Of a DNA stretch of 64,000 bases, positions 1 through 64,000 are shown piece after piece. The DNA is taken from positions 1 to 64,000 of the forward strand of contig JACRLN010000006.1 in assembly GCA_016215115.1 (NCBI GenBank), given 5' to 3'. The position numbers and the translations under genes are program-made. The notes below the pieces were generated by a model that searched no databases, was not told the origin of the DNA, and saw nothing but the letters and a program-made list of their open reading frames with translations. The stretch's first letter is position 1; each line of letters begins with the position of its first letter. This stretch comes from Nitrospirota bacterium. Lineage in GTDB: Bacteria; Nitrospirota; Thermodesulfovibrionia; UBA6902.

Positions 1-229
1 CTATCCAAGGACATTACCCTTGATCCTTCCCCCCTCTTGTTCCATAAAGATACCCCACCTCCTTAAAAAGAAGAAACCGCCCTGATTCAAAAAATAACAT
101 CTGAGGCGTGTTGCTTCCACCTTTCACTGAAGGGTTACAAGTTTCATACTTTTTATCTTTACATTTTTCATTTTCTCCATATAATATATTTAACTTATAA
201 AAACTTTGTTACAAAGGAGGTAAAGGCAA

Positions 230-610
230 ATGTTAAAGAAATCTATAGTATGGTATCTTGTGTTTGCAATGTTTGTAATCGCGATGGTTCCACATGTTGA
301 GGCAGGATTTATCCCTTCGAATGCTATGAACATCGATGAGACCCGGAAAGTTTCCGACCTTGATAAGATTCAGAAGTTTCTCGAAACAAAACTTGTATCG
401 CAGAGACTCGAAGACCTCGGGTTCAGTTCATTGGAGGTAAAAGAACGGCTCTCCCTCCTGAGTGACCATCAGCTTCACAATTATGCCCAGCAGCTTGACA
501 CACTGAAGGTAGGTGGAGACGGGCTTGAAGCCGTTATTGGCGTCCTCATAATAATAATTCTTGTCATAGTAATTTTGCATCTTACTGGGCACAAGGTCAT
601 TGTACAATAA
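230..610 (+). CDS. PA2779-family small membrane protein
   Basis: A 126-residue protein with an N-terminal hydrophobic segment (about residues 7-25, ending in VEAG, signal-peptide-like) and a strongly hydrophobic C-terminal helix (about residues 101-118). Between them is the segment RLEDLGFSSLEVKERLSLLS, which resembles the PA2779 family (an L-G-hydroxy-hydroxy-E-V-xxR-hydroxy pattern followed by LSDHQL). The start is fixed by AAAGGAGG at about 213-220, nine bases before the ATG. Known genomes usually pair this family with a PA2778-type cysteine peptidase, and one follows here. The molecular function of the family is not established. Family assignment is from pattern memory. Confidence 0.75.
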   Translation: MLKKSIVWYLVFAMFVIAMVPHVEAGFIPSNAMNIDETRKVSDLDKIQKFLETKLVSQRLEDLGFSSLEVKERLSLLSDHQLHNYAQQLDTLKVGGDGLEAVIGVLIIIILVIVILHLTGHKVIVQ

Positions 611-634
611 GCAACGTTTTCAGATTAACCAAAA

Positions 635-811
635 AAAGCAATTGAGCCACAGAGATCACAGAGAAAGACTTAAAAGACAATATGTTAAAACATAAAGTCA
701 TTTCACCTTTCGAGTGATAGCAAAACAGATGCAAATATTGTGGGTAAGTTTTTGAATATGAATTCTTTTATCTCTGTGTACTCTGTGGTTAATTGCCGTT
801 TATTGGTTTAA
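635..811. repeat. MITE-like CACAGAG element, full-length copy 1
   Basis: An inverted-repeat element of about 175 bp. The left end reads GAGCCACAGAGATCACAGAG and the right end reads CTCTGTGTACTCTGTGGTTA followed by ATTGCCGTTTAT. The same element occurs almost base for base in the opposite orientation at about 29138-29335. No coding potential is seen. It separates the PA2779-like gene from its peptidase partner and ends about 25 bp before that start codon. Confidence 0.8.
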
Positions 812-835
812 ACGCTGAATATATTTCTTTTGTTA

Positions 836-1381
836 ATGAAAAAGGCTTTTTGTCTTCTAATGCTCTTTATTTTTCTACAGGGCTGTGCTGGGAAAATATC
901 GGGCGGCACATACGTACAGGAAAAGGTGATACAGGAGGTCCCGTTTTACGAAGACACAAATCATCAGTGCGGGCCTTCATCTCTGGCATCTGTTATGAAT
1001 TACTGGTATGCCAAAAAGCCTTCCTTCATCCCTGTAACGTCCGATAAGATAAGTTCTGAAGTTTACAGTAAGGGAGCACGGGGAACTCTCGGAATTGATC
1101 TTGAGTTTTATGCTAAAAAAAATGGTTTTCAGACGATGCAGTATTCGGGCAGCATCAACGACCTCAGGAATAACATAATCAACGAAATCCCGATTATTAT
1201 TCTCGTAGACTACGGAGCGTTTTTCTACCAGAGAAATCACTTTATGGTGGTTACAGGTTACAGCAGCGATGGTATAATAGCTCATTCAGGCAGCGAAGAA
1301 AAAACCATATCCTTTAACGAACTAAAGAAAATATGGGGGAAAACCCGCTTTTGGACACTTATCGTAAAGCCGTCGGATTGA
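836..1381 (+). CDS. PA2778-family C39-like cysteine peptidase lipoprotein
   Basis: A predicted papain-like (C39-type) cysteine peptidase attached to the membrane as a lipoprotein. The signal segment KKAFCLLMLFIFLQGC gives a lipobox LQGC. The catalytic Cys lies in NHQCGPSSLASVMNYW and the His in NHFMVVTGYSSDG, as expected for the C39/PA2778 group. ATG at 836 is preferred over TTG at 830, but no good ribosome-binding site is visible because a repeat element ends just upstream. In many bacteria the PA2778 protein carries its own C-terminal TPR region; here the TPR part is the next, overlapping gene. Substrate unknown. Confidence 0.75.
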   Translation: MKKAFCLLMLFIFLQGCAGKISGGTYVQEKVIQEVPFYEDTNHQCGPSSLASVMNYWYAKKPSFIPVTSDKISSEVYSKGARGTLGIDLEFYAKKNGFQTMQYSGSINDLRNNIINEIPIIILVDYGAFFYQRNHFMVVTGYSSDGIIAHSGSEEKTISFNELKKIWGKTRFWTLIVKPSD

Positions 1382-1809
1382 CACTCATAACATTGCTTCT
1401 GTTTTCTTGCAGTCTGCCAAGAATTATCACACTTAAAGATCCACTTACTTCTGAAGAGCATATCAACCTTGGCCAGGGATATGAAAGCCGCGATGAATAC
1501 GGCCCTGCACTTGAACAGTACGAAATTGCCGGCAAAAACCTTCCAGTTGCTTATCTTTTTATCGGAAACCTTTATTTTAAGAAAGGTGACTATGAAAGCG
1601 CTGAAGCAGCATACGAAAATGCCATAAAAAAGTCCGGGGATCCGAGAGCATACAACAACCTCGCATGGCTTTATTACACCACTGGCAGAGAAATGGGAAA
1701 AGCAGAAGAACTGGCCCGGAAAGCTGTTTCTCTTTCACCGGCATCAGAAGATTTTAAGGATACGCTAAATAAAATCCGTAAAAAAATAGCCGGGGGTAAT
1801 CCGGACTGA
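1333..1809 (+). CDS. TPR lipoprotein, partner of the C39-like peptidase
   Basis: A 158-residue protein with a lipobox (LLLFSC) and at least two TPR units (around residues 45-75 and 78-125, with AYLFIGNLYFKKGDYESAEA and AYNNLAWLYYTTGREMGKAE). If ATG 1333 is used it overlaps the peptidase gene by 49 bases. A TTG at 1378 that overlaps the peptidase stop (TTGA) would give a tighter signal peptide and a coupled start, and is a real alternative. It appears to be the TPR half that is fused to the peptidase in related PA2778 proteins, so it probably helps the peptidase recognise partners. That role is inference. Confidence 0.7.
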   Translation: MGENPLLDTYRKAVGLTLITLLLFSCSLPRIITLKDPLTSEEHINLGQGYESRDEYGPALEQYEIAGKNLPVAYLFIGNLYFKKGDYESAEAAYENAIKKSGDPRAYNNLAWLYYTTGREMGKAEELARKAVSLSPASEDFKDTLNKIRKKIAGGNPD

Positions 1810-1906
1810 TACATTTGCAGTCTCGGAGCGGCCCTTCGGTCGGTTTATTTGCAGATTGGAAACATTTTGCTAAAATGCTTTAAAATACAGACATAGGGGT
1901 GGTTAG

Positions 1907-2326
1907 ATGTTATTCAATAAAATAGTTGTAAGATTTCAAGATGGGTCTATACTTAAAGGGAAAATGCTTGACTTTTCCCCTGATAAAAGTTTTTTTCATT
2001 TAGAATTAACAAGTGGCGAAGTAGTAACGGTTGATATGGAAAAGCTGAAGATAGTAGAGATTGATATGGAAGAATTGAAGGCAGCATTTTTTGTTAAAGA
2101 TTTCAAGGGCAATAAAAACCATAATGATATTTATAATGATGTTATATCCGGAAGCGGTAAGAAGGTCAGGGTGGAGTTTCTTGATGGTGAAGTAATAATA
2201 GGCTATGCCCTAAGCTATACTCCTGACCGTCATGGTTTTTTTATTACACCTGCAGACTTACAAAGCAATAACGAACGTATTTTTGTTATAAAGTCAGCGA
2301 CCAAAAAAGTTACATTCATTTCTTAG
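1907..2326 (+). CDS. DUF6982-like small protein
   Basis: A 139-residue soluble protein made of two similar halves: VRFQDGSILKGKMLDFSP...FFHLEL (residues 8-35) and VRVEFLDGEVIIGYALSYTPDRHGFFITP (residues 86-115). Both halves have a DG-x-hydrophobic-x-G beta pattern, and the middle contains ELKAAFFVKDFKG. This matches the DUF6982 type that often sits beside PilZ or signalling genes. GGGTGG lies close to the ATG. Function is unknown and there is no operon partner here. Confidence 0.65.
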   Translation: MLFNKIVVRFQDGSILKGKMLDFSPDKSFFHLELTSGEVVTVDMEKLKIVEIDMEELKAAFFVKDFKGNKNHNDIYNDVISGSGKKVRVEFLDGEVIIGYALSYTPDRHGFFITPADLQSNNERIFVIKSATKKVTFIS

Positions 2327-2387
2327 TCTGTTAAATCTGAGTTAATCTGAGTACAAATATCTTAGTTAAAGTCTGTTATCGGGCATC

Positions 2388-2474
2388 CATGGTTCGACAG
2401 GCTCACCATGACACCATTGTCATCCTGAGCTTGTCGAAGAATGTGATTCCCGCTTACTATATGCGGGAATGACG
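2388..2474. repeat. Dispersed palindromic repeats (GACAGGCTCA and ATTCCCG types)
   Basis: Two repeat units side by side. The first pairs TTCGACAGGCTCACCATGAC with GTCATCCTGAGCTTGTCGAA. The second is a hairpin ATTCCCGC...GCGGGAATGAC. The second type recurs at least nine more times in the window, always between genes. Confidence 0.75.
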
Positions 2475-2546
2475 ACTAAATAAAACCCAATTATAGTGTT
2501 TTTCTTCACATAAATTTATAAACAGACTCTATTTAGGTCCAGTGGT

Positions 2547-2623
2547 TGGTGGCGGTGGCTGGACTCGAACCAGCGACACTACGGATATGAGCCGTATGCT
2601 CTAACCGACTGAGCTACACCGCC
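2547..2623 (-). tRNA. tRNA-Met (CAT), elongator-type
   Basis: The reverse complement folds as a standard tRNA. The acceptor stem GGCGGTG pairs with CACCGCC. The D-arm has AGCTCAGTCGGTTAGAGC, the anticodon loop is CTCATAT with anticodon CAT, and the T-arm has GGTTCGAGTC. The discriminator A is followed by an encoded CCA. The fully paired first acceptor position marks it as non-initiator; a tRNA-Ile with lysidine-modified CAU cannot be excluded. Confidence 0.92.
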
Positions 2624-2762
2624 GACAGGCAATAAGAAGTAAAACTAAAAATTAACAGAATCCTGTCTTCAAAGTCAACAGATGGGCGATTAAAATAATA
2701 ATTTCTCTCTGCATTGGGATAAAAGACCTGTTTTGACATAGTTTAGAAGTTTAATACTAAAA

Positions 2763-2862
2763 AAGCAGTTGAACCACAGAGATCACAGAGAAAGACTTAA
2801 AAGGCAATTTATCTCTGTGTTCTCGGTGTACTCTGTGGTAAATTGCCGTTTATAGGTTAATA
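2763..2862. repeat. MITE-like CACAGAG element, internally deleted copy
   Basis: It has the same ends as the copies at 635-811 and 29138-29335 (CCACAGAGATCACAGAGAAA and TACTCTGTGGTAAATTGCCG), but about 75 bp of the interior are missing. This is the pattern expected of a deletion derivative. Confidence 0.75.
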
Positions 2863-2906
2863 CGTCTGCTTTACAATTTTAATTTTAAAGTTGCTAAAAT
2901 AGGCAT

Positions 2907-4250
2907 ATGCCTCCACGTTCCAAAATACTCTATCAATGTCAGAGCTGCGGTTATGCGAGTCCGAAATGGCTTGGGAAGTGTCCAGACTGTGGAGAGTGGA
3001 ACAGTTTTGTTGAGGAAGAACGTATTGCAAAACTGAAAAAGCAAAAAACAGCCCAGCCAATCGTACTTTCAGAGATTTCAGCTTCTACAGGCTCCAGATA
3101 TTCTACGGGGATTAAGGAACTCGACAGGACTCTGGGCGGCGGGGTTGTCATGGGTTCGGTTGTACTGATAGGTGGAGATCCCGGCATTGGGAAATCTACA
3201 ATAATCCTGCAGTCTCTTAAAGGGCTTGCAAAATTGGGCAAGGTTCTTTATGTTTCAGGCGAGGAGTCGCCTGAACAGATAAAGTTAAGGGCTGAAAGAT
3301 TACAGATAGCTTCTGATAAGATTATTCTCCTCCCGGAAACTTCCCTTGAAGGAATAATCTCTGTAGCGCAGGATATTAACCCCCAGGTTATAGTTATAGA
3401 TTCCATTCAGACGATCTTCTCACTTGAGCTTCCCTCCGCTCCGGGCTCGGTGAGCCAGATAAGGGAATGCGCGACAAAGCTTATGTTTTTTGCCAAAAAA
3501 CATGCGGTACCCCTGTTCATCATCGGACATGTTACAAAAGAAGGAGCGATTGCAGGGCCCAAGGTGCTGGAACATATTGTTGACACAGTGCTCTACTTTG
3601 AAGGAGACAAGGGAAATCCGTTCAGAATTTTACGGACCGTAAAAAACAGGTTCGGCTCCACCAATGAGATCGGTGTCTTTGAAATGCAGGAATCAGGCTT
3701 GAAAGAAGTAGACAACCCATCGCAACTTTTTCTTTCAGAAAGACCTCTGAATGTGCCGGGTTCTGTAGTTACTGTGAGTCTCGAAGGCACGCGCCCTTTG
3801 CTTGTCGAAATTCAGGCGCTTGTTACCACATCGAACTTTGGAGTTCCCCGAAGGACCGCGCTTGGCGTCGATTATAACAGGATAAATCTTCTTATCGCGG
3901 TTCTTGATAAACGACTCGGAATGCATCTTGGCGGAATGGATATCTTTGTAAATGTTGTCGGCGGATTGAAAATTGATGAACCAGCAATCGATACCGGCAT
4001 TGTAGCAGCTATTGCTTCTTCTTATAAAAACAGTGTAATAGGGACTGGAACTTTTACGTTCGGTGAAATAGGATTGTCCGGTGAAATAAGGGCGATCGGA
4101 CAAGCTGAAACAAGGATCAAAGAGGCCGCGAAGCTGGGTTTTTCAAAAGGGATCGTCCCTGTGAGCAACGCCCCGAGACTTGAGGGACATGGCTTAGAAA
4201 TTATCGGTGTTAAAAATGTTGAAGAGGCAATTGAAATACTTTTCTATTAA
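2907..4250 (+). CDS. radA: DNA repair protein RadA/Sms
   Basis: A 447-residue RecA-related, DnaB-like branch-migration ATPase. A four-cysteine zinc finger sits at residues 11-28 (CxxC, then CPDC). The Walker A GGDPGIGKST is near residues 89-98, and the RadA signature KNRFGS is near residue 245. The C-terminal third is the Lon-protease-like domain (GGLKIDEPAIDTGIVAAIAS), which lacks a catalytic role in this family. Length matches bacterial RadA. It acts in recombinational repair by extending heteroduplex DNA. It appears monocistronic, with repeats both upstream and downstream. Confidence 0.97.
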   Translation: MPPRSKILYQCQSCGYASPKWLGKCPDCGEWNSFVEEERIAKLKKQKTAQPIVLSEISASTGSRYSTGIKELDRTLGGGVVMGSVVLIGGDPGIGKSTIILQSLKGLAKLGKVLYVSGEESPEQIKLRAERLQIASDKIILLPETSLEGIISVAQDINPQVIVIDSIQTIFSLELPSAPGSVSQIRECATKLMFFAKKHAVPLFIIGHVTKEGAIAGPKVLEHIVDTVLYFEGDKGNPFRILRTVKNRFGSTNEIGVFEMQESGLKEVDNPSQLFLSERPLNVPGSVVTVSLEGTRPLLVEIQALVTTSNFGVPRRTALGVDYNRINLLIAVLDKRLGMHLGGMDIFVNVVGGLKIDEPAIDTGIVAAIASSYKNSVIGTGTFTFGEIGLSGEIRAIGQAETRIKEAAKLGFSKGIVPVSNAPRLEGHGLEIIGVKNVEEAIEILFY

Positions 4251-4272
4251 GGCGTTTGCAAGAGGCTTGTTT

Positions 4273-4354
4273 TGTCATTCCCGATGTAGTAATCGGGAAT
4301 CCAGTTTCTTAGGAAAACAAAGGCTTCTGGATACCCGTTTTCACGGGTATGACA
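4273..4354. repeat. ATTCCCG/CGGGAAT hairpin-pair repeat
   Basis: Left hairpin GTCATTCCCG...CGGGAATCCAG, right hairpin CTGGATACCCG...CGGGTATGAC. It lies between radA and the lipoprotein and is open in the lipoprotein frame. Confidence 0.8.
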
Positions 4355-4392
4355 ACCCAAGTCATTTTACAGGGACTTTTGCAAGAGACTTT

Positions 4393-5100
4393 ATTAATAG
4401 TTTTTTTAAATGTAAGGCTTCTTACCGCTTACTCCTTACTCCTTGCTGTTTACTTCTCACTTCTCACTTTTTTATTTCATGCGCTCCCAAAGTAATCACT
4501 CCTGTACCACCTCAATACAGAGAAGAACTTTCTCTTGACGAGATTGTTTCAAAGGTCAGCGATGATATTCAGGTTTTAAAGGCAATTGCAGATATAAGAA
4601 TTGAAAAGAATAGTGAATTGTATGACCAGATCAATGCATCTGTGATTTTTCAAAGACCTGACCGTGCGCACATGAGGATGTATAAATTCGGCATGCTCGT
4701 GAGCGACATTGTCAAAAAAGACGGAGAACTTTATGTTCTAACCGGAAAGAAAGATACAAAACTTGCAGGTCTGATTGAAGAATTTCTCTATGCTGTTTTC
4801 TGGTGGGACGATGTGGAAGGAGGTTTCCTCTACAGCCAGGCAGATGAGTATATAATAAGAAACGTAAGAAAAGAGATTCATTTGGATAAAGCGACGCTTT
4901 TACCGGTAATACAGGATATCAGTTCGTCCGGCAAAACTGTTCACATAACATACGCTGAACCGCAGAATTATGAAGGATTCTGGTATCCGTCAAAGCTGGC
5001 AATATCTGTAGATGATTTCAGATTCAGCGTGAAGATCGACAAATTAATAAAAAATCCTCCATTGGGAGAATCTGATTTCAAGACCCCTTCAGGAGGATAA
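4393..5100 (+). CDS. LolB-like / DUF4292-type outer-membrane lipoprotein
   Basis: The mature part (from the lipobox FISC at about 4486) is a 200-residue beta-rich domain: LSLDEIVSKVSDDIQVLKAI, then INASVIFQRPDRAHMRMYKFG and VSDIVKKDGELYVL. This is the LolB/DUF4292 pattern of a lipid- or lipoprotein-binding fold. The frame is open from 4207 inside radA, but no ATG or GTG lies in the 130 bases before the signal peptide. I use ATT 4393 as the most signal-peptide-like start; TTG 4264 is possible. The hydrophobic core of the signal peptide is encoded by a CTTACTCCTT-type repeat, so the leader may be recruited repeat DNA. Function is inferred from fold resemblance. Confidence 0.6.
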   Translation: MNSFFKCKASYRLLLTPCCLLLTSHFFISCAPKVITPVPPQYREELSLDEIVSKVSDDIQVLKAIADIRIEKNSELYDQINASVIFQRPDRAHMRMYKFGMLVSDIVKKDGELYVLTGKKDTKLAGLIEEFLYAVFWWDDVEGGFLYSQADEYIIRNVRKEIHLDKATLLPVIQDISSSGKTVHITYAEPQNYEGFWYPSKLAISVDDFRFSVKIDKLIKNPPLGESDFKTPSGG

Positions 5101-5402
5101 ATGATATGCAGTTCATTATATGAATTTATAAATATTGTAAGTTTGTTTTAACTAAATGGCTTTTTACTTCCTTTCTGAAAGAGAGAGAATCGGAGAGTTA
5201 ATATAAACGTGAAGTTCGACATATAAGTCGCAGGTTTAATTTCTTAAGTCCTGCTATTAATCGCCAAGTTAATTACAGATTGATGGTCAACAATAATTAT
5301 CAGATACCGTGACTTTTCAACCATGGTGGCTGTTATTGCTAATACCTGCTTATAGATAAGTCGCGATGACTTTAAAATTGATGATAACCGATTGAAAGGT
5401 TG
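5101..5402. other. Intergenic region without recognisable gene
   Basis: AT-rich DNA with stop codons in all frames. The only feature seen is a segment at 5256-5280 (CGCCAAGTTAA followed by TTACAGAT) that recurs with few changes at about 6854-6879, on the other side of the DUF642/CARDB gene. Confidence 0.5.
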
Positions 5403-5434
5403 AAATAAAAAGGGCCTGGAATTAACCAAGCCCT
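5403..5434 (-). terminator. Rho-independent terminator of the DUF642/CARDB gene
   Basis: On the minus strand AGGGCTTGG pairs with CCAGGCCCT across a six-base loop (nine pairs, one G-T) and is followed by TTTTTATTT. It lies about 30 bases after the stop codon at 5467. Confidence 0.8.
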
Positions 5435-5466
5435 GATAAAACTACAACTTATAAACAGTTAAGATC

Positions 5467-6456
5467 TTATTTATGCACTGTTATTGTTTTCTTTGATGCA
5501 AGGCAGTTATTTGTTTCATCACTCTCTGCTATTACATTCGTGTTATCTGCACAAACTATTACATAATAAGTGCCAAGAGAGGTATTAGATGGTATTTTGA
5601 CCTTAACAGGTTTTATTCCATTATTCTTGCTTGAACTTTTGCCGGGGTCCAGCGATGGTATATTGCGGTTGCCTTCTATTTCTATATCATCATCGCTTTT
5701 AACTTCGTCTATCGAAAGATAATACCCATTTGTGAATTGTCCTGTTTCTGCAGTACCCTGATTCTTTACAACATCTTTAATGGTAAACTTGCCGCCACTT
5801 TTTTTATGATTAGGGATATTGCTAATACGGGTAATAATTAGATCGGGCAGATATTCATTTACAACTACATTGTCAATAATAGGCCCATAACTTGTGTAAC
5901 CTGTTTGGTATGTGAGGCTCCTGAATGTGAGTGTAGAAGAGTCCCCTGTTGCCGTGAAAAGAAACGTCTCAGAGGTATAACTAATCGTGAGCGGGTTGCT
6001 ATTAAGATTTAAGGATACGATATCGTATGAAAAAACCTGCGAATCTGCACCAGCACTTACCTCCACTTGCTTGATCAGTGGATAAGAGGCGGGATTTCCA
6101 GACAGATCAAAATTGACGACATACTGTTGCCCAGTGATTGTTGCAAATGTCTGAGAGATGGACCCGTTATCAGTGGAACCTGTGCTTCCATCCAGATCGA
6201 CATTGTGTAAGCCATCTGAGATATTCCATGTACCGAGTCCGGCATAATCGATGCCATTATCACCAACGGTCCATCCGACAATAGCCGTAGAGCCAGAAGG
6301 CAGCATAATAAAAGGTGAGACCCCAAGGGATGGCCCATCTTCGAAGCTTCCGTTAACAAGCAAGTTGGCTGCATGTATTTGTTCACCGGTTATCCCCAAA
6401 AAGAACAGTAATGCTAAAAACCCGACTGTTACATTCAACGTAAATATCTTTTTCAT
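5467..6456 (-). CDS. Secreted DUF642-type (choice-of-anchor) protein with CARDB domain
   Basis: A 329-residue secreted protein. The signal peptide MKKIFTLNVTVGFLALLFFL ends near IHAAN. Next is a DUF642/choice-of-anchor-C domain (NLLVNGSFEDGP, GWTVGDNGIDYAG, VDLDGSTGSTDNGSISQTF), a carbohydrate-binding-like jelly roll. The C-terminal domain is CARDB-like (PDLIITRISNIPNHKKSGGKFTIKDVVKNQG ... AESDETNNC), an Ig-like adhesion fold. The start at 6456 is chosen because GGGAGGAAGA lies just upstream and the signal peptide begins there. No anchor or sortase signal is seen. It stands alone with its own terminator. Probable surface or extracellular binding protein; ligand unknown. Confidence 0.75.
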   Translation of the reverse strand: MKKIFTLNVTVGFLALLFFLGITGEQIHAANLLVNGSFEDGPSLGVSPFIMLPSGSTAIVGWTVGDNGIDYAGLGTWNISDGLHNVDLDGSTGSTDNGSISQTFATITGQQYVVNFDLSGNPASYPLIKQVEVSAGADSQVFSYDIVSLNLNSNPLTISYTSETFLFTATGDSSTLTFRSLTYQTGYTSYGPIIDNVVVNEYLPDLIITRISNIPNHKKSGGKFTIKDVVKNQGTAETGQFTNGYYLSIDEVKSDDDIEIEGNRNIPSLDPGKSSSKNNGIKPVKVKIPSNTSLGTYYVIVCADNTNVIAESDETNNCLASKKTITVHK

Positions 6457-6734
6457 AAATTCTTCCTCCCAAGATAAAGTGTAAATATATTTTACAGTTA
6501 AATAAATTGAAAAGTCAAGAAAAAAATACAAGAAACATGGGTTACGTTATAACTTTATGAAGATTATATATATCATCCTGTTAAAATTAAAGAATTGGAT
6601 AAGTATAAAAAGACGTTATCAAAGATATACCTGTAAGTAATATTTACGATTGCTAAATGAAATCAAGCCCTCTAAAACAAATTTGCAATTGTTGACTTAT
6701 GCGAAGTATCGATAATTATTGGTCTAAATAAATT

Positions 6735-6857
6735 TTGAAGATATTTAGTGGCAATCCTTTACATGTCAAGTACATTATAGATGAGAATTTACCGGAAAGA
6801 TGCACAGAAACGTATGGTATGGAAGACGCGGTTATTGCTTCCGAATTTTTTGATTAA
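6735..6857 (+). pseudogene. Possible DENLP-motif (DUF5615-like) remnant
   Basis: A short open frame of 40 codons (TTG start) contains VKYIIDENLPERC; DENLP is the N-terminal hallmark of DUF5615 PIN-like toxins. The frame ends after ASEFFD. The surrounding 6541-6734 also reads protein-like in pieces but is broken by stops. It lies tail-to-tail with the CopG-type antitoxin gene. I read this as decayed coding DNA. Weak evidence. Confidence 0.25.
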
Positions 6858-6880
6858 GCGCCAAGTTAAATAACAGATAA

Positions 6881-7138
6881 TCAGGCTGCTCCTTTTTCCT
6901 GTTTCACACGTTCATGCAGCCAGATTTTTATCAGCGCTCCTCTATCAACACCAATCGTTTGACGTATTTCATCAATTTCGTTTACCAGGGATTCAGCAAT
7001 ATCTATTGTGATGCGAACTTTTTTCCCGGTGCGCATAATTGTTGCTTTTGACATGTCTATAAGATTATAAATATCTTCCCCCTTTTCAAACCGCTGATCA
7101 AATTCTTTTGTATTCTTAGCCAGCATTTTCTTTTTCAT
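6881..7138 (-). CDS. CopG/BrnA-type antitoxin-like protein, orphan
   Basis: An 85-residue protein. The N-terminal part (KEFDQRFEKGEDIYNLIDMSKATIMR) resembles BrnA antitoxins. The C-terminal ribbon-helix-helix (KKVRITIDIAESLVNEIDEIRQTIGVDRGALIKIWLHERV) is typical of CopG DNA-binding proteins. Start 7138 is chosen because GTAAGGAGGTGG precedes it. BrnA normally follows a BrnT toxin gene, but none is present upstream (7139-7304 holds no ORF), so it is an orphan, a solitary repressor or a remnant. Confidence 0.75.
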   Translation of the reverse strand: MKKKMLAKNTKEFDQRFEKGEDIYNLIDMSKATIMRTGKKVRITIDIAESLVNEIDEIRQTIGVDRGALIKIWLHERVKQEKGAA

Positions 7139-7304
7139 ATAATTCCACCTCCTTACATATATTGTACAGATATGCAACAGATATTATGCATATGAAATTA
7201 GGAACGGAAGGGAAAGTTTCTGACTTAGTGCATCTGCATGAATAACACAAGGAGATTTTGCCATTTGCAGGTTAATGGTCAGTTCAGAATTGACCATTGT
7301 CATT

Positions 7305-8516
7305 TTAGCCGTGCTTTTTCAGCCACTCTGCGGGATCGACAGGCTTTCCATTGTGTCTGATTTCAAAATACAGGGCTGGAGTATTTAAGAGTTTTGACCT
7401 GGTAATTTTTCCTAACTCCGTGTCTTTGATAAGCAGATCGCCCTTTTGGAGTATAACCTCAGAGAGATTTCCATATAACGTGTTGTAGCCATTGCCATGA
7501 TCTATTATCAGGAGCATACCGTAACTTTCAAAAGTATTTGCATAGATCACCCGGCCACCTGCAACTGCTTTTGGCACATCATCAGGACCAGCTTCGATTT
7601 CTATGCCATTTTTAAAGGCAGAGACATTATATACATGATCCTTATATGGCCCGTACGGGATGAGCACTTTGCCGTCAATCGGCCAGGGCAAATGACCCTT
7701 TAATGAAACAAACCCGCTGCCGGTAATTGATTCAGGGATTTTCTTCTTCTCAAGGTTTGTGACCATGCCCTGAATTTTTTGTGATGAGTTTTCCAGTTCC
7801 TTGATTTTTTTCTCGTATGCTATCTGTTTTTCTTTTACACTGGAGAGCAATTCGCCCTTCTTTGAAAGTTCTGTCTGTAATTCTTTTTTCTTTTCCCGTG
7901 CGTATTCTTTATTGGCTTCAAGTTCTCCGAGAATTGACTCCAGATTTTTCCTCTTGGAATTTATTTCTTCCATATCGTTGATATACTTTTGTATCACCCT
8001 GCTCTCATAATTGGCAATAAGGCTGATATTCTTGCTCCTTCTTGCCAAATCCTGGTAGTCTGTTGCTGACATAAGGACGAAAGCATTATCTTTAAATTGT
8101 GCTTTGTTAAGAAAATTTATATATTCTTTCAGGTATTGTTTTCTGCCGTCCAGCGTTCCGGTAAGCATATCAATCTCTTTTTCAAGGCGGGAAAATTCTT
8201 CCTGTGTCTGCGACATTCGTCTGTCGTAATCCCGGAGTGCTTTCTCCTTCTTACCGATTGTTTCGTTTATACTTTCTATGTTTGTGCGTATGGATTTTTC
8301 TTCTTCTTTTGATTCACTGACGTTATTCCAGGCATTTCGGATTTTCTGCTGAATTTCAAATAACTTATTTACCTTTTCAGCCGAGGCGTCAGAAAGATTT
8401 AAAAAAGTAATGAAAAAAAATAACACCAATACTGAAAGTACGGCAGAATGGGAAGTTGATACTTCTTTCCTGAATTGAAGACATTTTTGTATGTGATGAA
8501 GCTCATAAAAAAACAT
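7305..8516 (-). CDS. envC: EnvC-like murein hydrolase activator (coiled coil plus degenerate LytM)
   Basis: A 403-residue protein. A hydrophobic signal segment (LSVLVLFFFITFLNL, residues 28-43) is followed by a long coiled coil (about residues 50-255, rich in E/K heptads). The C-terminal M23/LytM domain runs from about residue 285. The LytM zinc site looks degenerate: the usual H-x3-D stretch reads NGIEIEAGPDD, and the usual HxH motif reads YGNLS where YxHLS is expected. That fits E. coli EnvC, which lacks hydrolase activity and activates amidases under FtsEX control. The ATG directly abuts the ftsX stop codon, so ftsE-ftsX-envC form one operon. The symbol is by analogy. Confidence 0.8.
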   Translation of the reverse strand: MFFYELHHIQKCLQFRKEVSTSHSAVLSVLVLFFFITFLNLSDASAEKVNKLFEIQQKIRNAWNNVSESKEEEKSIRTNIESINETIGKKEKALRDYDRRMSQTQEEFSRLEKEIDMLTGTLDGRKQYLKEYINFLNKAQFKDNAFVLMSATDYQDLARRSKNISLIANYESRVIQKYINDMEEINSKRKNLESILGELEANKEYAREKKKELQTELSKKGELLSSVKEKQIAYEKKIKELENSSQKIQGMVTNLEKKKIPESITGSGFVSLKGHLPWPIDGKVLIPYGPYKDHVYNVSAFKNGIEIEAGPDDVPKAVAGGRVIYANTFESYGMLLIIDHGNGYNTLYGNLSEVILQKGDLLIKDTELGKITRSKLLNTPALYFEIRHNGKPVDPAEWLKKHG

Positions 8517-9434
8517 TTAGTACCTGATTTTCCCTATGGCTATAAAACTCCCTATCAGGCTCATCACGGCACCTCCCAAAGGAATAACTAAATATACAGG
8601 TAAAGGCAAAGATGTTACTACGAATTTGATTGCCGGCAGGAACTCGACCATTTTATACATGATAAACGAGTAAATACCCAATATCGCAAGAGAACTTATA
8701 ACTCCACCAAGGGTCCCTATAAAAAGACCTTCGATCAAAAAGGGAAGTTTTATAAAGCTTCTGGATGCGCCCAGTAGTTTCAATGTTTCTATTTCGTCTT
8801 TTCTTCTGTGGAGAAGAATTTTTATCGTGCTGTATGTAATAAATGTAACGGCTATAAATATGGCTGCTCCAAAAACAATTGAACCTAACTTTATCGTTTT
8901 CGCGATAGTATTAAGGGATGAAAGCCATTTTTCGCCGTATTGGACTTCTTGCACACCGTCCAACTGTTTTATCTGTACGGCCTTTTCTTTGACACGCAAA
9001 GGGTCCAGGTAATCCCTTTTGAGCTTGAGTTCAAAGGAAGAGGGCAGGGGGTTTTCCTTGAAAACATCAAGGATCATAGCATTTGATCCCAACGTCTTTT
9101 TTATTTCCTCATAAGACTGCTCTTTTGATATGTATTTAACTGCCTCAATATCTGTATCTTGCAGGAAATGATTTTTTAACTTATCTTCTCCTTCTTTGTT
9201 GATATCTTCGTTCAAATATACTACAACGCCAAAGCTTTTGGCCCAGCGCTGAAGGGCCGAGCTCATATTTGAATTAATAATTATAAAGGCACAAAAAATT
9301 GTCAGACCTATGCTGACTGACAGAATAGTAAGAAGATTAATCCACTTTTCAAGTCGTAAGCTTTTTAAGGCAGTCTTGAAAGAGTATTTTATGATTTCGA
9401 GCCAAACACCCCTGGATGTGCTTTTAGTTTTCAA
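8517..9434 (-). CDS. ftsX: Cell-division ABC transporter permease FtsX
   Basis: A 305-residue membrane protein with the FtsX layout. A short cytoplasmic N-terminus and TM1 (about residues 34-52) are followed by a periplasmic domain of about 110 residues (FGVVVYLNEDINKEGEDKL ... VQEVQYGEKWLSSLN). Three further TM helices surround TLKLLGASRSFIKLPFLIEG, the conserved FtsX cytoplasmic loop. The start is TTG at 9434, overlapping the ftsE stop as TTGA, with AAGGAG eight bases upstream. FtsX couples FtsE ATPase cycles to the coiled-coil activator encoded next. Confidence 0.93.
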   Translation of the reverse strand: MKTKSTSRGVWLEIIKYSFKTALKSLRLEKWINLLTILSVSIGLTIFCAFIIINSNMSSALQRWAKSFGVVVYLNEDINKEGEDKLKNHFLQDTDIEAVKYISKEQSYEEIKKTLGSNAMILDVFKENPLPSSFELKLKRDYLDPLRVKEKAVQIKQLDGVQEVQYGEKWLSSLNTIAKTIKLGSIVFGAAIFIAVTFITYSTIKILLHRRKDEIETLKLLGASRSFIKLPFLIEGLFIGTLGGVISSLAILGIYSFIMYKMVEFLPAIKFVVTSLPLPVYLVIPLGGAVMSLIGSFIAIGKIRY

Positions 9435-10093
9435 CCTATATACTCCTTTTCGATATAATGGTCGTTTACAAAAACAACTCTCTTCCCTGATGCTCGAAAA
9501 AGATTGTCGTCATGCGTTGCTATAAGTACAGTGGTGCCTTTGCTGTTTATCTTGCTGAAAAGCTCCATAATTGCCTTTGCATTATCAATATCAAGATCAC
9601 CGGTTGGTTCATCGGCCAGCAGGACGATCGGTTTAGACACCATGGCCCTTGCAATTACGACCCTTTGTTGTTCACCTCCCGAAAGAAACTGTGGAAAGAG
9701 GGATGCTTTATCAAGCAGTTTTACTTCATCCAATGCCTCATTAACATAATGCCTTATTTTTTCAGATTTCATGCCGTGAATGCTCAACGCAAGAGCCACG
9801 TTATCAAACACCGTTCTGTTGGGCAGTAGTTTGAAATCCTGGAAAATTATGCCTATATTTCGTCTTAGCTCAGGAATTTCATGTTGTTTTAACTTGCTTA
9901 CATCCCAGTCGGCAACGGTAATATGCCCGCTATCGGGGCGTTCTGAACAGTAAATAAGCTTGAGCATAGTAGTTTTTCCTGCGCCACTCGGACCTGTTAT
10001 AAATATGAGGTCCCCCTTTTTAATAATTAATGAGATGGAATTAAGGACAGTTTTCTTTTCGTAACTTTTTGAAACATCGGAGAAAAGTATCAT
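9431..10093 (-). CDS. ftsE: Cell-division ATP-binding protein FtsE
   Basis: A 220-residue ABC ATPase. Walker A GPSGAGKTT is at residues 34-42, the signature [16 protein letters not shown] near 135-150, and Walker B VLLADEPTGDLD near 157-168. Length and the neighbouring ftsX identify it as FtsE rather than a LolD-type transporter. It binds ATP at the division site and, with FtsX, drives activation of septal peptidoglycan hydrolysis. It is the first gene of the ftsEX-envC operon and starts with ATG at 10093. Confidence 0.95.
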   Translation of the reverse strand: MILFSDVSKSYEKKTVLNSISLIIKKGDLIFITGPSGAGKTTMLKLIYCSERPDSGHITVADWDVSKLKQHEIPELRRNIGIIFQDFKLLPNRTVFDNVALALSIHGMKSEKIRHYVNEALDEVKLLDKASLFPQFLSGGEQQRVVIARAMVSKPIVLLADEPTGDLDIDNAKAIMELFSKINSKGTTVLIATHDDNLFRASGKRVVFVNDHYIEKEYIG

Positions 10094-10301
10094 ATAGTAT
10101 CTCCCTTGTTTTTATATCAATAGTTATTATCGGCACTAATAAAAAAAACTTTAACACATGTAATTCAAATCACAAAAAAATCCTAAAGCTTAATTGCTGC
10201 ATTGTTGGAACTAATATTGCTTAACTAACAGAATTTAAAGATATTATTGATGTTTATAAGGGGGGGCAAGAGACTGTCAAATACATTTACATTTTAATGT
10301 A

Positions 10302-11123
10302 TCAATTCAAAGAGTTAAAGTCAAGATTATTAGCAACTGAATCGACGGTATCCTTGCATATGGGTTTTTGTTTTATGAAAAAGCCTTCGAGGATGGCGTT
10401 GTCACAAAGGGTATTGATTAAACGGGGATTGCCCTTTGAATAAGAGTGGATGCAGGTAATTGCTTCAGGGGTAAATATCTCTTCTTCACAACCGGCTACC
10501 CTGAGCCTGTGCTGAATATATTCCTGAGTAACACTGCGATCGAATTCTTTTAATCTGTATTTTACGGCAATCCTCTGTTTTAGCGGTTCATCAAGAGCAA
10601 GAATATTACCCAGATCGGGGAGACCAAATAAAATGAGAGTTAAGAGTTTACCCTGGGATACTTCCATGTTAAGCAGGCCGCGGAATTCCTCCATTATCTC
10701 TCTGTTCTGAAGCATCTGCGCCTCATCAATAAGGATTACTGCTTTCAGTCCGGATTCATTTATTTCGAGCAGTCTCTTATATAATTGTCCCAGGATATCC
10801 AGTCTGCTTTCAGCCACATTTTCAACCCCCAACTGAATGGCAATTTTTCTCAAAAACCAGTCTGCCGTAACAGTCGAGTGAAGAACGACAAGCAGTGCGG
10901 CCTCATATTTGTCTTCATCCAGTTCATCAAGAATTTTCCGTGCAAGTGTTGTCTTTCCAGTCCCGATGCCTCCTACCACGACGGCCAGACCTTTCATTGA
11001 ATCAACGGCATATTTAAGCCGTATCAGCGCATCTGCGTGCTGTGTGTTGCTGTAGAAATACCTGTTATCGTTTGAATTGGAAAACGGTTGTTCTTTTAAT
11101 TTATAAAAACTCAGGTGTTCCAT
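10302..11123 (-). CDS. ExeA-like AAA ATPase
   Basis: A 273-residue protein with the typical ExeA/TniB-type start (FYKLKEQPFSNSNDNRYFY). Walker A GGIGTGKTT is at residues 51-59, Walker B VILIDEAQML is near 138-147, and sensor-like GNPRLINTLCDNAI is near 240. ExeA proteins act at the inner membrane in type II secretion or pilus assembly by remodelling peptidoglycan or secretin. This one lacks the C-terminal TM and peptidoglycan-binding region seen in ExeA, so it is the bare ATPase module. It follows a TPR protein on the same strand, 119 bases downstream, suggesting a shared transcript. No secretion genes lie nearby, so the partner is unknown. Confidence 0.75.
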   Translation of the reverse strand: MEHLSFYKLKEQPFSNSNDNRYFYSNTQHADALIRLKYAVDSMKGLAVVVGGIGTGKTTLARKILDELDEDKYEAALLVVLHSTVTADWFLRKIAIQLGVENVAESRLDILGQLYKRLLEINESGLKAVILIDEAQMLQNREIMEEFRGLLNMEVSQGKLLTLILFGLPDLGNILALDEPLKQRIAVKYRLKEFDRSVTQEYIQHRLRVAGCEEEIFTPEAITCIHSYSKGNPRLINTLCDNAILEGFFIKQKPICKDTVDSVANNLDFNSLN

Positions 11124-11242
11124 GGTTCACTTGACAAAGCGTAATATGTAATGATTGAAGGAGTTTGTTAAGAACCCTGCGCCGAGAGCACAGGGAGTTC
11201 TTGCTAATTCATTAAAACCGATTCGTGGTTTACAGAAAGAAG

Positions 11243-12964
11243 CTAAATATACGAGATCCGGTTTTTTCTGGATTTTTGCTTTCCTTCAGACTTCCCGATA
11301 AGATCCTTAAGAATATCAATCTTATGTGATACATCTCTGTAGTCGTGGTTCATTGTACGGATTTCAGAATATATTTCAAGAGCTTTGCTGTAATCATTGT
11401 TTTTCATATACGCCTCAGCCAGCTCATATTTTATATCAAGGCCCCTCTCATCATCGCAGGACATTGATTCAAGTAGCATGTTCAACTCCGCTATCGCACG
11501 GATAAATACGCCTTTTTCCATATAACACAATGCAATCATTTTGGAGCTTAATAAGGCTTTTTCCGGATCTTTTGCCACAATCTGAAACTCCCTGATCGCT
11601 TCGTCTAAAAGACCCTTCTGTTTATATTCAATTCCTGCGGTGTAATGGGATTCATAATCTTCTTCGTCTACTTCGAGATCATAAGATTGCTCTTTCAAAA
11701 TAGTATCGTCCTCTGACTGCTCAGACACTTCAACTGCCTCGGGTGCGGACCGCAGTGATTGTATCTGATCCCGAATCTCTATGTTATCAGGGATTTTTAA
11801 TTCCAGGAGATTTTCAAGCTCTTCAACCTTATTTTTAATTGAGATATTCCCAGGCTGTAATTCTGCTAACTCTCCATACAGTCCAAGGGCTTTCTGAGCT
11901 GCTCCCTGGTCTTCATATATTTTTGCGAGATTCTTTAACTCTCCGGCTAACGATTCATCATCACTTTTACCTCTGTAAACAGTCACCAGTCTTTGCTTGA
12001 CCGGGGTGGGTACTGATTCTTTGAATTGTTCAAGTAATTCATATGCGTCATCCCAGTTTTGCTCCTGTAACAATTCATCAATACAGGGCTGTAATTCTTC
12101 CCACGCCTTATGGGGCTGCCCTTCGTTGATATAAATACTACCGAGAAGTCTTTTGTAAACAATATCGGCAGGGGCAGAAATTATTAATTTTGACAGGGTG
12201 GTTTTGGCCTCCTGAGTTTCATTGGCTTTGGTTGCAAGGTGAACATATTTTAAGAGGATATTTTTATCATTATTCGAAAAAAGTAATGCCTTAGCTGCAA
12301 AATCCAGGGCTTGCTTCATGTTGTTTTTCTTTTCAGCCAAAGTGCTTAGCCCGATAAATGAACAGACATTCTTTGGATCTGCAACAATAGCCTTGGAAAA
12401 GAATTCTACGGACATGTCAATATCATCCTTTTCCAGACAGTCCGAAGCAATTGCGGCATATTCATTTGCAGCCTTTTCCGAAAGGCCTCTGCTCAGCCAT
12501 AAATCAGCTATTCTTGTTTTTATATTTATATCGGAAGGGGTGAGGTGAAGTATTTTATTGTAGATATCTATTGTCCTGTCCAGGTCTCCGTCTCTGGAGA
12601 GTTTTTCTGCCGCTTTAAGGTAATACGTAACAGAATTGCTGACGATACCCTTTTCTGCGTAAAGATCTGCTAACGCAATAAGTACGCTGACCTCAAAAGG
12701 AACAATATTCAGGATCTTTTTATAAAGTGCCATTGCCTTCTGGTGGAAACCATCGCTTCTGAATTTATTTGCTGCGAGTATAAAGAATACTACTGCTTCG
12801 TTTTGTGAACCTTTTTTTATATACAGGTCACCGATGGTGTTGTAGATATTGGCATCTTCACGAACACTGATAATTTTTTTCCACGCGGCAATAGCCTTAT
12901 CGTATTCACCTTTTTCAGAAAATTGTTTTGCAGATTCCTGGAGGGTAATAATACTGCTTTTCAT
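11243..12964 (-). CDS. Large TPR-repeat protein
   Basis: A 573-residue soluble protein made almost entirely of TPR-like helical pairs (for example AIAAWKKIISVREDANIYNTIG, AVVFFILAANKFRSDGFHQK, ALEIYSEIRTMNHDYRDVSH), with an acidic linker near residues 405-435. No signal peptide or TM segment is seen. It is upstream of the ExeA-like ATPase on the same strand. It probably serves as a scaffold; the partner cannot be told from sequence. Confidence 0.75.
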   Translation of the reverse strand: MKSSIITLQESAKQFSEKGEYDKAIAAWKKIISVREDANIYNTIGDLYIKKGSQNEAVVFFILAANKFRSDGFHQKAMALYKKILNIVPFEVSVLIALADLYAEKGIVSNSVTYYLKAAEKLSRDGDLDRTIDIYNKILHLTPSDINIKTRIADLWLSRGLSEKAANEYAAIASDCLEKDDIDMSVEFFSKAIVADPKNVCSFIGLSTLAEKKNNMKQALDFAAKALLFSNNDKNILLKYVHLATKANETQEAKTTLSKLIISAPADIVYKRLLGSIYINEGQPHKAWEELQPCIDELLQEQNWDDAYELLEQFKESVPTPVKQRLVTVYRGKSDDESLAGELKNLAKIYEDQGAAQKALGLYGELAELQPGNISIKNKVEELENLLELKIPDNIEIRDQIQSLRSAPEAVEVSEQSEDDTILKEQSYDLEVDEEDYESHYTAGIEYKQKGLLDEAIREFQIVAKDPEKALLSSKMIALCYMEKGVFIRAIAELNMLLESMSCDDERGLDIKYELAEAYMKNNDYSKALEIYSEIRTMNHDYRDVSHKIDILKDLIGKSEGKQKSRKNRISYI

Positions 12965-13015
12965 CTTTTCATATACATCCTTCAGATTTTATATTAAAAG
13001 CTTGCCAACACAAAG

Positions 13016-14461
13016 TCAATCAAACCCGTATTCTTTCCATCTCGCGGTGACATGTTTTTTGATATCTTCTGACATCACTATTTCAGGAGGCCATTCGCGG
13101 GTAAAGCCTTCGGAAGTCCATTTCTTTGTGGCGTCAATTCCTATTTTACCCCCATATGCAGGAATACCGGACGCATGTTCAAGAACATCGAGTGGGCCCT
13201 CAACAATCACTGTATCCCTTTTTGGATCAGTATTGTTTCCTATTCTCCAGACAACTTCGCTGAGATCCTGAACATTTACCCATTTATCAACAATAACAAT
13301 TGCCTTTGTGAAACTCATTTGCCCCATTCCCCAAAGCGCATACATAACTTTTCTTGCATGGCCCGGATAACGCTTATCAATAGAAATAACAGCAAGATTG
13401 TGAAAAACGCCTTCGAGCGGGAGATTCATATCAACGATTTCCGGAAGCTGTTTTTTCAATAACGGAAGGAATATTCGTTCAGTTGCTTTGCCAATATAGC
13501 AGTCTTCCATTGGAGGTTTCCCAACGATTGTTGCTGGATATATTGCATCTTGCCTGTGCGTGATACAGGTGATATGGAATACAGGATATTCATCAGAAAG
13601 TGAATAATAACCTGTATGATCTCCAAAGGGACCCTCGATTCTGCGCTCTCCGGGATTGCAGTAACCCTCAAGCACAATCTCTGAATTGGCAGGTACTTCC
13701 AAATCTATAGTCTCACACTTCACTAATTCCACAGTATCATTTCTCAGGAACCCTGCGAATAGCATCTCGTCTATTCCTTCAGGAAGAGGAGCAGTTGCAG
13801 AATACATAACAGCAGGATCAGAACCTATTGCAACGGCAACTTCCAGTCTTTTGCCCTGCTGTTCCGCTTTCCGGTAATGTCGCGCGCCGTCTTTATGCAT
13901 ATGCCAGTGCATGCCTGTTGTTTTTGAATCATATACATGCATTCGGTACATGCCGCAGTTACGATCTCCCTTGTCAGGGTCTTTTGTGAAAACCATTGGC
14001 AGGGTAATGAATTTTCCGCCATCTTCCGGCCATGTTTTCAAAACAGGGAAAATATCGAGTGAAGGATTATCGCGAATGATTACTTCCTTGCATGGTCCGG
14101 TCTTAACAATTTTCGGGAAAAAATCCGAGAGCTTTTTCAGCTTTGGAAGCGCCTTGAGTTTTTCTATGAAATTCGTAGGTATTTCAGGTTCAAGAAATTC
14201 GAGGATTCGGCCGCCTATGTCATCAAGGTTTTCTACCTCCAGTGCCAGACGCATTCTCTCATAGGAACCGAATGCATTGGCAAGAACAGGAAATTTTGAA
14301 CCTTTTGGATTTTCAAACAAAAGAGCAGGGCCAGTTGCTTTTACAACCCGGTCATTTATTTCTGCAATTTCGAGGTCCGGGTCAACTTCGGCCTTGATCC
14401 GCTTAAGGAGCCCCTTTTTCTCTAATAAACTTAAATATTCTCGTAAATCTCTGTAGGCCAT
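13016..14461 (-). CDS. UbiD-family prenylated-FMN decarboxylase
   Basis: A 481-residue member of the UbiD family of non-oxidative (de)carboxylases that use prenylated FMN and a metal ion. Diagnostic stretches are YRDLREYLSLLEKKGLLKRI at the N-terminus, GPFGDHTGYYS in the middle, and ATIVGKPPMEDCYIGKATER. Length matches the menaquinone or 4-hydroxybenzoate-type enzymes. A role in (futalosine) menaquinone synthesis is plausible for an anaerobic respirer, but no other quinone gene and no ubiX are in the window, so the substrate is open. ATG at 14461; only 51 bases separate it from the TPR gene downstream. Confidence 0.9.
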   Translation of the reverse strand: MAYRDLREYLSLLEKKGLLKRIKAEVDPDLEIAEINDRVVKATGPALLFENPKGSKFPVLANAFGSYERMRLALEVENLDDIGGRILEFLEPEIPTNFIEKLKALPKLKKLSDFFPKIVKTGPCKEVIIRDNPSLDIFPVLKTWPEDGGKFITLPMVFTKDPDKGDRNCGMYRMHVYDSKTTGMHWHMHKDGARHYRKAEQQGKRLEVAVAIGSDPAVMYSATAPLPEGIDEMLFAGFLRNDTVELVKCETIDLEVPANSEIVLEGYCNPGERRIEGPFGDHTGYYSLSDEYPVFHITCITHRQDAIYPATIVGKPPMEDCYIGKATERIFLPLLKKQLPEIVDMNLPLEGVFHNLAVISIDKRYPGHARKVMYALWGMGQMSFTKAIVIVDKWVNVQDLSEVVWRIGNNTDPKRDTVIVEGPLDVLEHASGIPAYGGKIGIDATKKWTSEGFTREWPPEIVMSEDIKKHVTARWKEYGFD

Positions 14462-14518
14462 TTAGTGTATATGATACAGGATTGCGGATTGAGCTTACAA
14501 GGGGAATGGATATCTTCT

Positions 14519-17233
14519 TTACTTTACAACTTCAAACAAATTCTTCGGATCGTCCAAAACCTTAAACTCCCATGTCCCAAAGCTGCCGTTCACATTTACA
14601 GCATCAACCCATTCTCTCGCTGCCTGCCATTTTGCTTTGTCCTGATCTGTTGTCTGACCTTTAATCTCAAGGATCAAATGCCTGCTATTTTCAAACTTTA
14701 TGATGAAGTCGGGAAAATAAGTTTTGGTCTGTCCCTGCCAGAGATAAAATATCTCAAAGCCGAGATGATCGTTTTTAGCCCATGAAATCAGTCCAGGGAT
14801 TCTTTCTCTCTCAAACTCTAAACCCACCTTTTCCCATCCGCTGTCAACAACGATATGGCTTATCTGGCTTTTTCTAACAGGCTGTGCCGGTTTGCTGGTC
14901 CACCATGTCATTGCAGTGGCAGTGCTTCTTTTTGGTCTGACAGGGTCTAATATAATCGCAGGAGCTTCTTGGCTGGAGGATCGGATAAAATGCCCGATGT
15001 GGTTTATAATCTTCTGCGCATTGAGGGCGATAACAAGATTTCTCAATTTTTCCGTTCCTATAAAAAGAGGGACTTTGATATCGAGTTTGTTGGAGGCTAA
15101 AAACTTATCGAACAGCTCCATCAACTGGCTGATGTGACTGCCGGGGTCGCCTTCCCAATTTTTCCCAAGATGTTCATGTAGTCTCACAGCCGCCTGAAGT
15201 TTTATTCTCTGCAAGCGATGCTCTTCAGCAAGCTTTTCCAAATCGAGTTCGCTGATCTGGTCGAACTTCGGCTTGCCGTCTATAACGGGCGCGACTTCTA
15301 CAATAGTGGGAGCGTCTTCAGGGGATAAAGTCAGTTTCTCAAGTTTGTCCCATTCCAGATCCAAAAAGTAATTCAGCTTATACTCAGTTCTCAATACATG
15401 AGGCCACTCAATTGTTAATGTCTTCCGATCTTTAATCGGTTCAATCTTTGTTTTTGGTTTCTCTATTCTTGGAGGGCCCTCTTCCTGTTCAGCAGGCAGG
15501 AAGGTAAATGGCACACCGAACACAGTCACATATTCCGGCTCATAACGTCCGGTGTCTTCGTTAACATCATAAGAGATTCTACGCAAACCGCGTCCGATAA
15601 CCTGTTCGCAGAGCAGTTGACTGGTAAAGGCGCGTATACCGAGGATATGAGTAACCGTTCTTGCATCCCAACCTTCAGACAACATGTTGACGCCGATAAC
15701 GCAATGGATGGATTCACCGGCTTTTCCCTTCTTACCTACTGTGTTGAATTTATCCCTTTCAATCTTCACCAAATCCTTTTTGGATTTATCAAGCTTTTCT
15801 TCTTCATCAGACTCTATCTTGTCCAGCGCATCCTGATCAATCCTGATGAGCCTGTTTTTATCTCCCAATTCCTCCACTGCAACATATCCGTTTACAAGTG
15901 AATATTCAAGCCTCGCCGCTGTCTCAGTCCTGTTGCAGATCATTATCATAACAGGAGGGGTTTCACGCGGAGGGTTCTGCTTTTCCCAGCTTACTTTTTC
16001 TTTTAACCAATCGCCTCCAAGAATATTTACTGCGTTTCTTACAAGATCGGGGAGACCTTCTTCTTTCCCGGCCCTGCGGTTTAAGTCTTCTTTTACATTG
16101 GGGTAGATATGAAACAATTGGGACTTGAGGTCAGGGCCTTTAATTGAATCATCTCTCACTGCTATCTTTGGCGTTTTAACAAGTCCGCTTTCGATTGCAT
16201 CGTTAAGACCGAAATCGTTTACTATCCATGTAAACAGTTGTTCGTCCTGATTGATCTTGCCGGTAGGTTTGAACGGGGTCGCCGTCAGGTCGTATGCCTT
16301 CAGAACTCCTCTGGAATTGTGTATCCTGTCAATGCCGCTTACCCAAATTGTCGCCTTTTCTTTTTCCGACTCATCCTCATCTCCGGTGGGGCGGTGGCAG
16401 TGGTGTGCTTCATCATTGATTACTAAAATATTTGCCGCATTACCGAACTCCGGCAGGACTCTCTTGAAAAAAGCCTCATCACTTTCAGCCCCTTTTTTGA
16501 TAACCCTGGGACCAGAGTTTTCATCAAGAGGCGCAAGGGTGTGCCAGTTGGTTACGATAATCTTTGTATCAAGAAGTTCCTGCCGCATAGTTGAATCAAC
16601 GAGTCTGAATGCCTCATAAAAATTATCATCACTCGCCGGCAGAAGGACCTGTAATCTGTCTTTGACAGTTAGTCCCGGAGCAATGATTAAAATATTTTTA
16701 GAAAATCGCGGGTCTTTTGAATTGGCGATCTTGTTCAATGTCTGCCATGCGATAAGCATAGCCATTACAACCGTCTTGCCTGTGCCTGTTGCAAGCTTTA
16801 AACACTGTCGGTCCCATAGGCTTCCGTCGCCTTCAATATCAATCCCCTGCCTTTCAGCCTGATTCGCCTCAGTAAGCCATATTGCTGTTTCAACCGCCTC
16901 AAGCTGACACCAGAATAATTTCTGACTCTCAGAAATCCCGGATTCATTCTTCCAGTGATTAAGCAGCTTTCTTGTGACGCCTGTGACATTCGGATAATCG
17001 CTGTCTCTCCACTTTTTGATCCTCGGTCGGATTTTGTTTACAAGCTCTATTTCTTTATATTCGCCGGGGTCTTCTTGTCCGGGGCGTGCCCTGCCTGTTG
17101 CCCTCCAATAGCCGGATTTTCTACGTCCATCGCAGCGTTCAAATTCCTGCGTCTCCCGGATATAAAGCCAGTGCTCCTTTGGCTCTTCATAAGGGCTGTT
17201 GATGATTAACTGGTCTATTCCTTTTTGGCTCAT
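14519..17233 (-). CDS. Type III restriction enzyme, Res subunit
   Basis: A 904-residue helicase-nuclease. Superfamily 2 motifs are clear: motif I LATGTGKTVV (about residue 150), a DEAHH box (VINDEAHHCHRP), TATPF, and motif VI QVIGRGLRR. At the C-terminus is a PD-(D/E)xK nuclease: PDFII (D842) followed by LILEIK (E856, K858). This is the BPTD_3080 style of type III Res. It translocates on DNA and cuts when two unmethylated sites are met, and needs Mod for recognition. It is the last gene of the mod / Bro-N / res set, 100 bases after the Bro-N gene. Length and motifs look intact. Confidence 0.92.
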   Translation of the reverse strand: MSQKGIDQLIINSPYEEPKEHWLYIRETQEFERCDGRRKSGYWRATGRARPGQEDPGEYKEIELVNKIRPRIKKWRDSDYPNVTGVTRKLLNHWKNESGISESQKLFWCQLEAVETAIWLTEANQAERQGIDIEGDGSLWDRQCLKLATGTGKTVVMAMLIAWQTLNKIANSKDPRFSKNILIIAPGLTVKDRLQVLLPASDDNFYEAFRLVDSTMRQELLDTKIIVTNWHTLAPLDENSGPRVIKKGAESDEAFFKRVLPEFGNAANILVINDEAHHCHRPTGDEDESEKEKATIWVSGIDRIHNSRGVLKAYDLTATPFKPTGKINQDEQLFTWIVNDFGLNDAIESGLVKTPKIAVRDDSIKGPDLKSQLFHIYPNVKEDLNRRAGKEEGLPDLVRNAVNILGGDWLKEKVSWEKQNPPRETPPVMIMICNRTETAARLEYSLVNGYVAVEELGDKNRLIRIDQDALDKIESDEEEKLDKSKKDLVKIERDKFNTVGKKGKAGESIHCVIGVNMLSEGWDARTVTHILGIRAFTSQLLCEQVIGRGLRRISYDVNEDTGRYEPEYVTVFGVPFTFLPAEQEEGPPRIEKPKTKIEPIKDRKTLTIEWPHVLRTEYKLNYFLDLEWDKLEKLTLSPEDAPTIVEVAPVIDGKPKFDQISELDLEKLAEEHRLQRIKLQAAVRLHEHLGKNWEGDPGSHISQLMELFDKFLASNKLDIKVPLFIGTEKLRNLVIALNAQKIINHIGHFIRSSSQEAPAIILDPVRPKRSTATAMTWWTSKPAQPVRKSQISHIVVDSGWEKVGLEFERERIPGLISWAKNDHLGFEIFYLWQGQTKTYFPDFIIKFENSRHLILEIKGQTTDQDKAKWQAAREWVDAVNVNGSFGTWEFKVLDDPKNLFEVVK

Positions 17234-17333
17234 ATTTTCAGTTTTACTTGTAAAACTGTCTTAACCGTTTGATATTAAATGATTTAATTTTTATACGAAA
17301 TCGATCATTACGTGTAAACCATTTTCCCGGCAT

Positions 17334-18173
17334 CTACTTAATAAGCTTCTTATTCTGCGGAAGCCTCAGATAGTTTGTCCGTGTTGAGACTTTCTTCCCG
17401 CTTTTCCGCTCGAGTTCTTTACGCGCATTGCCGGCAATCGTTCCGCCTTCCTGTGCTGCCTGTTTATTTTCAGTGAATCCCTGCGCATCTTTATTTACAG
17501 CGATTTCTTTAGTAGACGCCTCGCCAAGCATTGAAAAGATCAGCTCCAGATCATTCATATGATCGCGCAGGTTTTCCCGTTTTAAGCCTTTAAGTTTTTT
17601 ATATGTGGATGGAGTCATTCCGAAAGTTGCCTTTGATATTTCAGCGGTTAGTATTTCGTATTCTTTTGGCATTCTTACGTCTCTCTTCCGCCATTCATCA
17701 GTTAATTCTTCACGAATAGCAATTCCACGTATTCTTTTCTCTATCCAGTCCTTGCTGTATCCCTTCGCTTTATATAAAGCGCGCGTTCTCTTTGTTGCTA
17801 ATTCCGGGTCTTCTATCTCCTGCACTCGCTCATAGCCAACCTTTGCCAGCCAGCGTTTAAAGGGCTCTGCTTTAGGAGATGAAATAGACTGGATGATGCG
17901 GAACATCGTTTCAGTATTAGCACAGTCAGTTTCATAATACTTGCCGTCCGTTGACTGTAATTTCAGTTGTCCGATTTTTTCGGACAACTCGGAATAACCT
18001 TCTTCAAGGAGCTTGGTTTTTAAATCATTCCAATATTTCCGTGGACGTTCGGTCCCGGTTAATACTTCGATGACATCAACAATTGAAAACCACCACTCAT
18101 TATTATGAATGGTCTTTCTAATCTCTTTTTTTCTGAAAATAGCTATTCTGGTTGTAGATATTTCTTTGCCCAT
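17334..18173 (-). CDS. Bro-N domain protein between mod and res
   Basis: A 279-residue protein with an N-terminal Bro-N (phage antirepressor-like) domain: IAIFRKKEIRKTIHNNEWWFSIVDVIEVLTGT, then YWNDLKTKLLEEG. After it comes a DinD-like helical region (FKRWLAKVGYERVQEIEDPE, KGYSKDWIEKRIRGIAIREELTDEWRKR) and a basic tail. The ATG touches the mod stop codon, so it is translated right after Mod. Bro-N proteins bind DNA and often act in prophage or stress switches. A role in controlling or assisting this restriction system is inference from the zero-gap position. Confidence 0.8.
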   Translation of the reverse strand: MGKEISTTRIAIFRKKEIRKTIHNNEWWFSIVDVIEVLTGTERPRKYWNDLKTKLLEEGYSELSEKIGQLKLQSTDGKYYETDCANTETMFRIIQSISSPKAEPFKRWLAKVGYERVQEIEDPELATKRTRALYKAKGYSKDWIEKRIRGIAIREELTDEWRKRDVRMPKEYEILTAEISKATFGMTPSTYKKLKGLKRENLRDHMNDLELIFSMLGEASTKEIAVNKDAQGFTENKQAAQEGGTIAGNARKELERKSGKKVSTRTNYLRLPQNKKLIK

Positions 18174-20690
18174 TTAGTCCCCCAATTTCTTAATCACAAA
18201 CGACTCTATCCCTCGATTATCAATTATCTTCACCGCTATCTTCTTTTCTTCTCCTGCTGAAAACGGCAAAGACTCCGTGCCGCGAAATGCCTCCATCAAC
18301 TCCTCGTTCACTTCGCCGTTTAATGCCTTTGCCAATTTTGTCCAGTCGCGTTTCGGGTCTGACTCAGGGAAGAAAATCTGATCAGGATACAGACTCCTCT
18401 CGTCATAATCAGTATCCAGAAACCACATCGCAATGTGCTTTGTGCCTTTTGATTCAATCTCACCGGTGACGGGGTTGTAATAATCAAAGCCATTTAATTT
18501 AACCTTGAACTTGCCGTCTTTCTGTCTAATCACTTCCACATCCGGCTGTCCGATGAGCCAGTAACTTTGGCTTGACGAACGTTTCTTGCGTAAATCTTTT
18601 GTGAGCAGGTCTACGCTCATCTGCGCCTTGAGAAGCTTCACTCCCTGCCAGTTTATCTGGTCAATATCTTTTGCCGCCTCGGGGTCAAAGTGAAATGCCG
18701 CAAAGATCACAAAGTCCGGTTTGTTCTTGAGGCTTCTTGCCTCTTTGACCGCTTCTTCAACCTGCCTCTGCTCAAGCGGTCCGTAATTCGGGCCAAAGCT
18801 GATGTAGGAGCGTTTGTTCACTCCTGCGTCGTCAAGGATTTCCCCTTCAGCATGGAGAAAACGGGTGGCGATCATCGGCTCAATGCGGGAGAATGAAATG
18901 ACCTTTCCGCCTGTTGCGCGGATGCCGGTGGCTTTTAATTCATCACGCCATTCAGCCTGCCTGCCGGTCTCGCCTGTGCGCGCAAGCTGCTCATTCGTCA
19001 CTTCGATCTTCGGCTCGCTGCCGTCAAACGGCTTTACCCGCAGACTCGGCACTGCCTCAACTGTGAAAGGTCCGGTTACACGCACCTTGCTTCTTTCAAC
19101 AAACGGCTGATCGTATAATGTCTCCTCCTTTGCAAGTTCATTATTGGCAATTGATTTAAGCGTAATATGAGGAACAGTCTTGTATTTGAATCCGCTCCTG
19201 ATCCCTTCAAGCGGATGGGCCAGCTCATAATAATCAAACTTCGCCGTCATCAATCTCTGCTTTGCCAGAGTAATCGCAACCCGCGAAGTGTCACAGGTAA
19301 TCCAGCGTCTTCCCCATTGTTCAGCAACATATGCAGTTGTGCCGCTTCCGCAGGTAGGGTCAAGCACAAGATCACCGGGATCGGTGGTCATTAGAAGACA
19401 ACGAGCGATGACCTTTTCTGATGTCTGAACTACGTAAGCCTTATTCTGTTCAGACATTTGTTCTGACCATAAATTGTTTACTGGATATAAAGAAAAATCA
19501 TCAAAATATCGCTTGTAACGAAGTGTGTTTCCAACCACTACGAGACGGTTTGCATCAGCAAGCCGTTGCATCCCTTCGGGATAATTAGCTTTCCAGTGAG
19601 AATTTATACTTGGCTTATATATTTTTCCTTGAAATTCGAAAGGTTGCTCAACTCCAGCCTTACCGGAGCTTGTAAGATCAGCTTTTGCAAATAATCGAGC
19701 ACCATCAGGCACTATGTGCGGGTTATTTGACTCTTCCTTACTTAGCGACCGTACTGCTCCATCAATCAAGTCAATAGAGTCGTAACCAGTTGCACCTTCT
19801 TCTCCCAAAACCTTTGTTTTATAGAGTTGACGATATCTAACTTTGCTTTTATTTTTCGCATACCAACAAATATAGTCTCCTGCTCTTGAAAGAGTGCTGG
19901 ACTGAAATCCGCTTGTTGTAGCAAAAGAGATTAGACTTACAAAGTTATCCTTCCCAAATATCTCATCCATTATTTCCCGCACATGATGCACATTCTCATC
20001 GCTTATCTGCACAAAGCAACTACCGCTTTCGTGGAGGAGTTCTTTTGCAAGAAGGAGGCGTTCTTTGAGGTAGGTTAAATAGCTGTGTATGCCGAGTTCC
20101 CATGTATCACGAAATGCCTGTATCATCTCCGGCTCTGCTGGGATATCGGCGTCGTTGCCGTCTTTGACATCGCGTTTGTTCACAAACGGCTGAAAGTTTG
20201 AGTTGTACTTGATCCCATACGGCGGGTCGAAGTAGAACATCTGCACCTTGCCTGCCATTCCTTCTTTCTTTAACAGGCTGTTCATTACAAGGAGAGAATC
20301 GCCTGCGATAAGGCGGTTTGTCCAATCCTGATCATGACGGTAGAAGTCTATTGCTTTGTTCAAAGGCGGATCATTGTCCGGGTCTTCAAACAGAGACGGC
20401 TGTCTCGGCTTGCCTTCGTCTTTAAGGAAAGACTTGATAATACGCTTCGGGTCAATCCGCTCATGAATATGCAGGCTCACATTCTGGACTTCAAACTCCG
20501 TCCCTTCCTTCTTCCCTGCCCAACTTAAAAACGGATCGATATGAGGATCGTGCTGATATTTTGTCCTGCCGTTCAACTTGTCAGTTGCAGTCGAAACCAG
20601 CCCCACCGGCGGATTATTCTTCCGCTTCTTCCCCTTGTGAGAATAGGATTCAACAGAGATGTCTTTAGTTTTTCGCTTCCCTTTTGTCAT
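18174..20690 (-). CDS. Type III DNA methyltransferase, Mod subunit
   Basis: An 838-residue adenine-N6 methyltransferase of the beta class. The catalytic motif DPPY (FYFDPPYGIKYNS) lies near residue 155, well before the AdoMet motif DPTCGSGTTAYVAEQWGRRW near residue 425. The region between and after these is the variable target-recognition part. Mod reads the asymmetric site and methylates one strand, and also directs Res. The N-terminus is basic (MTKGKRKTKD). It is the first gene of the three-gene set. No SSR tract typical of phase-variable mod genes was seen. Confidence 0.92.
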   Translation of the reverse strand: MTKGKRKTKDISVESYSHKGKKRKNNPPVGLVSTATDKLNGRTKYQHDPHIDPFLSWAGKKEGTEFEVQNVSLHIHERIDPKRIIKSFLKDEGKPRQPSLFEDPDNDPPLNKAIDFYRHDQDWTNRLIAGDSLLVMNSLLKKEGMAGKVQMFYFDPPYGIKYNSNFQPFVNKRDVKDGNDADIPAEPEMIQAFRDTWELGIHSYLTYLKERLLLAKELLHESGSCFVQISDENVHHVREIMDEIFGKDNFVSLISFATTSGFQSSTLSRAGDYICWYAKNKSKVRYRQLYKTKVLGEEGATGYDSIDLIDGAVRSLSKEESNNPHIVPDGARLFAKADLTSSGKAGVEQPFEFQGKIYKPSINSHWKANYPEGMQRLADANRLVVVGNTLRYKRYFDDFSLYPVNNLWSEQMSEQNKAYVVQTSEKVIARCLLMTTDPGDLVLDPTCGSGTTAYVAEQWGRRWITCDTSRVAITLAKQRLMTAKFDYYELAHPLEGIRSGFKYKTVPHITLKSIANNELAKEETLYDQPFVERSKVRVTGPFTVEAVPSLRVKPFDGSEPKIEVTNEQLARTGETGRQAEWRDELKATGIRATGGKVISFSRIEPMIATRFLHAEGEILDDAGVNKRSYISFGPNYGPLEQRQVEEAVKEARSLKNKPDFVIFAAFHFDPEAAKDIDQINWQGVKLLKAQMSVDLLTKDLRKKRSSSQSYWLIGQPDVEVIRQKDGKFKVKLNGFDYYNPVTGEIESKGTKHIAMWFLDTDYDERSLYPDQIFFPESDPKRDWTKLAKALNGEVNEELMEAFRGTESLPFSAGEEKKIAVKIIDNRGIESFVIKKLGD

Positions 20691-20795
20691 AGTTTAAATG
20701 TCCCCTCTCCAAAATAAAAGAAATTATATCCAAAAGAGATTGGTATTGTCCAAGAAATTTAAAATATGGTGTATTGCAAGCACTGTTCGGCTGGA

Positions 20796-21767
20796 CTAAA
20801 AATACTGATAAATATATTTGACAGCCAAAAACAGGATCACCAGCCCGAGCATCATCTTTATAAATTTCTGAGGAACGAATTTCTGGAATCTTGCGCCTAA
20901 ATACATGCCGACAAAACCGCCTGCACCGAAAAGAACTCCCAGCAAGCAGTCAGGCGATGTGGCAAGCCCTTCCCTTGCGGGCATTATACTGTAAAAAGTT
21001 ACTCCGGCAATAGATGTTAAAAACGTCCCCATGAGTGCGGCTCCGGCAACCGTATAAACAGGGAGATGAAAAACTGCAACGCAGAACGGGGCGATGATAG
21101 CCCCGCCGCCTATGCCATACGTGCCTCCGATAATACCTACGATGAATGCAAGAATAAACATTGCCACGGTACTGAATGAAAATTTCTCGCCCCAAAATTC
21201 ATATTCAACTTTTGAAAAGCTGAATGAAATAGTCTTAACAACTGCCTCTCTTGGAAGCCCTGATGCAATGCGTGTAAGCTGCTTTTTTTTTAGTTCTTCT
21301 GTTCGTTGTTTAAATTTATCTTCCAATACTTTCATCTTGTTTTTCTCTGTCGCGGCTTTGCCGGTCATTTCATACAGGAGGCGTATTCCGATATAAAGCA
21401 GGACGCAGCCGACAAAAAGTTTAAATGCCCGCGGATCAGGCAGATAAATAATTCTGAGATAGTAACCGATAAAAACACCGGGCAATGTTCCGACGATGAC
21501 AACCCACGTCAAGGGCCATGCCATGCGACCTTCCTTTATATACCGGTATACACCGCTTGGGATAGCGACTATATTAAATACAAAATTGGTTGCGCTCACT
21601 GAGGGGCTTGTATATTTGAGTACACTCATCTGAAAAGGCAGAAGCAGAAACGCACCTGAAACGCCGCCCATTGAAGTAAAAAATGAAATAACAAGCGCAA
21701 CAAGAGGAGGAAGCAATATTGAAGTTTTAACGCCTGACACCGGGAAAAAGATCTCAAGGAAATTCAA
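20796..21767 (-). CDS. TauE/SafE-family membrane exporter
   Basis: A 323-residue integral membrane protein with eight or so TM helices in two repeated halves: LVALVISFFTSMGGVSGAFLLLP in the first and FIVGIIGGTYGIGGGAIIAPFCV in the second. These are the paired G-rich re-entrant motifs of the TauE/SafE (DUF81) family. A hydrophilic loop (about residues 135-175) joins the halves. The family exports sulfonates, sulfite or small organic anions. The substrate here is unknown and the gene stands alone. Confidence 0.88.
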   Translation of the reverse strand: MNFLEIFFPVSGVKTSILLPPLVALVISFFTSMGGVSGAFLLLPFQMSVLKYTSPSVSATNFVFNIVAIPSGVYRYIKEGRMAWPLTWVVIVGTLPGVFIGYYLRIIYLPDPRAFKLFVGCVLLYIGIRLLYEMTGKAATEKNKMKVLEDKFKQRTEELKKKQLTRIASGLPREAVVKTISFSFSKVEYEFWGEKFSFSTVAMFILAFIVGIIGGTYGIGGGAIIAPFCVAVFHLPVYTVAGAALMGTFLTSIAGVTFYSIMPAREGLATSPDCLLGVLFGAGGFVGMYLGARFQKFVPQKFIKMMLGLVILFLAVKYIYQYF

Positions 21768-21807
21768 TGATTACTCCTGAATAGTGAAATAAAGCCACAT
21801 TAGTTGT

Positions 21808-21905
21808 CATTCCCGCAGTCAGTAAGCGGGAATCCATCTAAAGAACTGGATTCCCGTTTTCACGGGAAACCCTGGATGCCCGATTAAAAAACTTCGGGCA
21901 TGACA
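21808..21905. repeat. ATTCCCG/CGGGAAT hairpin-pair repeat
   Basis: GTCATTCCCGCAG...GCGGGAATCC on the left, GGATTCCCG...CACGGGAAA in the middle, and a variant GGATGCCCG...CGGGCATGAC on the right. Fills the gap between the TauE-like gene and the HAD gene. Confidence 0.8.
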
Positions 21906-21951
21906 GCTAAATTATGTGTCTTAACCCATGACTGCATTAATTATTTCGGTC

Positions 21952-22422
21952 TCAGTATCTGAGCGTTGCTTTTAACCGTTTAGGGTTGATAATAAGATCA
22001 AGTCCGGCATTTATACTTGTAACGTGTACCTCACCAGCCATGAGAATATCTACTGCACAGCCTTCGCCTTCTGTTACCGCTATTCCGATCCGTGCGGTTC
22101 TCAGCATCTTCCGGTCATTATTGCCGTTTCCAAATGCAACTACGGAACCGGCGCCGAGTTTTTCAACATATTCTTCTTTCTGCAGATCATGATACTCTCC
22201 TTCCAGGACATGCGTTTTACACGGGATGCCTTCTGTTTCTGTCAGAGCTGTTCCAAAAGTATCTGAAGTGAGGACATGAATTCCGAGAAATTCAGATATC
22301 TTGATCAACCGTTCCTTAACTCCGGGAATAAGTTTCCCGTTGAATGATAATGTACCTGTGAAATCAGTGACAAGATGCAGCAGTTTAACAGCGCCAAAAC
22401 CTGGTATGTCTATTTCAAGCAT
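21952..22422 (-). CDS. HAD-superfamily soluble phosphatase, P-type-ATPase-like
   Basis: A 156-residue protein resembling the stand-alone phosphorylation domain of P-type ATPases. Motif I is DFTGTL (P-type ATPases have DKTGT), and motif III/IV is VVAFGNGNNDRKMLRTARIGIAVTEGEG. There are no TM segments. Such small HAD proteins, common in anaerobes, have no firm role; phosphatase activity is expected from the conserved aspartates. It starts with ATG at 22422 and ends at 21952. Confidence 0.75.
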   Translation of the reverse strand: MLEIDIPGFGAVKLLHLVTDFTGTLSFNGKLIPGVKERLIKISEFLGIHVLTSDTFGTALTETEGIPCKTHVLEGEYHDLQKEEYVEKLGAGSVVAFGNGNNDRKMLRTARIGIAVTEGEGCAVDILMAGEVHVTSINAGLDLIINPKRLKATLRY

Positions 22423-22510
22423 AACCCCTCTCGTTTAGAAGTATTGATTTCTTGAATATTATGCAGAAAATACATCAGATATGCAAAAGATATTTATTAA
22501 AAAAATTGTG

Positions 22511-22930
22511 TTACATATCCCCTTCGTGTATATGCATAATAGAACGCCCCGCTTTTTTTATTGAGTGCAGGCGCTTCTCTGCAAGGATCTTTTCTTTTGC
22601 ACGTTTGGAGCGCTTGCGTTTCTGCCGCCTGATCTTCTCAATCCGCTGCTTTTCCTCGCTTTCCCGGCCTTTTATTAAACGTTCTATTTTTTCAAAGAGG
22701 AGCACCCTGGCATAATATCGGTTCAATCCCTGAGAACGGGATTTTTGACATTTAACCTCTTCACCTGTTGGTATGTGTTTCAGATAAACACAGGTAGAGA
22801 CCTTGTTCACATTTTGTCCGCCTTTGCCCTGGGAACGAACAAATGCTTCCTGAAGGTCTCTTTCATGGATGCCAAGGCTATCGAGTTTTGCCATTAACAG
22901 CTTTTCTTTTTCAGGACTTACCGGGAACAT
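22511..22930 (-). CDS. RF-1 domain (GGQ) protein, ArfB/YaeJ-like
   Basis: A 139-residue protein carrying only the catalytic release-factor domain. The GGQ motif is in RSQGKGGQNVNKVSTCVYLKH (near residue 36), followed by EVKCQKSRSQGLNRYYARVLL and a very basic helical tail (KIRRQKRKRSKRAKEKILAEKR). The missing codon-recognition domain and basic tail fit codon-independent peptidyl-tRNA hydrolases that rescue stalled ribosomes (ArfB type). A PrfH-like or uncharacterised RF subfamily is the alternative. Confidence 0.82.
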   Translation of the reverse strand: MFPVSPEKEKLLMAKLDSLGIHERDLQEAFVRSQGKGGQNVNKVSTCVYLKHIPTGEEVKCQKSRSQGLNRYYARVLLFEKIERLIKGRESEEKQRIEKIRRQKRKRSKRAKEKILAEKRLHSIKKAGRSIMHIHEGDM

Positions 22931-22944
22931 GTTTAATTATAAAC

Positions 22945-23165
22945 ATATAAACGGCAATTAACCACAGAGTACACCGAGACAGAAATATTTTTATATTTTA
23001 AAAGACCTATATTATCAAACAATTCTCTGTGTCCTCTCTTTAATAATGATAAATATAATCAAACAAAACCTTGCATAAAAGAGTGCACAGAGAGAATCAG
23101 TAAAAACTATTTTCTTCTTTTCATAACAATATATTACTCTGAGTTCTCTGTGGTTGTTTGCATTA
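22945..23165. repeat. MITE-like CACAGAG element, diverged copy
   Basis: It has the conserved outer ends (AAACGGCAATTAACCACAGAG on the left, TTCTCTGTGGTTGT on the right) and an extra inner CACAGAGAG block, but the interior differs from the full copies. It fills most of the 361-base gap before rpsF. Confidence 0.6.
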
Positions 23166-23250
23166 TTTCAGTTTGAAGCATTGAATTTTCCCTCATCAAT
23201 ATGATATAAAAGTAATCTCTTTGCTCTTGCCAGTAGAGGTAAGGGCTAAT

Positions 23251-23268
23251 CTTTTCGCTTGCGAAAAG
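23251..23268 (+). promoter_or_regulatory. CUUG-tetraloop hairpin in the rpsF leader
   Basis: CTTTTCG-CTTG-CGAAAAG: a perfect seven-pair stem with a G-C-closed CUUG tetraloop, ending 23 bases before the rpsF start. Its place suggests an RNA control element for the S6/S18 operon. I could not match it to the known S6:S18 leader motif. Confidence 0.45.
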
Positions 23269-23291
23269 AGTCAATTCAAAAGGAGGAAACT

Positions 23292-23711
23292 ATGAATTAT
23301 TACGAAAAGGTCATAATATTTGACCCGAACCTTGACGACAGCGCTGTTGAAGAAACTGTTGGAAAAGTAAAAGACGTCATCGTCAGGCAGGGCGGTGAAA
23401 TCTTGAAAACGGAAAACTGGGGCCGCCGCAAATTAGCTTACATACTTAACAAACATCAGAAAGGCAACTACATCTTCCTGCTTTTCAAAGCGCCTTCCGC
23501 TACCATCGCTGAACTTGAAAGATTTTGCAAGGTAGTTGATTTCGTTATAAAGTTTATGGTGGTAAAACTGACGAAAAAGAAACAGATAGAAGCTGTGCTC
23601 TCAGCCCTTACGCAGTCTTCAGCAAAGAGCGAGTCCAGGGATGCAGCAAAACCTGCTCACGCAAAAACATCGGCATCCAGAGAGGGTGAAGCGGCATCGG
23701 AGGGCAAATAA
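23292..23711 (+). CDS. rpsF: 30S ribosomal protein S6
   Basis: A 139-residue protein beginning MNYYEKVIIFDPNLDD. Its core is S6-like (GGEILKTENWGRRKLAYILNKHQKGNYIFLLFKA) and the C-terminal tail (QSSAKSESRDAAKPAHAKT) is longer than in E. coli. The start is set by AAAGGAGG just upstream at 23279-23286. S6 binds S18 and the central domain of 16S rRNA. It is the first gene of rpsF-ssb-rpsR-DUF507-DUF507. Confidence 0.96.
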   Translation: MNYYEKVIIFDPNLDDSAVEETVGKVKDVIVRQGGEILKTENWGRRKLAYILNKHQKGNYIFLLFKAPSATIAELERFCKVVDFVIKFMVVKLTKKKQIEAVLSALTQSSAKSESRDAAKPAHAKTSASREGEAASEGK

Positions 23712-23712
23712 G

Positions 23713-24114
23713 ATGTTTAATAAGGTAATACTTATCGGTAATCTTACAAGAGATCCGGAATTAAGATATACCCCTCAAGGAACTTCGGTATGCAATTTTG
23801 GAATTGCTGTCAACCGCAGATACAAGCAGGGCGATGAAGTAAAAGATGAGGTTACATTCATAAATGTGGTTGTCTTCGGTAAGCAGGCTGATACCTGCGG
23901 GCAATATTTGAATAAAGGCAGCGCCGTGCTTATTGAAGGCAGACTGCAGGAGAGACGCTGGGAGACTGAAGAAGGACAGAAGAGAAGCAGGCATGAGGTT
24001 GTCGCGCAGAATGTGCGTTTCCTATCCAAAAAACAGGGCGCTGCCGATCTTGAGGCAAGCGGCGGGGTGGAAGCCCCTCCTCCTGATGAAACTACGGAAC
24101 TGGAGCCTTTTTAA
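23713..24114 (+). CDS. ssb: Single-stranded DNA-binding protein
   Basis: A 133-residue protein with the SSB OB-fold: MFNKVILIGNLTRDPELRYTPQGTSVCNFGIAVNR, then EVTFINVVVFGKQADTCGQYL and GSAVLIEGRLQERRW. It ends with the acidic tip ETTELEPF, which recruits repair and replication partners (usual form DDDIPF). It starts one base after the rpsF stop codon. The rpsF-ssb-rpsR order is the common bacterial one. Confidence 0.96.
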   Translation: MFNKVILIGNLTRDPELRYTPQGTSVCNFGIAVNRRYKQGDEVKDEVTFINVVVFGKQADTCGQYLNKGSAVLIEGRLQERRWETEEGQKRSRHEVVAQNVRFLSKKQGAADLEASGGVEAPPPDETTELEPF

Positions 24115-24160
24115 ACTTCATTTTGAATTGAAACATTTTTAAAATAAAAGGAGTATAAAA

Positions 24161-24385
24161 TTGCAATACAGAAAATTTCAGAGAAAGAGATATTGTAAAT
24201 TTTGCGCAGACAAAACCTCATTTATCGATTATAAGGATATCAAGGTCCTCAGGAGTTATCTTACCGAGAGGGGCAAGATAGTAGCCGGCAGGATGAACGG
24301 TAACTGCGCAAAACACCAGAGAGAGCTTACACAGGCAATCAAAAGAGCGCGGAACATAGCGCTTATGCCGTATGTCGAAAAATAA
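24161..24385 (+). CDS. rpsR: 30S ribosomal protein S18
   Basis: A 74-residue basic protein: [41 protein letters not shown], then [23 protein letters not shown]. It starts with TTG at 24161 preceded by AAAAGGAG at 24146-24153; no ATG is available in frame before the conserved block. S18 pairs with S6 on the platform of the small subunit. Its stop overlaps the next start (TAATG). Confidence 0.95.
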
Positions 24386-24666
24386 TGAGAATTCCAAAAA
24401 CATGGGTGACTGTTATAGTAAAGGAGATCATGGGAGAACTTCTGAAGAAAGACATGATCGAATTGCAGGCGCCAAAAGAGAAGGTTACAGAAATACTGTA
24501 TGAACTCATGCTCGAAGAGCTGATGGTGGAAGACAGGCTCAATGAAGAAGTGCGTGAGATGCTGAAAAGATTCGATTCTGAAATAGCAAGGGGACGGCTT
24601 GATTACCGCAAGCTTTTTGATCTGACAAAACAGAAGCTTGTTAAGGAGCGCAATATCATTTTATGA
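24385..24666 (+). CDS. DUF507 protein, first copy
   Basis: A 93-residue helical protein ([27 protein letters not shown] ... EELMVEDRLNEEVREMLKRFDSEIARGRLDYRKLFDLTKQKLVKERNIIL) of the DUF507 type. It is translationally coupled to rpsR (TAATG) and overlaps the second copy by four bases (ATGA). Function unknown; the position inside a ribosomal operon suggests a translation- or replication-linked role. The gene sits where rplI is often found. Confidence 0.8.
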   Translation: MRIPKTWVTVIVKEIMGELLKKDMIELQAPKEKVTEILYELMLEELMVEDRLNEEVREMLKRFDSEIARGRLDYRKLFDLTKQKLVKERNIIL

Positions 24667-24941
24667 GGCTCTCTGATGACAAGATAAGCCATCTGACACA
24701 CGTTGTTCTGAAGGGGCTCATTGAAAAAAAAGCGCTTACCTTTCTCGCTGAAGACAGCGCAATCAGGCGTGAGATAAAAAGGATACTCGTCAAGGAATTA
24801 AAACTCGCCGAAAGTATCGATGAATCCATCAGAAAGAAACTCCAATCCTACTCAAAGAAAATCCCCGAAGGAACTTCCGAGTGGGAGGTGCTCTATCACA
24901 AATTTTTTCAGGAAGAGTCAGCGAAAAAAGGCAGAGGGTAG
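24663..24941 (+). CDS. DUF507 protein, second copy
   Basis: A 92-residue helical protein (MRLSDDKISHLTHVVLKGLIEKKALTFL ... EIKRILVKELKLAESIDESIRKKLQSYSKKIPEGTSEWEVLYHKFFQEE), also DUF507. It overlaps the first copy by ATGA. The two copies are clearly diverged and would suit a heterodimer. The basic tail AKKGRG closes the operon, which faces lnt tail-to-tail with about 20 bases between them. Confidence 0.8.
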   Translation: MRLSDDKISHLTHVVLKGLIEKKALTFLAEDSAIRREIKRILVKELKLAESIDESIRKKLQSYSKKIPEGTSEWEVLYHKFFQEESAKKGRG

Positions 24942-24961
24942 GGTTATTCGTTATAAAAAAT

Positions 24962-26494
24962 TTATTTTTTCAGAATAGAGAGCTTGCCTATTACCATTAG
25001 CGCAGAACAGGCTATACATAAATAAGCGAACAAATCACCATGTTTTGTGTAGAAGCTTTTTTGATTTCCAACTGATATTTCTTCTGTCAATGCTGCTTCT
25101 TTAAAAATATCGCTTTTATTTATTATCCTTCCTTTGCTGTCAATGAAACCTGAAATCCCGGTGTTTGCCGCCCTGACAACGGGCACCCTGTTTTCAACGG
25201 CCCTGAATACAGACATGTAAAAATGCTGATACGGCGCTGAGGTGCGTCCGAACCAGGCGTCATTTGTTATAGTTACCAAAACATTTGCCCCTCTGTCAAT
25301 AAACTTCCTGACGAGTCCGGGGAAAATGATTTCGTAGCAGATCAGATCCCCGATCTTCGCAAAGGGCGTCTGCATGACCACAGGCTCTTTTCCCGGGAGA
25401 AAATCACCGATGCCGACAGTTATTTTTTCTATAAAAGGGAAGAATTTTCTTAGAGGGACATATTCACCATAGGGCACGAGATGAATCTTGTCATAGGTTG
25501 ATAAAATGTTTCCGTCCGGTGAAAGCAGAACGGCGCTGTTGGACAAATGGTCCGCGTCCTTTGCAAGCATACTTCCGAAAAGCAGATAAGCGCCAAGCTG
25601 TTTCTGAAATGTGATGATATCCTGAGTAAGGTTATTGTCATAACCAAATATGAAAGGCACTGCTGTTTCAGGCCAGACAATGAGATCCGGAGAGCTCGCT
25701 GAAACTGTAAGGGAAAGCCGTTTATAAATATCAATGACTTCCCTCTGGAATTTTGCGTCCCATTTTTTATCCTGCGGTATATTGCCCTGCACGACGCTTA
25801 CCATTATACTCTGTCCGCTGCCGTTTTCTCTGAGCTTTCCAAAACCGTAAAATAGTACACTCATGATAATGACAGTGTAAATCACTATGCAAAACGTGAA
25901 GGGCCGCCTGGCAAAGAGAGGGTTGTTTCTCATTCTCCGCGGCCGGGAAAAAGCTACATCAAAAATTACGCCATTTGTTGCTGCTGCAAGAAACGATATT
26001 CCGTATATTCCCGTTACGTCGGCAATTTGAATGAGAGGTAGTAATTTATACTGGGAATATCCCAGCGAAGACCACGGGAAACCTAAAATAGGGGCATAAG
26101 TGCGGAGGAATTCAAGCGTAACCCATAAAACAGGGACTATAAAAAGGGCCGGGAGACCTGAGTTTCTCGAAATATAATTAAACAGCACGGAAAATATGCC
26201 TATGTAGACAGCAAGATAAAGACAGAGCAGAATGAGTATTAAGGCGCTTAAAGGCGCTGCCAGGTATCCATAAAAATACATGGAATGAAATACCCAGTAT
26301 ATCGTTCCGAGAAAAAAAACAAAGCCGGTCAGTGTACCTAACAAAAAAGAGGTCCTGGCGTTTTTCTCACCCACGGCGAGAAAAAGCGGTACCAGGGCCA
26401 TCCATGCAAGCGGGAAGAAATCAAATGGAGGGAATGCAAAGACAAGGAGGAGCCCGGAGATCAGGGACAGTATTATATCTGTCTTTTTAGCCAT
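24962..26494 (-). CDS. lnt: Apolipoprotein N-acyltransferase
   Basis: A 510-residue inner-membrane enzyme that adds the third acyl chain to lipoproteins. An N-terminal block of about six TM helices (residues 5-210) is followed by a periplasmic carbon-nitrogen hydrolase domain. The catalytic triad is visible: Glu in LIVWPETAVPF, Lys in YDKIHLVPYGEYVP, and Cys in GDLICYEIIFP. A last TM helix lies near residue 490. Its presence marks a diderm envelope and agrees with the lipoproteins in this window. ATG at 26494. Confidence 0.95.
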   Translation of the reverse strand: MAKKTDIILSLISGLLLVFAFPPFDFFPLAWMALVPLFLAVGEKNARTSFLLGTLTGFVFFLGTIYWVFHSMYFYGYLAAPLSALILILLCLYLAVYIGIFSVLFNYISRNSGLPALFIVPVLWVTLEFLRTYAPILGFPWSSLGYSQYKLLPLIQIADVTGIYGISFLAAATNGVIFDVAFSRPRRMRNNPLFARRPFTFCIVIYTVIIMSVLFYGFGKLRENGSGQSIMVSVVQGNIPQDKKWDAKFQREVIDIYKRLSLTVSASSPDLIVWPETAVPFIFGYDNNLTQDIITFQKQLGAYLLFGSMLAKDADHLSNSAVLLSPDGNILSTYDKIHLVPYGEYVPLRKFFPFIEKITVGIGDFLPGKEPVVMQTPFAKIGDLICYEIIFPGLVRKFIDRGANVLVTITNDAWFGRTSAPYQHFYMSVFRAVENRVPVVRAANTGISGFIDSKGRIINKSDIFKEAALTEEISVGNQKSFYTKHGDLFAYLCIACSALMVIGKLSILKK

Positions 26495-26526
26495 AAGGGG
26501 TTATGATGAAAAAAATAATTGTAAGA

Positions 26527-26606
26527 TGCAGATTGTAAATTGTAAATTTAAAAATTTTAAATATGCATTTTTCATTTTGTAATTTACAATTTTCAATTAA
26601 TTTCTG
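26527..26606. repeat. AT-rich inverted repeat before tRNA-Phe
   Basis: ATTGTAAATTGTAAATTT faces TTTTGTAATTTACAATT across about 30 bases. The same low-complexity style recurs inside nifEN at 44961 as a CAAATTTCAAATCTC repeat. Confidence 0.5.
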
Positions 26607-26655
26607 GACTAACTGTATTGACAATTAAAAAAAATATCGGTTATAATTTCAGCTT

Positions 26656-26731
26656 GGGCAGTTAGCTCAGTCGGTAGAGCAAGGGACTGAAAATCCCTGT
26701 GTCCGCAGTTCGATTCTGCGACTGCCCACCA
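26656..26731 (+). tRNA. tRNA-Phe (GAA)
   Basis: Acceptor GGGCAGT pairs with ACTGCCC. D-arm AGCTCAGTCGGTAGAGC, anticodon loop CTGAAAA with anticodon GAA, T-arm with GCAGTTCGATTCTGC. Discriminator A and encoded CCA. All stems pair. Confidence 0.95.
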
Positions 26732-26769
26732 TTTTTCCTTGCCCTAATACAAACGCAATAAATGAACTG

Positions 26770-26831
26770 TCATTCCCGCTTGTCGGGAATCTTTTTAAAA
26801 CAAGGACTCCGGACAAGCCGGAGTGACAACC
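26770..26831. repeat. ATTCCCG/CGGGAAT repeat, short form
   Basis: GTCATTCCCGCTTGTCGGGAA followed by GACTCCGGACAAGCCGGAGTGAC. This short form recurs at 58371-58448. Confidence 0.75.
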
Positions 26832-26866
26832 TGTTTTGAATATGTCAATATATTTGTATTAGATTT

Positions 26867-27625
26867 TTAATCTTCCTCTTTATTTTCATTGAAAATAGGG
26901 ATATGGAAGACCTTACTCATAAACTCTCTGGTCCTTTGATGTTTCGGGTTGACAAATATATCGGGCGGACTGCCTACCTCGAGAATTTCACCGGCGTCCA
27001 TAAATACCACCCTGTCGGCAACTTTTTGTGCAAAACCTATTTCATGGGTTACAACAACCATTGTCATCCCTTCTTTTGCAAGTGAAATCATTACATCGAG
27101 GACATCATTAATAAGCTCCGGATCAAGGGCCGAGGTCGGTTCATCAAAAAGTATTACCTTGGGTTCCATAGCGAGGCTACGGGCAATAGCAACACGCTGT
27201 TGTTCGCCGCCGGACAATTGCGAGGGTAACGCATTCTGTCTGTGCGAAAGGCCGACTCTTTCGAGTAGTTTGGCAGCCCGTTCCCTTGCCTGTTTTTTAT
27301 TTAACCCTCTTACCTTGCGTGGAGCTAATGTTATATTTCTGAGAGCTGTCTTATGAGGATAAAGATTGAAATGCTGAAAAACCATGCCAACTTCAGCCCT
27401 TAGAGCGGTGAGGTTAGTTTTTGGATCTGAAAGGTATATGTCATCAACAATAATTTCGCCGTCATCTATTGGTTCAAGCTTGTTTATAGTTCTGAGAAGG
27501 GTGCTTTTACCTGCTCCACTCGGTCCGCATATTACAACAACTTCGCCTTTAGTAATCTCCAGATTGATATTTTTCAGGACATGATGGCTGTTAAACCATT
27601 TGTTGGCATTAATAAATTTAATCAA
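26867..27625 (-). CDS. Polar amino acid ABC transporter ATP-binding protein (GlnQ type)
   Basis: A 252-residue ABC ATPase of the glutamine/polar amino acid class. Walker [10 protein letters not shown] is at residues 34-42, the signature [17 protein letters not shown] near 140, and Walker [14 protein letters not shown] near 162. The beginning [24 protein letters not shown] and [14 protein letters not shown] are typical of GlnQ/HisP. No permease or binding protein lies in the window, so it must pair with distant partners or be a leftover. It follows the M20 peptidase gene on the same strand after 160 bases. Confidence 0.88.
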
Positions 27626-27785
27626 AGCGTTAGACCGCTCCTATTATTAAATAGTGGGGCATAAACTATTTGCGCTTCAGGGCAAATTTTATTATTTCAC
27701 ATCATGTTTTATTTGTCAATTAAACAGCAGGGCAGTTTAGCAGCATGACATTAAAGGGATAATAGGGTGAAATTTTTTCCCAAAA

Positions 27786-28985
27786 TCATTTTTGGTTATA
27801 TATTACATTACATTTATGTAGTTTTTTTGCTGTGAATCTTACCAGTTCGGACAGATATGCCGCCCCCACCCTTAATACCTCTTCGTCAAAATCAAATCTT
27901 GGGTTGTGTGATGGTATATTTTCATTTCCTTCAACCGCCCCTCCAAACCTGACAAAACATCCGGGTATTTTTTGCACATAATAAGCAAAGTCTTCACCGC
28001 CAAGGCTCGCTAAAGGTATCTCAACTGTATTTTCTTTGCCAACAAGTTCCGCTGCCACATGTCTTGCAAATTCACAAGCTCTTTTTTCGTTTATTACAGG
28101 CGGGTAGCCGGGGTTGACAGTGAATATTATTTTTGCGTCATGAAGGATTGATAGAGAAGAAGTCGTTTTCTTTATCTTATCGATTATGAGTGCTCTTATG
28201 GATTCATCAGTAGTCCTGATGGTTCCTTTAAGAACAGCTTTTTCAGCAATTGCGTTATACACTGTGCCGGATTTCAGATAACCTATTGATATCACCGCCG
28301 GGTAGAGAGGGTCTATATTTCTTGATATTATGGTTTGAATATCCATAACCAGCTTGCTTGCAAGCAATATGGCATCTGTTGTTTCATGTGGTCTTGCAGC
28401 GTGACCCCCTTTGCCGGTAATCTTTATATCAAAAGCGTCTGTATATGCAGTGTGCACGCCGCTTTTAACGCCGATCTCACCGACATAATGATGACTTTCA
28501 ATGTGACCTCCAAAGATCATATCTACACCATCAAGGACCCCTTCTTCAATCATGGGTTTTGCTCCGCCTTCACCCTCCTCGGCAGGCTGAAATATGAATA
28601 CCACATTTCCGGCAGGCGGGTTTTCTTTTAAAACTGCTGCAGCGCCCAATACAATTGCAATATGACCGTCATGTCCGCAGGCATGCATTACCCCCGGGAT
28701 GTCAGAAGAAAAAGGAAGACCTGTTTCTTCAATTATCGGTAATGCGTCCATATCAGCCCTGAGCGCAATGGTAGGGGCTTTTTCGTCGACAGTTAATTTC
28801 CCGACAACGCCTGTCCTGGCAATCCCTGTTTTATGCTTGATCCCAAGTTTCTTAAGCGTATCGGAAATAAGTCCGGCTGTCTTTTCTTCCTTAAATGCTA
28901 ATTCAGGAGACTGGTGAATTGTTCTACGCATGTAACGTATCCATTCGAACAGCTCATCGTTTACGATCTTTTTTATTTTGTTCAT
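27786..28985 (-). CDS. M20-family amidohydrolase/peptidase
   Basis: A 399-residue zinc hydrolase of the M20D group (hippurate, N-acyl-amino-acid or IAA-amino-acid hydrolase-like). Metal-site motifs are ALRADMDALPI, HACGHDGH, FQPAEEGEGGAKPMIEEG and SLGGEDFAYY. ATG 28985 (MNKIKKIV) is preferred over 29006 because AAAAGAGA precedes it. It probably deacylates small N-acyl amino acids or peptides in the cytoplasm. A link to the neighbouring amino acid transporter ATPase is plausible but unproven. Confidence 0.88.
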   Translation of the reverse strand: MNKIKKIVNDELFEWIRYMRRTIHQSPELAFKEEKTAGLISDTLKKLGIKHKTGIARTGVVGKLTVDEKAPTIALRADMDALPIIEETGLPFSSDIPGVMHACGHDGHIAIVLGAAAVLKENPPAGNVVFIFQPAEEGEGGAKPMIEEGVLDGVDMIFGGHIESHHYVGEIGVKSGVHTAYTDAFDIKITGKGGHAARPHETTDAILLASKLVMDIQTIISRNIDPLYPAVISIGYLKSGTVYNAIAEKAVLKGTIRTTDESIRALIIDKIKKTTSSLSILHDAKIIFTVNPGYPPVINEKRACEFARHVAAELVGKENTVEIPLASLGGEDFAYYVQKIPGCFVRFGGAVEGNENIPSHNPRFDFDEEVLRVGAAYLSELVRFTAKKLHKCNVIYNQK

Positions 28986-29137
28986 CTTAATATCTCTTTT
29001 CTGCATTAATAAGTTGGTGCATTATGGACTCCAAGCAAAGCTTCGAGGGATTCTTTGATAAAAATTCCAGTTAGAACTAAAAAGTCTCCCATTTAGTATA
29101 GTCCATTCCGTTTATTTTTTTAATTGACATTTTCATG

Positions 29138-29335
29138 TAAACCTATAAACGGCAATTAACCACAGAGTACACCGAGAACACAGAGAAAAAAGAATTCATA
29201 TTCAAAAACTTACTCACAACATTTGCATCTATTTTGATCTCATCCGAAAGGTGAAATGACTTTATGTCTTAACGTATTGTCTTTTAAGTCTTTCTCTGTG
29301 ATCTCTGTGGCTCAACTGCTTTTATTAGGATAAAG
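29138..29335. repeat. MITE-like CACAGAG element, full-length copy 2 (inverted)
   Basis: Near-exact reverse complement of the element at 635-811, including the interior (CAACATTTGCATCT, GGTGAAATGACTTTATG). The ends read AACGGCAATTAACCACAGAG and CTCTGTGATCTCTGTGGCTC. Confidence 0.85.
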
Positions 29336-29459
29336 AGTTAGGTGTATTGACTTGAAAGAAGTTTGTTATGCGTTGCTGGTTATGCTTTATAAATCATGAT
29401 GATATACAAATAATACTTGACAAAAAGCTTAATATATGTATTAAATATAGCACAAATAC

Positions 29460-29520
29460 CATAATTATGAATAAAATAATCATAATTATGTTTTAAATAT
29501 ACATGTAATAGCGGTATAAT
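29460..29520 (+). promoter_or_regulatory. Twin CATAATTATG palindromes and promoter
   Basis: Two perfect 10-bp palindromes CATAATTATG start at 29460 and 29481, that is 21 bp apart (two helical turns). A -10 box TATAAT is at 29515-29520, with a weak -35 (TTTAAA-like) directly after the second palindrome. Layout suggests an operator pair controlling the small gene at 29546. The regulator is not known; the nearby HTH genes are candidates. Confidence 0.45.
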
Positions 29521-29545
29521 GATAACCCCTAAGAAGGAGGTAATC

Positions 29546-29650
29546 ATGGTATGGTTTGCATTAGGCTTGATGGTTGGCGGGTTTTTTGGAATGCTATTGA
29601 TGGCAATCTTTGCATCTAAGAAAAGAGCGGATGGGATTTCAGATTATTGA
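29546..29650 (+). CDS. 34-residue single-span membrane protein (DUF3789-like)
   Basis: ATG is preceded by AAGAAGGAGG five bases upstream, a very strong site. The peptide MVWFALGLMVGGFFGMLLMA continues to a basic segment ASKKRADGISDY. One TM helix with GxxxG spacing, then a short cytoplasmic tail. It resembles DUF3789-type small membrane proteins found in mobile and phage DNA. Function unknown. Confidence 0.6.
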   Translation: MVWFALGLMVGGFFGMLLMAIFASKKRADGISDY

Positions 29651-29821
29651 GAAAACATAAATTAGATTGTTTAGGAACACCTTGATGACGTAAAAACTTA
29701 TAGCTATTTTTTATCCTTTCAAAATTTAAATGCAATTTCCCCCAATTGCAAATAAAGAGATCTTGTCTTATAAAAAATAAAAATAATTAAAAAAAGAAAA
29801 CTTGGGAAATTAAGAAAAACA

Positions 29822-30022
29822 GTGGCTAAGCAGATAGGCAGTATTAAACTATATTCAGTTAAAGACTTAAATAATTCACTCGGGGTGAATGAAAGAACCA
29901 TAAGAGAATGGTTTAAGAAGGGAAGGCTTAGAGGTGTCAAGATAGGGACTGAATGGCATGTAACAGAAGAAAACCTGGGCAAATTTCTTAATGCAGAGGG
30001 GGGGAGCCGATTTGAAAAATAG
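29822..30022 (+). CDS. Excisionase/MerR-like HTH protein
   Basis: A 66-residue DNA-binding protein with the helix-turn-helix of the excisionase (MerR-like) family: KLYSVKDLNNSLGVNERTIREWFKKGRLRGVKIGTEWHVTEENLGKFLN. GTG start at 29822; the ribosome site is poor (GAAAAACA). No integrase is present in the window, so it is an orphan regulator or the remains of an element. Confidence 0.7.
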   Translation: MAKQIGSIKLYSVKDLNNSLGVNERTIREWFKKGRLRGVKIGTEWHVTEENLGKFLNAEGGSRFEK

Positions 30023-30104
30023 CTGAAGTTACGGACTTCACCCCATCTATGCCAAACTTAGTGGAAATATAGTAATGTCAGCTACGCATCTATCTTAAAA
30101 TATT

Positions 30105-30263
30105 TTATTTTGTAGCATCATCAACTCTTTTTTTTGCATCTTCTATCGCCTTATCTATTTTCTTGCCTGCACGCTCTGCAGGACCTTCTTTTTTACAACC
30201 ATAAATCCCAACTGTCATTGCTGCAACAACAAAGATCATGACTAATTTATTTAGTAATGACAT
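30105..30263 (-). CDS. 52-residue small lipoprotein
   Basis: MSLLNKLVMIFVVAAMTVGIYGC gives a signal peptide with lipobox IYGC. The mature part KKEGPAERAGKKIDKAIEDA is a short amphipathic helix rich in K, D and A, like entericidin- or YtxH-type small envelope proteins. AAGAAAGGAG lies eight bases before the ATG. Probably a real small gene; role unknown. Confidence 0.65.
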   Translation of the reverse strand: MSLLNKLVMIFVVAAMTVGIYGCKKEGPAERAGKKIDKAIEDAKKRVDDATK

Positions 30264-30356
30264 GTTAATTCTCCTTTCTTGAAAGTTTAGTTAAAATTAT
30301 CACAGATTTCTCATAAAATCCAGTTTTATTGGATTATGGTATATAGTACTTAAGCA

Positions 30357-30596
30357 ATGAATAAAACAATACACAAATATTTATTGTTCACATATGCTCT
30401 TTTCTCAAGCGTATTCCTCGGAGGATTAATTGGTTTTCTAATTATCAAACCAATCCTGCAAATAATATTTGATAAATATGGATACGATGAAACACGATGG
30501 GCTTATTTAGCTGTTATATTGTGTATCGCTGTTGCCATGTACATTAACTGGAAACGGTATTTGAGGCATCTAAAATCTAAAGATCATGACACCTAA
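30357..30596 (+). CDS. Two-TM membrane protein of unknown function
   Basis: A 79-residue protein with TM segments near residues 9-33 and 48-64, separated by a charged turn (DKYGYDETR) and ending in a basic tail (NWKRYLRHLKSKDHDT). It overlaps the start of the next HTH gene by 11 bases, so the two are probably cotranscribed. I do not recognise the family. Confidence 0.5.
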   Translation: MNKTIHKYLLFTYALFSSVFLGGLIGFLIIKPILQIIFDKYGYDETRWAYLAVILCIAVAMYINWKRYLRHLKSKDHDT

Positions 30597-30837
30597 AGAA
30601 CTTCAACAATGGAGATGTGATAACGGTTATAGTCAGAGCCAACTTGCTAAGGAGTTAGGGGTAATCACAATTCCTGTTAGCAGATGGGAAAGAGGGGAAA
30701 GGGAAATACCGCCATTTTTATACCTGGCTCTAAAATCTTTAAAAAAGAGCGGTGGTGAGATAAAGAGAGGCAGACCGGCAGTAAAAAAACTGAAAACGGA
30801 AAAGAGAAAGGACTCACGGAAGACCGTAAGTCCATGA
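30586..30837 (+). CDS. XRE-family HTH protein
   Basis: An 83-residue protein with a Cro/CI helix-turn-helix (LQQWRCDNGYSQSQLAKELGVITIPVSRWERGEREIPPFLYLALKSL) and a basic AT-hook-like tail (GRPAVKKLKTEKRKDSRK). ATG at 30586 lies inside the end of the membrane-protein gene. It could regulate the pair or the neighbouring small genes. It stops just before the initiator tRNA on the other strand. Confidence 0.75.
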   Translation: MTPKELQQWRCDNGYSQSQLAKELGVITIPVSRWERGEREIPPFLYLALKSLKKSGGEIKRGRPAVKKLKTEKRKDSRKTVSP

Positions 30838-30844
30838 TTATAAA

Positions 30845-30921
<77 letters not shown>

Positions 30922-30975
30922 ATAGTTGAATATAACATACTTTAGGATTACTTTGGAAGTCAACTCAAACATATG

Positions 30976-31461
30976 TTACAAATTAATAAATTCAGGCTGT
31001 TTGATTTTAGTATCGAATACCACAATGGTCGCTATATCCCCAAAACCATGTGCAGTTCCCGGATTCAGCGCAATCGTTTTTCCATGAGCTATATTTTCAC
31101 ACTGATGTGTATGTCCAAACAGGACCACATCGTATTTTTGGCAGTTTATTAATGAGTCTTTTATTTGTGGTTCGGTCCCATGATAACATGCAAACTTCAA
31201 TGCACTCTCCTGAAACTCGTAAAAGTCACCTTTAAGCTCTCCGCTTATCTCGTTAAATGCGGCAATCAGTCTGAACTTGTCCCCATCATTGTTCCCGAAT
31301 ATACCGATAAGCTTTATTTCCTGAAAAAGTTTTATTGAGCCCGGGTTTACAAAATCGCCAAGGTGAATAACATAATCGACTTTTTTATCTTTGAATATAA
31401 CGATGCTCTTCTTGATATTCTCAAAGTGATCATGCGAATCCGAAATTATGCCGATTTTCAT
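30976..31461 (-). CDS. YfcE/MJ0936-type metallophosphoesterase
   Basis: A 161-residue dinuclear metal phosphodiesterase of the YfcE family. It has all metal motifs: DxH in GIISDSHDH (residues 4-12), GD in HLGDFV, GNND in GIFGNNDGD, a later His in ACYHGTEPQ, and GHTH. Its length matches the single-domain family. In vitro members hydrolyse phosphodiesters including cyclic nucleotides; the natural substrate is usually unknown. Confidence 0.88.
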   Translation of the reverse strand: MKIGIISDSHDHFENIKKSIVIFKDKKVDYVIHLGDFVNPGSIKLFQEIKLIGIFGNNDGDKFRLIAAFNEISGELKGDFYEFQESALKFACYHGTEPQIKDSLINCQKYDVVLFGHTHQCENIAHGKTIALNPGTAHGFGDIATIVVFDTKIKQPEFINL

Positions 31462-31502
31462 AATGTGGTTGACTCCCTCACCGGTATTTTATTGTTGTAA
31501 TA

Positions 31503-32159
31503 TTAAACCAATATGAATTTATAAATCAAAAATTCTTCAGTAAATGTTTTTTCTTTAGCCATCAGACTGTGCCTCCAGCCGAACTGCTGTGGAATTTCCA
31601 AAATTCTTTCAGGCCCGGCTACAGAAGAATACAGCATCTGAACGTATCCACCAGGTTTAATGTAATCCTTCGCATCCCTGAAAAACCGATAAACCAGTTC
31701 TTTATTGGGATCAAACAGGGCATGATCAAAACTGCTCTTTACAACTCCTTCCAGATAAGGAGGTGTAAAAAGTATCACGTTAAATTTATGTCCTGAATCT
31801 AATGAAGAAAAAAGGTCGCACTGAATTACTGAGATCCTGTTCTCCAACCTGTTGGCGATTATGTTTCTTTTCGCGAAGCGTACTGCCTCTGGATTAATAT
31901 CAACTGCAATAACCTTTGAAGCTGTTTGCCCTGCGGTAATCGCCTGAATTCCTGAGCCGGTTCCCATATCCAGCACAACTTCATCAGACAGTACTTTAAT
32001 GTTTTTTGCCATTAAAATGCTTGTGTAATAAAACCTCGGGTTGAATACATTTTCAGAAATCTCGTAGGTTTTCCCGAGGACGCTAACCCTGTGCGGACCA
32101 TATCTCTGGATTTTTTTTATGATCCAGGCAGACATCGATTGTCTTAAATTTGAAAACAT
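31503..32159 (-). CDS. Class I SAM-dependent methyltransferase (HemK/RlmG-like)
   Basis: A 218-residue methyltransferase. The AdoMet motif I is VVLDMGTGSGIQAITAG, followed by VIAVDINPEAVRFAKRN and the catalytic-loop position NVILFTPPYLEG. In N5-glutamine and N6-adenine enzymes of this type the last motif is NPPY or DPPY; here it is TPPY, so the target is uncertain. Gene stands alone, ATG at 32159. Confidence 0.72.
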   Translation of the reverse strand: MFSNLRQSMSAWIIKKIQRYGPHRVSVLGKTYEISENVFNPRFYYTSILMAKNIKVLSDEVVLDMGTGSGIQAITAGQTASKVIAVDINPEAVRFAKRNIIANRLENRISVIQCDLFSSLDSGHKFNVILFTPPYLEGVVKSSFDHALFDPNKELVYRFFRDAKDYIKPGGYVQMLYSSVAGPERILEIPQQFGWRHSLMAKEKTFTEEFLIYKFILV

Positions 32160-32246
32160 ATCACCACTTCTTCAAATTTTGTTCTATTAGTTTTATTTGT
32201 TCTGTTGGTTAACTAATACAAACGAAATTAATAATGTTTCATTTGC

Positions 32247-32320
32247 TGTCATACCCGCGAAGGCGGGTATCCAGAAGTCCTTAAAAACACTGGATTCCCG
32301 TTTTCACGGGAATGACGACA
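32247..32320. repeat. ATTCCCG/CGGGAAT hairpin-pair repeat
   Basis: GTCATACCCGCGAAGGCGGGT on the left; CTGGATTCCCG...CACGGGAATGAC on the right. Flanked on both sides by AATACAAACG/TGCGTTTGTATT, which are inverted copies of each other. Confidence 0.75.
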
Positions 32321-32411
32321 TTAATTGTTAATGTCAATTTATTTAATGCGTTTGTATTAATAAAACCAATCAAACCAATGAAACTAATTTAACCAACCAA
32401 ACTATCTGAAA

Positions 32412-33680
32412 TTAAAACCTGTAAATAACCATTCCGGTAAGAAGTTTCGGATAAAAGTAGGTTGACTTCGGCGGCATTCTTTCACCGGCGAGAGCGACTT
32501 CTTTGACAGCTTGTATCTTTGTAGGATTCAGGAAAAAAACAGCCTCAAACGAACCTTTTTGTGCCCTTTCAACAGCAACATCAGGGTCCATCTCATATTC
32601 ATAATGTTCTATCTTTAACAGTCGTTCAAATATCAGTTTATGAAGCACAGTGACGTCAAGATTTTTCAGGCACTCAGGAAGGTCCAATTCTATTTTTGAG
32701 CCGTTAAACAAGAGCGCGTAGTAGGTGTTTGAGTTTGTAAGGAACATCCCAAATGAGTGCACGCTCTTCTGCATTATTTCAAACATCTGCAGTCTTGCCT
32801 GTTTTTCAGATATCTCCGCGGAGTTTATTTTTTGTATATTAAAATATTTCATGAGAATTTCTTTTGTATTAATATCTGAATCAATTTCAACTATCCGGTG
32901 TGTTGGCAAAAGGGTTAAACCGTCTTCTTCTATGTTGGCAAGAAACATTAATGCATAATTATAAGGTTCTTCACCTGTTTTAATCATTCCCTTTTGTTCC
33001 ATCTCCTTTTTAAACCTGAGAGCTGTCTCATAGCGGTGATGACCATCTGCAATAAAAATATCCTTATCCGATATTTCTTTTATGATTGTCTCGATAGAAA
33101 CCTTGTTATCTATCCGCCAGAGCCTGTGAATAAAACCGTCCCCGTTCTTTGCTTCAATAAAAGGCTCCTCTTTGACAACATCCTCAAGGATAGATGAAGT
33201 AAGTTTTTTCTCACTCGAGTAAAGGGAAAATATCGGGCTTGTATTTGCCTGACAATGACGGAGGACATTTAATCTGTCTGATTTTGGTTTCGAGTAAGTC
33301 ATTTCATGTGGGTGAATCCTGCCCGAGCCCAATTCTTCAACCCTGACTGCTCCTAAAAAGCCCCTTGTATTTTGGGGCCGGCCCTTTATAACATAACTTA
33401 TCTCGTAGCAGTAAAATGACGGCTCAGTGTCGTTTATTAGAATATTTTCATTAAGCCAGTCTGACAAACACTTTGAAGCCCTCGTGTAGCGGTTTTCATT
33501 TTCATTATCTGCATCTTCATCTTTGCCAAAGTCTATGCGGATGATATTATACGGGCTCTTTTTATAAAGGACTTCCTTGAATTCAGGCGTAATAATATCA
33601 TACGGCGGCGCCATGATTTCATTTGCATCTACCTTCTTAGGGTTGTATAAAACACCTTTAAATGGAATTACTTTTGCCAT
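32412..33680 (-). CDS. DUF1015 family protein
   Basis: A 422-residue protein beginning MAKVIPFKGVLYNPKKVDANEIMAPPYDII, the signature start of DUF1015. Other conserved stretches are GRIHPHEMTYSKPKSDRLNVL, FIADGHHRYETALRF and YYALLF. Annotated members are loosely linked to ParB/HTH-like or kinase-like folds, but no activity is established. Start 33680 fits the conserved N-terminus; 33707 would add nine residues encoded by repeat DNA. Confidence 0.85.
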   Translation of the reverse strand: MAKVIPFKGVLYNPKKVDANEIMAPPYDIITPEFKEVLYKKSPYNIIRIDFGKDEDADNENENRYTRASKCLSDWLNENILINDTEPSFYCYEISYVIKGRPQNTRGFLGAVRVEELGSGRIHPHEMTYSKPKSDRLNVLRHCQANTSPIFSLYSSEKKLTSSILEDVVKEEPFIEAKNGDGFIHRLWRIDNKVSIETIIKEISDKDIFIADGHHRYETALRFKKEMEQKGMIKTGEEPYNYALMFLANIEEDGLTLLPTHRIVEIDSDINTKEILMKYFNIQKINSAEISEKQARLQMFEIMQKSVHSFGMFLTNSNTYYALLFNGSKIELDLPECLKNLDVTVLHKLIFERLLKIEHYEYEMDPDVAVERAQKGSFEAVFFLNPTKIQAVKEVALAGERMPPKSTYFYPKLLTGMVIYRF

Positions 33681-33692
33681 AAAAAACTTATA

Positions 33693-33835
33693 AGCCACAG
33701 AGAGCACAGAGGAATAAGTGCAATAGTACCAAAGAGCAGAAGTGCAGAAGCAAAAAAGACTTAAGATCTTTTACTATTGCACTTCCGCACTTTTGCTCTT
33801 CTGCACTCGCCTCTGTGACCTCTGTGGTTAATTTC
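33693..33835. repeat. CACAGAG-ended element with a different core
   Basis: Outer ends GCCACAGAGAGCACAGAG and CTCTGTGACCTCTGTGGTTA match the MITE-like family. The core is another inverted repeat (AGTGCAATAGTA...TACTATTGCACT and AGAGCAGAAGTGC...GCACTTTTGCTCTTC). It looks like one repeat nested in another. Confidence 0.65.
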
Positions 33836-34369
33836 CTAATCTCCTTCAAATTCCGTGAGACAATAGACACTGTATCCCTTTTCCTTCAACTTCTTCTCCC
33901 CGCCAACATCGGGAAGATTGACTATAAATGCCATTTCTGAGACAACACCGCCGAGCTTTTCAATCAGCGTTGCTGCAGCTAACGCCGTACCTCCTGTTGC
34001 AAGCAGGTCGTCTACAAGAAGGACTTTTACCCCTTTTACTATTGCATCCTTGTGAATTTCAACTGTATCTGTGCCGTACTCAAGCTTATATTCGTGTCTT
34101 ACCACCTCTGCCGGAAGCTTGCCCATTTTCCTGACAGGCACGAACCCCTTACCGAGGGTGTAAGACAATGCACCTCCAATAATAAAGCCCCTTGCCTCTA
34201 TGCCGACGATAATGTCAAAGTTTATATCGTCTTTTATATACCTCTGCGTAAAATTGTCAATTACCAGCCTAAACCCCACAGGGTCTTTAATGAGGGTTGT
34301 TATGTCCCTGAACATAATTCCTTTCTTGGGATGATCCGGGATAGTCCTTATTCTTGATTTAATGGGCAT
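33836..34369 (-). CDS. apt: Adenine phosphoribosyltransferase
   Basis: A 177-residue type I phosphoribosyltransferase: MPIKSRIRTIPDHPKKGIMFRDITTLI at the N-terminus, GIEARGFIIGGAL, and the PRPP loop VLLVDDLLATGGTALAA. It converts adenine plus PRPP to AMP. Start 34369 has GAAAGGAGAGC upstream. It follows mtnP on the same strand, so the adenine released from methylthioadenosine can be salvaged directly. Confidence 0.94.
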   Translation of the reverse strand: MPIKSRIRTIPDHPKKGIMFRDITTLIKDPVGFRLVIDNFTQRYIKDDINFDIIVGIEARGFIIGGALSYTLGKGFVPVRKMGKLPAEVVRHEYKLEYGTDTVEIHKDAIVKGVKVLLVDDLLATGGTALAAATLIEKLGGVVSEMAFIVNLPDVGGEKKLKEKGYSVYCLTEFEGD

Positions 34370-34407
34370 AGTTATTGCTCTCCTTTCTTTAAAGGGTTCG
34401 AGGGTAA

Positions 34408-34437
34408 TGTAGGGGCAATTCATGAATTGCCCCTACA
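34408..34437. repeat. 30-bp perfect palindrome, TGTAGGGGC family
   Basis: Arms TGTAGGGGC/GCCCCTACA surround a 12-bp core AATTCATGAATT that is itself palindromic. A second member at 55768-55797 has identical arms and a different palindromic core. It lies between mtnP and apt. Confidence 0.85.
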
Positions 34438-34459
34438 AAAACCTTAAACCATGTTCATA

Positions 34460-35224
34460 CTATTTCACACAAATATCATCATATTCTTTTATTCTGGGAA
34501 TGACATTTAAAAAAAGCTTTATGACATTGTCTGCATTTTTCTTCATGGTGTTCAGTATCATCTCCCATGTCACCGGCTCTTCTTCTTCATGCCAGCAATC
34601 ATAATCGGTGGACATTGCTATCGCCGCATAATGTATTTTTTTCTCCCTCGCGAGCACAACCTCCGGAACAGTACTCATATTTATTACGTCTGCGTTCCAG
34701 CTTCTGAACATGCGGCTTTCAGCCTTTGTTGAAAAACGCGGGCCTTCTATTGTGATAACTGTTTTGTTTTTATGATAAGTTAAATTCAGTTCCCCAGCAG
34801 ACGAGGCGAGCAAATCTATAAGGTTTTGGCAAAATGGCTCAGCCATGGGTGTATGCACAACAACATCCTCGTCAAAAAAGGTGGTTTCCCTTTTTCTCGT
34901 ATGGTCAATAAACTGGTTGGGAAATACGAGGTGCCCGGGGGCAATCTCTTCCCGGAGGGAGCCAACAGCGGTTGATGCAATGATATGTGAGCAGCCCTGT
35001 TCTTTCAGCGCCCAGATATTAGCCCTGAAATTCACTTTCGTCGGATAAATGGAATGGTCCTTTCCATGTCTTGCGATGAGGACTGCGTCGACTCCTTCAA
35101 TCGCGCCGCATGTCAGAACAGATGTCGGTGAGCCATAAGGAGTTTTAACTTGAATTTCTTTTACGTTCTTGAGAATTTTCGGATCATCGAGTCCGGATCC
35201 GCCTATGATTCCTACTTTTAGCAT
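34460..35224 (-). CDS. mtnP: S-methyl-5'-thioadenosine phosphorylase
   Basis: A 254-residue purine nucleoside phosphorylase family II enzyme: MLKVGIIGGSGLDDPKIL, ARHGKDHSIYPTKVNFRANIWAL, TIEGPRFSTKAESRMFRSW, INMSTVPEVVLAREKKIHYAAIAMSTDYDCW. The second His-Ser/Asp region reads MSTDYD, consistent with MTA rather than inosine preference. It splits methylthioadenosine to adenine and methylthioribose-1-phosphate, feeding the apt product next to it. Confidence 0.92.
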   Translation of the reverse strand: MLKVGIIGGSGLDDPKILKNVKEIQVKTPYGSPTSVLTCGAIEGVDAVLIARHGKDHSIYPTKVNFRANIWALKEQGCSHIIASTAVGSLREEIAPGHLVFPNQFIDHTRKRETTFFDEDVVVHTPMAEPFCQNLIDLLASSAGELNLTYHKNKTVITIEGPRFSTKAESRMFRSWNADVINMSTVPEVVLAREKKIHYAAIAMSTDYDCWHEEEEPVTWEMILNTMKKNADNVIKLFLNVIPRIKEYDDICVK

Positions 35225-35332
35225 AAATGGCCTCTTTCTTTTTTCATTATGAGTTGTTATGAATAATGCGAGGACATTAAAGACTATTTATATTAGATAA
35301 TTCAGAAAGAAAAATCAAAACGACTTGCTGTG

Positions 35333-35365
35333 GGGCGTCTCACGCGAGAGCCCCGCTTTTTTTTA
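35333..35365. terminator. GC-rich hairpin with T-run
   Basis: GGGGC and TCTC pair with GAGA and GCCCC (one bulged G) across an ACGC loop, followed on the plus strand by CGC and eight T. It lies between two minus-strand genes. On the minus strand the hairpin is preceded by A-run and followed by a weaker T-rich tract, so it may end XRE transcription before mtnP. Confidence 0.55.
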
Positions 35366-35475
35366 TTTGTCTGGTTGAGTAAACCCTTTCTACCGAAGCC
35401 TTTCCTGAGTCTGTTAGCCGATAGAATCATATAAATAAGTATTTCATGGAATAAATTTGTTTCATAAGGAGGAGA

Positions 35476-35865
35476 TTAAGAAGTTTTTTTCTTCTTACAC
35501 ACAGACTTTAAAAACCCGATAAGATTCGACCTTGCATCTTTATCCGTAAGAAATCTGAAACAGTTTAACAGCTCCTGCTCCTGAAGGGACAGAGTCTTTT
35601 TGCCCTGAATGGAGTAGTTTTTATCTTCCCGTTCTTCAGCAACAAGGAACTCTTTTGTGCTTTCAAAGAAAAAACTCATTGGAACCTTTAAATTATTGGC
35701 GATGCTGAAGAGCCTCTCAGCGCTTACCTTGTTGGTCCCTTTTTCATACTTTTGTATCTGCTGGTAGGTTACCCCTATCATCTCTCCAAGTCTCTCCTGA
35801 GAAATGTTGAGTTGCTCTCGCCTCAGCTTGATTCTGTGACCGATCGTTTTGTTATCTATAAGCAT
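35476..35865 (-). CDS. XRE-family transcriptional regulator
   Basis: A 129-residue regulator. The N-terminal HTH (KTIGHRIKLRREQLNISQERLGEMIGVTYQQIQKYEKGTNKVSAERLFSIAN) is of the Cro/CI type common in rhizobial and nitrogen-cycle genomes. The C-terminal half (SLQEQELLNCFRFLTDKDARSNLIGFLKSVCKKKK) is helical. Start 35865 is chosen because AGGAGG sits 12 bases upstream. Two matching palindromes between this gene and the divergent small gene at 36041 suggest autoregulation and control of that gene. Confidence 0.85.
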   Translation of the reverse strand: MLIDNKTIGHRIKLRREQLNISQERLGEMIGVTYQQIQKYEKGTNKVSAERLFSIANNLKVPMSFFFESTKEFLVAEEREDKNYSIQGKKTLSLQEQELLNCFRFLTDKDARSNLIGFLKSVCKKKKTS

Positions 35866-35914
35866 ACGTTTTTTCTTCCTCCTCAAAATACAACTCCGGG
35901 CTGTAACTGTCTAC

Positions 35915-35958
35915 CAACCGCAGGTTGTTTATTCTTGATTATTAACAACCTATGGTTG
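35915..35958. promoter_or_regulatory. Paired CAACC-N3-GGTTG operators
   Basis: Two perfect 13-bp dyads: CAACCGCAGGTTG (35915-35927) and CAACCTATGGTTG (35946-35958). Their centres are 31 bp apart, close to three helical turns, so two dimers would sit on the same face. They occupy the XRE/two-CW divergent region and are the likely XRE binding sites. Confidence 0.7.
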
Positions 35959-36040
35959 TATTGTATTTATGTGATAGTGTAGGGATAACTGACTATCAGG
36001 TTACTGATTAAGAAGATTAGAATCTGAAAGGAGCTAAAAC

Positions 36041-36160
36041 ATGGCTAAATTAAATTGTTGGGAATTCAAGAAATGTGGACGAGAGACCGGAGGATTAAAA
36101 ATCAAAGAAATGGGAGTATGTCCGGATGCAACAGGGTCATGTATGTATTGTATTTTTTAA
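36041..36160 (+). CDS. Small two-CW-type cysteine protein
   Basis: A 39-residue protein: MAKLNCWEFKKCGRETGG, then KEMGVCPDATGSCMYCIF. The CWEFKKCGRE...GVCP pattern is that of two-CW domain proteins from anaerobes, but the second CW part is missing and the protein ends CMYCIF. Five Cys in 39 residues suggest metal or redox binding. AAAGGAG lies about eight bases before the ATG. It is divergent from the XRE gene and upstream of the HDOD gene. Confidence 0.6.
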   Translation: MAKLNCWEFKKCGRETGGLKIKEMGVCPDATGSCMYCIF

Positions 36161-36226
36161 ACTGGTTAAAAGAGAAGAAGGTGCAACTTAATTCAAATTA
36201 CTAAAAGCAGGACGGAATTCAGCAAC

Positions 36227-36255
36227 TTGACATCACTATGGCTGTTTAATATAAT
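36227..36255 (+). promoter_or_regulatory. Consensus sigma-70 promoter of the HDOD-GGDEF operon
   Basis: TTGACA (36227-36232), exactly 17 bases, TATAAT (36250-36255). Both boxes are perfect. The HDOD start codon is about 50 bases downstream. Confidence 0.8.
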
Positions 36256-36306
36256 GACTTCCCTAATTGATGCTGTTGCTGTGCAAGAAAGAAGGGGACG
36301 ACAATT

Positions 36307-37152
36307 ATGAATGACTCTTTAAGATTATATGTACAAAAGATATCAAAACTCCCCACTATCCCCATTATCGCGCAGGAGATATTAAATATCGTTGATGATG
36401 ATCTCGCCTCGATTAATAAGCTGGAGAATATTATTGAGAAAGACCCCGCCATATCAGCGAAAATTCTCAGCGTTGCCAATTCCGCATTCTTTGGCTATCA
36501 AACTCAATCCGGAACTATTGCTAATGCAATAATAAGGATAGGTGTCAATAATGTAAAAAATATCGCTATCGGAATATCTATGATGACCGTTTTTATTGAT
36601 GAGAAGCCTATCGGTACGGTTGATGCTCAATACCAGAGAATCTTTAAACATTCTTTAGCAGTAGGAATGGTTGCGAGACAATTATCAAGAGAATTGAAGA
36701 TAAATATCTCTGATGAGATTTTTATTAATGGGATATTGCATGATCTCGGATTTATGGTCCTGAACAGGTACTTCCCCCAGATGTTTTTGAACGTGTTAGG
36801 TGAATTCAGAAAAATAAAATGTCTTCTTGAGGCTGAGAAAAAGATTCTCGGCTTCACTCATGCCGATATAGGCATGTGGCTTGCCGACAAGTGGAATTTG
36901 CCCGAAGATATTATAGACACGACCCTCTATCATCATACCCCTTTACTCGCAAGATCAAATCAGAATCATGTTGCGCTTATGCACATAGCAGACTATATAA
37001 CGACTAAAAATGTCTTCAATATTACCGAAACCGACCCGGACTATCCTCTGGATATGTCAACATTTGATATCCTCGGGATATCCGAGAATGATTTCAATGA
37101 AATTGAGACAACAATAAACAAAGAAATACTTTCTGATGAAATATTTAATTAA
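36307..37152 (+). CDS. HDOD domain signalling protein
   Basis: A 281-residue protein composed of one HDOD domain: LPTIPIIAQEILNIVDDDLASINKLENIIEKDPAISAKILSVANSAFFG, FINGILHDLGFMVLNRYFP and VALMHIADYITTK. HDOD proteins resemble HD hydrolases but often act as signalling scaffolds for biofilm and motility control. It keeps an HD pair (LHDLG). Its last base is the first base of the GGDEF gene, so the two are coupled. Confidence 0.88.
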   Translation: MNDSLRLYVQKISKLPTIPIIAQEILNIVDDDLASINKLENIIEKDPAISAKILSVANSAFFGYQTQSGTIANAIIRIGVNNVKNIAIGISMMTVFIDEKPIGTVDAQYQRIFKHSLAVGMVARQLSRELKINISDEIFINGILHDLGFMVLNRYFPQMFLNVLGEFRKIKCLLEAEKKILGFTHADIGMWLADKWNLPEDIIDTTLYHHTPLLARSNQNHVALMHIADYITTKNVFNITETDPDYPLDMSTFDILGISENDFNEIETTINKEILSDEIFN

Positions 37153-38453
37153 TGGGTAACGACTCTTTATTAACATGGTTGAATAACGTATTTGCAAAAG
37201 AAGGCCATAGCCCTTCTTCATATGAGGGGTTGCGACCTGAAGAAAAAATCCTGGCAGAAAAAATAACAGAGCTCTGTAAAAAAGCCGGAAATTACGAGAA
37301 CCGCTCAAAAGTTTATCTTCAGGCGCTTAACAGAACAGAAGGATTTTATGAAGTATCAATAAGGGCCCTTTCTGCATTAATAAAAGTCGGCAGACTCGGA
37401 GAAGAAGTAAAAGACGTATATACATTGTGCAAGAATACCCTTGAAGTATTTTCTCATGAACTTGAATTCGAAAATTGCTCGTTAATGCTCAAAGACACAG
37501 ACGGCGAATACCTGATATTAATGGCCGGCAGGGGGCGCGGGGACAGGTATTTGACAAGAGCCTGGGAAAAAGGGAGAAGGATAAAAATAGGCGAAGGGAT
37601 TGCAGGGCAGGTAGCAAAAACAGGAGAGCACATATTTATATCCGATGTGACCAAGGACAGCCGGTTTAAAAATTTTAAGATGAAAGTGAACATCACTTCT
37701 CTGCTCTCTGTCCCTTTGAAAAGCGAAGACGAAATAATAGGCGTTATCAATTTCAGCCACCCATTTTTAGAGGCCTTCGATGAAAACAGGATTAACCTTA
37801 TGCTCCTTCTTTCAAATTTTGTGGGACAGATGATAACACTGACAAAGCTTCACAACAAGATAGCAAACTGGAATGAGACATTGAAAAAAGAAGTTCAGGG
37901 GAAAACACAGGAATTAATAAAAAAGAACAGGGAGTTGCAGAGAATTGCAGTGAGCGATCCTCTTACCGGGCTTTACAACAGGAGATTTTTTTCTACACGT
38001 CTTGAAGAGGAATTTTCAAGAGCAATCAGATATCACGAGCATTTTTCACTGCTCATTCTCGACATAGATAATCTGAAACCGATAAACGATACTTACGGGC
38101 ATTTAGGTGGTGACAGGGTCATAATGGAACTTGCAAGGGTTTTGAAGAAATTAGGCAGGAAAGGCGACGTAATGGCGCGAATCGGCGGCGATGAATTCGG
38201 ATATGTCCTAATTGAAGCTCACAAAAGAGATGCGTATCAATTTGCATCGAGGATAAAAAAACACTTAGCAATGGTTAAAGTAAGCGGTCTCAAGATAAAA
38301 CCGACCGTCAGTATCGGTATTGCCCATTCTACAATAAAAGGATTGAAAAGGTATCAGGACATCTACAAAGCAGCTGATGACGCCCTGTACGTAGAGAAGA
38401 AGAATAAGAAGACAACAAGCTTACTTGGCAGTTCCACGCCTAAAAAGCAATAA
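37152..38453 (+). CDS. GAF-GGDEF diguanylate cyclase
   Basis: A 433-residue enzyme making cyclic di-GMP. An N-terminal helical part is followed by a GAF domain (about residues 75-230; KIGEGIAGQVAKTGEHIFISDVTKDSRF) and a coiled linker (ETLKKEVQGKTQELIKKNREL). The catalytic domain has SDPLTGLYNRRFF and the intact A-site GGDEF at residues 345-349. An inhibitory I-site RKGD lies five residues before GGDEF, so product inhibition is expected. It is coupled to the HDOD gene and faces the HD-GYP gene tail-to-tail. Confidence 0.93.
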   Translation: MGNDSLLTWLNNVFAKEGHSPSSYEGLRPEEKILAEKITELCKKAGNYENRSKVYLQALNRTEGFYEVSIRALSALIKVGRLGEEVKDVYTLCKNTLEVFSHELEFENCSLMLKDTDGEYLILMAGRGRGDRYLTRAWEKGRRIKIGEGIAGQVAKTGEHIFISDVTKDSRFKNFKMKVNITSLLSVPLKSEDEIIGVINFSHPFLEAFDENRINLMLLLSNFVGQMITLTKLHNKIANWNETLKKEVQGKTQELIKKNRELQRIAVSDPLTGLYNRRFFSTRLEEEFSRAIRYHEHFSLLILDIDNLKPINDTYGHLGGDRVIMELARVLKKLGRKGDVMARIGGDEFGYVLIEAHKRDAYQFASRIKKHLAMVKVSGLKIKPTVSIGIAHSTIKGLKRYQDIYKAADDALYVEKKNKKTTSLLGSSTPKKQ

Positions 38454-38474
38454 AATAAAGTAGTTATAACATGA

Positions 38475-39851
38475 TTATAAAGCAACCTGTTTTTCATAGA
38501 ACTCTCTGGCAACGGACTGCTTCTCTGTTACGTATGAAAATATCTCGTCGTAATTTTCAAAAAGTACATTAATTATTTTTTTATCTAAAAGCTGTCCCTC
38601 TGAAAATTGTTTTAGAATCTGAACAATTCCTTCTCTGGACATCCCTTTTCTATAGGGCCGGTCTTCGGCCAATGCCGTAAATATATCCGCCACACCTAAA
38701 ATCCTTGCGCCCGTGCTGAGGTCGTCCGCTTTACAATGAAACGGATAGCCTGAGCCGTCGAGCCTTTCATGATGATAAGCCGCCCATTCGGCAATATGTT
38801 TAATTCCCCCGATAGTGTTGATTACCGCATAGGTGTAATACGTATGCGATTTCATGACAGCCATTTCTTCTTTTGTGAGCTTTCCGGGTTTGTCAAGAAT
38901 GCTGTTGGGTATAGCCAATTTGCCTATATCATGCAAGTTGCCTGCAACCTCCAACAGTTTTGTCTCCATTTCCGTCAGACCGAATATCCTGGATAATATC
39001 GATGCAGCAGCGGCAACACCGGAAGAATGCGTTGCGGTAAAACGCGAACGGAAATCAATTATATTCCGGAACAACTCGGCGATTAAGGTTATATTGGAGA
39101 ACTCTATTTCCGTCTTTCTGAAAGGCCCTTCGTTAAGTAAAAGAGAATATAACCTGGGCGAAACCAGATCCAGCCAGAATTCCTCCCGATTAGATGCAAT
39201 GGAAAATAAATCCACGATCTGAGGGTGCAATGAAGAACCGGAAAGAGATGTTATCTTCGAGATAATATCTTCATGCTGATGAAGAATGTATTGATTGCGA
39301 TTAATTGAACGTTCGATGTGATCTCCCAAAAAAAGCAACTGAGAATCTAAAACAAGAGGGGTTTCGATTGATTCATTCCAATCCTGCCACTTTTTGTGAT
39401 GAAACCTGATAATCTTTGCTGTGCCCTCCAGCCAGGGGACTTTATTAAGTAGACGTTCACCTTGAATACAATGTTTATCAGTATATTCAAATTCTGAATT
39501 GTGTATGGCAATTTTTTCCTCTAATGAAAGTGCCCCGACATCGTGAAGAAGCGCGGCTATAAAATTATTCTCCATCCTTTCATCAGATAATTTTGCAATC
39601 TTTCCCAGTTCCCATACAATAAATGCCGTTCTCTGCTGGTGCTGCGATAACAGCGGGCTTGCCAGGTCCATTGCATCAGACAGCGAAAGAACAAGATTTC
39701 CCAAATTGACCGAAACTATGCGCTTCATATCAACCCTTTTAAGTGAAGCCGTCAGTATCGCTGACCTCACCGCATAAATATAACTGATTAATTCATTTAA
39801 ACGGCTGTCAGGCAGAATTACTTTAAATCTCTGTCCTGAAATAATCCCCAT
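38475..39851 (-). CDS. HD-GYP c-di-GMP phosphodiesterase
   Basis: A 458-residue protein with two HD regions. The N-terminal one (AALLHDVGALSLEEKI near residue 105, FHHKKW) is HD-like. The C-terminal one is a classical HD-GYP domain: VAGNLHDIGKLAIPNSILDKPGKLT, KSHTYYTYAVI, and HHERLDGSGYP near residue 360. It should hydrolyse the c-di-GMP made by the adjacent cyclase. It lies divergently from nifH with a 275-base gap. Confidence 0.9.
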   Translation of the reverse strand: MGIISGQRFKVILPDSRLNELISYIYAVRSAILTASLKRVDMKRIVSVNLGNLVLSLSDAMDLASPLLSQHQQRTAFIVWELGKIAKLSDERMENNFIAALLHDVGALSLEEKIAIHNSEFEYTDKHCIQGERLLNKVPWLEGTAKIIRFHHKKWQDWNESIETPLVLDSQLLFLGDHIERSINRNQYILHQHEDIISKITSLSGSSLHPQIVDLFSIASNREEFWLDLVSPRLYSLLLNEGPFRKTEIEFSNITLIAELFRNIIDFRSRFTATHSSGVAAAASILSRIFGLTEMETKLLEVAGNLHDIGKLAIPNSILDKPGKLTKEEMAVMKSHTYYTYAVINTIGGIKHIAEWAAYHHERLDGSGYPFHCKADDLSTGARILGVADIFTALAEDRPYRKGMSREGIVQILKQFSEGQLLDKKIINVLFENYDEIFSYVTEKQSVAREFYEKQVAL

Positions 39852-39986
39852 TCCATCTGTAAAAATATAAAGGATGTGTCCGGCAGGATTGCAGATAAGA
39901 TGGGGCGGCAGACCGAGTTTGATACAATCCGCCTACACCCCTTCCCCATAAGGACAAAAAATTATGTTGTTCATGCATTATCTCCT

Positions 39987-40018
39987 TACAAAATTGAAGC
40001 AAAATAAACAATATTGTA
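39987..40018 (+). promoter_or_regulatory. Paired TACA-N4-TGTA-like boxes upstream of nifH
   Basis: TACAAAATTGAA at 39987-39998 and AACAATATTGTA at 40007-40018; each matches TACA-N4-TGTA in seven of eight fixed bases. Start-to-start spacing is 20 bp, identical to the pair before nifB. They lie about 45-75 bp upstream of the -24 element, where enhancer-binding proteins act. Confidence 0.6.
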
Positions 40019-40062
40019 ATTTCTCATAAATCTCTTTACTGAAAAAACAACAGGTTGCCGTC

Positions 40063-40078
40063 TGGCATGATTTTAGCA
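40063..40078 (+). promoter_or_regulatory. Sigma-54 promoter of nifH
   Basis: TGGCATGATTTTAGCA has GG at 40064-40065, ten bases, then GC at 40076-40077, the exact -24/-12 spacing. The predicted transcript starts near 40089, with AAAGGAG at about 40112-40118 before the nifH ATG. Confidence 0.9.
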
Positions 40079-40114
40079 GTTAACCTTGAGGTCAAACAGT
40101 AAAACAAAACTTGA

Positions 40115-40954
<840 letters not shown>

Positions 40955-40975
40955 GAGGCGGCAGTTTAAAAAAAA

Positions 40976-41056
40976 GCGTTCAGCGGTCAGCGCTCAGCTT
41001 TCAGCAAAGAAATGAACTGCTTTTACTGATAGCTGACGGCTGATAGCTGATTGCTA
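40976..41056. repeat. CAGCT/TCAGC-type repeat between nifH and nifD
   Basis: A run of TCAGC units (AGCGGTCAGCGCTCAGC) followed by inverted units (TAGCTGACGGCTGATAGCTG) that can fold on each other. It could act as a processing or attenuation element that favours nifH over nifDK. The same family appears at 45840, 55381 and 57277. Confidence 0.65.
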
Positions 41057-41071
41057 TAAAGGAGGAATGAA

Positions 41072-42499
41072 ATGAGCACAGCGATTAAAGAGACTCAGAA
41101 GATGATAGAGGAAGTTCTGGATGCGTATCCTGAGAAGGCAAAGAAGGACCGGGCTAAACACCTTGCAGCCAATGACCCGACGGGGCAGTGCAGCGCCTGC
41201 CAGGTTAAATCGAACGTCAAATCCCGTCCCGGCGTCATGACAGTCAGGGGATGCGCGTACGCAGGCGCAAAAGGCGTTGTCTGGGGGCCGGTCAAGGACC
41301 AGATCACGATAAGCCACGGACCTGTCGGCTGCGGCCAGTATAGCTGGTGGTCACGTCGGAATTATTACAACGGCCAGACAGGTATTGATACATTTGGAAC
41401 AATGCACATTACAACAGACTTTCAGGAGAAAGATATTGTTTACGGAGGCGACAAGAATTTAGATGCGGCGCTGCACGAATTAAAGGAGCTGTTCCCTCTT
41501 GCAAAAAGCATGGGAATACTTTCGGAATGCCCGGTCGGCCTTATAGGAGACGACATTGAAGCGGTATCCAAAAAGACTGAAAAGGAGTTTGGCATGCCTA
41601 TCGTGCCGGTGAGGTGCGAGGGGTTCAGAGGCGTGAGCCAGTCGCTTGGGCATCACATTGCCAACGATACTATAAGGGACCACATTCTCGGCAAGGGGCA
41701 GCTCGAAAAATTTACGCCCTATGATGTTGCGCTTATCGGAGATTACAACATCGGCGGAGACGCATGGGCTTCGAGAAAGATGCTTGAGGAACTCGGACTT
41801 AGAGTTATTGCGCAGTGGACCGGCGACGCCTCGATAAACGAGATGGGGATAGCGCACAAGGCAAAGGTGAATCTTGTCCACTGTTACCGGTCCATGAACT
41901 ACATATGCAGACACATGGAAGAGCAGTACGGCATCCCGTGGACGGAGTTTAATTTTTTCGGCCCGACAAAGATATACCAGAGCCTCAGGAAGATCGCCTC
42001 GTATTTTGATGACAGTATCAAAGAGAAAGCTGAGAAGATGATCGAAAAATACAAAACAATGATGGATGCGGTCATTGGAGAGTTCAAACCGGGACTTGAA
42101 GGCAAGAGGGTAATGCTTTATGTGGGCGGCTTGAGGCCGAGACATACTATTGGCGCATATGAAGACCTTGGTATGGAGGTTGTGGCTTCAGGATATGAGT
42201 TCGGCCACAGCGACGATTATAAAAGGACCTATCCTGAGATGAAGGAAGGAGCTGTGATCATGGACGATGCAACGCTTTACGAGCTTGAAGAGTTCACAAG
42301 GCGGCTCAGTCCTGATATGGTCGGATCAGGGATAAAGGAGAAGTACTCCTATCATAAGCTGGGCGTGCCTTTCAGGCAGATGCATTCATGGGATTATTCA
42401 GGGCCATATCACGGTTTTGACGGGTTTCCTGTTTTTGCAAGAGACATGGACATGACGGTAAACAGCCCGACATGGGGTTTGATAAGGAGGAAGAAATGA
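41072..42499 (+). CDS. nifD: Nitrogenase molybdenum-iron protein alpha chain
   Basis: A 475-residue alpha subunit. P-cluster ligands are in [23 protein letters not shown] and [12 protein letters not shown]. FeMo-cofactor ligands are the Cys in [10 protein letters not shown] and the His in [14 protein letters not shown]. Length and the [11 protein letters not shown] motif indicate the Mo enzyme rather than VnfD or AnfD. AAAGGAGG precedes the ATG. It overlaps nifK by ATGA, giving balanced translation of the two subunits. Confidence 0.97.
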
Positions 42500-44007
42500 A
42501 GCTGAAGATAAAAGATCACAATGAACTGTTTCAGGAGCAGGAGTATGTCGAACAATTCGAGCGGAAGAAAGAATTTGAGAATTGTCCGTCTGCAGAGGAA
42601 GTACGGCGCATAGCAGAATGGACCAAGACAGAGGAGTACAAGGAATTAAATTTCAAGAGGCAGAACATAAAGATCAATCCTGCGAAGGCATGTCAGCCTC
42701 TGGGTGCGGTATTCTGCGCATCGGGTTTTGAAGGGACACTTCCCTTTGTGCAGGGAGCGCAGGGGTGTGTCGCTTATTTCAGGAGCCATCTGAGCAGGCA
42801 TTTTAAAGAGCCCATGACAGCGGTTTCCACGTCCATGACAGAAGATGCAGCGGTCTTCGGAGGTCTTAACAACATGCTCGAAGGATTAGAGAACGCCTAT
42901 ACTCTTTATCATCCGAAGATGCTTGCGGTCTCTACCACCTGTATGGCTGAAGTAATTGGAGATGACCTGAATGCCTACATAAGGACTGCGCGTGAAAAAG
43001 GGGTTATCCCTCAAGAGCTGCCGGTTCCCTTTGCGCACACGCCGAGCTTTGTCGGCTCAAATATCACCGGGTACGACAACATGATGAAAGGCATACTCAC
43101 TGCCGTTACAGCAGGCAGGAAAGGCGAGCCGAACGGAAAGATAAATATCATCCCCGGCTTTGATACTTACACGGGAAACTACCGGGAATTGAAAAGGCTT
43201 CTCTACATAATGGAAGTAAAGCATACGATACTTGCAGACGTGAGCGATATTTATGATTCTCCCAATTCCGGTGAGTACAAACTCTATCCTGGAGGCACTC
43301 CGCTTGCGGATGCGGCGGATGCGATTAACGCTTTGGCAACCATTGCGCTTCAGAAGTACTCGACTTCAAAGACCCTGGACTATATCAGTAAGGAATGGAG
43401 CCAGACAGTTTCAGCTCTTCCCCCTGTCGGTATAAAAAACACGGATAGATTTTTTGAAGAGATAAGCAAAATTACAGGTAAGCCGCTCCCGCAGGAAATT
43501 GAGAACGAAAGGGGCCGGGCAGTGGATGCGATGATAGACTCGCATCCCTATGTTCACGGGAAGAGGTTTGCCCTCGTCGGCGATCCGGACCTGCTTCTGG
43601 GCCTGATCAGCTTTTTAATGGAGATGGGCGGCATCCCCGTATATATCGTTTGCACAAACGGTGATAAAAAATTCCAGGAAGATGCCGAAGCCATCCTGAG
43701 TGAAAGTCCGTTTGGACAGGAAGGCAGGGTTTATATCAATAAAGACATGTGGCACCTGAGGTCTCTGATGTTCACTGACCCGGTCGATATTCTCATAGGG
43801 AATTCGTACGCAAAGTTATTATGGAGAGATACGGGCACGCCGCTCATAAGGATCGGTTTCCCGCTTTTTGACAGGCACCACCTCCACAGATACCCGATTA
43901 TCGGTTATCAGGGGGTATTAAATCTTGTGAACTGGGTTGTAAATACGGTGCTTGATGAGATGGACAGAAAGACGATGAACACAACGAGCTTTGATGTGAT
44001 CAGATGA
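42496..44007 (+). CDS. nifK: Nitrogenase molybdenum-iron protein beta chain
   Basis: A 503-residue beta subunit. P-cluster cysteines are visible in [27 protein letters not shown] and [12 protein letters not shown]. Later motifs [13 protein letters not shown] and [14 protein letters not shown] are typical. ATG 42496 overlaps the nifD stop and has AAGGAGG nine bases upstream. An upstream in-frame start at 42472 would lie deep in nifD and is not needed. With NifD it forms the catalytic tetramer in the cytoplasm. Confidence 0.97.
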
Positions 44008-44052
44008 GATTGCAAACAATAAACATCGGATAAACAGATTTGCATTTAATCC

Positions 44053-44130
44053 GTCATTCCCGCAGTCCTTAAGCGGGAATCCAGAATATTAAGGAACTGG
44101 ATGCCCGATTAAAAACTTCGGGCATGACAA
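44053..44130. repeat. ATTCCCG/CGGGAAT hairpin-pair repeat
   Basis: GTCATTCCCGCAG...GCGGGAATCCAG and CTGGATGCCCG...CGGGCATGAC, filling the gap between nifK and nifEN. It ends 18 bases before the nifEN ATG. Confidence 0.8.
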
Positions 44131-44147
44131 CTTGGATGAGGTTTGTG

Positions 44148-46817
44148 ATGAAAACAAGCATAGACAAATTAACACAGAGTGGATGTGAACGGGAGAAGAA
44201 GGACAAGATCTGCCGTTCACGCGGAGGGGAATCCTGCGCCTTTGACGGCGCAATGATCGTGCTTCAGCCCATTGCCGATACGGCGCATATCGTTCACGGT
44301 CCCATTGCCTGCTGCGGCAATGCATGGGAAGGACGAGGCACGTTGTCTTCAACCGGCAATTTGCACAGAATGGGTTTTGCAACCGACATAAATGAAATGG
44401 ACATTGTCTACGGCTCTGAGGAAAAGCTGTACATGGCGGTTGTTGAAGCCGTTGAAAAGATAAAACCAAAGGCGATATTTGTATATGCAACATGCGTAAG
44501 TGGACTTATCGGAGAGGATATAGAAGCCGCCTGCAAAAAGGCAGAAGCCGAGATCGGAGTTCGTGTCATCCCGGTTAATGCGCCCGGCTTTGTCGGCCCG
44601 AAAAATCTTGGTAATAGAATAGCAGGCGAGGTATTGCTTGATCATGTGATAGGAACCGGCGAGCCTTCAGTCTCAACTGATTACGACATAAACCTCATCG
44701 GAGAATACAACATTGCCGGCGACCTGTGGCATGTTGAACCGGTTTTGAATGATGCCGGGATAAGAATCCTCTCAAGGATCACAGGCGATTCAACTTTTGA
44801 AGAAATAAAGTATGCCCACCGGGCAAGGCTGAATGTAGTTGTATGCAGCCGGGCATTGATAAACGTTGCAAAAGAGATGGAGAGAAAATACGGTATTCCG
44901 TATGTTGAAGTCTCTTTTTTCGGAAAGACGGAGATGATAAAGGCGCTGAGGCGGATCGCCTCAAATTTCAAATCTCAAATTTCAAATCTCAAATTGACGG
45001 AAAAGGTCGAATCGACCGTTGAAGAGAAAGAAAAGCGGCTCGAAGAAAGATTAAAGGCTTACGAGCATCTCAAAGGCAAAAAAGCCGTTCTCTACACCGG
45101 CGGGGTGAAGAGCTGGTCCTTTATCTCCGCTCTTCTTGATCTGGGGATTGAGATAGTTGCCGTTGGCACAAAGAAGAGCACATTTGAAGATGAGGAGAAG
45201 ATGAAAGAGATACTCGGAGAGAATGCGCCGCTTGTTGAAGATGTGACGCCTAAGAATCTCCTGAGACTCATGAAAGAGAGAAACGCTGACATTCTTGTGG
45301 CAGGCGGGAGAAATCAGTATCTCGCTATAAAGGAAGGTTTTCCTTTTGTTGATGTAAATCAGGAAAGGCATACAGCATATGCGGGCTATGAAGGATTGGT
45401 GAATTTAGCGGAGCAGATAAGCAACAGCTTGAGATTTTATGAAAGGGTTCAAGGGGCCAAGGATTCAAGGGGTCAAGTGAAAGGCATGAAAAACAAACCC
45501 TCGAACCCTCGAACCCTTGAATCCTCAACCCCTTTCTTAAAGATCAATCCCCTCAAGCATTCCCAGTCCATCGGGGCTGCGATTGCGTTTCAGGGGATCA
45601 ATAATTCAATCCCGGTTATTCATGGCGCGCAGGGCTGCACGTTCCTGGGTAAAGTTCTTTTGACGAAACATTTCAGAGAACCAATTGCGCTGCAAAGCAC
45701 AAAACTTTTTACTGAAGACGTGGTGATGGGCAGTGATGAAAATCTTATTAAGACCATCGATGGGATTATAGAGAAAAACAACCCCGATGTTATCGGAGTT
45801 TTGACTTCAGGACTCCCTGAGGTGAAGGGGGATGATGTACAATCAGCAATCAGCAATCAGCTGTCAGCTGTCAGCAGCATGAACAAGAAATGCTTTGTTA
45901 TTCATGTCCCAACTCCTGATTATGAAGGCGGGCTTGAGACAGGATATGCAAAGGCGGTAGAAGCAGTCATTGAGTCTATAGTGTCTAAAAATACTGTTGA
46001 CTCCCGACCCTTGACTGATGACCGTCTTGTCAATGTCCTTGCCGGCTCTCATCTGACCCCTGCCGATTTTACGGAGTTAAGGGAAATCATTGAATCGTTC
46101 GGACTCAGGCCGGTAATACTTCCCGACCTTTCCGCGCTTGACGGCAGCAGGCAGGGCTTCTCACCCCTTGCCGCGGGCGGTACCGAGGTTGAGGACATAA
46201 AGACAATGACGCAGGCCGCGTTTACAATAGCGATAGGGAAAAGTATGGAACAGGGCGCAAGGAGGTTGAACGAGAGATGCGGCATTGAGTATACGGTGTT
46301 TGAAAGCCTTTCAGGGCTTAGGGATGGGGAAATTTTCATGCAGATCCTTACATTCCTGAGCGGCAATCCAGTTCCTGCCAAATATGAAAGGCAGAGGCGA
46401 ATCCTGATCGACGGGATGAGGGACGCGCATTCCTATTTCGGTAATAAAAAGATTTGTATTGCCCTTGAGCCTGATATGGCTATTCAAACTTCAAGATGGA
46501 TCAGTGAGATGGGCGCAGAGATAACGCTTGCGGTCATTCCTCAGAATACAGAGAGCGCAAGGGAGATTCTTGCGAAAGAAGTGGTTGTCTCTGACCTGTT
46601 TTCGATAACTGGTGAGCTTGATCTGCTCATTTCAAACTCACATGCTGAAGACACGGCAAAGCGTCTTGACGTCCCTTTGTATCAGATAGGTTTTCCCGTT
46701 TATAAGATTATTGGGAACAATTCGAAGACTACAATCGGATACAGAGGAACTCTTGCAATGATAAATGAAGCGGCTAATATTCTTTTGAGGAAGAGGGAGC
46801 ATGATGGACAAATTTAA
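44148..46817 (+). CDS. nifEN: Fused NifE-NifN FeMo-cofactor scaffold
   Basis: An 889-residue fusion. NifE half: residues about 1-430 (GESCAFDGAMIVLQP, VHGPIACCGNAW, ATCVSGLIGEDIEAACKKAE). NifN half: about 463-889 (GIAFQGINNSIPVIHGAQGC-like AIAFQGI...IHGAQGCTFLGKVLLTKHF, VLTSGLPEVKGDD). NifEN matures the NifB product to the Mo-containing cofactor. ATG 44148 has GAGG seven bases upstream; 44124 lies in a repeat. The linker (about 433-462) and segments near residues 272-283 and 565-577 are encoded by repeat DNA of types found between genes here. Despite this the frame is open throughout. Confidence 0.95.
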   Translation: MKTSIDKLTQSGCEREKKDKICRSRGGESCAFDGAMIVLQPIADTAHIVHGPIACCGNAWEGRGTLSSTGNLHRMGFATDINEMDIVYGSEEKLYMAVVEAVEKIKPKAIFVYATCVSGLIGEDIEAACKKAEAEIGVRVIPVNAPGFVGPKNLGNRIAGEVLLDHVIGTGEPSVSTDYDINLIGEYNIAGDLWHVEPVLNDAGIRILSRITGDSTFEEIKYAHRARLNVVVCSRALINVAKEMERKYGIPYVEVSFFGKTEMIKALRRIASNFKSQISNLKLTEKVESTVEEKEKRLEERLKAYEHLKGKKAVLYTGGVKSWSFISALLDLGIEIVAVGTKKSTFEDEEKMKEILGENAPLVEDVTPKNLLRLMKERNADILVAGGRNQYLAIKEGFPFVDVNQERHTAYAGYEGLVNLAEQISNSLRFYERVQGAKDSRGQVKGMKNKPSNPRTLESSTPFLKINPLKHSQSIGAAIAFQGINNSIPVIHGAQGCTFLGKVLLTKHFREPIALQSTKLFTEDVVMGSDENLIKTIDGIIEKNNPDVIGVLTSGLPEVKGDDVQSAISNQLSAVSSMNKKCFVIHVPTPDYEGGLETGYAKAVEAVIESIVSKNTVDSRPLTDDRLVNVLAGSHLTPADFTELREIIESFGLRPVILPDLSALDGSRQGFSPLAAGGTEVEDIKTMTQAAFTIAIGKSMEQGARRLNERCGIEYTVFESLSGLRDGEIFMQILTFLSGNPVPAKYERQRRILIDGMRDAHSYFGNKKICIALEPDMAIQTSRWISEMGAEITLAVIPQNTESAREILAKEVVVSDLFSITGELDLLISNSHAEDTAKRLDVPLYQIGFPVYKIIGNNSKTTIGYRGTLAMINEAANILLRKREHDGQI
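44961..44995. repeat. Repeat inside the NifE half (CAAATTTCAAATCTC units)
   Basis: Two tandem copies of a 15-base unit TCAAATTTCAAATCT, in frame, encoding SNFKSQISNLKL at the end of the NifE core. Similar AT-rich low-complexity DNA lies between genes at 26527-26606. Confidence 0.7.
45445..45533. repeat. Inverted repeat forming the NifE-NifN linker
   Basis: Left arm GGTTCAAGGGGCC and GGATTCAAGGGGTC, right arm CCCTCGAACCCTTGAATCC. The core GGATTCAAGGG/CCCTTGAATCC is a perfect 11-bp inverted pair. It is typical intergenic repeat DNA, but is translated here as the linker. Confidence 0.75.
45840..45877. repeat. CAGCA/CAGCT repeat inside the NifN half
   Basis: AATCAGCAATCAGCAATCAG followed by CTGTCAGCTGTCAGCAGC, in frame, encoding SAISNQLSAVSS. 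It belongs to the TCAGC family seen between nifH and nifD and before both glnK genes. Confidence 0.7.
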
Positions 46818-46902
46818 AGGTGTCTTGAAACAGGCGGCACGCTCCATATTGCAGGCGCTTGATGATATGGCGAAATATTGTGAGCAAAATCAGATTTTTT
46901 AA
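46801..46902 (+). CDS. Small ORF (33 residues) between nifEN and nifX
   Basis: ATG 46801 overlaps the last 17 bases of nifEN in another frame and is preceded by GAGGAAGAGGG. The peptide MMDKFKGVLKQAARSILQAL, then DDMAKYCEQNQIF, forms an amphipathic helix. The stop is 21 bases before nifX. Position and ribosome site make it plausible; I recognise no family. Confidence 0.4.
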   Translation: MMDKFKGVLKQAARSILQALDDMAKYCEQNQIF

Positions 46903-46923
46903 AAGACAGGAGGTTGGATATAT

Positions 46924-47322
46924 ATGAAGGTGGCTTTTGCGACAACAGACGGAATAAATGTGGATGAACATTTCGGCAGGGCTGGGATGTTTGTCATATA
47001 CGAATTGATTCAGGACGGTTACGTATTTCTCGAGATAAGAAAGTTCGCTGACGGCAGGGATGCGGAGATAGAAGAGACAAAAGGCAGGGGACATATCCAT
47101 GACGACAGGGTTCAGATGAAAGTAGATAAGCTTGAGGATTGCAAAATCATATATCTTACGGAGATTGGAGGGCCTTCAGCAGCGAGACTTGTCAAAAAAG
47201 GCATAATGCCAATAAAGATAAAAGAGACGGTATCCATTGAGGAGTCAATGCATAAGCTTTTTGAAACAATAAAAGGAGCTCCGCCGCCGTGGCTGAGGAA
47301 GGCGATAGAGAATAGGGAATAG
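46924..47322 (+). CDS. nifX: NifX-type FeMo-cofactor carrier
   Basis: A 132-residue protein of the NifX/NafY/NifB C-terminal family: MKVAFATTDGINVDEHFGRAGMFVIYEL, and GGPSAARLVKKGIMPIKIKETVSIEESMHKL. It binds NifB-co or the VK-cluster and hands it between NifB, NifEN and the apo-enzyme. AGGAGG lies ten bases before the ATG. Its last codons lie inside a repeat (47315-47366). Confidence 0.92.
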   Translation: MKVAFATTDGINVDEHFGRAGMFVIYELIQDGYVFLEIRKFADGRDAEIEETKGRGHIHDDRVQMKVDKLEDCKIIYLTEIGGPSAARLVKKGIMPIKIKETVSIEESMHKLFETIKGAPPPWLRKAIENRE

Positions 47323-47366
47323 GCTATGGGCAATAGGATAAGAATTAATTCCCATAACCTATTCCC
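47315..47366. repeat. GGGAATAGG inverted repeat at the end of nifX
   Basis: GGGAATAGGCTATGGG (47315-47330) faces CCCATAACCTATTCCC (47351-47366), 15 of 16 pairs with a 20-base loop. It covers the nifX stop codon and may stabilise or end the upstream transcript. Confidence 0.7.
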
Positions 47367-47414
47367 TATCACCTATAGCCTGCAATCATATAAATAAGAA
47401 AGGAGGAAAGAACA

Positions 47415-47732
47415 ATGAAAATGATCAGAGCATTTATAAGACCTGAAAAAGAGCAGGAGATAGTTTTGGCATTGGAGGGCGCAGGGTTTACATCGCTCAC
47501 AAAGATGCCGGTATTCGGGAGGGGGAAACAAAAAGGACTTCAGGTGGGGCCGGTGCATTATGATGAGCTTCCTAAAACTCTCATTATGACGGTTGTTGAC
47601 ACAGAGGATGTGGAGAAAGTGATTAACATAATTTCGTCCAGGGCAAAGACAGGCTTTATTGGAGATGGGAAAATATTTGTAAGCCCGGTCGAGGCTGCTT
47701 ATACCGTAAGGACAGGGGAGATGGTGTTATGA
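47415..47732 (+). CDS. nifI1: PII-like nitrogenase regulator NifI1
   Basis: A 105-residue PII-family protein: MKMIRAFIRPEKEQEIVLALEGAGFTSLTKMPVFGRGKQKG, a short altered T-loop (LQVGPVHYDELPK), and [20 protein letters not shown]. In archaea and some bacteria NifI1 and NifI2 form a complex that binds NifDK and switches off nitrogenase when 2-oxoglutarate is low. Here it follows nifX, not nifH as in methanogens. It overlaps nifI2 by ATGA, ensuring joint synthesis. Confidence 0.93.
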   Translation: MKMIRAFIRPEKEQEIVLALEGAGFTSLTKMPVFGRGKQKGLQVGPVHYDELPKTLIMTVVDTEDVEKVINIISSRAKTGFIGDGKIFVSPVEAAYTVRTGEMVL

Positions 47733-48145
47733 AAGAGATTACCGCGATCATAAGGAGAGACAAGCTGCCTGAAACAAAGAAGGTTCTTGATGAACTGGGA
47801 TATTCTTCGCTCACAATTCAGAGTGTGGATGGAAGAGGAAAACAAAAGGGTGCGATGTGCGCGGAGATGGATTCTGAAATGCCTGAGAGTTTTTGCACCA
47901 CAGTTAAATTAAAGCCGACCCCATCCACGTATGCGCTTGAACATACATTGCCGAAGGTCGCCCTCTATGTGCCCAAAAGGATGCTCACGCTAATTGTGCC
48001 TGATGATGTTGTGAGCAAGCTTGTGAAATCAATTATAAAGGTCAACCAGTCAGGCAAACGCGGAGACGGAAAGATATTTGTATCGCCAATAGAAGGAGCT
48101 GTAAGGGTGAGAACGAGTGAGAGGGACGGAGAGGCGATTTCATAA
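47729..48145 (+). CDS. nifI2: PII-like nitrogenase regulator NifI2
   Basis: A 138-residue PII-family protein with the long T-loop typical of NifI2: SVDGRGKQKGAMCAEMDSEM, then PESFCTTVKLKPTPSTYALE and [43 protein letters not shown] closes the fold. The extended loop is thought to contact the MoFe protein. It overlaps nifI1 by four bases. With no draT/draG seen, this pair is the likely post-translational off-switch. Confidence 0.93.
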   Translation: MKEITAIIRRDKLPETKKVLDELGYSSLTIQSVDGRGKQKGAMCAEMDSEMPESFCTTVKLKPTPSTYALEHTLPKVALYVPKRMLTLIVPDDVVSKLVKSIIKVNQSGKRGDGKIFVSPIEGAVRVRTSERDGEAIS

Positions 48146-48162
48146 GAGCGGAAGCATCGATC

Positions 48163-48232
48163 GTCATTCCCGTGAAGACGGGAATCCAGTTCTATTGTAT
48201 TCTGGATTCCCGCTAAAGGAATGCGGGAATGA
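48163..48232. repeat. ATTCCCG/CGGGAAT hairpin-pair repeat
   Basis: GTCATTCCCGTGAAGACGGGAATCCAG in two arms and CTGGATTCCCGC...GCGGGAATGAC. It ends 20 bases before the ferredoxin ATG. Confidence 0.8.
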
Positions 48233-48252
48233 CCAACTTAAAGGAGAACATT

Positions 48253-48528
48253 ATGCAGATTACAAATTACACACGAGGCGGCCAGACATGGACGCCGAAA
48301 TTTATAGAATCCATTGATGTGGAGAAATGCATCGGCTGCGGACGCTGTTATAAGGTTTGCAGCAGGGAGGTGCTTGAGCTGATCGAGAAACCCTTTGAAG
48401 GTGACGATGAGTATGGAGATGACATGGGAAACAAGGTGATGTCTATTGCAAAGCCTGAGAACTGCATCGGCTGCGAGGCGTGCTCAAAGATCTGCACAAA
48501 GAGATGTCATGTGCATGTGGAGTTGTGA
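48253..48528 (+). CDS. fdxB: Nif-specific ferredoxin III (2[4Fe-4S])
   Basis: A 91-residue ferredoxin: ITNYTRGGQTWTPKFIESID, then CIGCGRCYKVCSRE and, after an acidic insert (EGDDEYGDDMGN), CIGCEACSKICTKRC. The TRGGQTWTP start and acidic insert mark nif-associated ferredoxin III. It probably donates electrons for nitrogenase or for NifB chemistry. AAAGGAG is eight bases before ATG 48253; an upstream ATG at 48229 falls in a repeat. Confidence 0.92.
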   Translation: MQITNYTRGGQTWTPKFIESIDVEKCIGCGRCYKVCSREVLELIEKPFEGDDEYGDDMGNKVMSIAKPENCIGCEACSKICTKRCHVHVEL

Positions 48529-48556
48529 TCAGACCGTGGCAACGTCTTTGAGAGGC

Positions 48557-48664
48557 GTCATTCCCGCAGTCTGTTGAGCGGGAATCCAGTCTTCTTAAGA
48601 GGTTCTGGATATCCGATTACAGACCCCCGATTACGAAATTCGAGGGCAGGCTTTGGGTATGACA
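48557..48664. repeat. ATTCCCG/CGGGAAT repeat, long variant
   Basis: GTCATTCCCGCAG...GCGGGAATCCAG, then a partly diverged right half ending GGGTATGAC. Lies between the ferredoxin and GNAT genes. Confidence 0.75.
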
Positions 48665-48702
48665 AAAATAAAAAAGGCACTTAATACACGGACACTAATT
48701 TC

Positions 48703-49155
48703 ATGAACGTTTCAGTACGACATGCGAGGCCGGACGATGTCCCCGATATGTGCGGTCTTCTTTCGGAATTATTTTCCATTGAGCAGGACTTCAAGCCCGA
48801 TATGGAAAAGCAGTCGGCAGGGCTGAGTCTTTTACTCGATAACAAATCAGGCTCATCTGTTGTGTTTGTGGCTGAGAAGGATAATGAAATAATCGGCATG
48901 TGCTCTATACAGACATTGATCTCTACCGCAGAAGGAGGGGCAGCCGGGCTGCTTGAGGATTTAATCGTATTAAGGGAATACAGAGGGAAAGGCGTAGGTT
49001 CAAAGCTCCTTTCGGAAGTCATCAAGTGGTGCAGGACAGGAAATATATCAAGGCTTCAGCTCCTTAGGGACATTGATAATTTAAAGGCGGTTGATTTCTA
49101 TCTTCGCAAGGGCTGGAGCGATACAAAGCTCGTATGCATGAGAAAGTTGTTATAG
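48703..49155 (+). CDS. GNAT-family N-acetyltransferase
   Basis: A 150-residue acetyltransferase. N-terminal VRHARPDDVPDMCGLLSELF, the acetyl-CoA loop VLREYRGKGVGSKLLSEVIKW near residues 90-110, and the end FYLRKGWSDTKLVCMRK. GNAT genes sit beside nifB in several anaerobes, but their target is not known. No clear sigma-54 site precedes it, so it probably rides on the upstream nif transcript. Confidence 0.85.
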   Translation: MNVSVRHARPDDVPDMCGLLSELFSIEQDFKPDMEKQSAGLSLLLDNKSGSSVVFVAEKDNEIIGMCSIQTLISTAEGGAAGLLEDLIVLREYRGKGVGSKLLSEVIKWCRTGNISRLQLLRDIDNLKAVDFYLRKGWSDTKLVCMRKLL

Positions 49156-49219
49156 AGCATTAAAGGAGAAGACTTTCTTAAGCCCCCCGCTTTCCGCGCA
49201 AACTCCGTTAAATAGACAC

Positions 49220-49251
49220 TACAAAATTGATTCATCAGAAACATAATTGTA
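49220..49251 (+). promoter_or_regulatory. Paired TACA-N4-TGTA-like boxes upstream of nifB
   Basis: TACAAAATTGAT at 49220-49231 and AACATAATTGTA at 49240-49251. Spacing start to start is 20 bp, the same as before nifH, and the first box shares its first 11 bases with the nifH one. Confidence 0.6.
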
Positions 49252-49308
49252 ATTGCTTCACGCCCTTATTATTTCTCTCGAATACACATTATCAACGAGT
49301 TAACAAAT

Positions 49309-49324
49309 TGGCATGTTTATTGCT
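49309..49324 (+). promoter_or_regulatory. Sigma-54 promoter of nifB
   Basis: TGGCATGTTTATTGCT with GG at 49310-49311, ten bases, GC at 49322-49323. The -12 half TTGCT is close to consensus. The nifB ATG is 40 bases downstream. Confidence 0.92.
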
Positions 49325-49362
49325 CAATTAATTAAAAGACGATAAAGAAAGAGAGGTTTGCA

Positions 49363-50259
49363 ATGAAAACAATTCTTAAGCATTGCGACAAAAGGCATAT
49401 CGTAAATATACATCCCTGTTTCTCACAGGAGGCGCATAACAGGTTCGGCAGGATTCATCTGCCTGTTGCGCCTGCCTGCAATATTCAGTGCAGATACTGT
49501 CTGAAAAAATACGATTGCACCAATGAATCAAGGCCCGGTATTACGAGCAGGGTGTTAACTCCACATGAAGCATTGGAAAGAGTCAGGTTATTAGTTGAAA
49601 GGAATGAACGCCTGACTGTTATAGGCATAGCAGGGCCTGGAGACCCGCTGGCAAATGACTCGACATTTGAGACATTCAGTGCGATTCACAGGGAATATCC
49701 CGAACTGACACTTTGTGTCTCAACAAACGGGCTTCTACTTTACGACAGGCTTGATGATCTGGTCGAGGCAGGAGTAAGCAGTCTGACGGTTACCATAAAT
49801 GCAGTGACTAATGAGATAGCTGAAAAAATATATTCATGGGTATCGTACAAAGGCAAGCTTTATAAAGGGAGAGAAGCCGCCGAACGTTTATTGAACAGTC
49901 AGTGGGAAGGACTCAGTGCTGCAGTTGAAGCAGGTCTTATCGTAAAGGTCAACACGGTTTTTATTCCCGAAATTAATGACGAAGAAATTCCCTTCGTTGC
50001 ATGGTTTGCCGGTCACAGGATAGCGGATTTAATGAATATCATGCCGCTGATCCCAAAGGCTGAATTTGAACATTTACACAGGCCGTCTCATGAAGCTTTA
50101 AACACACTGCGCAAGAAATGCAAGAAGCACATTCCCCAGATGACCCATTGCAGGCAGTGCAGGGCGGACGCCTGCGGCGAACTTGGAGAGGACAAGGACA
50201 TGGAGCTTGAGGTTCTGCATTCGAGGATTGGAGAAGAGTATTGTGAAATTGTTAACTGA
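49363..50259 (+). CDS. nifB: FeMo-cofactor biosynthesis radical SAM protein NifB
   Basis: A 298-residue minimal NifB without the C-terminal NifX-like domain. HPCFSQEAHNRFGRIHLPVAP is the NifB start signature, followed by the radical-SAM cysteines CNIQCRYC. ITGI-type AdoMet binding reads GIAGPGDPLAN. Later Cys pairs (CRQCRADACG) bind extra clusters. It makes NifB-co, the 8Fe core with the central carbide. Transcribed from its own sigma-54 promoter. It overlaps the next gene by 17 bases. Confidence 0.96.
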   Translation: MKTILKHCDKRHIVNIHPCFSQEAHNRFGRIHLPVAPACNIQCRYCLKKYDCTNESRPGITSRVLTPHEALERVRLLVERNERLTVIGIAGPGDPLANDSTFETFSAIHREYPELTLCVSTNGLLLYDRLDDLVEAGVSSLTVTINAVTNEIAEKIYSWVSYKGKLYKGREAAERLLNSQWEGLSAAVEAGLIVKVNTVFIPEINDEEIPFVAWFAGHRIADLMNIMPLIPKAEFEHLHRPSHEALNTLRKKCKKHIPQMTHCRQCRADACGELGEDKDMELEVLHSRIGEEYCEIVN

Positions 50260-51013
50260 AAAAATCAGCCGGCTCTCTGATGTAGAAATGGAGCGTTACC
50301 GCAGACAATTGATGCTTCACGGCTTCACTGAGGAACATCAGCGGAAGCTGAAAGATTCAACCGCGCTGATCGCAGGCATCGGCGGTCTCGGCGGAACCGC
50401 AGCAATCTATCTTGCCGTTGCAGGAATAGGAAAAATGGTCTTTGCCCATTACGGAAATCTGACCCTGTCGAATATGAACAGGCAGATATTGATGAAGCAT
50501 GAATGGATAGGCAGCAGCAGGGTTGTGCAGGCGAAAAAGACAATTGAGGAAATAAATCCCGATGTGGAGGTTGAGATATTCGATGAAAGAATATCAGGAG
50601 ACAACATTGGGGATTTTCTGGATGGAGTACAGATTACCCTTTCTGCCCGCCCCAATTTTAATGAAAGAAGGATACTGAACGCAGCTTGTGTCAGGAGAAA
50701 TATTCCGATGGTTGAAGCTGCCATGAACGGCATGGAGGGCTATCTTTTCAATATCGTCCCTCAAGTAACTCCCTGCCTTAATTGTCTGTATCCCGAAGAC
50801 AATCCTGAATGGGAGGAATTGGGTTTCCCGGTGCTCGGCGCTGTATCGGGAATTCTTGGCTGTATTATGAGCATTGAGGCGATAAAGCTGCTGACAGGAT
50901 ATGGGGAACCATTGCTTTCTCAAATGCTGGTATTCAATACCATGAATATGGATTTCAGAAAACTGAAGACATGGAAAGATGCTCAGTGCACGGTTTGCGG
51001 CAATATGAATTAA
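50243..51013 (+). CDS. HesA/MoeB/ThiF-family E1-like protein
   Basis: A 256-residue adenylyltransferase-like protein. The nucleotide-binding motif is ALIAGIGGLGGTAAIYLAVAGIG (near residues 46-68), with the E1 motif LSNMNRQILMKHEWIG and zinc-binding Cys pairs CLNCLYPED and CTVCGN. HesA-type genes are common in nif clusters, where they are thought to help cofactor or Fe-S work, but the substrate is not proven. GTG 50243 (GGAGAAGAG upstream) gives the usual start; ATG 50183 would lie deep inside nifB. Confidence 0.85.
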   Translation: MKLLTEKISRLSDVEMERYRRQLMLHGFTEEHQRKLKDSTALIAGIGGLGGTAAIYLAVAGIGKMVFAHYGNLTLSNMNRQILMKHEWIGSSRVVQAKKTIEEINPDVEVEIFDERISGDNIGDFLDGVQITLSARPNFNERRILNAACVRRNIPMVEAAMNGMEGYLFNIVPQVTPCLNCLYPEDNPEWEELGFPVLGAVSGILGCIMSIEAIKLLTGYGEPLLSQMLVFNTMNMDFRKLKTWKDAQCTVCGNMN

Positions 51014-51248
51014 GCAGCCAAATATATTGAATGGTTGCATAGAGAGGGAAGGCTGTGGAGAAATTTCTATACGACACCTATTGAAAAAAGTCTTGGGACA
51101 GGAGTTGATAGATAAAAGATAAAAAGAATATAACTGCTCTGAAGCAAAAATGTAAAATGCCGTTTGTCGATTATAGAAATTTTGGAACAGACTTGCCTCT
51201 CCTGAAAAGATGTTAACTGAAATTAAAATGTCTGATAATTTATAAGAT

Positions 51249-52025
51249 ATGAGGAAAGGACTCTTGTTCCAAAAAAATGAAATAGAAATCCTCGATACAA
51301 CCCTCCGCGAAGGCGAGCAATCAAGAGGCATTCTCTTTACCACAGGACAAAAAATAAAGATTGCTGAAAAGCTTGACGGCTTCGGGGTTGATTATATTGA
51401 ACTGGGACATCCGGCTGCGTCACCGTCTGTACGGAAGGCTGTTACCGTAATTTCCTCGCTGGGGCTGCAGGCGCAAACAGTTGCTCATGCAAGGGCAAAA
51501 AAAGAAGATATAGACATTATCCGGAAATGTAAGACAGCATGGGCGGGGATATTTTCCGGCATCAATACTTTCAGCCTTAACTACCGGTTGCGCTCAGACA
51601 GGAAAACGGTTGTCACTAATATCCTTAATGCCATTAAGTATGCAAAAGACTGCGGCCTCAAGGTCCGCTTCACCTGTGAGGATGCTTCAAGGACCGGCAG
51701 AAAGGAGTTGGTTGACCTCTATGCGATGGCGGTTGCTTCCGGAGCGGACAGGATATGCGTTGCTGATACTGTCGGGATATTAACTCCTTCAAAGACAAAG
51801 GCATTGCTTGCTTACATTAAGAAGTATGTTACAGCAGATATGCACGTCCATTTTCATAATGATTTTGGATTGGCTGTCGCTAATTCGCTTGCAGCATATG
51901 AAGCAGGGGCGCGGGCGCTCGATGTTTCCATTAATGGGATAGGAGAACGCTCGGGTGTGGCAGCGCTTGCTGAGGTTTGTATGGCGCTAAAGCAACTGTA
52001 TACTGTGAATAATATCTGGATCTGA
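51249..52025 (+). CDS. nifV: Homocitrate synthase NifV, N-terminal part (frameshifted)
   Basis: A 258-residue TIM-barrel part of homocitrate synthase. LDTTLREGEQSRG holds the catalytic loop; HVHFHNDFGLAVANSLAAYEAGA carries the metal-binding HxH; SINGIGERSGVAALAE is conserved. It makes the homocitrate ligand of FeMo-cofactor from 2-oxoglutarate and acetyl-CoA. The frame stops at TGA 52023, but family similarity continues in another frame from about 52019 (DLKLLPELSG), as if one base were missing near 52017. No sigma-54 site is obvious; it may be cotranscribed with the hesA-like gene. Confidence 0.85.
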   Translation: MRKGLLFQKNEIEILDTTLREGEQSRGILFTTGQKIKIAEKLDGFGVDYIELGHPAASPSVRKAVTVISSLGLQAQTVAHARAKKEDIDIIRKCKTAWAGIFSGINTFSLNYRLRSDRKTVVTNILNAIKYAKDCGLKVRFTCEDASRTGRKELVDLYAMAVASGADRICVADTVGILTPSKTKALLAYIKKYVTADMHVHFHNDFGLAVANSLAAYEAGARALDVSINGIGERSGVAALAEVCMALKQLYTVNNIWI

Positions 52026-52390
52026 AGCTGCTGCCTGAACTTTCAGGAATGGTCTCAAGGTTCACAAGATCGCCAATTGAATACTCACGGCCTATAGTAG
52101 GCAGAAATGTATTTTCTCATAAAGGCGGCATGCATAGCGCATCTGTTGTGAAAAACCCTGAAACGTATGAGCCCTTTCCACCGGAAATCCTCGGAGCAGA
52201 CCGCACAATCGTTATCAGCAGACTAATCGGCAGACACGGCCTTGAAGGCGTATTGAAATCAGACGGGAAGCTCTCACATAAGGATATCGCACATATGGTC
52301 AAAAAATTAAAACGCAACGACAGTAAAGAATTTACAGACAAAGAGATAGACAAGGTGATGAGAATTTTCCAGAATGAAGACAATTCCTGA
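52026..52390 (+). pseudogene. nifV: NifV C-terminal part in the shifted frame
   Basis: Reading the third frame gives LKLLPELSGMVSRFTRSPIE, then YSRPIVGRNVFSHKGGMHSASVVKNPETYEPFPPEILGADRTIV, the normal NifV continuation with the FxHxGGMH element. The only ATG (52049) has no usable ribosome site at proper distance. Either a real broken gene, a programmed shift, or a sequencing or assembly error. Clostridial NifV is naturally split into two subunits, so a functional split is possible but less likely. Confidence 0.75.
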
Positions 52391-52520
52391 AGCAACCGGA
52401 TAGAGTTCCATAATTATTGAAAAATTGCTGATAGAAAGATGTGCCGCCGTCGTTGAAGATTTTTTTAGCCTGTTTATGTCTTCTTGTTAGTACCATGAAT
52501 CCCCGCACAGGTTTAATACC

Positions 52521-52570
52521 TACAAAATTGAGCCTACAATATTGTTATAAAAGGACATAATTGTAGGCTC
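52521..52570 (+). promoter_or_regulatory. TACA-N4-TGTA-like boxes and long dyad before the Fis-like gene
   Basis: TACAAAATTGAG (52521), TACAATATTGTT (52535) and GACATAATTGTA (52553) all match the boxes before nifH and nifB. In addition GAGCCTACAAT (52530-52540) and ATTGTAGGCTC (52560-52570) form a perfect 11-bp inverted pair with centres 30 bp apart. Confidence 0.6.
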
Positions 52571-52610
52571 GTCTGGTTTGAGAATTCATAAAATACAAGA
52601 GGTTTTGCTC

Positions 52611-52626
52611 TGGCACAGTTTTAGCA
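52611..52626 (+). promoter_or_regulatory. Sigma-54 promoter of the Fis-like gene
   Basis: TGGCACAGTTTTAGCA with GG at 52612-52613, ten bases, GC at 52624-52625. The -24 half TGGCAC is consensus. Likely drives the Fis-like gene and perhaps porin-amtB-glnK. Confidence 0.93.
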
Positions 52627-52651
52627 ATATACAAAAACAGAGGAAGCAACC

Positions 52652-52837
52652 ATGAATTCATTGAAGGAACAAATCAGGGAGATTGAGAAGGAAGAAATAA
52701 TCAGGGCATTAAAAGAATGCGACTGGGTTATGGCAAAAGCTGCAAGACAGCTCGGAATAACAGAGAGGATGATCGCGTACAAGATAAAAAAATACGGGAT
52801 AAGGAGGGAGGCAGAAGGAGTAAGGGGTAAGGGGTAA
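52652..52837 (+). CDS. Stand-alone NifA-like Fis-type HTH protein
   Basis: A 61-residue protein that is only a DNA-binding domain: EIEKEEIIRALKECDWVMAKAARQLGITERMIAYKIKKYGI. The W-V-x-A-K-A-A-R-x-L-G-x-T-x-R-x-I-A-Y-K-I pattern is that of the C-terminus of NifA, not of Fis itself or of typical NtrC. GAGGAAGC lies just before the ATG. The tail EAEGVRGKG is encoded by a GTAAGGG repeat. With no AAA+ domain it cannot activate sigma-54 alone; it may compete with or help NifA at the shared boxes. That role is inference. Confidence 0.8.
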   Translation: MNSLKEQIREIEKEEIIRALKECDWVMAKAARQLGITERMIAYKIKKYGIRREAEGVRGKG

Positions 52838-52896
52838 GGAGTATGCAAAGGACAAGCAGGCTTTAGCGTGCGAAATAAATTAATTGGAGGTGCGTG

Positions 52897-54003
52897 ATGA
52901 AAGTTTTAAAAATAATGATCTTGATAATGGCTTTGACTTTGTCCGGTTTTGTAAGCAGTTTAAAAGCCGAGGAGACCAAAACAGGAAGTATGACCCTTGA
53001 TGAATTCAAAAAAACGCTCGGCATGAGCGTTTATCTGCAGGGCGGTTACACCTATAACTTCAGGAACCCTGATTCGCAGGAAAATGAACTCCGTGTTTTT
53101 GACCATAAGGCAAACAGCTTCACATTAGACCTTGCACAATTGGTGTTTGTTAAAGATGCGCCAATGAATGGGGTCGGCTATAAATTTAAATTATCGGCAG
53201 GTGAAACTGCAAAATGGATACATTCAAGAGGTCTTGGCGCTGCTGATGATTCATTTGATCTTACCGAGGCTTATATTAGTTACCTTGCACCTCTCGGTAA
53301 GGGGTTAAGGTTCGATTTCGGTAAATTTGTCACATATCACGGCGCTGAGGTAATTGAGGCAAAGGATAACCCCAATTACTCACGTTCGTTTCTCTTTAAC
53401 TATGCGATTCCATTTATACATACGGGATTGAAAGTCAGCTACCCGTTCACAGAGACTTTTAATGCCGGTATTCACATAGTTAACGGTTGGGACAATACGG
53501 ATGACAACAACAAGAGCAAGACAATCGGACTGAACGCAGGTTATGCACCAATGGAGCAGCTATCTATTTTACTTAACCTCATGTACGGGCTCGAGAAGGA
53601 TGATAACAATTCAGATAACAGATTCCTCTTTGACTGGGTTGGGATTGTAAAACCGGTAAAGAATTTATCCTTCGTTCTCAATGCAGATTACGCAACAGAG
53701 GAAGAATCAGCCGCTGACGGCGATACCGCAAAGTGGTATGGGTTTGCAGGCATAGTGAAATATGATTTTAATGACCCCTTCAGTCTGTCTCTCAGGGCGG
53801 AATATTTTAATGATAAAGACGGAGTGAGGACAGGGGCGGAGCAGGCATTAAAGGAGATTACCGTAACTCCGGAAATAAGGCTGGCAAACGGTCTTATTAT
53901 AAGGCCTGAATACAGGCATGACTGGTCTGATAAAGAGGTGTTTGATTCAGGTCAGGCAAAGAAGCAGGATACAATTGCGGTTGGCGTGATGTATACCTGG
54001 TAA
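52897..54003 (+). CDS. Outer-membrane porin
   Basis: A 368-residue beta-barrel protein. Signal peptide MKVLKIMILIMALTLSGF to about SLKAEE. The barrel has alternating strands (YLQGGYTYNFRNP, SFTLDLAQLVFVKDAP, LRFDFGKFVTYHGAEVIE) and ends in the BAM signal VGVMYTW (terminal aromatic). It resembles the BBP2/DUF1597-type porins. GGAGG is six bases before ATG 52897. The place between a nif-type regulator and amtB suggests a nitrogen-limitation porin. Confidence 0.82.
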   Translation: MKVLKIMILIMALTLSGFVSSLKAEETKTGSMTLDEFKKTLGMSVYLQGGYTYNFRNPDSQENELRVFDHKANSFTLDLAQLVFVKDAPMNGVGYKFKLSAGETAKWIHSRGLGAADDSFDLTEAYISYLAPLGKGLRFDFGKFVTYHGAEVIEAKDNPNYSRSFLFNYAIPFIHTGLKVSYPFTETFNAGIHIVNGWDNTDDNNKSKTIGLNAGYAPMEQLSILLNLMYGLEKDDNNSDNRFLFDWVGIVKPVKNLSFVLNADYATEEESAADGDTAKWYGFAGIVKYDFNDPFSLSLRAEYFNDKDGVRTGAEQALKEITVTPEIRLANGLIIRPEYRHDWSDKEVFDSGQAKKQDTIAVGVMYTW

Positions 54004-54030
54004 TTTAAAAAAATGAAATCAGGAGGCAAC

Positions 54031-55380
54031 ATGAAAAGGTTATTAAGTATCTTGATGATGATTGGTTTGTTGAGTTTTGCAAACCGTGGCTTTGCAGAGG
54101 ATGCACAGGTTGAGACTTCGGTTCCTGCAGCGGTTGAACAGACTGCGCCTGCTCCAAAAGTAGATACAGGAGACACTGCGTGGGTTTTAATCTCCACCGC
54201 CCTTGTCATGCTGATGACGCCGGGGCTTGCACTTTTTTATGGAGGGATGGTCCGGCGCAAAAATGTATTAGGGACAATAATGCAGAGCTTCATAGCGCTC
54301 GGTGTTATAACGATCATATGGGTGCTTTACGGGTACAGCCTGGCATTCGGCCCTGATGTTGGACACGTTATAGGCAATCTTGACTGGCTCGGGTTAAAAG
54401 GCGTAGGGCTTGATCCGAATCCTGATTATTCAGCCACGATCCCGCATCAGGCATTCATGATATTCCAGATGATGTTTGCAGTAATTACACCGGCGCTGAT
54501 AACCGGCGCATTTGCTGAACGGTTCAAATTCAAGACGTATCTTTTATTCCTTGTGCTCTGGGCGACATTTGTATATTTCCCTCTTGCACACTGGGTATGG
54601 GGAGTAGGGGGCTGGATAAGAAACCTCGGGGCCCTTGATTTTGCCGGCGGTCTTGTAGTGCATATCAGTTCAGGGGTATCGGCTTTGGCTGCTGCAATTG
54701 TTGTCGGGAAAAGAAAGGGATACAGCAAAGAACCGATGATGCCGCACAACATTACCATGACCTTTCTTGGCGCCGCGTTATTGTGGTTTGGCTGGTTCGG
54801 GTTTAACGGAGGAAGCGCAGTTGCATCAGGCGCTCTTGCAACGTCTGCATTTGTTGTTACGCATATTGCTACTGCAGCAGCGGCGTTATCATGGATGATC
54901 GCTGAATGGATGCAGAGAGGAAAACCGACAGCCCTCGGCGCTGTATCAGGAGCAGTTGCAGGACTTGTTGCAATTACGCCTGCCTCGGGTTTCGTTGGCC
55001 CAATGTCTTCTATTATTATCGGGCTTGCAGCCGGGGTAATCTGTTACATGGCAGTTAATCTCAAGTCAAAACTCGGGTACGATGACTCTCTCGATGCTGT
55101 AGGTGTTCACGGCGTCGGCGGCACCTGGGGCGCAATTGCGACCGGTCTCTTTGCATCAAAGGCGATTAATTCAGCAGGCAATGACGGTTTGTTTTTCGGT
55201 AACGCATCACTTCTGTCAAGCCAGCTAATCAGCATCGGCGCTGCATGGATATATTCTTTTGTGATTACGCTGATTATATTAAAAGTCCTTGATGCAACAA
55301 TGGGACTGAGGGTTGACGACCAGAGCGAATTTGTAGGACTGGACCATGCACAGCACGGAGAAAGCGGGTACACATTATAG
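54031..55380 (+). CDS. amtB: Ammonium transporter AmtB, first copy
   Basis: A 449-residue ammonium channel with a cleaved signal peptide (MKRLLSILMMIGLLSFANRG, cut near GFAED). Eleven TM helices follow, with LFYGGMVRRKNVLGTIMQS, the twin His sites (VVHISSGVSALAA and GVHGVGGTWGAIATGLF), and the C-terminal tail GLRVDDQSEFVGLDHAQHGESGY that docks GlnK. AGGAGG precedes ATG 54031. It pairs with the next gene, glnK. Confidence 0.96.
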   Translation: MKRLLSILMMIGLLSFANRGFAEDAQVETSVPAAVEQTAPAPKVDTGDTAWVLISTALVMLMTPGLALFYGGMVRRKNVLGTIMQSFIALGVITIIWVLYGYSLAFGPDVGHVIGNLDWLGLKGVGLDPNPDYSATIPHQAFMIFQMMFAVITPALITGAFAERFKFKTYLLFLVLWATFVYFPLAHWVWGVGGWIRNLGALDFAGGLVVHISSGVSALAAAIVVGKRKGYSKEPMMPHNITMTFLGAALLWFGWFGFNGGSAVASGALATSAFVVTHIATAAAALSWMIAEWMQRGKPTALGAVSGAVAGLVAITPASGFVGPMSSIIIGLAAGVICYMAVNLKSKLGYDDSLDAVGVHGVGGTWGAIATGLFASKAINSAGNDGLFFGNASLLSSQLISIGAAWIYSFVITLIILKVLDATMGLRVDDQSEFVGLDHAQHGESGYTL

Positions 55381-55765
<385 letters not shown>

Positions 55766-55767
55766 AC

Positions 55768-55797
55768 TGTAGGGGCACGGCGCGCCGTGCCCCTACA
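55768..55797. repeat. 30-bp perfect palindrome, TGTAGGGGC family, copy 2
   Basis: The same nine-base arms as at 34408, with a different but still palindromic 12-bp core ACGGCGCGCCGT. Placed two bases after the glnK stop, it may serve as transcription end. Confidence 0.85.
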
Positions 55798-55893
55798 AAA
55801 TTGTAGTTCCTACAGTTTTGTAGGCTATATTTGCATCTCATTGTATTTTCACATGAAATTAGGAGAAAAGCTGTAAGTTCCTACATTTTTGTA
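55794..55893 (+). promoter_or_regulatory. Three perfect TACA-N4-TGTA boxes before the second amtB
   Basis: TACAAAATTGTA (55794-55805, overlapping the palindrome end), TACAGTTTTGTA (55811-55822) and TACATTTTTGTA (55882-55893). The last two are flanked as CCTACA-N4-TGTAGG. The final box lies about 45 bp upstream of the -24 element, as at nifH. Confidence 0.6.
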
Positions 55894-55937
55894 GGAAAGT
55901 AAAGATTTAAATTTCTATTAAATCAATAAGTTAGGGC

Positions 55938-55953
55938 AGGCATAGCTTTTGCG
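55938..55953 (+). promoter_or_regulatory. Sigma-54 promoter of the second amtB
   Basis: AGGCATAGCTTTTGCG with GG at 55939-55940, ten bases, GC at 55951-55952. Transcription should begin near 55964, leaving a leader of about 25 bases. Confidence 0.85.
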
Positions 55954-55987
55954 ATACCCCCTTCAAAATATCTTGAAGGGAGGGAGT

Positions 55988-57277
55988 ATGAAATTGATCT
56001 TTATTCTTATGTTGTCCCTGTTGCTGCCAAATATGAGCTATGCACAGGAAACTAACGCCATAAACAGCGGCGACACTGCCTGGATGCTTATTTCAACGGC
56101 GCTCGTTACGCTTATGACGCCGGGACTCGCATTATTTTACGGCGGAATGGTCAGGAGGAAGAACGTGCTCGGCACAATCATGCACAGTTTCATAATGCTT
56201 TTTATGGTGAGTGTAATCTGGGTAATATGGGGATATACGCTTGCGTTCGGACCGGACAAGGGAGGTATTATCGGCGGGCCGGAGTGGTTTGGATTGAACG
56301 GAGTTGGACAGACTCCGTCACCTTTTGCGCCGACCGTTCCTCATCTGCTGTTCATGATGTTTCAGGGAACTTTCGCAGTGATAACTCCTGCGCTTATTAC
56401 AGGCGCATTTGCCGAAAGGATGAAATTCTCCGCATTAATCATCTTTACCGCCATGTGGGTAACGCTGGTTTATTCTCCGTTATGCCACTGGGTATGGGGC
56501 GGAGGATGGATGGCAAAGACCCTTGGCACTCTTGATTTTGCAGGCGGAATTGTTGTTCATATTAGTTCAGCCGTTGCCGCTTTGGCGGCGATAATAGTGA
56601 TCGGCAAGCGCAGGGGATACGGTAAGGAACCGATGCTGCCGCATGATCTGCCGATGACCATTCTTGGACTGGCGCTCTTATGGTTCGGCTGGTTCGGCTT
56701 TAACGCAGGCAGTGCGTTGACATCAGGCGGGCTTGCATCTGTTGCATTCGTTACGACAAATACTGCCGCAGGCGCTGCAGCAATGAGCTGGATGGTCATT
56801 GAATGGCTGCAGAGAGGGAAACCCACAGCGCTCGGGGCGATGAGCGGAGCAGTTGCCGGTCTTGCCGGGATCACACCCGCTGCCGGTTTTGTCACCCCTT
56901 TATCGTCAATTGTGATTGGAATAATTGCAGGGTTATTATGTTACGTAGGCGTTAATATGAAATCAAAATTCGGTTACGACGATTCCCTTGACGTAATCGG
57001 TATTCACGGTGTCAGCGGCACGTGGGGGACATTGGCAGTCGGACTTTTTGCATCAGCCGCGATAAATCCCGCGGGCAAAGACGGTTTATTCCATGGCAAT
57101 TCCTCCCTGTTTGTAACCCAGGGTATTTCTGTGATAGTATCTTTTGTATTTGTCTTTACCGCAACGCTTATTATCCTCAAACTCGTTGACTGGATAGTAG
57201 GATTGAGGGTAAAGGACGGAGAAGAGTTTCTCGGTCTGGACCAGTCGCTTCACGGAGAGAGCGCTTATACACAATAG
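55988..57277 (+). CDS. amtB: Ammonium transporter AmtB, second copy
   Basis: A 429-residue ammonium channel closely similar to the first copy. Signal peptide MKLIFILMLSLLLPNMSYAQ, then LFYGGMVRRKNVLGTIMHS, VVHISSAVAALAAI, GIHGVSGTWGTLAVGLF and the GlnK-docking tail GLRVKDGEEFLGLDQSLHGESAY. ATG 55988 has GGAGGGAG upstream. It has its own sigma-54 promoter and is followed by its own glnK, so the unit is a duplication with independent control. Confidence 0.96.
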   Translation: MKLIFILMLSLLLPNMSYAQETNAINSGDTAWMLISTALVTLMTPGLALFYGGMVRRKNVLGTIMHSFIMLFMVSVIWVIWGYTLAFGPDKGGIIGGPEWFGLNGVGQTPSPFAPTVPHLLFMMFQGTFAVITPALITGAFAERMKFSALIIFTAMWVTLVYSPLCHWVWGGGWMAKTLGTLDFAGGIVVHISSAVAALAAIIVIGKRRGYGKEPMLPHDLPMTILGLALLWFGWFGFNAGSALTSGGLASVAFVTTNTAAGAAAMSWMVIEWLQRGKPTALGAMSGAVAGLAGITPAAGFVTPLSSIVIGIIAGLLCYVGVNMKSKFGYDDSLDVIGIHGVSGTWGTLAVGLFASAAINPAGKDGLFHGNSSLFVTQGISVIVSFVFVFTATLIILKLVDWIVGLRVKDGEEFLGLDQSLHGESAYTQ

Positions 57278-57308
57278 CTGATGGCTAATAGCTGACAGCT
57301 ATCAGCAA
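57273..57308. repeat. TAGCTGACAGCTATCAGC hairpin between amtB and glnK, copy 2
   Basis: Same 20-base hairpin core as at 55381, again placed directly before the glnK ribosome-binding site; it begins at the amtB stop codon. Confidence 0.7.
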
Positions 57309-57313
57309 ATTAA

Positions 57314-57661
<348 letters not shown>

Positions 57662-57664
57662 CAT

Positions 57665-58354
57665 ATGTCAGTGCTTATCTGTAAAAATATTAAAACAGAG
57701 GGTCCCGGGACGATTGAGGATTATCTGAAGGAGCAGAAGGTCCGGTACACAATAGTTGATCTGTCGGAAGGTGAAGGCATTCCTGTAACGAACAGTTTCA
57801 GCACTCTTGTAATGATGGGCGGACCGATGAGCGTTAATGAAGATGGGATATATCCCTACATAAAAGAGGAAGAAAAACTTGTCAGGGATTTTATTGCGGA
57901 AGGGAAGAAGATTTTAGGTGTATGCCTCGGAGCCCAGATAATGGCAAAGGCTTTGGGCTCGAGGGTCTATGCAGGCCCCCAAAAGGAAATCGGATGGTAT
58001 AATATTGACCTGACGGAAGAAGGGGTGAAAGATCCGCTTATGAAAAACCTCGCATTTCATCCGCAGGTAAGGGACTTCTGGAAGAAGTTTGAAGTCTTTC
58101 ACTGGCACGGTGAAACTTTTGATATACCGGCAGGCGCGGTGAGACTCGCTTCCTCAGCGCTCTATCCGAACCAGGCCTTTAGGTATGGTTATAAGGCATA
58201 TGCATTTCAGTTCCACATAGAGGTGAGAAAGGAGATGATATTGGAATGGTTGAAGGATGAACCGAATTTTCAACAGCTTGAAAGAGAGACAGAAACATTT
58301 TTTCATGAATATAGAGGACGGGCGGAGAATTTCTATAAAGGATTTTTCTCGTAG
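57665..58354 (+). CDS. Class I glutamine amidotransferase-like protein
   Basis: A 229-residue GATase1 protein. Oxyanion strand VMMGGPMSVNED, nucleophile elbow ILGVCLGAQIMAKALG (Cys near residue 88), and the His/Glu pair YAFQFHIEV. It resembles the stand-alone GMP-synthase-like amidotransferases (GuaA N-terminal type), which may act as gamma-glutamyl hydrolases. Three bases from glnK and just upstream of glnA: a role in glutamine or gamma-glutamyl compound turnover is inferred. Confidence 0.85.
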   Translation: MSVLICKNIKTEGPGTIEDYLKEQKVRYTIVDLSEGEGIPVTNSFSTLVMMGGPMSVNEDGIYPYIKEEEKLVRDFIAEGKKILGVCLGAQIMAKALGSRVYAGPQKEIGWYNIDLTEEGVKDPLMKNLAFHPQVRDFWKKFEVFHWHGETFDIPAGAVRLASSALYPNQAFRYGYKAYAFQFHIEVRKEMILEWLKDEPNFQQLERETETFFHEYRGRAENFYKGFFS

Positions 58355-58370
58355 ATATGAATTTATTTTC

Positions 58371-58448
58371 TTGTCATTCCGACTTGTTCGGAATCTTTCT
58401 TTTTCAATTCGTTGTATATAAGGAGATTCCGGACAAGCCGGAATGACA
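58371..58448. repeat. ATTCCG/CGGAAT repeat, short form
   Basis: GTCATTCCGACTTGTTCGGAAT and GATTCCGGACAAGCCGGAAT, related to the repeat at 26770. It ends 36 bases before glnA, so any glnA promoter must lie in or upstream of it. Confidence 0.75.
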
Positions 58449-58484
58449 GAAACAAGACATTAAACAAACCAAAAAGGAGGAAAC

Positions 58485-59897
58485 ATGACACCAAAAGACG
58501 TAATCAAGATGGCGCAGGAGAACAAGGCGGTTATGGCGAATTTCAAGTTCCTTGATTTTCCCGGCATCTGGCAGCATTTTGCAGTGCCGATAGCAGAATT
58601 AAAAGAGGAGATATTTGAGGAAGGACTCGGCTTCGACGGCTCTTCAATCAGAGGATGGCAGGCGATCCATACATCAGACATGCTGATAATCCCGGACCCG
58701 AAGACCGCATTCATGGACCCGTTCATGGAGTATCCGACGATAAGCTTGATCTGCAATGTTGTAGACCCGATTACAAAGGAATTTTACACGAGGGACCCGA
58801 GATACATTGCTCAGAAGGCGGAGGCATATCTGAAATCAACCGGCATAGGCGATACCGCCTACTTCGGTCCTGAGGCGGAGTTCTTTATTTTCGATGACGT
58901 AAGATTTGACCAGAACGCGCAGAGTGGATACTATTTTATAGACTCTGTCGAAGGCATCTGGAATTCGGGACGGGTGGAGAATCCGAACCTCGGATATAAA
59001 CCGAGGCACAAAGAAGGTTACTTCCCCGTACCGCCGACAGACAGCCTTGTAAATATCAGGACGGAGATGGTTCAGGAGATGCTGAAATGCGGCATCTATG
59101 TAGAGAGGGAGCATCATGAGGTTGCAACCGCAGGACAGGCCGAGATCGATATGAGATTTGATTCCCTGGTAAACATGGCTGACAAAAATATGCTTTTCAA
59201 ATACATAATCAAGAATGTTGCAAGACGGCACGGCAAGACCGTAACATTCATGCCAAAGCCTTTGTTCGCCGATAATGGCTCCGGTATGCACTGCCACCAG
59301 AGCATATGGAAAGGCGGTAAACCTCTGTTTGCAGGCAACGGGTATGCAGGATTGAGCGACATGGCGCTTTACTATATCGGCGGCGTGTTGAAACATGCGA
59401 AGGCGCTTGCCGCTATTACCAACCCGACCACCAATTCCTACAAGAGGCTGACGCCCGGATTTGAAGCGCCGGTCAATCTTGCATATTCGGCAAGAAACCG
59501 CTCCGCATCAATAAGAATCCCGACCTATTCTGCAAACCCGAAGGCAAAGAGAGTTGAGGTAAGGTTCCCTGACCCTTCATGCAATACCTATCTGGCATTT
59601 AGTGCGATGATGATGGCAGGTCTTGATGGGATTGAGAACAAGATTCATCCCGGCGAGCCGCTTGACAAGGACATTTATGAACTTGGTCCCGAAGAACTGG
59701 CAAATGTGCCGACAATGCCGGGAACTCTTGAAGACGCACTTAACCATCTGGAAGTGGACAATGAATTCCTGATGAAGGGCAATGTCTTTACAAAGGACGC
59801 CATTGAAAAATGGATAAGCTACAAGAGGACGAATGAGGTTGACGCATTGAGACTAAGACCACATCCGTATGAGTTCTTCCTGTATTATGATATTTAA
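58485..59897 (+). CDS. glnA: Glutamine synthetase type I
   Basis: A 470-residue GSI of the beta type. Conserved stretches are [42 protein letters not shown]-like [30 protein letters not shown] and NRSASIRIP. The adenylylation site is Tyr398 in [10 protein letters not shown], and glnE is nearby, so covalent control is expected. It makes glutamine from glutamate, ammonia and ATP. AAAGGAGG precedes the ATG. Followed by a strong terminator. Confidence 0.97.
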
Positions 59898-59903
59898 AAT
59901 TCA

Positions 59904-59925
59904 ACGGGGGGCTTCGGCCCCCCGT
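59904..59925 (+). terminator. Strong terminator after glnA
   Basis: ACGGGGGGC-TTCG-GCCCCCCGT: nine pairs closed by a UUCG tetraloop, seven bases after the glnA stop. The following T-run is short (TCCTCTAATTT). Confidence 0.85.
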
Positions 59926-60055
59926 TCCTCTAATTTGATAACACTATTTGTTCATTAACTAATAAAATAAGTTGTTAGTTTCAATACACTTTTTCAGTAT
60001 ATTCCCTGTACAGCAAGGCTTACACTATGTACATTCAACACAAGCTATTAACGCA

Positions 60056-60397
<342 letters not shown>

Positions 60398-60459
60398 TTA
60401 TCCTTTCTTGTTATAAAATTGCTAAACCTGTAATTTGTAGCGCCTCGTAAAAATTCAGC

Positions 60460-60566
60460 CGTCATGCCCGAAGCCTGCCCTCGCAGGTTGTAAGCGGGGG
60501 TTTTTAATCGGGCATCCAGTTCTTTTAACTGCCTGGATTCCCGCTTACTGACTGCGGGAATGACTA
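60460..60566. repeat. ATTCCCG/CGGGAAT hairpin-pair repeat
   Basis: GTCATGCCCGAAG...CGGGCATCCAG and CTGGATTCCCGC...GCGGGAATGAC, with an inner GCCTGCCCTCGCAGG piece. It fills the glnB-glnE divergent gap, leaving about 45 bases for the glnE promoter. Confidence 0.8.
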
Positions 60567-60611
60567 ACATGCGGCATTATTTATGATCACTTTAATAATA
60601 TATACTATATT

Positions 60612-63419
60612 ATGCCTTCTGATAAGGAAATACATAAAAACATAATCGATGCTTCCTGCGCCACACCTGACCCCAAAAGGGCTGAGGCAAATCTGCTCAG
60701 GCTTTTTGAAATAGCGTCTGAAAGAGAGCGCTTTATTCCTAATATAAAAGATGTTGCGAAACTCTTTGCCGTGAGTCAGTTTCTTGCTAATTATTGCATC
60801 TCCAATCCCGATGATCTCTTTAGTGCATTAAAGGAAATAAAAACACCTGTCACAAAGAAGTTCCTATCCGGAAGGGGTAATACCGAACTTGCTTTCCATG
60901 AAGAAACAGATGTAACAGGCGCAATGAAAAGGATAAGATTATTTAAAAAGCACAATCTCCTGAGGATTACCATGAGAGACATTATGGGGATAACTGATAC
61001 ACTCACCTCAATGGATGAGCTGACTTATCTTGCAGAGGTAATTATTTATTTTACGCTCCTTTATTCTTTTGAAATGAATGTTCGGAAGTTCGGGGATCCC
61101 TCTGACGAAGGACTCACCCTTATGGCTCTCGGTAAGCTTGGCGGCGAGGAACTTAATTATAGTTCCGATGTTGATCTAATGGCAGTCTATGCTGAAGAAG
61201 GAGAGACCTCGGGTATCCTAACGCTCTCCAATGTAAGACTAAACAGAATCAGCAACAGCGAATTTTATTCTAAGGTTATAGAACTTTTTAACAGGATGCT
61301 TTCTCAAAATACAGAGGAGGGCATTGCCTATAGGGTTGATCTCAGACTAAGGCCTCAGGGAGAGAGGGGTCAGGTTGCGCTTCCGCTGAAGTCATATCAG
61401 ACGTACTACGAAACATGGGGGCGCACATGGGAGAGAATGGCGTTGATAAGGGCGAGACCCGTAGCCGGCAACATGCGGCTTGGCAAATCGTTTATGGAGA
61501 TTGTAGAATCCTTTGTCTGGAAAAGGGCTGCGGATTATTCTGATATTGAAGAAATAAAGGCGTTAAAGAAAAAAATAGATTCTGCTTTTTCAAAAGATGA
61601 TATAAAGCGGGGCTACGGAGGCATTAGAGAAGCGGAATTTTTTATACAGACCTTTCAACTTATATACGGCAATGAAAATGAAGGGCTTCGAACTCACAGG
61701 CTTTTAAATGCAATACAATCGCTGAGATGGCTGGGAATGCTGCCTGAAGGAGACCTCATTACACTGAGGGATAATTATCTTTATTTAAGGAAAGTTGAAC
61801 ATCTCCTTCAGATGAAGGATGACCTTCAGACACATTCGTTGCCGGCGTTAGAGGATGATTTGAGGGCGCTTGCAATAAAGACAGGCTTTATTTCTGCAAA
61901 TGATTTTATGTCTGACCTCAGGCTGAGAAGGATGAAAATAAGAAATATGTATAACTCTCTCCTTGGCACAGAAGAAGATGCTTATGCCGAAGCGCTTTCA
62001 CTTCTTGAAGGAGACCTCAGCGATGAGGAACTTGAAGACTATCTCTCTTTCAGGGGATTTAAAATGCCGTCTTCCGGTATGAAGAATCTTAAAGGCATAA
62101 GAGAACAGCTCAGTATCTTCAGGACGCAGCATGAACGCACTGCCATGAGGAAGATTGTCCCTATGCTCATTGAAAAGGCATTAAATGCAGAAAGCCCTGA
62201 CAGGGCGCTCAGGGGTCTTGAGAGTTTCTTTGCTGCAATAGGCATTAAAGAGACTTATCTGACAGGGTTTATGGAGAGAAAGGAATTAGCGGATGGCGTC
62301 ATAAAAATACTGTCTCTGAGCACATATCTCACAAGAATCTTTTTGAGCAGTCCGAAATATTTTGATTTGCTTCTTGAAGGGAATATTATAAGAAAAACAT
62401 TCAAAAAAACAGAAGAAGAACTGAGAAGAAGTGTTACAGGGGAATATTCCGGGTCAGTAATTGCCGGGTATAAGAATACCGAGGAAATCCGTCTCGGAAG
62501 TTTCTTCCTCATGCATGTTATCAGGGTAAATTATTTAGTCAGGTGCCTGTCACACCTTGCAGATGCGGTAATTGGGATAATAACGTCAGCAGTAGGGGCG
62601 AACAGCCGTTCACCCCTGCATATCGGTTTCTCAGTGCTCGGAATGGGCAAGCTTGGCAGCAGGGAAATAACATTCGGTTCTGACCTTGATATAATCTTCC
62701 TTTCAGCACAACCGGAAGACCTGAAGATTGCGGAGAAGATTTTAAAAACATTAACTGCATACACCGACAGAGGCATAATTTATAACGTTGACATGAGGCT
62801 CAGGCCTGACGGCTCCAGGGGTGTGCTTTTAATGGACATCGAAGGGTACAGGAATTATTACCTGAATAGCGCGCATCCCTGGGAGATACAGGCTCTCCTT
62901 AAGGTAAGACCGGTTGCAGGCGATATGAAATCTGCAAGGTTGTTTATAGAAATGGCAAAGGAAGTTGTTTTAAAAAGGGGAGCGGAACTGAATAGAGACG
63001 ATATAAGGACCATGAGAGAGAGGATAGTAAAAGAATTATCTCTTGAATCAAAAGGGATAGATGTAAAACTCGGTCCCGGAGGCATAGAGGAGATAGAATT
63101 TTATATACAGTGGCTGCAGCTTTATCATGCAAAAGGGTCTCCCGAAATACTTGTGCAGGACACGGTATCTGCGATACGGCGTCTTGTTAAAAGGAGTATC
63201 TTGAATGAACGGTACGGAAAAACTCTTCTGCATGCCTATGAATATTTCAGAGCATTGGAAACCCTCATGAGATTAAATGAGGAACATGTGATCGCAGAAG
63301 ATTCCGGGTTTGCTGAATTAGCTGCAATTTTTATGGGGCATAAAAACAGGAATGAGTTTCTGGAATATCTGAAGGCGATTAGAAAAAAGGTTATGGAAGT
63401 TGCAGGGGCAAATGCCTGA
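60612..63419 (+). CDS. glnE: Glutamine synthetase adenylyltransferase/deadenylase
   Basis: A 935-residue protein with two nucleotidyltransferase domains. The N-terminal one has LMALGKLGGEELNYSSDVDL near residue 170 and YRVDLRLRPQGERG. The C-terminal one has LGMGKLGSREITFGSDLDII near residue 673 and NVDMRLRPDGSRG. Both keep the G-S-D-x-D catalytic pattern (the first as SSDVDL). GlnE adds AMP to, or removes it from, Tyr398 of glutamine synthetase under PII and glutamine control. Length matches E. coli GlnE. Confidence 0.95.
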   Translation: MPSDKEIHKNIIDASCATPDPKRAEANLLRLFEIASERERFIPNIKDVAKLFAVSQFLANYCISNPDDLFSALKEIKTPVTKKFLSGRGNTELAFHEETDVTGAMKRIRLFKKHNLLRITMRDIMGITDTLTSMDELTYLAEVIIYFTLLYSFEMNVRKFGDPSDEGLTLMALGKLGGEELNYSSDVDLMAVYAEEGETSGILTLSNVRLNRISNSEFYSKVIELFNRMLSQNTEEGIAYRVDLRLRPQGERGQVALPLKSYQTYYETWGRTWERMALIRARPVAGNMRLGKSFMEIVESFVWKRAADYSDIEEIKALKKKIDSAFSKDDIKRGYGGIREAEFFIQTFQLIYGNENEGLRTHRLLNAIQSLRWLGMLPEGDLITLRDNYLYLRKVEHLLQMKDDLQTHSLPALEDDLRALAIKTGFISANDFMSDLRLRRMKIRNMYNSLLGTEEDAYAEALSLLEGDLSDEELEDYLSFRGFKMPSSGMKNLKGIREQLSIFRTQHERTAMRKIVPMLIEKALNAESPDRALRGLESFFAAIGIKETYLTGFMERKELADGVIKILSLSTYLTRIFLSSPKYFDLLLEGNIIRKTFKKTEEELRRSVTGEYSGSVIAGYKNTEEIRLGSFFLMHVIRVNYLVRCLSHLADAVIGIITSAVGANSRSPLHIGFSVLGMGKLGSREITFGSDLDIIFLSAQPEDLKIAEKILKTLTAYTDRGIIYNVDMRLRPDGSRGVLLMDIEGYRNYYLNSAHPWEIQALLKVRPVAGDMKSARLFIEMAKEVVLKRGAELNRDDIRTMRERIVKELSLESKGIDVKLGPGGIEEIEFYIQWLQLYHAKGSPEILVQDTVSAIRRLVKRSILNERYGKTLLHAYEYFRALETLMRLNEEHVIAEDSGFAELAAIFMGHKNRNEFLEYLKAIRKKVMEVAGANA

Positions 63420-63444
63420 TAATTTTATTAGCGGGAAAGTTCGT

Positions 63445-63527
63445 AAGTACGTAAGCGATGAAGTCAAGAAGCGATGTCCTTCTTCTTCCGCGCTTCCCCA
63501 CTTCCACGCTTGCGCACTTATGTACTT
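63445..63527. repeat. AAGTACGTAAG inverted repeat
   Basis: AAGTACGTAAGCG faces CGCACTTATGTACTT, with AAGCGATGTCC and GGAAG-type sub-repeats inside. Lies between glnE and the last gene. Confidence 0.55.
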
Positions 63528-63559
63528 CTCCGCTGACAGCAATTGTGAGGGCTAATACT

Positions 63560-63898
63560 ATGAACTTCATCAGACTTTTACCTGTAATATTGAGTTTGCT
63601 TCTTCTTGGAGCACACTTTTTTCGAGCAGCTAACACGGTTATTTTTTTACTTACTGTAGCGACCCCGTTGCTTTTGCTGATTCGTAAACCCTGGGTTGTC
63701 CGGTCATGCCAGATAGTTCTTGTTGCAGGAGGAATTGAATGGATAAGAACCATGGTCGTCCTTGCAAAGATGCGTCAGGCTTCAGGAGAACCATGGGAGC
63801 GTCTGGCCCTGATTCTCGGAGGAGTGGCATTGTTTACAGTCTGTTCAGTGCTTGTCTTCAGATTCAGATCGTTGCGGGAACGGTATAAGCTTACCTAA
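63560..63898 (+). CDS. Small multi-span membrane protein
   Basis: A 112-residue protein with about four hydrophobic segments (LLPVILSLLLLGAHFF, VIFLLTVATPLLLLI, CQIVLVAGGIEWI, LALILGGVALFTVCSVLVF) and a basic end (RFRSLRERYKLT). ATG 63560 follows GTGAGGG; an upstream ATG at 63458 would translate repeat DNA. The family is not one I can name. Confidence 0.6.
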   Translation: MNFIRLLPVILSLLLLGAHFFRAANTVIFLLTVATPLLLLIRKPWVVRSCQIVLVAGGIEWIRTMVVLAKMRQASGEPWERLALILGGVALFTVCSVLVFRFRSLRERYKLT

Positions 63899-63977
63899 TG
63901 TAATCAATAACTTTAAGAACCTTATGAACTAAACCGTCTACTGAAAAACCAGATTGAACTCAGAGATTGACAATAAT

Positions 63978-64000
63978 ATCTGATTTTCTTATAATCAGAT
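63978..64000. terminator. Hairpin at the window edge
   Basis: ATCTGATT-TTCTTAT-AATCAGAT, eight pairs with seven-base loop, cut by the window end, so any T-run cannot be seen. Confidence 0.35.

Follow-up and report, generated by a model that had tools for sequence, protein, structure and literature searches.

Why should a genome that encodes a complete NifA also keep a separate gene for the DNA-binding end of that activator? The question arises in the window, a 64,000-nucleotide stretch of contig JACRLN010000006.1 from a Nitrospirota bacterium of the class Thermodesulfovibrionia, where a 61-residue reading frame has its own promoter and stands ahead of ammonium transporter and PII genes. The gene and the elements in front of it are as follows, the latter as read from the sequence.

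52522 to 52531, no strand assigned: upstream box 1, ACAAAATTGA
52536 to 52545, no strand assigned: upstream box 2, ACAATATTGT, a perfect palindrome
52555 to 52564, no strand assigned: upstream box 3, ACATAATTGT, ending 46 bp before the promoter (modal distance in relatives, 44–47 bp)
52611 to 52626, forward strand: sigma-54 promoter TGGCACAGTTTTAGCA, with GG at -24 and GC at -12
52639 to 52644, forward strand: likely ribosome-binding site (AGAGGA) in a leader predicted at about 15 nt
52652 to 52837, forward strand: lone NifA-type helix-turn-helix (HTH) protein, 61 aa, with ATG at 52652 and stop codon at 52835 to 52837; recognition helix at residues 38–48, with E38 and M40 diagnostic

In a domain search of the 61-aa product, HTH_8 (Pfam, 53.6 bits against a gathering cut-off of 22) and HTH_50 were the only domains above cut-off, and neither a GAF nor an AAA+ sigma-54 interaction domain was found. 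The NCBIfam NifA profile (TIGR01817, cut-off 528.85) gave 42.1 bits and covered only profile positions 488–530 of 534, which bears out an earlier sequence-only reading that the product corresponds to the C-terminal HTH of NifA and to no other part of it. The AlphaFold2 model contains three helices (residues 4–22, 27–34 and 38–48; pLDDT 88), followed after residue 50 by a tail that is poorly predicted and variable in sequence among relatives. When this model was submitted to Foldseek, DNA-binding domains of sigma-54 activators ranked first and Fis next, with best TM-scores of 0.68–0.80 (normalised by query length) and E-values that the short length of the protein keeps weak. The nearest solved structures, by both sequence and fold, are sigma-54 activator domains of Aquifex aeolicus (PDB 2m8g; NtrC1, 4l5e; NtrC4, 3e7l and 4fth); these were cut from full activators, whereas the lone HTH is a natural stand-alone protein. 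Conservation across the family is highest in the helix-turn-helix, and L4, E12 and C23 are conserved outside the recognition helix.

Each of the 47 genomes searched in the order gave a match with an E-value no higher than 1e-9. The best match in most of them was a short frame (54–139 aa) scoring far above the NifA of the same genome; only a long NifA-like frame was seen in G002, G018, G030, G031, G032 and G043. Fifty-three short frames were retrieved from relatives, the window gene included. Many members of the class Thermodesulfovibrionia carry the family, and diverged forms occur beside amtB in other Nitrospirota classes. Among the best 80 matches listed from the all-genome collection, nearly all were labelled Nitrospirota/Nitrospirae or Thermodesulfovibrionia, and a few had other or generic labels. 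Diverged lone HTH genes sit side by side as pairs, or one precedes each of two amtB genes (L292, L298). The open-licence literature searched yielded nothing relevant on a stand-alone HTH linked to NifA or amtB in these bacteria.

A short product without GAF and AAA+ domains could also be what remains of the 3′ end of a decayed nifA, or a reading frame that arose by chance. However, the genome has an intact NifA of 510 aa on another contig (C47), in which a domain search found GAF, Sigma54_activat and HTH_8; it scores 579.9 bits against the NCBIfam profile, above the cut-off of 528.85, and in the HTH it shares 55% identity with the lone HTH. A sigma-54 gene is present as well. Pooled over 12 related lone HTH genes (first 51 codons), pN/pS was 0.10, and dN/dS between these genes and the window gene, where calculable, was 0.01–0.09, values that indicate strong purifying selection on the family. 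A FastTree phylogeny of 122 domains, among them 50 lone HTH and 42 NifA domains, placed all 50 lone domains in one clade (support 0.81), distinct both from NifA domains encoded in the same genomes and from those of other activators. The alignment has about 50 columns and the tree taken alone is weak evidence; the residue signature at positions 38 and 40 agrees with it. The intact NifA, the order-wide conservation, the family's own promoter, its clade and the purifying selection rule out debris or a chance frame, to which we assign a negligible probability. We conclude, on sequence evidence, that the lone HTH is a real gene product, a NifA-type DNA-binding domain that stands by itself and is conserved in relatives.

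To place this gene in a regulon, its upstream region has to be read beside two nif promoters of the window.

39988 to 40078, forward strand: nifH promoter, with boxes at 39988 and 40008 and a sigma-54 element at 40063–40078
49221 to 49324, forward strand: nifB promoter, with boxes at 49221 and 49241 and a sigma-54 element at 49309–49324

The initial claims of a consensus sigma-54 promoter and of boxes like those of nifH and nifB both held: TGGCACAGTTTTAGCA lies at 52611–52626, and the three palindromic, A+T-rich boxes of the lone HTH gene match the two at nifH and the two at nifB, each of the seven being at most one mismatch from an ACAAWATTGT-type consensus. Throughout the 2.8-Mb genome, a box combined with a sigma-54 promoter was found at three sites (nifH, nifB and the lone HTH gene), and the reversed control pattern at none.

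Relatives have the same architecture. A sigma-54 promoter lies upstream of 49 of the 53 lone HTH genes, mostly 27–43 bp before the start codon, and 46 of these 49 promoters carry one or more ACA-N4-TGT boxes (3.4 expected), with 2.3 boxes per promoter versus 0.21 in Markov controls. Box spacings cluster at 13–14 and 19–21 bp; from the end of the last box to the promoter the distance is mostly 44–47 or 64–66 bp. The nifH promoters of relatives share both boxes and register with the lone HTH gene: in either case boxes begin roughly 55 and 75 bp ahead of the promoter. The canonical proteobacterial enhancer, TGT-N10-ACA, was not supported as the repeating element: it occurs in 16 of 49 lone HTH promoters versus 3.7 expected, an excess that arises because the boxes are spaced 20 bp, and the repeating unit is ACA-N4-TGT. 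Counted from the first base of the -24 element, the start codon comes after 27 bp at L052, L058, L061, L065, L066 and L072; this distance would put it at the predicted transcription start, so that some lone HTH mRNAs are probably leaderless.

Downstream, the gene order in the window is HTH, porin, amtB, glnK, amtB, glnK, GATase, glnA.

52894 to 54003, forward strand: beta-barrel porin (BBP2), the next gene of the operon
54013 to 55380, forward strand: ammonium transporter gene amtB1
55427 to 55765, forward strand: PII protein gene glnK1
55795 to 55892, no strand assigned: three further boxes (55795, 55812 and 55883) before amtB2
55938 to 55953, forward strand: weaker sigma-54-like site AGGCATAGCTTTTGCG before amtB2, read from the sequence
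55988 to 57277, forward strand: amtB2, with ATG at 55988 (the reading-frame list starts it at TTG 55949)
57323 to 57661, forward strand: glnK2
57665 to 58354, forward strand: class I glutamine amidotransferase (GATase)
58485 to 59897, forward strand: glutamine synthetase gene glnA, identified from its translation and from homologues downstream in relatives

The combined box and promoter pattern misses the amtB2 site, with its three boxes and weaker sigma-54-like element. Among 52 lone HTH genes in the retrieved loci, four near contig ends were left out; all 48 scored had nitrogen-assimilation genes downstream on the same strand (amtB in 37, porin-amtB in 4, GATase-glnA in 5, glnA in 1 and PII in 1). 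Loci with two copies (L060, L068, L072, L074, L075 and L083) have a sigma-54 promoter before each copy. The lone HTH leads this predicted amtB-glnK-glnA operon, including in genomes that lack nif. The suggested look for the same gene beside nif clusters of relatives thus bore out its conservation but not a tie to nif, since the partner is the amtB-glnK-glnA operon; of the 47 genomes in the order only 20 gave a nifH match, whereas most have the lone HTH. Near-complete genomes without detected nifH (for example G041, G042, G028 and G007) still carry the lone HTH, which rules out a nif-specific gene, and they also carry a NifA-like protein. Because the two persist in such genomes, the NifA-like protein looks like a general nitrogen regulator of which nif would be one target.

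Whose sites are the boxes? Three genomes of one genus (group f11), judged Thermodesulfovibrio-like from size and organisation, have the order boxes, sigma-54 promoter, porin, amtB, glnK, nifA, with no lone HTH at the locus. Because boxes and NifA occur there without it, we infer that the boxes are primarily NifA sites. At L280, L281 and L282, the boxed operon of amtB and glnK includes nifA itself, an arrangement that hints at positive autoregulation by NifA at these loci. Among the class genomes tested that had no lone HTH match at the threshold used, NifA was kept in G093, G103 and G147, and neither protein was found in G050, G118, G157, G160, G162, G227 and G248. Conversely, eight genomes, several of them incomplete, have a lone HTH without a detectable full-length NifA-type protein. 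The lone HTH might have replaced a lost NifA there, but contigs missing from the metagenome-assembled genomes may also explain the absence. A second nifH type (about 70% identical) at L104, L105 and L107 has a sigma-54 promoter from which the boxes are mostly absent; TTTTTGTAAACTTCT-like repeats stand in their place and are perhaps sites of a different activator.

The lone HTH resembles NifA (TIGR01817) in HTH sequence, fold and box-type promoters, and differs from it in lacking GAF and AAA+ domains, in E38 and M40, and in belonging to the amt operon. Since it has neither GAF nor AAA+ domain, it cannot open sigma-54 promoters. The recognition helix of the window protein reads T-E-R-M-I-A-Y and does not match the NifA pattern T-x-R-Q-[IL]-[GN]-Y. 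Position 38 is E in 98% of the lone family and usually P or S in NifA; position 40 is nearly always M (rarely I or V) in the lone family and Q in every full-length NifA domain of the comparison. In an alignment to Fis and NtrC, these positions correspond to R85 and T87 of Fis, in the recognition helix. As E38 and M40 sit in this helix, the DNA specificity of the lone HTH may resemble that of NifA without being the same, and another site might be preferred. The specificity attributed to the protein at the outset thus has to be revised: comparison of the recognition helices upheld its kinship with the NifA HTH and did not find the same specificity residues, two family-conserved positions departing from NifA.

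Among the proposed roles, competition with feedback is the most economical, although the direction of the effect, competitor or helper, is itself something we infer. Under nitrogen limitation, full-length NifA bound to the boxes would activate the amtB-glnK-glnA operon, whose transcript would yield a mini-NifA as its first product. Retaining most of the DNA-contact surface without the AAA+ domain, this protein could occupy NifA boxes without activating, and NifA would thereby be limited at the operon of the mini-NifA itself and probably also at nifH and nifB. We consider such negative feedback on the NifA regulon, by a mini-NifA that NifA activates and that competes at its boxes, to have a little less than an even chance of being correct. 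Its extension to the whole class, as a dedicated anti-activator that titrates NifA off enhancers and couples nif to ammonium-assimilation capacity by a route other than NifL/PII, is slightly less probable. More broadly, the lone HTH probably serves as an integral feedback element of the switch that it shares with the nitrogen-fixation genes. The E38 and M40 differences and the eight genomes with a lone HTH but no detectable NifA weigh against competition. In Gluconacetobacter, the NifA domain in isolation is a monomer with weak affinity for its site (Kd ~20 uM; PMC10590331), so competition would require a high protein level or cooperativity on the box array; the place of the gene at the head of the operon and the arrays of boxes would suit both.

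The same facts also fit the main rival, a helper that cooperates with NifA. Such a co-activator would bind beside NifA on the multi-box array, bend or load the enhancer and raise activation in a positive feedback. Most promoters have two to three boxes in fixed helical phase (13–14 and 19–21 bp), which exceeds the need of one NifA dimer, and Fis, of the same fold, is a DNA-bending protein; yet a helper appears dispensable where genomes combine NifA and the same amtB boxes without a lone HTH, and no activation surface is visible on the protein. We regard this role as unlikely, though worth serious consideration. Slightly more doubtful is a Fis-like independent regulator, derived from NifA but changed in specificity, which would control other genes and merely be induced by NifA. 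The specificity positions, conserved yet different from those of NifA (E38 and M40 versus P/S and Q), would suit it, as would the stand-alone DNA-binding domains Fis and BldC, precedents given in PMC6428758; against it, the strict gene position argues for a local role, and genomes with two copies keep both behind sigma-54 promoters before nitrogen-assimilation genes. Finally, the protein might contact NifA, PII (GlnK) or RNA polymerase instead of DNA. It is co-encoded with glnK and has conserved residues outside the recognition helix (L4, E12 and C23), but the maximum of conservation in the helix-turn-helix points to DNA binding, and we consider a modulator acting at the protein level improbable.

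Parallels with known stand-alone domains bear on all these readings. Fis is 98 aa long with an extra N-terminal part, bends DNA and acts at degenerate sites genome-wide. It is likewise a stand-alone HTH_8-type protein; in contrast, the nearest relative of the lone HTH is NifA, its gene stays within the nitrogen regulon, and nothing precedes the three predicted helices of its 61 residues where Fis has an N-terminal region and dimer helix. A derivation of Fis from an NtrC domain has been proposed (Morett and Bork 1998, as cited in PMC6428758), which would make the two cases parallel: the DNA-binding domain of an activator turned into a separate gene. BldC of Streptomyces, a 68-residue stand-alone DNA-binding domain related to MerR-family domains, is itself a regulator (PMC6428758), but of the MerR winged-helix type and in another pathway, whereas the lone HTH is NifA-type and linked to nitrogen. 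Nitrogen regulation is poorly mapped outside the classical model groups. A conserved stand-alone NifA domain tied to the amt-glnK operon would offer a directly testable feedback element there, and competition at the boxes would explain how genomes of the class keep the NifA regulon in check.

Two further features of the window concern neighbouring nif genes. A nifV-like gene at 51249–52390 is in two frames (51249–52025 and 52049–52390); at L047 and L052 the two pieces are 801 bp apart and in frame with each other, so the split in the window is a frameshift or an assembly error. NifE and NifN are fused in a protein of 897 aa (44124–46817), an arrangement termed uncommon and reported for Thermodesulfovibrio (PMC12501866).
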